32,762 bases of DNA from Thermoplasmata archaeon (GTDB taxonomy: Archaea > Thermoplasmatota > Thermoplasmata > Lutacidiplasmatales > UBA184), in contig JAKAOF010000002.1 in assembly GCA_021823345.1 (NCBI GenBank), positions 1 through 32,762 on the forward strand. The letters are read 5' to 3'. Both the position numbers and the translations under genes were made by a program. A model generated the notes under the pieces. It had not been told where the DNA came from, searched no databases, and saw only the letters and a program-made list of their open reading frames with translations. This document shows, piece after piece, positions 1-32,762 of the stretch. The stretch's first letter is position 1. Each line of letters starts with the position of its first letter.

Positions 1-552
1 CGCCCGATTTCCCCAGGGATTTACCCGGCCAGCTACGGACGCTTTAGGCTCAATAATAATGAGCACCACTCGGGCCGCGGGTATTACCGCGGCGGCTGGC
101 ACCCGTCTTACCCGGCCCTTACTTCTCGAGTTTTTTAGACTCGAGAACAGGAGGCACTAAAGTGCATCCACTTGGAGTTCCCCCATCGTGGTTTCCCACA
201 TTGTGGAGGTTTCGTACCTGCTGCGCCCCGTAGGACCTGGGTTCGTGTCTCAGAACCCATCTCCGGGCGACATCTCCCAATGCCCGTACCCGTCGTAGGC
301 TAGGGGGTCCGTGACACCCCCTACTACCTGATAGGCCGCAGACCCACCCTCAAGCGCCGGAGCTTTGGCCGCCCAAGCCTTCCATCATAGAGCAGCTATG
401 GGGTATTATTCCCAGTTTCCCGGGGTTATCCCCCACTTGAGGACAGGTTGTCCGCGTGTTACTGAGCAGTGCGCCGAGGGTCTAAACCCTCTCGACTCGC
501 ATGGCTTAAGCGAACTCCAATAGCGGTGCCCGCCGGCAGGATCAACCGGATT
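1..552 (-). rRNA. rrs: 16S ribosomal RNA, 5' part (3' part beyond left edge)
   Basis: Read on the minus strand, the sequence starts with the archaeal 16S 5' signature TCCGGTTGATCCTGCCGG near 534-551. It runs to the universal 515-533 segment GTGCCAGCCGCCGCGGTAA at about 84-102. The gene therefore enters from its 5' end at about 552 and leaves the window at position 1, giving roughly the first third of a 16S gene (E. coli numbering about 1 to 615). The exact mature 5' end is uncertain by a few bases. Nothing can be said here about linkage to 23S, because the 3' side is outside the window. Short ORFs drawn over this stretch are meaningless. Confidence 0.97.
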
Positions 553-653
553 TATCTTAATCCCATTATTATCGTTTTGGAATACATTCTCGTTTTACAA
601 GAGCCTTCTACTAGCATCTCTCACCGATTACTAGCCTTCCCAGCGTCAGCGAC

Positions 654-691
654 GAGAGGTCACCCGGTCCTCAAGGGACCGGGGGTATCTC
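654..691 (-). other. Hairpin in the pre-16S leader
   Basis: CCCGGTCC (663-670) and GGACCGGG (676-683) form a perfect 8-bp stem around a 5-nt loop. Outside an internal loop, GAGA (654-657) can pair with TCTC (688-691). It lies about 100-140 nt upstream of the 16S 5' end on the transcribed strand. It may be a leader folding or processing element. The usual archaeal processing helix pairs the two flanks of 16S, and the other flank is outside the window, so this is not shown to be that helix. Confidence 0.5.
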
Positions 692-824
692 GGGCTCCAT
701 TCCCCCATGGGGTCATCTGTGGCATCAGCGTTGGAACTCCGGTTCATGTGTCCCCGGATCGCCTTGCGGATGCCCCGCGCAACGCCCTTGCGGACGTTTT
801 GCAAGAGACTACTACAACGGCTCC

Positions 825-831
825 TATTTAA
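825..831 (-). promoter_or_regulatory. Putative TATA box of the 16S rRNA gene
   Basis: Minus-strand TTAAATA lies in otherwise GC-rich sequence upstream of the rRNA leader. Transcription would start near 800-803 and give a leader of about 250 nt. It is the best AT-rich box in the upstream interval, but nothing else confirms it. Confidence 0.4.
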
Positions 832-1015
832 CGTTGATTACCGAAAGGATGCTCAGAGTCCGGTGTTGAAGCGTTGCGGACCGAATCTCGGGGCCGACGG
901 TCCCGGAATGGGCTTGGTAGAGCGATCTGGTGCGATTACCCGAGTTCGGAATAGAGGCTTTTTCGAGGGAAGCGCACGGGTCCATCACCGAAGCGAGACA
1001 CCCCGAGAGGCCGGT

Positions 1016-1819
1016 TCACCGGATAGAATCGAACCGCGGGGGGCGTTTCTCGGTGAAGGCATGGATGCCTTCCCGAAGCTCCGGACCCCAGGCGGACTCG
1101 ACCATTCCCCGCCGTTCCAGTTCCATCTGGCGCTGCAGGCTCCCGTGATAGGATTCGAGAAGAAGCCGCTTCATCCAGGTGAATGCGCGGATCGGCCCTC
1201 GAGCGAGCTCTTGCGCGCGTTCCGTGGCGCGCTCCTGGAGCTTCTCGGCCGGAACAATCTCGTGGAAGAGGGACAGCTCTCGTGCCCGTTCGGCCGTGAC
1301 CTTTCCTGAACCATAGAGGACCTCCTGCGCTCCGCCGACGCCGAGGTAATGTGGAAGGAAGAAGGTCAGTCCTCCATCGGGGACACCTCCCAGGCTCGGA
1401 AAGGCGGGGACGAGCGAGGCTCCGGGCGTGGCAATGCGCCAGTCGCAGGCAAGGGTGATCGACATTCCTCCCCCCGCCGCCACCCCGGGGAGTGCCGCGA
1501 CGACGGGCTTGGCCATCTCGACGATCTCCTTGATCACGCCTTCCTGCTCATCGACCAGTTCATGGAAGAGCCGCGGGAGCACCCCCTGGTCCACCCACTC
1601 GGCCATTTCCCGTACGTCGCCTCCGGCGGAAAATGCGTTGCCGGACCCGGTGATGATCACGGCGCGTACCGAGGGGTCCTGCGCTACGTCCTGCAGTCTT
1701 CGATGCAGGGACCGCATTGCGTCCGCTCCGAGAGCATTCTTCCGGTCGGGACGGTCGATCGTGACCCGAGCGATGTCGTTCTCCTTCTCGAGCTTGATGT
1801 GCGATGACTCCTGCGCCAT
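1016..1819 (-). CDS. Enoyl-CoA hydratase/isomerase family protein (crotonase fold, PaaG-like)
   Basis: A 267-residue crotonase-superfamily protein that should act on an acyl-CoA thioester in the cytoplasm. The oxyanion-hole segments are visible: NAFSAGGDVREM at about residue 60 and PGVAAGGGMSITLACDWRI at about 115-135. The segment that in classical hydratases carries two catalytic glutamates reads VPAFPSLGGVPDGG. The first Glu is missing and the second position is Asp, as in PaaG-type isomerases (GLVPDSG). An isomerase or other crotonase reaction is therefore more likely than plain hydration; the substrate cannot be deduced. The ORF track starts at a TTG (1831). ATG at 1819 is preferred because GAGGGGG precedes it by 3 nt. 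It lies 54 nt downstream of the GH15 gene on the same strand and may be co-transcribed, though TCTATACG near 1838-1845 could be its own TATA. Confidence 0.88.
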   Translation of the reverse strand: MAQESSHIKLEKENDIARVTIDRPDRKNALGADAMRSLHRRLQDVAQDPSVRAVIITGSGNAFSAGGDVREMAEWVDQGVLPRLFHELVDEQEGVIKEIVEMAKPVVAALPGVAAGGGMSITLACDWRIATPGASLVPAFPSLGGVPDGGLTFFLPHYLGVGGAQEVLYGSGKVTAERARELSLFHEIVPAEKLQERATERAQELARGPIRAFTWMKRLLLESYHGSLQRQMELERRGMVESAWGPELREGIHAFTEKRPPRFDSIR

Positions 1820-1873
1820 GTTCCCCCTCAATCTGCGAACGTATAGAACGCTCGCGCGGAGGGCTCGACCCGT

Positions 1874-3757
1874 TCACTTAGAGACCGATTCGTGCGCTAC
1901 CTTGCTGAGGGCCAAGGCGGCGCGTATCACCCCGATGTGGGTGAACGCTTGAGGATAGTTCCCGAGGGGGTTCAAAGTGACCGGATCGATCTCTTCGGAG
2001 AAGAGACCGAGGGGACTTGCGGTCGCCATGATCTCGTCCCAGCGTGCACGAGCCCGCGCATAGTCGCCCGAGCGTGCGAGACACTCGACCATCCAGAAGG
2101 AGCACAGGAGGAACGCGCCTTCGGGCGTCTCGATGCCGTCCGGGGCCCGATATCGATAGATGAAGGGTCCGTCGGCAAGATAGGTGTCGATGGCGCGGAT
2201 GGTGTTGAGCACCTTCGGGTCGGAAAACGGCAGGAAATCAAGGAGCGGGATGCGCAGGGCGGAGGCATCCAACACCTTCCGTCCATAGGACTGCACGAAA
2301 GATGCCCAACCCACGTCGTACCCTTTTTCCAAGATCTCCGCACGGAGGAGTGCCGCTTCCGTTCTCCATGACTCCTTTCCTGGGACCCCCAGGTGCTCCG
2401 AAAGGCGAGCCGCCCGGTCCAGAGCTACCCACGCCATGACCTTCGAGTAGACGTAGTGCTGGGCGGGGCCTCTCATTTCCCATATGCCTTGGTCCGGCTC
2501 TCGCCAAAGCTCGACGACGCGGTTCGCGAGCCCGGACAGATGGGGCCACTCGTTCCGGAGGTACTCCGCATCGTGGTCTCGCATCATGTAGGCAAGGTTG
2601 AGGAGAGATCCATAGATGTCCAATTGGAACTGTCCGGTCGCCGCGTTCCCGACCCGGACTGGTCGCGCGCCCTGGAAACCGGCGAGATGGTCCAGGACCT
2701 CTTCTGGGAGGTTGTCGTCCCCGTTCAGTCGGTACACCACGCGCAATTGTCCATCCGGTGTGGCGTGCGAGCGTTCGATCGCCCATCGCAAGAACGACCG
2801 GGCTTCCTGAAGATGGCCCGTGAGGATGAGGGCTTCGGCGGAGAATGCGGCATCTCGGATCCAAGAGAACCGGTAGTCCCAGTTACGCGACCCGCCCGGC
2901 CACTCGGGGAGCGACGTGGTCGGAGCGGCAACAAAGGCGCCCGAGTTGCGGCTGGTCAAGGCCTTGAGTAGCAGGGAAGAACGTTCCACCGCCGGAACCG
3001 TCCAGTCCGCGAACGTGTTCCGATTCGCGGACCCACCGGCTGCCCACTCCCTCCATGCGTCCTCGGTGTGAGACCGGATAATGTCCAGATCGTCCTTGGA
3101 GCCGGTCGAGACCTCCCATCCTAACTCGACTTCGAGCGCTCTTCCGGGCGCGATGGAGTGGGAGGTCTCCAGGACCCCGGCAATCTCGGTGACGTCTCCC
3201 TTCGAGATCCGATAGAAGAGAGAGCCGGCGGACGACCGAGCCACGTGACCCCCCGGAACCTGCTCGTACACCGGAGCCTGACGGCCATAGTCAAAGCGGG
3301 GATTGAAGCTCACCTGTACCGGGATGGGTCCGCCTTCGGCTCGGGCGATCCGGACGATGCGAGGATGGGCAGGTTCGTAGAAACGGTGGTGAAAGGGCAT
3401 GAAATCGACCAGCTCCAGACGACGGGGACCCGGGAGATCAAAGGTGGTCACGAGGACGTTCGTCGAAGGGACGTATCGCTGATACGAAGTGAAGGGTTCG
3501 CTCGGACGGAGCGCCTGATACCCCCCCCGGGAAGCGTCCAGCAATCGTCCGAACACCGAGGGAAACGAAAAGTGGGGCATGCACGCCCAGTCAATGCTTC
3601 CGAACCGGGAGATGAGTGCGGCGGTCTCGAGGTCGCTCACCAACCCATAATCATAGAGATGGGTCGGAAGTGGATGCGCCGTGATGCTCGCCGGGACCAC
3701 CGCCGCCGTTCCCCGGGGATCGGCGACCCGACGCACATCGGTGGGCCCAGTGACCAT
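1874..3757 (-). CDS. Glycoside hydrolase family 15 protein (glucoamylase or trehalase)
   Basis: A 627-residue GH15 enzyme with the usual two parts: an N-terminal beta-rich domain (about 30-250) and an (alpha/alpha)6 catalytic barrel (about 255-620). Family motifs are clear: LYDYGLVSDLETAALIS and GSIDWACMPHFSFPSVF near the N terminus, NWDYRFSWIRDAAF at about 293, GIWEMRG at about 424, and GLFSEEIDP followed by GNYPQAFTHIG near the C terminus. WEMRG supplies the likely general acid (Glu about 427) and SEE the likely base. Archaeal GH15 members hydrolyse starch-type oligosaccharides or trehalose; Thermoplasma homologues include trehalases, so trehalase is a serious possibility. No signal peptide is seen, so it is probably cytoplasmic. 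The ATG start is supported by a TATA box (TTTAAT, 3780-3785) about 25 nt upstream, which gives a leaderless message. Confidence 0.92.
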   Translation of the reverse strand: MVTGPTDVRRVADPRGTAAVVPASITAHPLPTHLYDYGLVSDLETAALISRFGSIDWACMPHFSFPSVFGRLLDASRGGYQALRPSEPFTSYQRYVPSTNVLVTTFDLPGPRRLELVDFMPFHHRFYEPAHPRIVRIARAEGGPIPVQVSFNPRFDYGRQAPVYEQVPGGHVARSSAGSLFYRISKGDVTEIAGVLETSHSIAPGRALEVELGWEVSTGSKDDLDIIRSHTEDAWREWAAGGSANRNTFADWTVPAVERSSLLLKALTSRNSGAFVAAPTTSLPEWPGGSRNWDYRFSWIRDAAFSAEALILTGHLQEARSFLRWAIERSHATPDGQLRVVYRLNGDDNLPEEVLDHLAGFQGARPVRVGNAATGQFQLDIYGSLLNLAYMMRDHDAEYLRNEWPHLSGLANRVVELWREPDQGIWEMRGPAQHYVYSKVMAWVALDRAARLSEHLGVPGKESWRTEAALLRAEILEKGYDVGWASFVQSYGRKVLDASALRIPLLDFLPFSDPKVLNTIRAIDTYLADGPFIYRYRAPDGIETPEGAFLLCSFWMVECLARSGDYARARARWDEIMATASPLGLFSEEIDPVTLNPLGNYPQAFTHIGVIRAALALSKVAHESVSK

Positions 3758-3779
3758 ACAGAATCCAAAGGTCGACCGG

Positions 3780-3785
3780 ATTAAA
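3780..3785 (-). promoter_or_regulatory. TATA box for the GH15 gene
   Basis: Minus-strand TTTAAT is centred about 25 nt upstream of the ATG at 3757, the spacing expected for a leaderless archaeal transcript. No Shine-Dalgarno sequence is visible before that ATG. Confidence 0.55.
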
Positions 3786-3847
3786 GCCTTCTTCCGAAGA
3801 ACGCGAACCGCAGCCGGATTACGGGGGACTTTCCCTTCCTACCGAAA

Positions 3848-6016
3848 CTAGGCCCACGCGATCGGGGCGTTATAGGTGACGTCCATGCTGACGATCCCCC
3901 CCGAAGTCGTCGCCACACACCCGATCATCCCCGTTCCGCCATACGACTCGAAGTGGGAGGAGCCAGTGGATGTGAGGTTGCCCTGCGACCCGGGTACGAG
4001 CGAGGTGATCGGGGCGTTCTGATAGGCGATCCCCTTCGGCAGTTGAAGAACGACGACCCACACCGGAGTCCCGCTCCACCATTGCACGTTCATCTGCCCC
4101 CAGGGCAACGACACGTTGTGGAGGAAGGGCCACGGATCGGTCTCCAGCTGGTTCACGTTCAGATAGAGTGCACAGTTCAGGTCCAGTGAGACCGTTTCCT
4201 GGTAGACCGGGACGAGCGTCAGGATGAGCACAATGGCCGCCGTCAAAAAGAACACGGCGAGGAAGGAAACGACCCGCTTGCGCGGCTTGACCGGGCTCGC
4301 TAAGGACAGTCCCGCGGTTTCGTTCAACTGATGCATGACCGCGTACGGTTTACGGACCCCTCTCCACACCAATTCGGTCGTCCGTCCCTCGAAGCCCGGG
4401 GCGAAGGGATCGCGGTCAAGAACGATGTCCCCGACGTCGGACAATCGTTCGATCCACCCTTGTCGCACGGAAACGATGCGGGCCGGTGGTCGGTAAGTCG
4501 TAGGACTATTCTGCTTCGCGTCGGGCACTGAGTTCCCCGAACCCCAGGTGTTCCAACGGTAGCGCTTGGTTGCCGAGATCACAATCGAGCATGCCAGCGG
4601 GAGCAATGCTCCGAAAACGAACAAGAACCACAGGAGGACCGTGTTCCCCCCTCCGAAGAACCACGACAGGATCATGACCGGGGGAAGCACGATCACTACC
4701 GACACGAGCACGTTGGCAAGGAGGCGCGGCAGGGCCCGGCGCCATCTCCAGGTACCCAATACGACCAGGAGGTAGCCCGAGAGCCCCGCGGCCAAGGTCA
4801 CGCCCACGGTCGTGGCCAAGGCTTGGACCACCGAGGTCTTGCTCGAGGTTGCGAGGCTGCTCAAGAGATTTCCCAGTTGATCCGTGACGTAGTAGTTCGC
4901 GAAGCCGAACAAGAACATCCCGATACCAGTCAGGAGTAACGCCCGGAACTGGAAGGTCTGCAACAGCGATGGCCGAGCTTCGACGACTCCCGGCGGGGTC
5001 CCGGGTGCCGCGACCGGAACAGCTTCGGCTGCCGGCCTTGGTCGAACAAAGAAGAGCAGGGTGACCCAGGCATCGATGCCCACAATGCCCAGGACCTCGC
5101 CGGTCGCTCCCGGTGGCGAACCGAGCCCGGCGGCGACCCCGGCGAAGAAGATGAGGACTCCACCGATCACGGAGATCGCCCCCAACACGAGCCGCGCCTT
5201 GACCAGGCCACCCGAGGACATGGGAAGTATCGCGGAGAGGAATGCCGTTACGCCGAACAGCGCGGTCAATCCCGCCACCGCCAGAGCGATCGTGCGGTAC
5301 TTTCCAGCGATGCCAAGAGGAACGATCGCGTGAGCGAACAACACCAACAGAAAGAGCGCTCCCAGGAGCCCGAGCACCCCGAACACAAGGGACTGTGCTC
5401 CGGGAGAGGACTCGAGCGCTGCGCTCAGGGCGGCCAATTCCACACAAAGGCCGGTGGCGATGAGAACGAGTCCCACGACCCAAGATATGATCGGGCTCCC
5501 AAAGGCTGCCCCGATCATCGCATAAAACAGCAGGGTCCCGACGCCCAGGACCACCATGCCGAGGCCCAGCGGCGTACGGCCCGACCGATACAGCCCGATC
5601 CCAAAGAAGAAAATGCTCAGGAGGGACTGCAGGAAGAACCACAGGGAAAAGACCTCGTGGAAGATCTCGAGATTCCCCGGGGTCTGGTGAAAGATCCCGA
5701 TCAAAACGAGGAGCAGGCCAGAAAGAAGGAAGGAGGCCCCCCCCACCTTCTGGAATCGGTTCTGGGCGATGGCAAAGAGCCAGATCGAGAATATGGCCAG
5801 CAGGAGGCCCGAGACCACCATTCCGACGTAGTCGTAGACCCAGGCGTAGGGCGTCAGGGTGGGATCCCCCATATAGCTCAATGCCCCGCCAGAACTTCCG
5901 GTCCAGTCCCACCAGGGGTTCAGGTGAGCACAGATCAGGATCACGACCCAAGCATACGCCGCTCCCAGCGGACCAAGATAGTAACCGAACCGGCGGAACT
6001 TACTTTCCGGTTCCAT
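3848..6016 (-). CDS. Multi-spanning membrane protein: DUF998-like N-terminal part, PH-like segment, outer C-terminal domain
   Basis: A 722-residue integral membrane protein of unknown function. Residues about 1-205 resemble DUF998 (six membrane segments, NPWWDWTGSSGGALSYMGDP between TM1 and TM2) and the protein encoded just upstream. About eight further hydrophobic segments follow to about residue 500. Next comes a soluble stretch (RIVSVRQGWIERLSDVGDIV ... ELVWRGVRKPYAVMHQL) that looks like the end of a bacterial PH-like (bPH2) domain, then one more TM (VVSFLAVFFLTAAIVLILTL). Last is a roughly 110-residue beta-rich domain with two cysteines (LNCALYL, IGCVATT) that should lie outside the cell. 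The ORF track starts at a TTG (6046). ATG at 6016 is preferred and still overlaps the preceding gene by 17 nt, which suggests translational coupling. The DUF998 and PH assignments are by eye. Confidence 0.85.
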   Translation of the reverse strand: MEPESKFRRFGYYLGPLGAAYAWVVILICAHLNPWWDWTGSSGGALSYMGDPTLTPYAWVYDYVGMVVSGLLLAIFSIWLFAIAQNRFQKVGGASFLLSGLLLVLIGIFHQTPGNLEIFHEVFSLWFFLQSLLSIFFFGIGLYRSGRTPLGLGMVVLGVGTLLFYAMIGAAFGSPIISWVVGLVLIATGLCVELAALSAALESSPGAQSLVFGVLGLLGALFLLVLFAHAIVPLGIAGKYRTIALAVAGLTALFGVTAFLSAILPMSSGGLVKARLVLGAISVIGGVLIFFAGVAAGLGSPPGATGEVLGIVGIDAWVTLLFFVRPRPAAEAVPVAAPGTPPGVVEARPSLLQTFQFRALLLTGIGMFLFGFANYYVTDQLGNLLSSLATSSKTSVVQALATTVGVTLAAGLSGYLLVVLGTWRWRRALPRLLANVLVSVVIVLPPVMILSWFFGGGNTVLLWFLFVFGALLPLACSIVISATKRYRWNTWGSGNSVPDAKQNSPTTYRPPARIVSVRQGWIERLSDVGDIVLDRDPFAPGFEGRTTELVWRGVRKPYAVMHQLNETAGLSLASPVKPRKRVVSFLAVFFLTAAIVLILTLVPVYQETVSLDLNCALYLNVNQLETDPWPFLHNVSLPWGQMNVQWWSGTPVWVVVLQLPKGIAYQNAPITSLVPGSQGNLTSTGSSHFESYGGTGMIGCVATTSGGIVSMDVTYNAPIAWA

Positions 6017-6740
6017 TTGTGACTCTGACCTTAGGTTTCCGTGCAAAGTAGAGCAGGACGAGCCAAAGGTCGATCGCCGCTATACCGAAGGCTTCCGTGG
6101 TGGCCACGGAGGGCCACTTGATGGAGGCGGCAATGACCGGGGCCAGGATGGCGATGGCGAACATCTCCATCCCGAGCACCCACCTGCGCTCCAGTAGGAG
6201 ACCGAACGTCCACACCCAGACGGCCAAAAGGGCCTGGACGAAGAACCAGTTGGAAACAAAGTCATGGTAGCCGGCCGGAGTGGGGTTGCCCCCGTGGAAG
6301 ATACCGACCATGACGAGGAAGATCCCGGCCACCATGAGGAAGCCACTCCCCACCGATTGGAGCCAGTTCCGGGAGATCATGACCAAGCTCGCGGCGAAGA
6401 TGATCAACATGCCCCCCGTGGGGAAGATCACGACGTCGTTGTAGAACCAGTAGAGAGATGCCGCCGCTCCCGTGGAGTTCGCCCCGGGGTCTCCCAAGGC
6501 ACTGAACGAGCTGGTCCAGATGCTCCACCAGCTGCTGTTGATGTGCCCGTCGTAGGCCACCGTGACCCAGAAGTAGACGGCCGCAAATACTCCGAGCCAG
6601 AAGGCATACTTGGTGAAGTACTCCTTCGGTTTCGCCCAAAATGATTTTCGCACGACTACCGGCGAGCTCGGTTCCGAGGGAGCGGGTGCGGGCGATGCGG
6701 TTTCCGGCGGGGAAGAATCGGTGCTGCTCGCTGTACCCAT
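6000..6740 (-). CDS. DUF998-like membrane protein
   Basis: A 246-residue protein with a Ser/Pro/Ala-rich N-terminal tail (about 1-30, SSPPETASPAPAPSEPSSP) followed by about six membrane segments. The loop YDGHINSSWWSIWTSSFSALGDPGANSTG corresponds to the WW..T...ALGDP loop of its downstream neighbour, so the two are paralogues in one operon (17-nt overlap). DUF998 is a membrane family without an assigned reaction. Start choice is uncertain. ATG at 6740 is given; the ORF track uses TTG at 6761, which lies about 27 nt from a TTAAAC box at 6787-6792. It is divergent from the Kelch gene. Confidence 0.83.
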   Translation of the reverse strand: MGTASSTDSSPPETASPAPAPSEPSSPVVVRKSFWAKPKEYFTKYAFWLGVFAAVYFWVTVAYDGHINSSWWSIWTSSFSALGDPGANSTGAAASLYWFYNDVVIFPTGGMLIIFAASLVMISRNWLQSVGSGFLMVAGIFLVMVGIFHGGNPTPAGYHDFVSNWFFVQALLAVWVWTFGLLLERRWVLGMEMFAIAILAPVIAASIKWPSVATTEAFGIAAIDLWLVLLYFARKPKVRVTNGTGK

Positions 6741-6872
6741 TGATTCTGGAACCGTTGGCAATCCCCATCCGTGCAGGATTGTGGAGGTTTAATGGTTGCC
6801 CTTCCAGCACGGGGGGTTTTGTCGGTCGGAACGGTCTCCATCTACCATAGTGACTCCACCCCGTGTTCAACC

Positions 6873-6878
6873 TTATAT
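6873..6878 (+). promoter_or_regulatory. TATA box for the Kelch-protein gene
   Basis: TTATAT is centred about 30 nt upstream of the ATG at 6906. The predicted transcript would have only a few leader bases. This supports the start at 6906 over the longer ORF-track start at 6771. Confidence 0.6.
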
Positions 6879-6905
6879 GTTCGGTGCCACTGGGGAGAAT
6901 TCGAG

Positions 6906-8555
6906 ATGGTTCGAGGGTTCGTGGTTCTGCTGGCCACGTTCGAGTTGGTCCTCATGGGCTTGATGGCCCCCGTCCTCCTCTTTTCAGGTCCGGCAGGTAA
7001 CATCGCATCCGGAACCTCTCATTCCAGTGCCGAACTGGCCGGAGCCGTTCACACGCTTGCATTGGGGCAAGGTCCGGCTCAAGGGAATTCATTGACCTGT
7101 GCTTCGGCCGGTCTTCTCAGTGAGGACTGCATGGCCGGGAGCACAAGTTCGCAATCGCCACACGCCTCGGGAATAGGATGGGGTCGTCTGTGCGGTCTCG
7201 ATTCCTGTCCCCCTGCCGCGCGAGGGGGCGTCGGGCTCACCTATGACCCCGCAGGAGGATACATCCTTCTCTTCGGGGGCATCAAGGCGCTAACCACGGC
7301 GCCGAACACGACGTTCAACGACACCTGGATCTTTCAGAACGGCGCGTGGACCAAGCTGAACGTTCACGGACCTTCCGCCCGTCTCGGCCAGTACATGGCC
7401 TATGACTACGCGGATGGGTACGTGGTCCTCTTCGGTGGAGGGCCCTACTTGACACTGAACAGCACCCTCTATTATTCGGACACCTGGAAATTCGAGAACG
7501 GGACCTGGACCCAGCTCAACCTCGCGGTCCATCCTTCGCCCCGCGGCTTGGGCGGGGTGGCCTACGACCCCATAGACCGCTACCTCCTGATCTACGGCGG
7601 GATGGGAAGCGAGACCGATATCCACAGTGATACGTGGACCTTCTATTCCGGCCAGTGGCACAACATCACGAGCTCATTGGCACAACATCCCCCGCCGCTC
7701 TTGGCCCCCGTGATGGCCTACGATCCTCCCTCCCAGGAGGTCGTGCTGTTCGGTGGGGCAGAGCCCGTTCCCGGCCTTCAGTTCGGGCAGGACCTCTCCG
7801 TCACGTGGGTCTTCTCGCACGGGGCGTGGACGAACGTCACCACCTCATCGGGCACCCCTCCCGATGGTCGGATCCTCGCATCGATGGGGTATGATTCTGC
7901 CCAGGGCTTCCTGGTGCTCTTTGGAGGGTGGAACACCACGACCGGTGCGCTCTATGGAGACACCTGGTTGTACTCGGGCGGACGCTGGGCCATCTATTTC
8001 ACATCCCCCACACCATCGGAACACATCATTGGCGCTGCGGCGATCTCGACCACGCCCTCGGCCGGAGTGTTCTTCTTCGGAGGGATCGTCGGGAACTACA
8101 CGGCCTACTGGGCCACCAATGCGACCTGGTCATTCGGTCCGCCTCCCGCGAACTCGACCGTGACGGCGACCGCCGCCACTCCGTTCGTGGTGAGCTTCGT
8201 GACCTCGCCCAGCCCGTGCCATGGGTTCTACTTCAACGGGACGCACGTTTTCGGCGGGGGCAATCTTACGGTGCTACCGGATTCCTACAGTGTCCTCGCT
8301 CCCACCTGTCCGGGCTACTACTTTGGGAGTTGGTACTTCTCCGGCGGGGTCGAACCCGCCATCACGTCCCAGTCGCTCACGGTCGTGGATGTCGTGGGGA
8401 ACGGCACCCTTACGCTCTTCTACGAACAGAACGCGGCCGTCGACCCATCCATGGCCTCTTCCCAGATAGAGACCCAAGGCCTGGTCCTCGTGGTGGCCTC
8501 GGTAGCGTTGCTGTCCGCCGTGATCGTTCTGGTCCACCGGCGGACCATCCGTTAG
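6906..8555 (+). CDS. Secreted, membrane-anchored Kelch-repeat (beta-propeller) protein
   Basis: A 549-residue surface protein of unknown partner. An N-terminal signal sequence (MVRGFVVLLATFELVLMGLMAPVLLF) and a C-terminal membrane anchor (VLVVASVALLSAVIVLVHRR) place the body outside the cell. Between them lie five to six Kelch-type blades of the form YDPxxGYxLLFGG ... DTWxFxNGxWTxL, roughly residues 100-410. They probably form a propeller of the galactose-oxidase type; no catalytic residues are recognisable. A Cys-pair module follows (CHGFYFNG ... CPGYYFGSWYFSGGVEP, about 430-500) that also occurs in the giant surface protein at 21420-25109. The first 45 residues of the ORF-track entry are discarded because the signal peptide begins at the internal ATG and the TATA box fits it. 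It converges on the Ig-repeat gene, 83 nt away. Confidence 0.87.
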   Translation: MVRGFVVLLATFELVLMGLMAPVLLFSGPAGNIASGTSHSSAELAGAVHTLALGQGPAQGNSLTCASAGLLSEDCMAGSTSSQSPHASGIGWGRLCGLDSCPPAARGGVGLTYDPAGGYILLFGGIKALTTAPNTTFNDTWIFQNGAWTKLNVHGPSARLGQYMAYDYADGYVVLFGGGPYLTLNSTLYYSDTWKFENGTWTQLNLAVHPSPRGLGGVAYDPIDRYLLIYGGMGSETDIHSDTWTFYSGQWHNITSSLAQHPPPLLAPVMAYDPPSQEVVLFGGAEPVPGLQFGQDLSVTWVFSHGAWTNVTTSSGTPPDGRILASMGYDSAQGFLVLFGGWNTTTGALYGDTWLYSGGRWAIYFTSPTPSEHIIGAAAISTTPSAGVFFFGGIVGNYTAYWATNATWSFGPPPANSTVTATAATPFVVSFVTSPSPCHGFYFNGTHVFGGGNLTVLPDSYSVLAPTCPGYYFGSWYFSGGVEPAITSQSLTVVDVVGNGTLTLFYEQNAAVDPSMASSQIETQGLVLVVASVALLSAVIVLVHRRTIR

Positions 8556-8638
8556 GGGACCCCTCGGGCCCCACGTGGTAGGCGGCGCTCCCGCTATCGG
8601 TACCGTTGCGTAGGTCCGTCGGCCGGAGTGGTGCTACG

Positions 8639-11600
8639 CTACTGTGGACCCGGAGGCAGGTAAGCGGGAGGGACCGGCGTCGGTGCCGCTCCCCGCTTCT
8701 TGCGTCTCCACATGAGCACACCGACCACGGCCGCCACGGCTACGACGGCGACCACGATCAGTATGAGCGGGAGGAGGAAACTGTTGTTGGAGGAATTAGG
8801 CGAACTCGAAGTGCCGCCATTTCCAGATCCTACCGAGAGCGTCGTAGTGGAGGTCGATGACCCGGACGTGTCATTGACGAACACCCGGATGCTGTAGCTA
8901 CCCGTCGCCGTCGGGAGACACGAGATCGATGCGAGGTCCTGTGTGGAACATCCGGGAGGCAATCCCACGTACGTGTACGAGAGCGTCTCCGTTCCGCCGG
9001 AAGCCGACACCTCGAGCTGAGTGACATTTCCCAGCGTCACCGAGGACGGCACCGCGATGAATGAATTGATCACCGGGCTCCCGGCGCCACCGCTGGCGGG
9101 GGTCACGTGGAGCACCGTGTTGGCCGACGCACCCTGGGAGGCACTGTCGTTCACATAGGCCGTGATGGTATAGTTGCCTGCCTGGGATGGAGTGCAGGTG
9201 AAGCTCGCCTTGTCGGTCGTCGAGCAACCGGTGGGCAGTCCCGAGTACGCGTAGGCAAGCGGTGCGGTGCCCCCCGTCACCGAAAGGGTTACCGTCGTCG
9301 CGACCCCAACCTGAACGGTTGTCGGGTTCACGGTGAAGGAGTTGATAACTGGGGCATTGGCGGACTGGGTCACGGAGAGATCCAAACTGGAGCTGTTGGT
9401 GAGCTTCTTCGCATCGGTCACGGTCACGGTGACGTGGAACGGACCCCCGCCAATCGTGGGCGTGCAGGAGAGGGTGGAGGTGTTCTGGCTGGAACATCCC
9501 GTCGGAAGTCCCGTATAGGCGAAGGTCAGTGGTGCAGAGCCCCCAGAAACTACCACCGCAAGTACGGTCTTTGAATTGACCGCAACAGGGTTCGGGGTCG
9601 CCGTGAAACCAGTGATCTTCGGTGCCGTCACGACCGGTTGGGTCAACGTGAACGTTGCGACACTGGTGATGTTCTTCCCGGAGGCATCGACCACGGTCAC
9701 ATTCACAAGGTAGGACTTCGGGGTCGCGGAAGTGCTCGTGTTGCAAACGAAATTGCTGGTGTTCGAGGTGGTGCAGCCCGTCGGAAGTCCGGTATAATCA
9801 TAGGTGTAGGGCGGCGTACCTGTACCCGGGCTCACGGTGGTGTTAAGGTACACCGTGCCTCCTGCCGGAACCGAGGCCGGCTGAGCGGTGAACCCGGTGA
9901 GTTGCAAGGGGGCGTTGATGGTGATACTGACGTTCTTCATCGCCTTCTCACCCACACTGTCGGTCACCAGGACTGAGATGGTGTACTTTCCCGTCGCTAG
10001 CGGGCGGCAGCTGAAACTGGATGGCTGGGTCCCGTTCGTGCACCCGCTTCCCGCAGGAAGTCCCGAATAGTTGTACACGATCGGAGCCAGCCCGCCGGTC
10101 ACTCCCACGGATAGGGTCATCGACGTGTTGGTGTCCAGGAGGTTGGGGGTTGCCGTGAACGAAGTGATGGCCAGTCGTCCAAACACGGCGAGGGTCGTCG
10201 TCGCATTGCTGGAGTGCTTTGCCGAGTCATTGAGGAACACCGTCACGTTGTAGGTTCCGGCCACGCTCGGGTTACATGAGAACGACGTAGCATTGTGGTT
10301 GGTACAGTTGGTCGGCAGACCCACGTACTTGTAGGTGATCGGACTGGGCCAAGAAGCATTCTTCACCGTGAATGTGGTGGACTGGTTGACCAAGATGCTC
10401 GCCGGAGAGGCGCTGAAGGACAAGATGGTCGGTCCGCCGGTCGGTGTGACACTGATGTTGGCTTCATCACTGAACGCGGAGCAGTTGTACGTGACATTCA
10501 CCCACAAGTGACCTGACACGGTTGTTGACCCCGCGGTCAGTGTAACAGACGGGCCCGTAGACGAGCTTAGAGTGCCGATCGAGGACGGAGTCATTTGCCA
10601 AGAGTACTTCGCTCCGGCCACGTTGGCACCATTTTCATCGATGGCCGTCGCATTGAACGTTTGTTTCCCAGCGTAAGCGAGTGCAGCCTGCACCGGGGTT
10701 AGCGTGCTCTGATTGATGAAGATCACCTTGAATCCGCCCCAGAGTGACTTAAACGCCCCGGGGAAAGCAACCGAAGTGCCCACCGTTAGCTGATCGACCG
10801 CGAGGGCTCCGTTCTGGGCCTTGCCCTGGATCCCCACCGTCTTCAGTGTCGAATTGAACTGCGGCATGGCGTTGGTCGCGGATGGGACAACCCAATTCCC
10901 AGCGGAGTTGCGCACCCCTACCGCGTAAGGGACGTTAGTAGTAGGCAAGTTCGGGGACGCCGCCCCCGACATTCCATAGGTGAAGGTCAGGAAGCTGGGG
11001 CCCACTCGAACCCCTTCTTCACAAAGATTTCCAACTGCGGCCGGTGTGCCCAGATTGTACGTGCCATTCTCCCAGGCGATTCCTCCCGAAGGGGTACCCC
11101 CGACAATCGGGTTACCGTCGTCCGTGAACGTCCACCAGTCCCCGGACTTGTGAGTGATCGCAAACTTATGAGTGCTACCCTGTGAAAATGTCGTCCATCC
11201 CGGACCACCGATACCGAAGATATTTTCGTTGACGATGAGGGTGCCATTTGGCAGGAAGGCGGCAGGGACGGCAACGTTAGAGACGCCATAGGTAGAGTTT
11301 GTCGTCATTGCGATTCCCGCTCCAGCGAGCGGAGGGTCGGTGGCTTTGATAGGTTGGGCAAAAATGGGGTCCACTACCCCCAGCACCAAGAACTGATTGT
11401 TCCCAAGATTGAGTCCGTTAGGGACCGTCATGGTGGAATTGACCCCGGAATTGTTCGTAAAGTCTGAAATATTCCACGTTCCGCCGGCTCCTGTACCGCC
11501 GCCCGGGAGTAGGGTAGTGGAAGGATGCGATGCGCTTTGGTGGCAATTGGCGGGCGAGTAGTGAGGGGCGAGAATATTGGTCGGCAAGTTCGCAAACGGA

Positions 11601-11734
11601 CCTCGCGACGACTGAACCGCAGGGCTCTGCGCGTTCATTACCACGAAGAACGAGGCGACGGTCATCATTAGGACGAGGGCGGCTACGACTGCTGGACGCA
11701 TAGGGCACGTGAACGCTCTGCTAATATTAAGCAT
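8639..11734 (-). CDS. Large secreted, membrane-anchored protein with six Ig-like Cys-pair modules
   Basis: A surface protein of about 1031 residues with no recognised enzyme domain. Signal peptide: MRPAVVAALVLMMTVASFFVV. A unique N-terminal domain (about 60-340) with many N-glycosylation sequons may be beta-sandwich and ligand binding, but I cannot name it. An Ig-like spacer follows (about 350-430). Then come six tandem modules of about 85-90 residues, each with a Y-x-GLPxGC...FxCxPxxxGxYxVxVxVxD pattern; the paired cysteines probably form one disulfide per module. The protein ends with a TM (LLPLILIVVAVVAVAAVVGVLMW), a basic stop-transfer, and a short proline-rich cytoplasmic tail (PTPVPPAYLPPGPQ). 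Start: ATG at 11734 has GGGAGGG 7 nt upstream. ATG at 11701 is an alternative, 25 nt from the TATA-like TAATATTAA (11722-11730). The ORF-track start at 11800 is less likely. Confidence 0.88.
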   Translation of the reverse strand: MLNISRAFTCPMRPAVVAALVLMMTVASFFVVMNAQSPAVQSSRGPFANLPTNILAPHYSPANCHQSASHPSTTLLPGGGTGAGGTWNISDFTNNSGVNSTMTVPNGLNLGNNQFLVLGVVDPIFAQPIKATDPPLAGAGIAMTTNSTYGVSNVAVPAAFLPNGTLIVNENIFGIGGPGWTTFSQGSTHKFAITHKSGDWWTFTDDGNPIVGGTPSGGIAWENGTYNLGTPAAVGNLCEEGVRVGPSFLTFTYGMSGAASPNLPTTNVPYAVGVRNSAGNWVVPSATNAMPQFNSTLKTVGIQGKAQNGALAVDQLTVGTSVAFPGAFKSLWGGFKVIFINQSTLTPVQAALAYAGKQTFNATAIDENGANVAGAKYSWQMTPSSIGTLSSSTGPSVTLTAGSTTVSGHLWVNVTYNCSAFSDEANISVTPTGGPTILSFSASPASILVNQSTTFTVKNASWPSPITYKYVGLPTNCTNHNATSFSCNPSVAGTYNVTVFLNDSAKHSSNATTTLAVFGRLAITSFTATPNLLDTNTSMTLSVGVTGGLAPIVYNYSGLPAGSGCTNGTQPSSFSCRPLATGKYTISVLVTDSVGEKAMKNVSITINAPLQLTGFTAQPASVPAGGTVYLNTTVSPGTGTPPYTYDYTGLPTGCTTSNTSNFVCNTSTSATPKSYLVNVTVVDASGKNITSVATFTLTQPVVTAPKITGFTATPNPVAVNSKTVLAVVVSGGSAPLTFAYTGLPTGCSSQNTSTLSCTPTIGGGPFHVTVTVTDAKKLTNSSSLDLSVTQSANAPVINSFTVNPTTVQVGVATTVTLSVTGGTAPLAYAYSGLPTGCSTTDKASFTCTPSQAGNYTITAYVNDSASQGASANTVLHVTPASGGAGSPVINSFIAVPSSVTLGNVTQLEVSASGGTETLSYTYVGLPPGCSTQDLASISCLPTATGSYSIRVFVNDTSGSSTSTTTLSVGSGNGGTSSSPNSSNNSFLLPLILIVVAVVAVAAVVGVLMWRRKKRGAAPTPVPPAYLPPGPQ
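11722..11730 (-). promoter_or_regulatory. TATA-like box inside the proposed 5' end of the Ig-repeat gene
   Basis: Minus-strand TTAATATTA is centred about 25 nt upstream of the in-frame ATG at 11701. If it is the promoter, the true start is 11701 (leaderless) and the protein loses 11 residues while keeping its signal peptide. It competes with the Shine-Dalgarno-supported start at 11734. Confidence 0.4.
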
Positions 11735-11900
11735 GACGTACCCTCCCCGAGGCGCCCGTGGGACAGGGGAGCGTTCACGCAGCGCCCCATGCGACGGCAT
11801 TCCGGGATTTCAGGGGCTTCCCCAAAGGATGCGGAAGAGTCTACGGGAAGGATGCCACCTTCGCAAGAACGACCTGGGGACGACCCCTCACTCCGCAGGC

Positions 11901-11906
11901 TAATAT
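11901..11906 (+). promoter_or_regulatory. Putative TATA box for the Pcc1 gene
   Basis: TAATAT lies about 50 nt before the ATG at 11953. It predicts a transcript start near 11930 and a leader of about 23 nt that includes GAGGAG (11935-11940). Confidence 0.45.
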
Positions 11907-11952
11907 GCTGTCGACCTCCTGACCCGCATCGATCGAGGAGACGTTGGTCACG

Positions 11953-12255
11953 ATGGTAAAGGATGTAGCGCCGGTCGACCAATCCCACCCGTTCGGGGTG
12001 ATCATCCGGCGGGCATGCTCAACTCCGACCGAGTCTGAGATCCTGTCCCGAGTTCTCCGCGCCGACAACGAGGGTTATGCCACGGCCACTCATGATGGGG
12101 TCAATCTCGAGATCACGACCCACGCGCACAGCCTGCGAGAACTGCTCCGGGCCACGGACGATCTGCTTTCCTGCCTCGACACAGCCCAGCGGTCGCTGGT
12201 CAAAGCATCCCAGAGTCCAGCCGGAAACCGCAACGGCCGCAAACCCAAGCCCTAG
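11953..12255 (+). CDS. pcc1: KEOPS complex subunit Pcc1 (tRNA t6A modification)
   Basis: A 100-residue protein that fits the Pcc1 family, the dimerisation subunit of KEOPS. KEOPS transfers threonylcarbamoyl to A37 of ANN-decoding tRNAs. The core SEILSRVLRADNEGYATATHDG, then LEITTHAHSLRELLRATDDLLSCLDTAQ, follows the family pattern: an N-terminal strand-helix, D-N-x-x central strands, and a C-terminal helix with LR..DDLL..L. The C-terminal tail is basic (NRNGRKPKP). The ORF-track start at 11944 is TTG with GAGGAG only 3 nt away; ATG at 11953 is given, with some doubt. Its last 56 nt overlap the 3' end of the convergent zinc-ribbon gene. The family call rests on pattern recognition in a divergent small protein. 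Confidence 0.72.
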   Translation: MVKDVAPVDQSHPFGVIIRRACSTPTESEILSRVLRADNEGYATATHDGVNLEITTHAHSLRELLRATDDLLSCLDTAQRSLVKASQSPAGNRNGRKPKP

Positions 12256-13057
12256 GCTTGCCCCCGGTCCCATCCTGTACCCAGATGAGCGCTCCCCGGC
12301 AGCTCGGACACGTCACCGACGTCCGCACCCGGAATACTCCGTAGAGTCCCGGCAACCCGGGGGGAATGCTACCATCCAGCACCATCAATGGAGAAGCCAA
12401 GGGACCGTAGCCTCCGGCGGCCGGTCTCGCCGAAGGCCCGCCGCCGGCAACGGTGTGCGGCAAACAGAACAAGGTCAGTGAATAGTCGCCTGGGAGGAAA
12501 GTCGTCGTAATGGCATGCAGCACGTCAAACACGTGCCCAGGCGGGATCTCCATGGTCTCTCCCGTGAGCCGCAACCCCTGCATGTTCGGATTGGTCAAGG
12601 AAACATAGTAGGTGGCCGCGATCGGGATATTGCTCGCGTTGAGGACGAGCACCTGCATCTTGACCGGTTCCCCTGGAGGCAGGACGCTCAGAGGAATGAT
12701 GCGAGAGAAGCGCAAGCCCTTGCCGGCTTCCACCCACGACTGTCGGTCGTAGTAGGCCTGCCGCTCCGCATACGGGAAGAGCGTCCGCATGGGAGGCTCC
12801 GCGACCACGGGAAGGGGGGGATTGGACCGAGGGGGAAGAAGCGGGGGAGAGGGGGATGAAGCGGCGGGAGACGAGGGAGGCATCGCCGGAGCGGGATTCG
12901 GCGGAACAGCACTGACTTGAGACGGCGGAGCGGCGGGCCCCTTCCGTTCGTCGGCAAACGGTGCGTAACCGCATTTCGGGCAATACCAGCCCTTGGAGCG
13001 GTCCTTGACCATCAACCCGTCCTTGCACTTCGGGCAGGGCGGAGATATCGCAGCCAT
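12200..13057 (-). CDS. Protein with N- and C-terminal zinc ribbons and a proline-rich linker, function unknown
   Basis: A 285-residue soluble protein. An N-terminal zinc ribbon (CPKC...WYCPKCGY, residues about 8-30) is followed by a proline/serine-rich linker (about 40-100). A globular beta-rich region follows (about 105-245; PGEPVKMQVLVLNASNIP...YYVSLTNPN), reminiscent of an immunoglobulin-like fold. A second zinc ribbon closes the protein (CPSCRGAL...WVCGRCGFRL, about 255-283). No catalytic motif is visible. ATG at 13057 is chosen because ATTATA lies about 28 nt upstream and the first zinc ribbon begins right after it; the upstream part of the ORF-track entry (to 13324) has no protein character. 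It is divergent from endonuclease IV and overlaps pcc1 at the 3' ends. Confidence 0.78.
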   Translation of the reverse strand: MAAISPPCPKCKDGLMVKDRSKGWYCPKCGYAPFADERKGPAAPPSQVSAVPPNPAPAMPPSSPAASSPSPPLLPPRSNPPLPVVAEPPMRTLFPYAERQAYYDRQSWVEAGKGLRFSRIIPLSVLPPGEPVKMQVLVLNASNIPIAATYYVSLTNPNMQGLRLTGETMEIPPGHVFDVLHAITTTFLPGDYSLTLFCLPHTVAGGGPSARPAAGGYGPLASPLMVLDGSIPPGLPGLYGVFRVRTSVTCPSCRGALIWVQDGTGGKPRAWVCGRCGFRLDSGML

Positions 13058-13082
13058 CCCTCGAGCCAAGCAGACGGAGCCT

Positions 13083-13088
13083 ATAATG
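13083..13088 (-). promoter_or_regulatory. TATA box for the zinc-ribbon protein gene
   Basis: Minus-strand ATTATA is centred about 28 nt upstream of the ATG at 13057, consistent with a leaderless transcript. Confidence 0.5.
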
Positions 13089-13226
13089 GTGACTTTCCGG
13101 AAAATGTGCGAATCTCCGTCAGTGGAGCGACCGTACGATTGAGCGTACCTTGAAATCACCGTATGACATTTTGTCGCGGTCAGACTCCGATGCCCTTTTT
13201 TGTGGATCCCCTCTACAGACGCCACC

Positions 13227-14099
13227 ATGCTGCTCGGGGCACACATCGGGATATCGGGAGGACTGGAGAACGCACCCGACACCGCCCGAAGGATCGGCTG
13301 CGAGGTCATGCAGATCTTTTCCAAGAATCAACGACAATGGAAGGTCCCGGAATTGTCCCCATCGGTGGCCGAGGAATTCCGTCATCACGTGAAGAGCGCC
13401 GGTATCCAGGCCGTCGGGGTGCACGCCTCCTATCTCATCAATCTGGGTTCATCGGACCCCTTGCTCCAACGGAGATCGCGGGAGGCGTTGGTCGAGGAGC
13501 TGGTCCGGGCCGACGCCCTGGGAGCGGTCGGGGTGATCCTCCACCCCGGGGCCCATGTCGGTGCGGGCAAGGAACAGGGGATCGCCAATATCGTGCAGGG
13601 AGCGGTCGAGGCACTGGAGGCAACCAAGGCGCTCAAAGCGCATCTCATCCTAGAGATCGCCGCCGGGGCAGGAAGCACCTTGGGGCAAACCTTCGAGGAA
13701 CTCGAGGAGATCGGTCGACGCGTGGACCGGGACGACCGGCTCGGGTACTGCGTCGACACCTGCCATGTCTTTGCGGGGGGGGGCGATTTCCGGACCGCGG
13801 ATGGGTATGCCGGTATGATCGACCAGATCCGGAACACCATCGGGCTCAAACGGGTGGAGTTCTTCCATCTGAACGACGCCTTGTTCCCTCCGGGGACCCA
13901 CAAGGACCGGCACGCCAACATCGGAAAGGGGGAGATCGGCGCCGAGCCGTTCCGCCGTCTTTTGACAGATCCGAACTTCCGGAATATCCCCGGAGTGCTC
14001 GAAACTCCACTCGATGAGGATGAGAAGGAGCCTTACTCAGCGTACCTCCGTGACCTAGCGATTTTACGTGATTTGCTCCACTCGAAGGCTAAAGCTTAA
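13227..14099 (+). CDS. nfo: Endonuclease IV (AP endonuclease)
   Basis: A 290-residue TIM-barrel enzyme that incises DNA 5' to abasic sites in base excision repair and uses a cluster of metal ions. Family motifs occur in order: GAHIGISGG (residues 4-12), a His in LHPGAHVGAGK (about 110), LEIAAGAGS carrying the conserved Glu (about 145), YCVDTCHVFAGG with metal-binding Asp and His (about 175), FFHLNDALFPPGTHKDRHANIGKG (about 210-235), and LETPLDE with the last Glu (about 258). Length is normal for the family. ATG at 13227 is preferred over the TTG used by the ORF track (13200), because the first beta strand begins directly after it. AAGSTL replaces the more usual TAGQG, a mild variation. Confidence 0.96.
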   Translation: MLLGAHIGISGGLENAPDTARRIGCEVMQIFSKNQRQWKVPELSPSVAEEFRHHVKSAGIQAVGVHASYLINLGSSDPLLQRRSREALVEELVRADALGAVGVILHPGAHVGAGKEQGIANIVQGAVEALEATKALKAHLILEIAAGAGSTLGQTFEELEEIGRRVDRDDRLGYCVDTCHVFAGGGDFRTADGYAGMIDQIRNTIGLKRVEFFHLNDALFPPGTHKDRHANIGKGEIGAEPFRRLLTDPNFRNIPGVLETPLDEDEKEPYSAYLRDLAILRDLLHSKAKA

Positions 14100-14144
14100 T
14101 GTTCTTTCAGCACTCAGATGCAATGAGCAACAGGTGATTTGGAA

Positions 14145-14927
14145 ATGGCAAGTGGAACCAGTGAGTTGAGTCCAGTAGCTGAAAAGGTGCTCAAGTTCAG
14201 CATCGAACGCGCTGGAGATGACGGACTCCGATACGAAGATTACATGGAGGGACTGGGAACAGTGCTCAGTGGCATAACGATCAGCCAGTTGTCCATCGCT
14301 CTCCACCAGTTGGAGACCAAGGGCTTCCTACACCCTGACCCCCACGGCACTCCGAACCGAAAGATCCGGGTCACACCGCTCGGACGTCAAGCGATGGGCG
14401 AGCCGACCAAGGACGCGGAACCCGCCAAGGCCCCGGAGCCCATGCCGGCCCCCGCTCCAACGCCTCCACCGACCGCTTCACAGATGCAGCCATCAAAGCC
14501 CGAACCCCAACCGGTCGTGGAAGAGGTCCGCGCGGCACCGACCCCTGCCCCCGAGCCCTCCCGCCCCGTTCGTTCTGAACCCTCCGGACACGCTTCCGGG
14601 GACTCTTCGGAGGACCTCCGCCGCCGGCTCCGGGCCGTGATCGAGCGAGAGGACGTCGCCAAGGGTCTCGAAGAGCGGTTGCGAGCCAAGGAACGAGAGC
14701 TCCTCGACGAAGAGGATCGGTTGGCTCAACTCGAGAAGTCCCTCGACACCCGCGTACGGTCCGTCGACGAGAAGGACCGGCAGCTCACCGCGCTCGAGGA
14801 CCAGTTGCACGAACACCTGTCGAGCCTGAAGGGACACCTTACCGGTGTATCTCAGGTGAACGACAACGTTCAGAAGCTTCACGAGAAGGTATCCGCCAGC
14901 CGGCAGAAGCGCCAGCACGGAGCCTGA
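14145..14927 (+). CDS. Winged-helix domain protein with proline-rich linker and C-terminal coiled coil
   Basis: A 260-residue protein in three parts. Residues about 5-85 look like a winged-helix DNA-binding domain (TISQLSIALHQLETKGFLHPD as recognition-helix region, then KIRVTPLGRQAMGE as wing). Residues about 88-150 are a Pro/Ala/Glu-rich linker. Residues about 155-255 are charged heptad-rich sequence (RLRAKERELLDEEDRLAQLE) predicted to be coiled coil. This suggests a dimeric or oligomeric chromatin-associated or regulatory protein; the target is unknown. ATG at 14145 is preceded by AGGTGA with 7 nt spacing, so the TTG two codons upstream is unlikely. It follows nfo by 45 nt on the same strand and may be co-transcribed. 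Confidence 0.8.
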   Translation: MASGTSELSPVAEKVLKFSIERAGDDGLRYEDYMEGLGTVLSGITISQLSIALHQLETKGFLHPDPHGTPNRKIRVTPLGRQAMGEPTKDAEPAKAPEPMPAPAPTPPPTASQMQPSKPEPQPVVEEVRAAPTPAPEPSRPVRSEPSGHASGDSSEDLRRRLRAVIEREDVAKGLEERLRAKERELLDEEDRLAQLEKSLDTRVRSVDEKDRQLTALEDQLHEHLSSLKGHLTGVSQVNDNVQKLHEKVSASRQKRQHGA

Positions 14928-15170
14928 AGTATACCGTAGTCGGTTACCCTGCGAAGCGTCAGGACAGGAGCGAGCTCGCGATCTCCCACTTCGGGAGATC
15001 CCCCCTTGCTCGGAGACTCCGTGGGCCGCAAGGCATCTCTACACCGGTCGTCATGGGGTCTACGTCATGCCGCACGAGAGCTCCGTAGGCGGTCGACATC
15101 GTCCTAGGCGCTCGCCCCCGGGCATTGTGGGGCGAAGCTTTTATCCCCGGCGAGAGTACATCGCCCCGTC
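14928..15170. other. Intergenic region with several potential RNA hairpins; possible structured RNA or 3' UTR
   Basis: 243 nt with no credible ORF. On the plus strand GATCTCCC (14980-14987) and GGGAGATC (14993-15000) form a perfect 8-bp hairpin. Outside it, GAGCGA (14968-14973) can pair with TTGCTC (15006-15011) with one G-U. CGGA-GAC-TCCG (15011-15021) makes a short hairpin. GCC-GCAA-GGC (15025-15034) forms a GNRA-type hairpin that can be closed further by GTG (15021-15023) with CAC (15041-15043); the last two compete at 15021. I did not find RNase P, SRP or C/D-box signatures. There is no T-tract, so it is not a classical terminator. The transaldolase promoter occupies the right end. Confidence 0.35.
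15139..15144 (+). promoter_or_regulatory. TATA box for the transaldolase gene
   Basis: TTTTAT is centred about 30 nt upstream of the ATG at 15171. It implies a leader of at most a few bases. No Shine-Dalgarno sequence precedes the ATG. Confidence 0.55.
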
Positions 15171-15821
15171 ATGAAGATATTCCTCGACACGGCGAATGTC
15201 AACGAGATCCGGACGGCGGCAGAATGGGGGGTCCTTGATGGGGTGACCACGAATCCATCCCTCGTGGCCAAGGAAGGAAGGGACTTCACCGAGGTCTTGA
15301 AAGAGATCACCGCCATCGTAGATGGACCGATCTCTGCGGAAGTGGTCTCCATTATGGCCCCCGAGATGATCTCGGAGGGGCGAAAGCTCGCCAAGATCCA
15401 CAAGAACATCTACGTCAAGGTCCCGATGACCACGGAAGGGCTCAAGGCCACCAAGAAGCTCGCTTCGGAAGGCATCCGGGTCAACATGACCCTCGTGTTC
15501 TCCTCGCTCCAGGCGCTCCTCGCGGCGAAGGTGGGTGCGGCGTTCGTGAGCCCGTTCATCGGTCGGCTCGACGACAACGGCCAGACCGGCATGGAACTGA
15601 TCGAAGAGATCAAGACCATGTATGAGAACTACAATTACAAGACGGAGATCCTCGTGGCGTCCATCCGCCATCCGATCCACGTCAAGGAGGCGGCCCTGCT
15701 GGGAGCGGACATCGCCACGATGCCCTATGCCGTCATGGAGAAGTTGGTGCATCACCCCCTGACGGACGTCGGCCTCGCCAAGTTCCTCGAGGACTGGTCG
15801 AAGCTCACGAAGAAGGCTTAA
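15171..15821 (+). CDS. tal: Small transaldolase (TalC/MipB family)
   Basis: A 216-residue (beta/alpha)8 enzyme of the small transaldolase / fructose-6-phosphate aldolase family. It acts in the non-oxidative pentose phosphate network. Visible motifs: [13 protein letters not shown] at the N terminus, [13 protein letters not shown] (about 25-36), SAEVVS (about 58), IYVKVPMT with the Schiff-base lysine (about 84), [13 protein letters not shown] (about 104), [11 protein letters not shown] (about 127), and [18 protein letters not shown] (about 162-178). At the position where fructose-6-phosphate aldolases carry Gln, this protein has Glu (SAEV), the transaldolase state. Transaldolase is therefore favoured over aldolase. 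Length is typical. Confidence 0.93.
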
Positions 15822-15831
15822 TCGAGGCGCG

Positions 15832-16128
15832 TTGACGGAAGGATCTCCCCTGGAGGAACGGGTCATCCGTTACCTTGAGATCACCCGGAGCGCCCTCGAA
15901 AAAGTGAAAGTGGTTCCTCCGGCCCGGTCCTTTCTCACGACGGGCGCGGAGGATATGCTCGCGATGGCCAAGTCGTACTACTCGGACGCACTGCACTTCC
16001 GGGAACAGGGAGATCTTCCTCGGGCGCTCGCCTCCGTCAGCTATGCCCATGGATGGATCGATGCCGGGGTGCGGCTCGGACTGCTCTATGGAGGAGAGGA
16101 TGACCAAACATTTACCCACTACCGGTAG
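15832..16128 (+). CDS. DUF357 family protein
   Basis: A 98-residue, mostly helical archaeal protein of unknown function. The pattern VIRYLEITRSALEKV ... EDMLAMAKSYYSDALHFREQGDLPRALASVSYAHGWIDAGVRLGLL matches the DUF357 core. The start is TTG at 15832 with GAGG 5 nt upstream; no ATG fits. It begins 11 nt after the transaldolase stop and its 3' end overlaps the translin gene by 29 nt. This arrangement suggests co-translation and a shared role with translin; that link is inference. Confidence 0.82.
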   Translation: MTEGSPLEERVIRYLEITRSALEKVKVVPPARSFLTTGAEDMLAMAKSYYSDALHFREQGDLPRALASVSYAHGWIDAGVRLGLLYGGEDDQTFTHYR

Positions 16129-16762
16129 GAAGGGCCCCGGGCTCGTCTCGGAAAGCATTCGGAAGACCCTCGAACGAGACTTGAACGATCTCGTGGCGAG
16201 CCGCGATCGGATCTACGAGCTTTCCCGGGACCTCCGCCGAACCTCCCAACAGGCGATGCGGCGGATACATGCGGGAGAACATCCGGATGGACAGTTCCAG
16301 CACATCCGCGGCTTGACATCGCAGCTCGTCTCGGAGGCGTCCCGCCGGGGCCTCGAAGCGGATGAGACCGTAGAGGTCGCTCTCCAGGAGGCCGTGGAGG
16401 CGAACCTGCTCTTCTCCCTTGTCCGGGGCAAGCCGCTTCCCTCTCCCGAGTCCCTTTCGGTGGGTCCCGTGGCGTATCTGCTGGGGCTTTCCGACCTTGT
16501 CGGAGAGATGCGCCGGCTCGCCGTTTCCGCCTTGTCACGAGGTCACCCGAAGGAAGCACAGGCCACCCTTACCCAGATGGACGAAGTGCTCTCGGTGTTG
16601 ATGCACTTTGACGCTCCCCGGGGAGTGATCGCGCTCAAGCACAAGCAAGACACCGCCCGCAACCTCATCGAGCGGATGCGCGGAGAGGTGGCGATGGCCA
16701 TGTACCTCGAGTCGATCGTGGAAGAAACTCAGCGGGCCGGCCGAGGCAAGGGACGACCATGA
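16100..16762 (+). CDS. Translin family protein
   Basis: A 220-residue all-helical protein that fits the archaeal translin (TSN/TRAX) family. Such proteins form ring-shaped oligomers that bind single-stranded nucleic acid and can carry RNase activity. The N-terminal helix IRKTLERDLNDLVASRDRIYELSRDLRRTSQQAMRRIHAGE, the middle VEANLLFSLVRGKPLPSPESLSVGPVAYLLGLSDLVGEMRRLAVSAL, and the C-terminal DTARNLIERMRGEVAMA helix are characteristic. The YLLGLSDLVGE motif is conserved in the family. ATG at 16100 with GGAGG 5 nt upstream is preferred over earlier in-frame codons. It overlaps DUF357 upstream and shares ATGA with the phosphorylase gene downstream. Confidence 0.88.
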   Translation: MTKHLPTTGRKGPGLVSESIRKTLERDLNDLVASRDRIYELSRDLRRTSQQAMRRIHAGEHPDGQFQHIRGLTSQLVSEASRRGLEADETVEVALQEAVEANLLFSLVRGKPLPSPESLSVGPVAYLLGLSDLVGEMRRLAVSALSRGHPKEAQATLTQMDEVLSVLMHFDAPRGVIALKHKQDTARNLIERMRGEVAMAMYLESIVEETQRAGRGKGRP

Positions 16763-17583
16763 AATCTAAGTCAGCACAACCAAGGGGCCAAGCGGAGGGA
16801 CCGGTCGTGGGAATCATCGGGGGAAGCGGGCTGTATGAGTCCGGGCTTTTCCCTTCAAAGGCCGTCCACAAAGTGTCGACCCCCTGGGGCTCCCCCTCCG
16901 GATTCATCGAGGAGGGAGAGATCGATGGGGTACGCACGTTCTTCCTCCCCCGACATGGAAAGGGACACACCATCCCCGCTCATCGGGTGAACTACCGGGC
17001 CAATATCGACGCCCTCAAGACCCTCGGAGTAGATGCGATCATAACCGTAAACTCCGTCGGATCGCTGAGGGAAGACCTTCCCCCGGAGACCTTCGTCCTG
17101 CCGGATCAGTTCATTGATTTCACCAAGGGACGCCCTACGACCTTCTATGACGGAGGGAAGACCTACCACATCTCGATGGCGGATCCCTTCTGTCCGGACC
17201 TCTCTCGGACCGCCGTGACGGCGGCCGCTTCCAGCAAGATCCGATTTGCGACCGCAAAGACCTACGTATGTGTCGAGGGACCTCGATTCTCCACGCGCGC
17301 CGAGAGCCGGTTCTTCCGGACGCTCGCCGATGTGATCGGCATGACCCTATGTCCCGAGGCCCAGTTGGCGCGGGAACGAGAGGTGTGTTACCTGCCTGTT
17401 TGCATGGTGACGGATTTTGACGTCTGGGCAGAACATCCCGTTGAAGCTACGGACATTGCGAGTGTACTGTCCAGCAATGTGTCCCGCGTACGCCGACTGA
17501 TCCGGGGGATGGTCCCCCAGATCCCCAACGCGTCCGCACGAAAATGTCGCTGCCAGACGGCCCTCGGGGAAGCGGGGCTTTAG
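16759..17583 (+). CDS. mtnP: S-methyl-5'-thioadenosine phosphorylase
   Basis: A 274-residue nucleoside phosphorylase that cleaves methylthioadenosine with phosphate to adenine and methylthioribose-1-phosphate (methionine/purine salvage). Motifs: GIIGGSGLYESG (about 18), the phosphate-binding PRHGKGHTIPAHRVNYRANI (about 62-81), VNSVGSLRE (about 94), CVEGPRFSTRAESRFFR (about 174), GMTLCPEAQLARE (about 195), and MVTDFDVWAEHPV (about 215). The Asp in TDFDVW favours a 6-amino purine (adenine) over a 6-oxo purine. The C-terminal tail has a basic Cys pair (RKCRCQ), as in some hyperthermophilic homologues where cysteines form a C-terminal CXC disulfide. The start ATG overlaps the translin stop (ATGA), so translation is probably coupled. 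Confidence 0.94.
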   Translation: MKSKSAQPRGQAEGPVVGIIGGSGLYESGLFPSKAVHKVSTPWGSPSGFIEEGEIDGVRTFFLPRHGKGHTIPAHRVNYRANIDALKTLGVDAIITVNSVGSLREDLPPETFVLPDQFIDFTKGRPTTFYDGGKTYHISMADPFCPDLSRTAVTAAASSKIRFATAKTYVCVEGPRFSTRAESRFFRTLADVIGMTLCPEAQLAREREVCYLPVCMVTDFDVWAEHPVEATDIASVLSSNVSRVRRLIRGMVPQIPNASARKCRCQTALGEAGL

Positions 17584-17622
17584 GTCTCGGGGAAGGTTTC
17601 CCCGGAAAGCGGGATCGGAGCT

Positions 17623-17907
17623 TCAGCCCGCCGTCCCGGGCTTACGGTGAACTACCGTAATGGGGATGGCTCCCGACTGAAACTCCATTTCGGCAAGGAT
17701 GAGCGGATCGATCACTTCTGGCGGTGCATCGACCAGGATCGGGGCGCCGAGCGAGATCTGCAGGGCCCGTGCGCCCAATATCCGAGCTTGTTCGAATCGA
17801 GTGACTCCTGGTTGACCTGTCGCATTACCTGCTTTCTTCGACACTGCTCCCCACTTACCAACCTGCATCGTCGATTCGCTCGACTGCAGGGCGATTTCGG
17901 AAGACAT
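17623..17907 (-). CDS. rpoK: DNA-directed RNA polymerase subunit K (Rpb6/omega family)
   Basis: A 94-residue protein whose C-terminal half is a textbook RpoK core: [25 protein letters not shown], then [25 protein letters not shown]. The subunit helps assemble and stabilise archaeal RNA polymerase. The N-terminal 40 residues are a variable tail. ATG at 17907 is preferred over the long ORF-track start (18021), which would run through the upstream gene. The gene starts 19 nt after the stop of the upstream small basic protein on the same strand, so the two are probably one transcript. Convergent with mtnP, 39 nt away. Confidence 0.93.
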
Positions 17908-17926
17908 CTCAATATTTGAGATTGCT

Positions 17927-18268
17927 CTACTGGCTCGCGCCCTTGCGCGAGCGGGTAGAGGTGGGCTTCGCGGGGAACACGCCTTGCCACGTGCCGACCA
18001 ACGTTTCCCTGCGTTCCGCACCGATGTCCTTGCGGCCCTTGCGCCCGACTAGGGGGTCACGGGTGTCGCGTACGGACTGGAGAAACGATGCAGGGTCTTT
18101 CGTGGCCTGTTCGAACCCGTATAGCATGAATTCACGAAGGATACTCGAACGTCCGCGCCAGCCAATACGTCTCCGAGCGTTCGGGTTGAGACTCCGCTTT
18201 GCGAGCCTCCATACTGTGGTGGTCGTTTTGTAATCCTTCACCGACATTGCAATCATTACTTGCGGCAT
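17927..18268 (-). CDS. Small basic protein, possible ribbon-helix-helix DNA-binding protein
   Basis: A 113-residue, strongly basic protein that I do not recognise. An N-terminal strand-like segment ([10 protein letters not shown]) is followed by two helix-like segments with a short turn ([13 protein letters not shown], then [17 protein letters not shown]). That order resembles a ribbon-helix-helix fold, where the GRS/T turn and LREFM helix are typical. The C-terminal 40 residues are basic and low-complexity ([10 protein letters not shown]). ATG at 18268 has GGAAGGTAGG just upstream and a strong TATA 40 nt away; ATG at 18247 is an alternative. Upstream of rpoK in one operon. The overlapping plus-strand ORF (17916..18233) has no protein-like pattern and no promoter. 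Confidence 0.65.
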
Positions 18269-18304
18269 ATCCTACCTTCCTTGCCACCCAGTAGAATCTA
18301 TTCC

Positions 18305-18314
18305 ATATATAATA
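18305..18314 (-). promoter_or_regulatory. Strong TATA box for the basic-protein / rpoK operon
   Basis: Minus-strand TATTATATAT is centred about 41 nt upstream of the ATG at 18268. Transcription would start near 18283, giving a leader of about 15 nt that includes the purine-rich ribosome binding site GGAAGGTAGG. It is the best TATA match in the window. Confidence 0.7.
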
Positions 18315-18447
18315 GGCAGTACAACTTCAATACGAAAAATTGTGCACCAAACGCCAACAAACTCCGGCCTGTTTACGTCTCGAATGAAGAGAAATGCGAC
18401 GCCACCCTATCTCAATGCACCACACAGATAACACTATTTTAGCTAGG

Positions 18448-18473
18448 GGTAAATGTTACGCAATACATTTACC
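18448..18473. repeat. Inverted repeat, 9-bp perfect arms around 8 nt
   Basis: GGTAAATGT (18448-18456) and ACATTTACC (18465-18473) are perfect inverted copies separated by TACGCAAT. The arms are AT-rich and there is no T-tract, so a terminator is unlikely. A protein-binding operator is possible, for example for the adjacent ribbon-helix-helix-like protein, but this is inference. Confidence 0.55.
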
Positions 18474-18551
18474 GTCATGATCGGGCAATATCCAAGTGCA
18501 GCACCTCACGATGTCCACACTATGGTGAATAACCTCACAGGGGGTTTTCAT
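18456..18551 (-). CDS. Possible small Cys/His-containing protein (31 residues)
   Basis: A short ORF absent from the track. It reads MKTPCEVIHHSVDIVRCC followed by 13 more residues, with four cysteines and three histidines in 31 residues. A minus-strand TATATA (18572-18577) is centred about 23 nt before the ATG, slightly short for a leaderless transcript. The stop codon lies in the left part of the inverted repeat. No similarity is recognised, and an ORF of this size can occur by chance, so this is a weak candidate only. Confidence 0.2.
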   Translation of the reverse strand: MKTPCEVIHHSVDIVRCCTWILPDHDGKCIA

Positions 18552-18602
18552 GCATTCGGACGTCCCGCGGATATATAGGGAGGGGTACGAACAACCCGGG
18601 AC

Positions 18603-19037
18603 CTAGTAGAGTTCTTGAAGAGGGGTCCGGCGCCTTGGAAGGCGGTGTCGAACCTTGTGACGTGAAGTCTTGGGCGGGTACAATAGGCCCCGTTTGGCCC
18701 GTTCCTCGATCTCCTTCTTGCTCGGCACCGACTCGATAGCCGTGCCGGGCCAAAGGTCCACCGTGATGGTCGGCAGGTGATAGTCCACGATCCAGGCCGG
18801 AGCGCAACGAGCGCCGAGCCGACGCAGGACCTCGAGCCGATGGTGACCATTCAGTACCACGAACGAGCCCTCGGCCACAAGGATCGGCTCGAGGACGGCA
18901 CCTTCCTGCCGGATGCCTTCCTCCACCGTGCCCACCGTCTTAGGATCCACCTCTTCGTGAGGCAAGAGCGTCGAGATAGGAAGGAGCTCGAATCGGATGA
19001 CCGGGGCAGATTTTGGCTTGCGTGTCGGCTTCGTCAT
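18603..19037 (-). CDS. ParB/Srx-fold protein, short form of the SerK (ADP-dependent serine kinase) family
   Basis: A 144-residue protein with a ParB/sulfiredoxin-like nucleotide-binding core. LPISTLLPHEEVDP (about 18-31) corresponds to the LxPHE motif, and VVLNGHHRLEVLRRLGARCAPAWIVDY (about 60-86) to the DGHHR loop. ERAKRGLLYPPKTSRHKV (about 112-129) resembles the KRGEVFSPKTTRH end of archaeal free-serine kinase SerK. SerK phosphorylates free L-serine using ADP in Thermococcus. This protein lacks the middle region of the roughly 240-residue enzyme, so the reaction is uncertain; a related nucleotide-dependent or regulatory role is possible. ATG at 19037 has a TATA centred about 26 nt upstream (leaderless). 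Divergent from the S19e operon with only 59 nt between starts. Confidence 0.72.
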   Translation of the reverse strand: MTKPTRKPKSAPVIRFELLPISTLLPHEEVDPKTVGTVEEGIRQEGAVLEPILVAEGSFVVLNGHHRLEVLRRLGARCAPAWIVDYHLPTITVDLWPGTAIESVPSKKEIEERAKRGLLYPPKTSRHKVRHRLPRRRTPLQELY

Positions 19038-19057
19038 CTATCCGCGCAAGGCGGAGC

Positions 19058-19069
19058 ATTATTAAATAT
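19058..19069. promoter_or_regulatory. Shared AT-rich core of a bidirectional promoter (SerK-like gene / S19e operon)
   Basis: ATTATTAAATAT sits in a 59-nt divergent gap. Read on the minus strand (ATTTAATAAT) it is about 26 nt from the ATG at 19037. Read on the plus strand (TTAAATAT) it is about 31 nt from the ATG at 19097. Both starts would have nearly leaderless transcripts. Confidence 0.6.
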
Positions 19070-19096
19070 CCATGCGTATCCTCGTCCCGGTTTTCG

Positions 19097-19546
19097 ATGA
19101 CGGACCCATGGGAAGTTCCCGCTCAGGAGCTCATTCCGAAGGTGGCAGAACAGTTGAAAGGCAAGATCGGCCACCCGGCATGGATGCTCTACGTACGGAC
19201 CGGAGTCCACACGGAGCGAGCACCGGCCCAGGCGGACTGGTGGTACCTGCGGTGTGCCTCCGTGATGCGGAAGCTCCACCACCTCGGGCCCGTCGGGGTC
19301 TCCCGGTTGGCGGCAGAATATGGCGGCAAGAAGGACAATGGGAGCGCACCGTACCATGCGGCCAAGGGCAGCCGCTCCGTGATCCAGGAAGCGCTCCATG
19401 AACTCGAGAAGGCGGGCCTCGTCACGAAGCACGCGAGCAAGGGTCGCTCGCTCTCTCCCAAGGGACAGAGCATGCTCCAAACGGCTGCGAAGGACGTGAT
19501 GAAGTTGCTCGCAAGTCGGGACCCTGCCCTGCAGAAGTACTTGTAA
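19097..19546 (+). CDS. rps19e: 30S ribosomal protein S19e
   Basis: A 149-residue archaeal/eukaryotic-type small-subunit protein with a winged-helix-like fold. The pattern WEVPAQELIPKVAEQLK, then DWWYLRCASVMRKLHHLGPVGVSRLAAEYGGKKDNGSAPYHAAKGSRSVIQEALHELEKAGLV, is diagnostic. It heads the classic archaeal set S19e - PDCD5-like - L39e - L31e - eIF6. The ORF-track start (19013) reads through the promoter; ATG at 19097 fits both the family N terminus and the TATA box. Confidence 0.96.
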   Translation: MTDPWEVPAQELIPKVAEQLKGKIGHPAWMLYVRTGVHTERAPAQADWWYLRCASVMRKLHHLGPVGVSRLAAEYGGKKDNGSAPYHAAKGSRSVIQEALHELEKAGLVTKHASKGRSLSPKGQSMLQTAAKDVMKLLASRDPALQKYL

Positions 19547-19560
19547 AATGGTTGAACGTT

Positions 19561-19920
19561 ATGAGCTCGGAAGGGGAGGGTGATCTTGAGGATCTCCGTC
19601 GCCGCCGGCTACAGCAATTGCAAGCCCAGAACGCCTCTGCGGTTCAAGAGAACGCCATCCTTGGGGCTCAGCAGGAAGAGATGGCCCGACGCTCCGCTGA
19701 ACAGCGCGAGGTCCTGCGGCGCATCCTTACTCCAGAGGCCCGGGAGCGGCTCGGGCGCATCCGGCTCGCAAAGCCCGATGCCGCCGCCGCCGTCGAGCAA
19801 CAGCTCCTCTCCCTCGCCCTGTCGGGCAGGCTCACACGAGAGATCGATGACGCAACGCTTAAGGCCATCCTGGAGAAAGTGTTGCCCGAAAAGCGAGAGA
19901 TCAAAATAACCCGAAGGTAA
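19561..19920 (+). CDS. PDCD5-family DNA-binding protein (TFAR19-related)
   Basis: A 119-residue helical protein. The charged N-terminal helix (LEDLRRRRLQQLQAQNAS), the core QQEEMARRSAEQREVLRRILTPEARERLGRIRLAKPDAAAAVEQQLLSLALSGRL, and the basic C terminus (EKREIKITRR) match the archaeal PDCD5 family. It binds double-stranded DNA in vitro in other archaea; its cellular role is unsettled. ATG at 19561 replaces the TTG used by the ORF track. It lies 14 nt after rps19e and 8 nt before rpl39e, an invariant place in archaeal genomes. Confidence 0.93.
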   Translation: MSSEGEGDLEDLRRRRLQQLQAQNASAVQENAILGAQQEEMARRSAEQREVLRRILTPEARERLGRIRLAKPDAAAAVEQQLLSLALSGRLTREIDDATLKAILEKVLPEKREIKITRR

Positions 19921-19928
19921 TCCAGAAT

Positions 19929-20087
19929 ATGTCGAGCAAAAGAAAATCCTTGGCGAGAAAGCTACGAATGCTGAACCGAGTTAAGTCGAACCGGCGTGTC
20001 CCCTCATGGGTAGTGGAGCGCACGGACCGACACGTCATGCGGCATCCCCACGAACGATCCTGGCGGCGCGGGCACCTTCACATCTAA
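19929..20087 (+). CDS. rpl39e: 50S ribosomal protein L39e
   Basis: A 52-residue protein below the ORF-track length limit. It reads MSSKRKSLARKLRMLNRVKS, then RRVPSWVVERTDRHVMRHP, and ends in a basic HERSWRRGHLHI. The N-terminal SxKxxLAxKLxxxxKxNRxVPxWVxxRT pattern and the WRRxxL end are those of L39e, a small basic protein lining the exit tunnel. Starts 8 nt after the PDCD5 stop and ends 19 nt before rpl31e. Confidence 0.95.
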   Translation: MSSKRKSLARKLRMLNRVKSNRRVPSWVVERTDRHVMRHPHERSWRRGHLHI

Positions 20088-20106
20088 AGGTTGAGGGAAA
20101 GAGAAC

Positions 20107-20403
20107 ATGGCGAAGGAAGAAGGTAAGCACTTGGAAGAGAAGGAGATGGAATACACCATTCCTCTCCGCGCCAGCAAGCACATTCCACCGCGCACGAAGC
20201 GGGCCAGCCACGCGATCGGAACCATTCGAACGTTCACAGCTCGTCACATGAAGGGCGACCCGGAAGACATCTGGATCGACCCACGGCTCAACGAGTTCAT
20301 CTGGGAACGATCGATCGAGACGATCCCGTCCAAGGTCCGCGTCCGGGCCATTCGGTTCGAGGATGGCTTGATCGAAGTCGACCTCGCGGACAAGACCGCG
20401 TAG
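20107..20403 (+). CDS. rpl31e: 50S ribosomal protein L31e
   Basis: A 98-residue large-subunit protein located near the tunnel exit. EMEYTIPLRASKHIPPRTKRASHAIGTIRTFTARHMKGDPEDIWIDPRLNEFIWERSIETIPSKVRVRAIRFEDGLIEVDL is a full-length match to the family pattern. The ATG has GAGG about 10 nt upstream. It continues the S19e operon. Confidence 0.96.
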   Translation: MAKEEGKHLEEKEMEYTIPLRASKHIPPRTKRASHAIGTIRTFTARHMKGDPEDIWIDPRLNEFIWERSIETIPSKVRVRAIRFEDGLIEVDLADKTA

Positions 20404-20435
20404 GTCCTCTCGACAAGGATAGGGGGCACTTCGGT

Positions 20436-21101
20436 TTGCCGATAGGGAAGGCAACATTCCTGGGAAGTCCTTACATCGGAGTTTTCCTCAAAGCGTCCGA
20501 GCGGCTGACCCTCGTACCTCCCGGGTTTTCCCCCCACGAGGTACACTTGGTCGAACGGTGGCTGGACGCACCGGTGGTGCAGGTCGACATTGGGAGCGGT
20601 GAGCTCTCCGGAGCCCTCGCGGTCTTGACGAGCCAAGGGATCCTGGTCACTGACGATGTCGAGGACGAGGACCTTTCAAAGCTCCGAAAGTTCGCGCCGG
20701 TTCACACGATGTCCACGCGGTTGAACGCGCTGGGCAACAATGTCCTCGCCAATGACTTCGGGGCGATTATCCATCCGGGCTATTCGGCACCGGAGGTGGA
20801 ACTGATCGAATCCTCCCTCGGAGTAAAAGCGGCTCCCTGCACGATCGCCGGGGAAGGCACGGTAGCCAAGACGGCGGTCGCGACGAACAAAGGCGCCCTG
20901 GTCCATCCGGCAACCACCTCACGAGAGATGGAGATCATCCGCGCGACCTTGCGTGTGCCCGTCCACAAGACGACGGCGAACTTCGGAAATCCGTTAGTCG
21001 GCGCCTGCGTGGTGGCCAACAGTCGAGGGATCATCGCCGGAGAGCGAACGACCCCGGTCGAGCTCGTCCATATCGAGGACGGGCTGCAGATCTACGATTG
21101 A
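20436..21101 (+). CDS. eif6: Translation initiation factor 6 (ribosome anti-association factor)
   Basis: A 221-residue protein of the pentein-like eIF6 fold. It binds the 50S subunit near L14 and blocks premature joining of 30S. Repeated subdomains are visible: FLGSPYIGVFLKASERLTLVPP, VDIGSGELSGALAVLTSQGILV, NALGNNVLANDFGAIIHPGYS, GEGTVAKTAVATNKGALVHPATT and NFGNPLVGACVVANSRGIIAGERTTPVEL. The start is TTG (20436) with AGGGGG about 9 nt upstream; no ATG fits the family N terminus. Other archaea often have L18ae (LX), prefoldin and FtsY next; here the operon ends and S17e converges with a 10-nt overlap. Confidence 0.95.
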   Translation: MPIGKATFLGSPYIGVFLKASERLTLVPPGFSPHEVHLVERWLDAPVVQVDIGSGELSGALAVLTSQGILVTDDVEDEDLSKLRKFAPVHTMSTRLNALGNNVLANDFGAIIHPGYSAPEVELIESSLGVKAAPCTIAGEGTVAKTAVATNKGALVHPATTSREMEIIRATLRVPVHKTTANFGNPLVGACVVANSRGIIAGERTTPVELVHIEDGLQIYD

Positions 21102-21346
21102 GTGAACGAAGTGTCAGCGATCTTGCGCTGCTGCGTCCGGTGGTATCGCGTGACGTATCCGGCAACACGGTTCACGAGCTTCTTGTACACAACCTTCTTC
21201 TTTCCGTCGCCGGAATCCACGGCGAGATCGGTCAGCTCAAGCACCTTGACCCGGTTGGCCGAGAAGTCAGCACTGAAGGCCTCCGGATGGTTCTGCACGA
21301 GTTCGACTGCGACGCGCTTGATGTAGGTTTGGCGAATATTCCCCAT
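21092..21346 (-). CDS. rps17e: 30S ribosomal protein S17e
   Basis: An 84-residue small-subunit protein. MGNIRQTYIKRVAVELVQNHPEAFSADFSANRVKVLELTDL, then VNRVAGYVTRYHR, matches the family. ATG at 21346 replaces the ORF-track start (21406). A TATA box (CTTAATATAG) lies about 28 nt upstream, so it is leaderless. Its stop overlaps the eIF6 3' end by 10 nt, and its promoter is shared with the divergent giant surface-protein gene. Confidence 0.95.
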   Translation of the reverse strand: MGNIRQTYIKRVAVELVQNHPEAFSADFSANRVKVLELTDLAVDSGDGKKKVVYKKLVNRVAGYVTRYHRTQQRKIADTSFTQS

Positions 21347-21369
21347 GACGCTCGCCCGAGAGTCCAAAA

Positions 21370-21379
21370 CTATATTAAG
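21370..21379. promoter_or_regulatory. Shared TATA element between S17e and the giant surface-protein gene
   Basis: CTATATTAAG in a 73-nt divergent gap. On the minus strand it lies about 28 nt from the S17e ATG. On the plus strand it lies about 46 nt from the ATG at 21420, predicting a leader of about 20 nt that carries the ribosome binding site GGGTGA (21408-21413). Confidence 0.6.
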
Positions 21380-21419
21380 GGCTACTATGTAGCCGCGCCG
21401 CCTCATCGGGTGAAAACAA

Positions 21420-24400
21420 ATGAATCGGACGACGCAGCTGAGTCCATTGATTGCGCTGACTGCTCTGCTTTTGGTAAGTGTCCTGCCCTCGGTCGCAGCG
21501 ACTAGCTCGTCGAGCTATTCGTTGACGGTCCAGGTCCAGATGACCTCACCTGGGATCGCGCCAAATTGGCTTAACTTTACACTGACCAATGCGGCCACAG
21601 GACAATCCTGTGAAAGCCCCACAAACGGAGGCGCCGTAGTGTTCAACTCTGCGAGTTGCCCCATATTGGGTGCCGGCTGGTGGCACGTGTTCATGCCTCC
21701 ACAGCAACTCACGATCACCCCGAACAGCGTCTGGTACGCCACACCATCTAACGCCACCGGGATCCTCGTGCCCCTCGGACAGCCCAACGGGGTCACCGTG
21801 GGGACCATCTACTCCGGCATCAGTGTGGTCCAATCCACATCGACTCTGACGGGAAATCTGCTCGGGGTCGTCCCGGGAGCCAGCTACCATGTCTCGCTCC
21901 TCAACCCGGCCTTCCCGAACTACCCCATCGCGAGCCAGACGGTCATCGCCCCGGGTTTCCTGGCGGCACAAGCTTCGAGCACCCCGAGCGCACCCGCTCA
22001 GGTCCACTATGGTTCGAACCCGCTCGCAACCACCTACAACATCACGGTCTCCACCGCCCCCACCGGCTGCACGATCACCTTCAACGGTGCTCCGTACTCC
22101 AACGGCCAGACGATCAAGAACGTCTCCGCCGGCACGTACCCTATCGTAGCGAACTCATGCACTGGGGCTACGTTCAGCACCTGGTCGAGCACCGCTGGAC
22201 CGGTCGCCACCCCAACGTTGTCCAACACCACGATCACGGTATCGAGTTCCGGTGTCCTCACGGCCACCTACACTACGACCACCGCCACCTACACGCTCAA
22301 GAACGTCCCCACGGGAACCTGGACCTTGCTCACCTCGGGTATCGGATCTACGAGCTTCAACTCCCCGCGGTACAACTATACCTCGGTGACCATCAGCTCC
22401 TCATCCGTGACCAAGAACGTCACGATCTCCGACTACCTCCTCTGGGGAAACATCCACACTCCCACCGGAGTGCTCAACAGCTCGGGGACCAACCTGACAG
22501 TTTGGGACACGACCTCCCACCAATTGTATAGTTCGTTCTGGCCCTCGACCGGTTCCACCTACTACCAGATGGGACTCTACTCCTCAGCCATTGGAACCCA
22601 AGGCGGGAACCAGAGCTTCGTGGCCTTCGTTGACCCACGAGGGTACAACACTTCCTACCATGCGCTGACGGTAGGCCCGTCCAAGCCGACCGCGGAGTTC
22701 AACCCATTCTCAAACTCGGGCGCGGCAGACACCTACACGACCACGCTTACGTTCGGAACCAACTTCTCGTTCGTGAAGGTTTCCAGTGACGCTCGCTTGA
22801 ACTCGAGCGGAGTCTTCACCCAGCTCCCGAACGCGACCGTGGGCAACCTCTGGGCGCAACTGGGCCTTGACTTCAACGCGAGCCAGCTGTCGTTCTCCAG
22901 CACCAACTACCCGCAGTTCGCTCGGTGGCTCCAGTACAACGGGCCCATCTTCCCGGTCGAATCCTACGGGTTGGCCGTGAACGGCACGCCCTTCCTGGAC
23001 AATGGCAAGTACACGAGCTCGTTCTCGGACCCCGCCTCGGCAGGACCGATCTCCTACACGAGCACTGCCGGGTACTCCTATTCGACGGCCTACTCGTACA
23101 ACCTGTCCAAGTCGCTGAAGGCGAACTACTCATCCTACACGCTCTCGATGGGATTCAGCTACCCCTCCGACAGCCAGGCGATGAACTACACGGTCAACTT
23201 GCCGAGCGGCTACGTTCTGAAGAACAACACCGCGGCGCCCGCCAACTCCAACCTCACGGCGGCCGGGCCCCAGGGAACCCTCGGACGGCTATGGACCAGC
23301 TTCACGCTGACGACCCACCCCTACGCACACACGATGGGATACGCCAACTTCACGATCTACAAGATCGAGAACGTCTCCGCGATCGTCAACGTCAGCAGCA
23401 CGAACTTCGCCTTCTCGGAGAAGAACGTCCTCAACAAGACGCTCAACAACTACACCGTCGTCGTGGGTGCCAACAAGAACATCACCCTTACCGCCTCGCA
23501 CTCCCGCGTACCCCCCACGATGAACATCACCGCCTACCTCTGGAACCTCTCCGGACCGGGAGGCGCGTTCAACATCAACTCCCGGAATGCGACCGTCAAC
23601 CACACCTTCACTCAGGGTGGCAAATACCTGGGCACACTCACCATCGTCGCGAGCGGCGGCAACAAGAACACGACCAACTTCACGATCTACGTGTCCAGCC
23701 TGAACCCGAACGCACAGATCAGCGTCAATAACACCCACATCCAGAGCGCGAACGGCGTGCGCTACCTCTACGTCAACTGGAGCCAGATGCTCCAGTTCAA
23801 CGCTTCGGGAAGCAATGACTCCATCGCGCCCACCGTGCCCCCCAGCCAGCTCCCGGGCAACATCTCCGTTGCCTCGTGGAACATATCGGCCTATGGGGCG
23901 TACAAGGTCGTGAATTACACGGTCGGACAGAACGCGAACGTGTTCAGTAACTTCTCGTTCCAGTTCCAAGGAGCGGGACACTACTACTCGAGCGCGGTCA
24001 CACTGGGAGGAACCTCCCTCCACCTTGTCGGTTGGCTCTACACGATATCCCTCAATGTCTGGGACGCAGGAGGCAACCGTGCCAACACCACGCTCTACGT
24101 GCTGGTCAACGACACGGAGAAGCCCATCGCGCTCGGCAGCGTTCAGAACTCGGCCGGGAAGAACATCACCGGTGGCCTTGTCGAGAACAAGAACGGCACC
24201 GTCGAGGTCAAGCTGCTCGACAAGTACAGCAGCGACCCCCACAACGGATCCGTCGCGAGCTACAACTGGAGCGTCGTGAATGCGGCCGGCACGAACATCT
24301 CGGGCCAGCACATCAACGCCACCAAGAAGTTCTACCTGAACTCGAGCACTGCCCAGGTTTGGATCCTCTACCTGCCCGCCTCGACCGGGACGTACAACTT

Positions 24401-25109
24401 CTCGTTGAACGTCACGGACCTAGCCGGGAACAAGGCCAACTCGACCTACCCGGTCACGGTGGCGCAAAACCTCACCTACCGGCCGGTCATCTCGGTCGGT
24501 AACCTTACGGCCGCCAGCACGATGACCGACGGCACGTCCTACACGATCTGGGTCAACGTCAACAACACGGGATACAAGACCTCGGTCGCCGACAACGTGA
24601 CGATGGAGTTCTACATCACGAACCCGGACGGCACGGGCAAGACCGTGATCGGAGGCTCCCCCAGTGCAGTCAAGTGGTACGGTTACACCAAGGGCGTGGT
24701 CAACTCCTCGGCTTCGTTCACGGGCACTTTGCCCACGATGGATGCGAACGTCAGCTGGCGCGCTCAGATCAGCTACACGCCATCGGACGGCTTCACGGGC
24801 ACCAAGGAACTGTGGGCGAACGCCAGCGCTTCGAACGAGTTCATCGGAGAGTACAGCAACAAGGCCAACGTGGCGCACACCCCGGTGACCATCAACCCGA
24901 ACCCGCTCACCTTCTACCTGGAGATAGTTGCGATCGTGGTGGTCGTCGTCGTCATCCTAGCGATCGTCATCATCGTCTACCGGCGGCGCAAGTCCGGCGG
25001 CACCTCGACCAAGAAGGACAGCGGCAAGGACAAGGGCAAGGCCTCGAAGACTGAGACGATCAAGGACAAGCCCAAGGCGTCCACGGAAGAGGAAGAAGAA
25101 GAGGAATAG
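21420..25109 (+). CDS. Giant secreted, membrane-anchored, sequon-rich surface protein (S-layer candidate)
   Basis: A 1229-residue surface protein. The signal peptide MNRTTQLSPLIALTALLLVSVLPSVAA is followed by an all-beta ectodomain with roughly sixty N-x-S/T glycosylation sequons (counted by eye). A Cys-pair module (GCTITFNGAPYSNGQTI ... SCTGATFSTWSS, about 212-260) is shared with the Kelch protein. PKD-like beta segments recur (for example ITAYLWNLSGPGG, VASWNISAYG, VASYNWSVVN). A C-terminal TM (VVVVVVILAIVIIVYRRRK, about 1175-1195) is followed by a Lys-rich tail ending in a run of Glu. Codons are strongly biased to C-ending forms, more than in neighbours, as in highly expressed genes. Location beside ribosomal-protein genes and the strong terminator agree with high expression. 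S-layer identity is inference; a glycosylated adhesin is the alternative. Confidence 0.85.
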   Translation: MNRTTQLSPLIALTALLLVSVLPSVAATSSSSYSLTVQVQMTSPGIAPNWLNFTLTNAATGQSCESPTNGGAVVFNSASCPILGAGWWHVFMPPQQLTITPNSVWYATPSNATGILVPLGQPNGVTVGTIYSGISVVQSTSTLTGNLLGVVPGASYHVSLLNPAFPNYPIASQTVIAPGFLAAQASSTPSAPAQVHYGSNPLATTYNITVSTAPTGCTITFNGAPYSNGQTIKNVSAGTYPIVANSCTGATFSTWSSTAGPVATPTLSNTTITVSSSGVLTATYTTTTATYTLKNVPTGTWTLLTSGIGSTSFNSPRYNYTSVTISSSSVTKNVTISDYLLWGNIHTPTGVLNSSGTNLTVWDTTSHQLYSSFWPSTGSTYYQMGLYSSAIGTQGGNQSFVAFVDPRGYNTSYHALTVGPSKPTAEFNPFSNSGAADTYTTTLTFGTNFSFVKVSSDARLNSSGVFTQLPNATVGNLWAQLGLDFNASQLSFSSTNYPQFARWLQYNGPIFPVESYGLAVNGTPFLDNGKYTSSFSDPASAGPISYTSTAGYSYSTAYSYNLSKSLKANYSSYTLSMGFSYPSDSQAMNYTVNLPSGYVLKNNTAAPANSNLTAAGPQGTLGRLWTSFTLTTHPYAHTMGYANFTIYKIENVSAIVNVSSTNFAFSEKNVLNKTLNNYTVVVGANKNITLTASHSRVPPTMNITAYLWNLSGPGGAFNINSRNATVNHTFTQGGKYLGTLTIVASGGNKNTTNFTIYVSSLNPNAQISVNNTHIQSANGVRYLYVNWSQMLQFNASGSNDSIAPTVPPSQLPGNISVASWNISAYGAYKVVNYTVGQNANVFSNFSFQFQGAGHYYSSAVTLGGTSLHLVGWLYTISLNVWDAGGNRANTTLYVLVNDTEKPIALGSVQNSAGKNITGGLVENKNGTVEVKLLDKYSSDPHNGSVASYNWSVVNAAGTNISGQHINATKKFYLNSSTAQVWILYLPASTGTYNFSLNVTDLAGNKANSTYPVTVAQNLTYRPVISVGNLTAASTMTDGTSYTIWVNVNNTGYKTSVADNVTMEFYITNPDGTGKTVIGGSPSAVKWYGYTKGVVNSSASFTGTLPTMDANVSWRAQISYTPSDGFTGTKELWANASASNEFIGEYSNKANVAHTPVTINPNPLTFYLEIVAIVVVVVVILAIVIIVYRRRKSGGTSTKKDSGKDKGKASKTETIKDKPKASTEEEEEEE

Positions 25110-25126
25110 GGTAACTCCCACCCCTC

Positions 25127-25184
25127 GACTGCCCCCCTCGCCCAACCAGGTGGGTGGGGGCAGTCCAACAATTTTTTTATTTTC
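25127..25184 (+). terminator. Hairpin plus T-tract after the giant surface-protein gene
   Basis: GACTGCCCCC (25127-25136) and GGGGGCAGTC (25156-25165) form a perfect 10-bp stem. It is followed after five bases by ATTTTTTTATTTT (25171-25183). Archaeal termination mostly needs only the T-tract, so the combined hairpin and T-tract suggests an efficient stop for a strong transcript. It lies between two convergent genes. Confidence 0.75.
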
Positions 25185-26269
25185 TAACGCTTGGACGGCT
25201 TGGCCGTATTCATGCGTTGTGCAAACTTCTTGTAGATCTCGGCGGCCCGCATGACGGCTTCGATCTTGACGTATTCGTTGGTCTGATGGGCCAGTTCCTC
25301 GGAACCGGCACCGAAGATCACCACGTGCGGGTTTACCGGGAGATAGTGCACCGCCTCGGAGGCATGGGCCAACACCGTGCGCTCGGTCGCGGCCACATCG
25401 ACCATCGCTCGAATGTGCTCGGCGTTGGGGTCGATGTGGAGGGCGGGCATGTTGACGATCTGCCGCAGGGTGTAAGGGGTCTTGATGCGGTGAAGATGCT
25501 CTTCGAGCTCCCGGGTAAGGGAATCCGGAGTGTACGGCGGGGGGAAGCGGACATCCACTTCCGTGATGCAGCGAGAGGGAACGACATTGACCCTGGTTCC
25601 TCCCGAGATCACGGCCGGGTTCAGCGTCACCCGTCCCATCTCGGAGTGTTCGACACGCCCCTTGAACCCTTCGAGCGCCTTCAGCAAGCGCATCATCTTC
25701 GTGATGGCGTTGTCCCCGAGCTGGGGCATCGCACCGTGAGCGGCCTTGCCCTTGGTCTCGATCGAGACGTCGAGTACCCCCTTCTCAGAATAGCCTACCC
25801 GCAGAGCGGTCGGTTCTCCGATCACGATGGAGCGTGCCCGGCGGACCGTGAGCGTCTTGGCCAAGCTTGCGGCTCCCGCCATGGTCGTCTCCTCGTCCGT
25901 GGTGAAGGCCAGGGTGACCGGGATCTTGCGGTGCACGAGGTCCTGTGCTGCCTGGAGCATGGCGACCACGCTGCCCTTCATGTCCGAAGCTCCTCGACCG
26001 TACATCCGGCCCGAAGCGATCTGACCCTGGGAGAAGTTCCAGAAATCCCCGATCGGCGGGGTGTCGAGGTGGCCCGAGAATAGCACGCCCCGTTCGCCGT
26101 ATTCGGCCAGGATGGCCGGCGCCGTAGGGGAGCCATGAATGGAGGTGGTCATCTTCAGTCGATCGGCGAAATACTGTACGTAGTCGATGATCTCTCGCTT
26201 GTTCGAAGTGACGTCCGAGGCGATGCCGATCAACTCAGTAAGCATGTCGACCGTTTGTCGCTTGACCAA
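25184..26269 (-). CDS. M20 family metallopeptidase / deacylase (ArgE/DapE type)
   Basis: A 361-residue di-zinc hydrolase of the ArgE/DapE/carboxypeptidase G2 superfamily. These enzymes remove acyl groups or C-terminal residues from amino acids and peptides in the cytoplasm. Motifs: LFSGHLDTPPIGD (metal-binding His and general-base Asp, about 62-74), GRGASDMKGSVVAML (bridging Asp, about 93), TTDEETTMAGA (Glu pair, about 122), KGKAAHGAMPQLGDNAI (dimerisation-domain His, about 170), and GAGSEELAHQTNEYV (C-terminal His, about 330). The exact substrate (acetylornithine, succinyl-diaminopimelate, LysW-lysine, dipeptide) cannot be told. The ORF track starts at GTG 26320. TTG at 26269 is preferred because GGAGTGGT lies 6 nt upstream and a TATA-like CTTAATAC (26305-26312) precedes it; ATG at 26245 is an alternative. 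Confidence 0.9.
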   Translation of the reverse strand: MVKRQTVDMLTELIGIASDVTSNKREIIDYVQYFADRLKMTTSIHGSPTAPAILAEYGERGVLFSGHLDTPPIGDFWNFSQGQIASGRMYGRGASDMKGSVVAMLQAAQDLVHRKIPVTLAFTTDEETTMAGAASLAKTLTVRRARSIVIGEPTALRVGYSEKGVLDVSIETKGKAAHGAMPQLGDNAITKMMRLLKALEGFKGRVEHSEMGRVTLNPAVISGGTRVNVVPSRCITEVDVRFPPPYTPDSLTRELEEHLHRIKTPYTLRQIVNMPALHIDPNAEHIRAMVDVAATERTVLAHASEAVHYLPVNPHVVIFGAGSEELAHQTNEYVKIEAVMRAAEIYKKFAQRMNTAKPSKR

Positions 26270-26529
26270 GGTAATACCACTCCGCCGGAGGTGAATGCGT
26301 TCGAGTATTAAGGGATTCACAACGAAGATTTCCCTACCCCAAGGAGGGCAAATCCCCCTGGCGGGCGGGAAGCCAGGTCGACGTGAGCTCGCCCGGTCGC
26401 GGAGGAACCTACTTCCACGGAGGCCAAGGAGCGTGCGGCTACCGAAAGGATATAGGTTTCTCGAGCTATTGCACTCTCAGCGTGCAGGCGTATTCGCGGC
26501 CGACCCGGTACCACGACCCCGATGAGGAC

Positions 26530-26907
26530 ATGCCCATCCTCGTGGCGATCATCGCCGTGCTGATGGGGATCATCGGCGGAGCGGCACTCATCCTGGGGCT
26601 CGTGTACATCTTCTCTCCCTGGGCGAGCGGCCTCGATCAGAACGCGATCGTCCAGTTCCTCAACCAGTACGTGATCCATGCCGGGCCGCTCACCGGGATC
26701 CTGCTCGCCATCGGTGGGGCTGCCGTGGTTTCGATCGCCATGGGACTCTGGCACCAGGAGGCATGGTCCCTCTGGTTCTGTGTCGTGGCAATCGCGTTGG
26801 GAGAGGTCTACCTCTTCTTCTTCAAGGTCCCGTTCAGCTACATCTTCCTGTCCCTGCTCATCCTTTACATCTACCTTCTAGCCGTTCGTCAGCATTTCAA
26901 ACGATGA
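26530..26907 (+). CDS. Small membrane protein with four transmembrane segments
   Basis: A 125-residue protein of unknown function made almost entirely of four hydrophobic segments: ILVAIIAVLMGIIGGAALILGLVYI, GPLTGILLAIGGAAVVSIAMGLW, SLWFCVVAIALGEVYLFFF and FSYIFLSLLILYIYLLAV. It has a short basic end (RQHFKR). The upstream part of the ORF-track entry (26383-26529) lacks membrane or domain character. ATG at 26530 is given; a GTG at 26478 is possible. Its stop overlaps the start of the nitrilase-family gene (ATGA), so the pair is probably translated together. Confidence 0.75.
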   Translation: MPILVAIIAVLMGIIGGAALILGLVYIFSPWASGLDQNAIVQFLNQYVIHAGPLTGILLAIGGAAVVSIAMGLWHQEAWSLWFCVVAIALGEVYLFFFKVPFSYIFLSLLILYIYLLAVRQHFKR

Positions 26908-27695
26908 GGCTCGCACTTGCGGAGGTCAAACCTCGGGCCCGCAAGGTCCCGGAGAACCTCTGCGCCATGGAAGGGATCATCAACCAAGCCCCTCACGCGG
27001 ACCTAGTAGCGTTCCCCGAGCTCTACCTCACCGGTTACGCTTTGGGGGACACCCTGCATCGGCTGGCCCTGTCGCGGGACGGAAAGGAGACTGCGACGCT
27101 GCTCGAGATATCCAAGCGAACGCGCAAGTGGATCGTGACGGGTGCCCCGTTCCGGAGCCCCGTCCGAAGCGGAGAGGTGTGGAACGTTGCGCTGGTGGCG
27201 GGTCCCGACGGAACGCTCCTTGTCAACGGAAAGCGTCATCTGCCCAACTTCGGACCCTTCGAGGAGGGGCTGCACTTCTCTGCCGCGGAGGACGGGACCG
27301 TGGTCGAGACTCCCTTCGGACGCATCGGCACGCTGATCTGTTACGAAGTGTTCTTTCCCGAAGTGGCCCGCAAGCTGGCCCTCAAGGGGGTGGACCTGCT
27401 GCTAGCCATCTCGGCCTCGCCGGTCACCTCACGGACGCTCTTTGAGAAGCTCTTGCCGGCCCGGGCGATCGAGAATGGAACAGGGATCGCCTACGTCAAC
27501 CGGGTGGGCGTGGAGGATTCGATCGTGTTCGACGGAGGGTCCGAGTTCTGTGATCCCCGCGGAGAGGTCCTCGAGCCCGAGGTGCGGACCCTGGAAGAGG
27601 GCCAGCGGATCCTCGAGTATGACCTCCCGTTGGAGGACTACGCGCGGTTCCGCCCCGCTCGCCCGGTACTGCGGGACGTGTCCCAGTTAGCCTGA
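26904..27695 (+). CDS. Carbon-nitrogen hydrolase (nitrilase superfamily)
   Basis: A 263-residue amidohydrolase. The Glu-Lys-Cys catalytic triad is visible: FPELYLTGYAL (Glu about 39), GKRHLPNFGPFEEGLHF (Lys about 110) and IGTLICYEVFFPEVARKL (Cys about 145). The substrate is unknown; many relatives cleave omega-amides, N-carbamoyl compounds or glutamine. A role as the glutaminase part of an NAD synthetase is possible, but no synthetase domain is present. ATG at 26904 overlaps the stop of the small membrane protein; the longer ORF-track start is a shadow in that gene. Its 3' end overlaps convergent acnA by 9 nt. Confidence 0.92.
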   Translation: MRLALAEVKPRARKVPENLCAMEGIINQAPHADLVAFPELYLTGYALGDTLHRLALSRDGKETATLLEISKRTRKWIVTGAPFRSPVRSGEVWNVALVAGPDGTLLVNGKRHLPNFGPFEEGLHFSAAEDGTVVETPFGRIGTLICYEVFFPEVARKLALKGVDLLLAISASPVTSRTLFEKLLPARAIENGTGIAYVNRVGVEDSIVFDGGSEFCDPRGEVLEPEVRTLEEGQRILEYDLPLEDYARFRPARPVLRDVSQLA

Positions 27696-30344
27696 GAGCC
27701 GCTTGGAGAGGGCATACGGGAGCACGCCGCCGGCCCGAGCGTATTCGAGCTCGATGGGGTTCTCCAACCGAAGCCGGACCGGGAACTGTTTCACGGAACT
27801 TCCCTCGCGCGCGGTGACGTCTACCTGGCCCCCGAGCGTCAACTTGCCCGCGGGTAATTTGAGGTCAAAGGTTTCCCGACCCGTGAGGCCGAGCCCCTTC
27901 CATCCCGTACCCTCCAGGAACTGGAGGGGAAGGACCCCCATCCCAGCCAGGTTGCTCCGGTGGATCCGCTCGTAGGTCTCGGCGATGACCGCCCGTACCC
28001 CCAGCAAAAGGGGGCCCTTGGCGGCCCAGTCCCGAGAGCTCCCCTGCCCGTAGCGCTTCCCGGCCATCACGATGAGCGGGACCTTCTCGGCGGCGTATTT
28101 CTGGGACACCTCGTACAGGGAATCGACCCCTCCCTCCGGGAAGTGGCGGGACCAGCCGCCGTCCCGGCCCTCGACCATGTAGTTCTTGAGGCGAGTGTTG
28201 GCGAAGGTTCCCCGGACCATCACCTCATGGTTCCCCCGTCGCGAACCATAGGTGTTGAATTCGGAAGCGGGGACCTTGTGACCCTGGAGGTATCTGCCCG
28301 CGGGGCTATCCACCGGAATCTCCCCCGCCGGGGAGATATGGTCCGTCGAAACATTGTCCCCGAGAAGGGCGAGGGCCCGAGCTCCCGAGAAAAGTAGACC
28401 ATCTGGAGCGGGTTGCACGGGTCGAGGAGACGAGAAGAAAGGTACCTCTCGCAGGTACGTCGACGTTCCCTCCCACGGATACATCGCCCCGTGCGCTACC
28501 GTCAGGTGGTCCCAGAGGGGTCCGCCATGGTAGGACTCCACGTAGTTGTGGGAGAACATCTTCTGGTCGATCGAAGTGTCCATGATCTCTCGGATCTCTC
28601 CGTCGGCCGGCCAGACATCCTTCAGGAACACGGGTTGACCCTGGGGAGTCGTTCCCAGGGGGTCCTTCGAGAGGTCGATGTCGATCCTTCCCGCCAGTGC
28701 GGCCGCCACGACGAGCATGGGGGAAGCGAGGTAGTTCGCCCGGACCAGGTTGTGGACCCGGGCCTCAAAGTTCCGATTTCCGCTGAGGACCGAGACCAGA
28801 AAGGCATCGTCTTCCGTCACGGACTTCTCACTGAGCGGAGACAGCGGTCCACTGTTCCCGATACAGGTGGTGCAACCATACCCCACGAGCGCGAATCCCA
28901 GCTGAGTCAGCGGTTCGAGGAGCCTCGAGCGCTCCAGGTAGGCCGTGACGACCTTCGAGCCAGGGGCGAGGGAAGCCTTGACGAACGGGTCGAGCTTCAG
29001 ACCCAGCGCGAGCGCCTTCTTGGCGATGAGGCCCGCCCCGACCATCACCGATGGGTTGGAAGTGTTGGTGCAGCTCGTGATCGCCGCGATCGCGATGCGA
29101 CCATCCGCCGAAGGCCCCGAAGCGGCCGTAGCGTGGGAGGGGCGGTCCTTGCGGTAGGTTTCGAGCGCCTCTCGGAACGAGGACGGGACCTCCGAGAGCG
29201 TCCGAGCCTCTTCGGGATTCCGGGGACCCGCCATGCTGGGAGATATGGACCCGAGGTCGAGCACGAGTTCCCGTGTGAACTCCGGGGCCGGGCTCTGGGC
29301 GTCTCTCCATAGTCCGAGCCGGCGGGCATAGTCCTCCACGAGCTGAACGTGGGCGGGATCCCGCCCCGTAAGACGAAGGTAGGCGATGGTGGCCGTGTCG
29401 ATCGGGAACATGCTGGCCGTCGCCCCGTACTCCGGACACATGTTGGAAATGGTCGCCCGGTCGAAGGCCGAGATGTGAGCAAGCCCCGGTCCGAAGAACT
29501 CCACGAATCGATTGACGACCCCTTCCTTGCGGAGCATCCGGGTCACCGTGAGCACGATGTCCGTCGCGGTGACACCCGCCCTCGGGCTACCCTCGAGGCG
29601 GACCCCGACCACTTCCGGGTAGCTGACGAGATAGGGCTCCCCCAGCATGACCGCCTCGGCCTCGATCCCTCCGACCCCCCAACCCAGGACACACAGGCCG
29701 TTCACCATGGTGGTGTGGGAGTCGGTCCCGATGACCGTGTCCGGATAGGCGGTGCCGTCCTCATCGGTGACCACCGAAGCGAGGTATTCGAGGTTCACCT
29801 GGTGGCATATCCCGTTCCCAGGGGGCATCACCCGAAGCTTCGGGAACGCCGTCTGGGCCCACTTGAGGAAGGCGTAGCGCTCAGTATTGCGCTCGTACTC
29901 CTTGGCCATGTTGATCTCGAGCGACTGAGGGCTCCCGTAACTGTCGACCTGGACCGAGTGATCGATGACAAGGTCCATCCGGACCGACGAGTCGATGGCC
30001 CGCGCTTCCCGCCCGTTCCGCACGGCCGCATCACGCATCGAACCAAGGTCCACGATGACCGGTACTCCGGTGAAGTCCTGCAGGAGGACCCGGGACGGAA
30101 AGAAGGGCAGTTCTTCCCGGCGTTCCATGGTCTCCCCGTTGGCGAGGGCGCGGATACGCGCCCAGTCCATGCTCCCAGGGGAGGCATGCCGGAACATGTT
30201 CTCCAGGAGGATCTTGTGCACGATGGGACGGCGATCCCACTTCTTGGCATCGACCCCTTCGACCTGCCGAGGGTCGAAGATCCGATATTCGCGCTTTCCC
30301 GAGACAAAATTCCCTGGGGACGCAGCCTTCCCCGCTTCGTTCAT
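27687..30344 (-). CDS. acnA: Aconitate hydratase (AcnA type)
   Basis: An 885-residue [4Fe-4S] enzyme that interconverts citrate and isocitrate in the citric acid cycle. Domain order is normal: N-terminal domains with LLQDFTGVPVIVDLGSMRDA, IDHSVQVDSYG, GNGICHQVNLEYLA, IGTDSHTTMVNGLCVLGWGVGGIEAEA and FFGPGLAHISAFDRATISNM. The cluster cysteines are in AITSCTNTSNPSVM (about 430) and GYGCTTCIGNSGPL (about 495). The swivel domain follows with GDNVSTDHISPAGEIP, FNTYGSRRGNHEVMVRGTFAN and MAGKRYGQGSSRDWAAKGPLLLGVRAVIAE. Length and residues fit AcnA/IRP1 rather than AcnB. ATG at 30344 lies about 27 nt from a TATA box, so the message is leaderless. No other citric-acid-cycle gene is adjacent. Confidence 0.97.
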   Translation of the reverse strand: MNEAGKAASPGNFVSGKREYRIFDPRQVEGVDAKKWDRRPIVHKILLENMFRHASPGSMDWARIRALANGETMERREELPFFPSRVLLQDFTGVPVIVDLGSMRDAAVRNGREARAIDSSVRMDLVIDHSVQVDSYGSPQSLEINMAKEYERNTERYAFLKWAQTAFPKLRVMPPGNGICHQVNLEYLASVVTDEDGTAYPDTVIGTDSHTTMVNGLCVLGWGVGGIEAEAVMLGEPYLVSYPEVVGVRLEGSPRAGVTATDIVLTVTRMLRKEGVVNRFVEFFGPGLAHISAFDRATISNMCPEYGATASMFPIDTATIAYLRLTGRDPAHVQLVEDYARRLGLWRDAQSPAPEFTRELVLDLGSISPSMAGPRNPEEARTLSEVPSSFREALETYRKDRPSHATAASGPSADGRIAIAAITSCTNTSNPSVMVGAGLIAKKALALGLKLDPFVKASLAPGSKVVTAYLERSRLLEPLTQLGFALVGYGCTTCIGNSGPLSPLSEKSVTEDDAFLVSVLSGNRNFEARVHNLVRANYLASPMLVVAAALAGRIDIDLSKDPLGTTPQGQPVFLKDVWPADGEIREIMDTSIDQKMFSHNYVESYHGGPLWDHLTVAHGAMYPWEGTSTYLREVPFFSSPRPVQPAPDGLLFSGARALALLGDNVSTDHISPAGEIPVDSPAGRYLQGHKVPASEFNTYGSRRGNHEVMVRGTFANTRLKNYMVEGRDGGWSRHFPEGGVDSLYEVSQKYAAEKVPLIVMAGKRYGQGSSRDWAAKGPLLLGVRAVIAETYERIHRSNLAGMGVLPLQFLEGTGWKGLGLTGRETFDLKLPAGKLTLGGQVDVTAREGSSVKQFPVRLRLENPIELEYARAGGVLPYALSKRLSG

Positions 30345-30367
30345 GCCGGGAGGGGAGCGCGAGGAGG

Positions 30368-30374
30368 ATTTATT
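30368..30374 (-). promoter_or_regulatory. TATA box for the aconitase gene
   Basis: Minus-strand AATAAAT is centred about 27 nt upstream of the ATG at 30344. It sits just before the stop codon of the surface-protease gene, so the two genes are transcribed in the same direction from separate promoters. Confidence 0.55.
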
Positions 30375-30389
30375 CTCGCTGAAGGGCCC

Positions 30390-32762
30390 TTACCTCGGTG
30401 GGGGGGGAGGAATCGGGCCGCCCGGCGGTGATCCCGGTGGAGGGTACTGGGGAGGAGACCCTGAGGGAGGGGGGCTCTGCCAGTTCGGGTACTGGGTGGG
30501 GGGAGGCGGCTGGACCCAGGGCTGTGCGGATGGAGGAGGGGCGGACTCGCGTCCGCGGTTACGACCATGCCGTACCGCGACCGCGGCCACCACCACGACC
30601 ACTCCGACGATCACGGCGATGAGCAACCAGTCGATCAGTCCGAGCCCCAAGATGGTCTGATTCCCGTTGTTGGAGTTCCCGCTGTTGATGGATTCTACGT
30701 TCAGCGACACCTTGGTCGAGTTGGCCGTATACGATGAGGAGTCGGTGACCGTCACCGCGATCGAGAACTGGCCGGTCTGAGTCGGGCTGCACGTGAACTG
30801 GGCCAAGTCCTGGGAGGAGCACCCCAGGGGAAGACCCGAGTAGGCGAACGTATAGGGCTGTACCCCGCCACTGACCGTCGTGGTGAAGGTGACCGGGCTG
30901 TTCACGCTCACCGTGTTCACGGAAATGGCCAACGTGGGAGTGGTCATCGAGCTCTTGAAGGGGTTCACGATGAGGCCGGTCGACGCCGCGTAGCTCGCCG
31001 AGTTGGCATCCGTCACGGTGACGTACACGGAGAAGCTCCCCGAGATGGTCGGCTTGCACGAGAACGTGGGCGTCGAGGACGAGCACCCGGGGGGCAGGCC
31101 AGAGAAGGAGAACGAGTAGGGAGCTTTTCCACCGCTCACCGCCGTGGTGAACGTAGTCGAGCTGCCCAGGGTGATCACACTGGGATTGGCGACGAACGAG
31201 GAGATCGTCGGCCCTCCCGAGGCTTGAGCCTGGACCATCAAGGTGGCGTTGCCCCAAACCTGTGCGCCTTTGGCATCCTTTACGTTGAGCGAGACCGTAT
31301 ACGTGCCCGCCGAGAGAGGAGCGCAGGCAAAGGTGCTGACATTCCCGGAGGAACAGCCGGGTGGGATACCCAGGTAGGAGTACGTGTAGGCGGGGTACCC
31401 CCCCGAAACCGAGGCCGTGAACGTGGCGGTGGCCCCGGTAGCCACCGTAGAGGGGGTCACGGTGAATGCGGAAAGGGCCAGCGGGCTTGAGCCCACCGGA
31501 TTGACCACAAGGCTGAGCGATCCCGATGCGGTGTTCGAGCTCGCATCCGTCACACCGAGGCTTACGGTGAACGTTCCCGAGACCGTGGGTACGCAGGTAA
31601 AGGCGTAGGTGTTGCCCCCCGAGCAACCGGTGGGAAGACCGCTGTAGGAGTACGAGTAGGGAGCCGTGCCGCCCGTCACATTGTCCGTGATCTGGGTAGC
31701 GGCACCCTGGGTAACCGGGTTGGGAGAGGCCGTGAACGAGTTGACGGTCAACTTCCCGACCACCTTCGGGTTCACCACGACGCTGAGGGTCCTGGTCGAA
31801 GAGGTGTGAGAAGCATCCGTCACGGTCACCGTGGTATTCCAAGTGCCCGAGGCCGTCGGAGTACAGGTGAGGGTCGACGAGTTCACCGAGGCGCAACCGG
31901 GCGGGAGCACTGCGTAGGCGTACGTATAAGGACTGACGCCTCCGCTGGCGGTCACCGAGAAGACCATCGACGTTCCGACGGTCCCGGGACTGGGCAGGAC
32001 GGTGAAGGCCGTCACGGTCACATTTCCGCCCGATGACGGAGCAGACGTGACCACAACCGTTACCGTGTTCGAGGCGGCGGTATTGGCGGCCTGCGTGACC
32101 GTCACCTTGGCCGAGTACACCCCGGCTTTCGTGTACGTGTGGGTGGCATAGTACGTGGTCGTCGTGGAGGAGGTGCCGTCACCGAAAGACCAGTTGTACG
32201 AATACCCGGTGAGCGGAGCGGAGCCTCCTGCGGCATCGGCGCCGAACGAGACGGCAAGGTTCGCCTGCCCGTAGGTCACGTTGGAGCTCATCACCACGGT
32301 CAATGGAGCGTAGGGCGAGGGATTGCCGTTTTCCTTGGCAAGCAACTGGGCCATCTGGCTCACATTGAAGCTCCCCAGCCCGGTCACTGGACTCCAGCCG
32401 GGCTGTTCGGTGTACCCACTACCGGAAACCATGTTGTTCCCGATCAGGATATCGAAGAAGCCGGTGTGATAGCTCGTGCCCTTCCCAATGGCATACATTG
32501 CATAGTTCGCCATCCCATTCCCCTTGGTCGCGGTGCCGTTGAACTGGTACATGACGTCCAGCATGCCTGCCGACGAGGGACTGGCGAGCGAAGTGCCCGC
32601 ACTGAGCGTCCAAGCCCCATTGTAGACGAGCTCCACCCATGTGCCACCGACCGCGGCGATGTCCGGGACGCCCCGGCACGTCGTGGACGTGCACCCGGAT
32701 GGGTCCTGTGTCCCGAATCCCTGCATACCCTGTTGGTACGTCGGGGCCGGGTAGGCCGTGGT
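30390..32762 (-). CDS. Membrane-anchored S53 (sedolisin-type) serine protease with PKD and Ig-like modules, N-terminal part beyond right edge
   Basis: The reading frame is open to the window end; 790 residues are visible. The first 130 are the C-terminal part of an S53 peptidase: YPAPTYQQG, CRGVPDIAAVGG, the catalytic-serine segment AGTSLASPSSAG, and FFDILIGNN ... GWSPVTGLGSFN. The catalytic Glu and Asp lie outside the window. A PKD domain follows (YSYNWSFGDGTS ... HTYTKAGVYSAKVTV, about 165-240). Five Ig-like modules with the GLPxGC ... FxCxPTxxG pattern come next, then a TM (WLLIAVIVGVVVVVAAVAV). The roughly 60-residue proline-rich cytoplasmic tail includes QPWVQPPPPTQYP and ends in PIPPPPPR. 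S53 enzymes are acid peptidases; secretion here suggests extracellular protein degradation. Its modules match those of the protein at 8639-11734. Confidence 0.9.
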   Translation of the reverse strand, partial: TTAYPAPTYQQGMQGFGTQDPSGCTSTTCRGVPDIAAVGGTWVELVYNGAWTLSAGTSLASPSSAGMLDVMYQFNGTATKGNGMANYAMYAIGKGTSYHTGFFDILIGNNMVSGSGYTEQPGWSPVTGLGSFNVSQMAQLLAKENGNPSPYAPLTVVMSSNVTYGQANLAVSFGADAAGGSAPLTGYSYNWSFGDGTSSTTTTYYATHTYTKAGVYSAKVTVTQAANTAASNTVTVVVTSAPSSGGNVTVTAFTVLPSPGTVGTSMVFSVTASGGVSPYTYAYAVLPPGCASVNSSTLTCTPTASGTWNTTVTVTDASHTSSTRTLSVVVNPKVVGKLTVNSFTASPNPVTQGAATQITDNVTGGTAPYSYSYSGLPTGCSGGNTYAFTCVPTVSGTFTVSLGVTDASSNTASGSLSLVVNPVGSSPLALSAFTVTPSTVATGATATFTASVSGGYPAYTYSYLGIPPGCSSGNVSTFACAPLSAGTYTVSLNVKDAKGAQVWGNATLMVQAQASGGPTISSFVANPSVITLGSSTTFTTAVSGGKAPYSFSFSGLPPGCSSSTPTFSCKPTISGSFSVYVTVTDANSASYAASTGLIVNPFKSSMTTPTLAISVNTVSVNSPVTFTTTVSGGVQPYTFAYSGLPLGCSSQDLAQFTCSPTQTGQFSIAVTVTDSSSYTANSTKVSLNVESINSGNSNNGNQTILGLGLIDWLLIAVIVGVVVVVAAVAVRHGRNRGRESAPPPSAQPWVQPPPPTQYPNWQSPPPSGSPPQYPPPGSPPGGPIPPPPPR

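Follow-up and report, generated by a model that had tools for sequence, protein, structure and literature searches.

The described domains closest to the repeats reported here belong to a superfamily of beta-sandwiches that includes PKD and cadherin-like (CDHL) domains. In SraP, CDHL modules (He_PIG, PF05345; PDB 4m00-4m03) lie between the head and the surface anchor and form a relatively rigid stem that is stiffened by bound calcium (PMC4047093). PKD domains (PF00801) have been solved from a clostridial collagenase (2y72) and an archaeal S-layer protein (1l0q). Classical immunoglobulin (Ig) domains are likewise beta-sandwiches that occur in cell-surface arrays, each with one disulfide that joins strands B and F. 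S53, thermopsin and other acid peptidases have been listed as extracellular in the archaea considered here, in a text that does not mention PKD, immunoglobulin, S-layer or disulfide (PMC9287336). In the open-access papers searched, we found no prior description of the module.

Two predicted surface proteins share a module with a cysteine pair

The window, by which we mean the whole 32,762-nucleotide stretch of DNA that was analysed, contains two genes encoding proteins that we call A and B (Table 1). As an earlier note on this DNA had described, protein A carries six copies of a module and protein B, an S53-type peptidase, carries five, with GLPxGC...FxCxP in each. The modules of protein A are 83-89 aa long with a period of 86-95 and those of protein B have a period of 88-90. 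All 11 modules have both cysteines, which are close to invariant, as claimed before; the Cys2 column does not vary, and in module A2 Cys1 lies two residues away from its usual column. The proposed surface location agrees with the predicted N-terminal signal or transmembrane (TM) segment, C-terminal TM helix and basic or proline-rich tail.

Table 1. Coordinates of proteins A and B and of their parts within the window.
Feature	Positions	Strand	Basis or remark
Protein A, 1053 aa	8639..11800	-	signal/TM, orphan head, Ig-like domain, six Cys-pair modules, TM, basic/Pro-rich tail
Hydrophobic signal/anchor, N-terminal, protein A (aa 22-60)	11621..11737	-	hydropathy
Protein A head (aa 61-375)	10676..11620	-	orphan; orthologues known
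Ig-like domain closing protein A head (aa 375-457), one Cys	10430..10678	-	weak Big_1 match
Cys-pair module A1 (C499, C509)	10178..10429	-	module alignment; structure modelled
Cys-pair module A2 (C587, C598; GLPAGSGC)	9911..10171	-	module alignment
Cys-pair module A3 (C676, C686)	9638..9904	-	module alignment
Cys-pair module A4 (C769, C779)	9365..9619	-	module alignment
Cys-pair module A5 (C859, C869)	9098..9349	-	module alignment
Cys-pair module A6 (C951, C961)	8825..9073	-	module alignment
C-terminal TM helix and RRKKR/Pro-rich tail, protein A	8642..8803	-	hydropathy
Protein B, C-terminal 790 aa, S53-type (pro-kumamolisin) peptidase	30390..32762	-	cut by window end
Classical PKD domain (FGDG), protein B, without Cys	32055..32306	-	Pfam
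Cys-pair module B1	31767..32018	-	module alignment
Cys-pair module B2	31497..31748	-	module alignment
Cys-pair module B3	31227..31478	-	module alignment
Cys-pair module B4	30960..31208	-	module alignment
Cys-pair module B5	30693..30944	-	module alignment
C-terminal TM helix and Pro-rich tail, protein B	30393..30653	-	hydropathy

We place the start of protein A at the ATG at 11800, with 11734, the start taken in the earlier note, as a plausible alternative. The head of this protein has orthologues in L061 and L077 (46-48% identical) and in genomes of the same genus, and had no match among Pfam families or PDB sequences. Structure prediction (AF2) on three head orthologues gave models of low confidence (pLDDT 32). 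Together the head and the Ig-like domain contain three conserved cysteines, an odd number, and not all cysteines there are obviously paired. The Ig-like domain, which ends in VNVTYNCS, represents a second expanded family that is found at many sites, often in tandem, in genomes of the same archaeal family. Elsewhere in the window, 12200-13324 on the minus strand encodes a TnpB/Cas12f1-like TNB domain protein by a weak match that is barely above the cut-off. A large surface protein with PKD-like domains, a C-terminal TM, an acidic tail and four cysteines is predicted at 21420-25109 on the plus strand, and the GLPxGC module is absent from it.

The whole frame of protein B is 1172 codons long in L031 and is broken by a run of N that adjoins the window end. 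This run lies inside the S53 gene at 32762, and the assembly therefore covers only part of the catalytic region. We assigned the S53 label from a pro-kumamolisin activation domain (full frame, E 1e-14) and a GTSxxxP motif recognized by eye. A PKD-like domain with another cysteine pair (YCNSIACW; L031, translated aa about 270-345) separates the pro-domain of the peptidase from its catalytic part and is also found in L070 and L079.

A cysteine-bearing variant of the PKD/CDHL superfamily

Searching Pfam with the 11 window modules gave matches to PKD for all of them at E<=1 and weak matches to He_PIG for eight. When taken singly, four modules exceeded the PKD cut-off, applied as an E-value set to correspond to 23.5 bits, and none passed the stricter He_PIG threshold. 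The whole proteins do pass the PKD cut-off. No dedicated family was found in Pfam or NCBIfam, and no NCBIfam domain model covers the module above its cut-off. The fold of module A1 was modelled with AlphaFold (AF2) at high confidence (pLDDT 95) and is PKD/CDHL-like. With Foldseek, the nearest solved structures were SraP CDHL (4m02; TMq 0.68-0.75 for 4m00-4m03), the collagenase PKD 2y72 (0.73) and the S-layer PKD 1l0q (0.67). These neighbours rule out a separate new fold. Because of the PF00801 and He_PIG matches and the placement among PKD and CDHL domains, we conclude that the module is a cysteine-bearing variant of the PKD/He_PIG/CDHL beta-sandwich superfamily. Thus, the earlier claim that the family is distinct from PKD is not supported, and Pfam places all modules with PKD as far as a match goes and only four of them above the cut-off.

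The likeness to CDHL domains lies in the fold and in the motif GLPxG[L/C]...[I/F]x[G/C]TPTxxGxxxVxVxxxD. The sequence profile is collinear with SraP, where GLPSGL...IIGTPT lies on GLPxGC...FxCTPT and the motif Leu and Gly are both Cys in the module; it is also collinear with the He_PIG-type repeats of L131. The position between a head and a surface anchor and the proposed job as a stem are alike as well, whereas the arrays described here have far more copies and heads and an archaeal TM anchor instead of a cell-wall anchor. The likeness to PKD domains lies in the fold and in the C-terminal half, GxYxVxVxVxD. By contrast, WxFGDG is missing from all 11 window modules, which have YxGLPxGC or a close variant instead, and Cys2 occupies the aligned site of the conserved PKD histidine.

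We considered whether the modules are ordinary PKD domains that Pfam already covers, with a cysteine pair that has drifted in and has no special role. The Pfam matches of every module and of the whole proteins favor this explanation, as do the classical FGDG PKD domains, without cysteines, that alternate freely with the cysteine modules in the same proteins. However, seven of the 11 modules fall below the PKD cut-off on their own and the FGDG motif is missing, so that we regard this explanation as unlikely.

The two cysteines are gained and lost together

A profile search of the host genome and its relatives yielded 570 modules. Both cysteines were present in 398 modules, neither in 154 and one in 18 (Fisher p about 6e-117, relatedness uncorrected); the profile was seeded with cysteine modules, which may inflate the class with both and hardly accounts for the small number with one. 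Among the 18 are several modules that are cut short where the alignment or contig ends or that bear another pair. Counting all cysteines, 416 modules had two, 133 had none and 16 had one, which gives 549 of 570 with two or none. The spacing between Cys1 and Cys2 was exactly 9 residues in 365 of the 398 modules. A pattern this regular lies far outside chance. Other pairs, also even in number, occur in the same frame at different sites (columns 68-126, 104-173, 104-176 and a few more). Since the cysteines are gained and lost together, their counts are even and their spacing is constant, we infer that each pair forms one disulfide within its module, and the single disulfide per module suggested earlier is borne out as far as sequence can speak to it. 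This coupling and even spacing across 398 modules also argue against ordinary PKD domains with a drifted pair. In two loci, L043:4720-8700 and L054:5936-12007, we observed arrays that are paired differently, with a loop cysteine and a strand F cysteine (TTYYCVVVTD).

Another explanation is that the cysteines bridge chains or neighboring modules to form a cross-linked surface coat that substitutes for an S-layer. Many predicted surface proteins carry the module in abundance, and the odd cysteines in head regions could join chains. However, loss and gain of the cysteines by module, together with their constant spacing, point to bonding inside the module, and modules with FGDG and no cysteines are freely interspersed with the cysteine modules. 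We therefore consider a cross-linked coat very unlikely. Alternatively, the pair could bind a metal (Cu, Zn or Fe) or be a redox or heme-attachment site, with which cells in acid waters rich in metals would capture metal or carry out extracellular electron transfer. Among the nearest relatives are metagenome-assembled genomes (MAGs) with isolate names that suggest mine sites, the habitat being read from the names alone, and very many of these cysteine sites would lie on the cell surface. By contrast, there are two cysteines about 10 residues apart, a conserved His, Met or third ligand was not found in the alignment, CxxCH is absent, the number of cysteines is even at several alternative positions, and thiols bind metals poorly at low pH. 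This is the least probable of the explanations that we weighed, and a disulfide within each module remains our preferred reading.

Stalks in the host genome are numerous and old

The host genome is 1.86 Mb and 94% complete. A module search of this genome gave 90 matches, and we counted 132 cysteine modules in 33 reading frames with 1 to 13 in each. The usual layout is a head, a stalk, a C-terminal TM helix and a tail, and the arrays stop just before the C-terminal TM in nearly all 33 frames as judged by hydropathy. According to Pfam, the heads include pro-kumamolisin/S53, thermopsin, GH25, GH57, GDSL lipase and phosphoesterase domains as well as Kelch, NHL/YNCE and PQQ propellers. Given the 33 reading frames and the diversity of heads, the module is a general stalk rather than a peculiarity of two proteins. 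The earlier note was correct that two surface proteins of the window have it in common and set the scale too low. Three of the module-bearing proteins (L052:1754-10387, L052:1-1626 and L033:6761-10519) have a CxxC...CxxC tail resembling a zinc ribbon after the TM.

The regular length of the modules had been taken as a sign of recent duplication. We found that, for a window module, the best match inside its own protein is only about 40-55% identical. Of 130 modules of the host genome, 80 had their best match in a different genome, 46 in a different protein of the same genome and four within their own protein. The S53 stalk is collinear with that of its L070 orthologue at 6/6 positions (the PKD domain and five modules). 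The order in the protein A stalk is collinear at 6/6 between L061 and L077, and at 5/6 and 4/6 when these are compared with the window. The low identity within proteins and the conserved module order rule out recent tandem duplication. Because module order is collinear across species and so few best matches are in the same protein, the stalk arrays are old.

In the genomes sampled, the cysteine pair is confined to one archaeal family

Among 293 genomes of the phylum, strong matches were confined to the family of the host (E 1e-18 to 1e-32 in 12 of 13 genomes). All 13 sampled family genomes have the cysteine form, including the thirteenth, which had a weak match (5e-9) and yet has the pair. Outside the family, none of 77 modules, taken from the best loci with one locus per genome, had the type-I cysteine pair, a further point against ordinary PKD domains. 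A scan of 84,980 species with three modules as the query found 51 loci with patterns near the query, and more distant forms in other phyla could escape it. The titles of these loci were Thermoplasmata, Lutacidiplasma or Euryarchaeota, except in one MAG (DX1.bin10) that bears the title 'bacterium' and has module scores like those of the host genus. The relatives that we found are archaeal genome contigs, and Candidatus Lutacidiplasma silvani is among the matches. The aconitase of this species is 60% identical to that of the window, compared with 58-62% for most other family members and 50-52% for outgroups from the order and class. Because this identity falls in the range of the family and exceeds the outgroups, the host family is probably the Lutacidiplasmatales family.

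A proposed disulfide-stapled stalk may replace calcium in acid

We think it likely that the module is a lineage-specific, disulfide-stapled variant of the PKD/CDHL fold that forms a membrane-proximal display stalk in acid. Cys in place of Leu in GLPxGL and Cys in place of Gly in IxGTP would give one intradomain disulfide. With its cysteines about 10 residues apart, this disulfide would pin the loop that follows strand C to the end of the strand after it, unlike the B-F disulfide of classical Ig domains. In type-I-like membrane proteins, tandem arrays would then make up the stalk next to the membrane and would hold the heads (acid proteases, glycosidases, lipase, phosphoesterase and propellers) off the cell surface in acid. 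We infer an acid habitat for the host genome. The stalk would be rigid and may serve in resistance to acid and proteases, with the disulfide taking over from the calcium of CDHL stems as the stiffener.

To compare calcium ligands, we placed D601/N602 of SraP at the SG of VSGG, with a chain offset of 541 obtained from the chain length and the last residue. The equivalent D-N pair was present in 0 of the 398 cysteine modules and the terminal Asp, equivalent to D734, was retained in 378; this count covers cysteine modules, and the absence of the ligands does not in itself prove replacement. Charged residues are few: a module has 2.6 acidic and 1.8 basic ones on average. Carboxylates bind calcium poorly at low pH, and a disulfide staple would therefore be a sensible substitute. 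Thiol-disulfide exchange is slower at low pH, which counts against a stapled stalk.

The genome also encodes candidate partners for making disulfides. A 376-aa membrane protein with CPYC has a VKOR gene (CPVC; E 3e-23) directly downstream (L111:334-2001), and the two are probably an operon. From their sequences, the CPYC protein and VKOR are likely to be an extracytoplasmic disulfide-forming pair; by the logic of VKOR and thioredoxin-like proteins, such a pair is expected where disulfides are made outside the membrane (PMC4555120). Of the 13 family genomes, 11 gave a VKOR match; outside the family, only one genome of the same class among those listed did. VKOR also occurs in many distant Thermoplasmatota where cysteine modules were not seen. 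Because two of the 13 family genomes had no VKOR match, either VKOR is not needed in a strict sense or it was missed in incomplete genomes.

A broader proposal, possible and somewhat doubtful, is that the whole family has standardized its surface proteome on a single stalk module, poor in charge and stapled by a disulfide, which takes the place of calcium-dependent stiffening in acid. The module would descend from a PKD/CDHL ancestor and would have emerged alongside the gain of VKOR and the CPYC protein, and the further cysteine pairs would have arisen independently. The coupled cysteines are a natural experiment in placing disulfides at several sites of one fold and would be of use in protein stabilization, and the pair may be a diagnostic marker of the archaeal family. 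For the organism, these results provide a testable account in which the extracellular enzymes of an acid-dwelling archaeon would be attached to the cell by a shared stapled stalk and not simply released.
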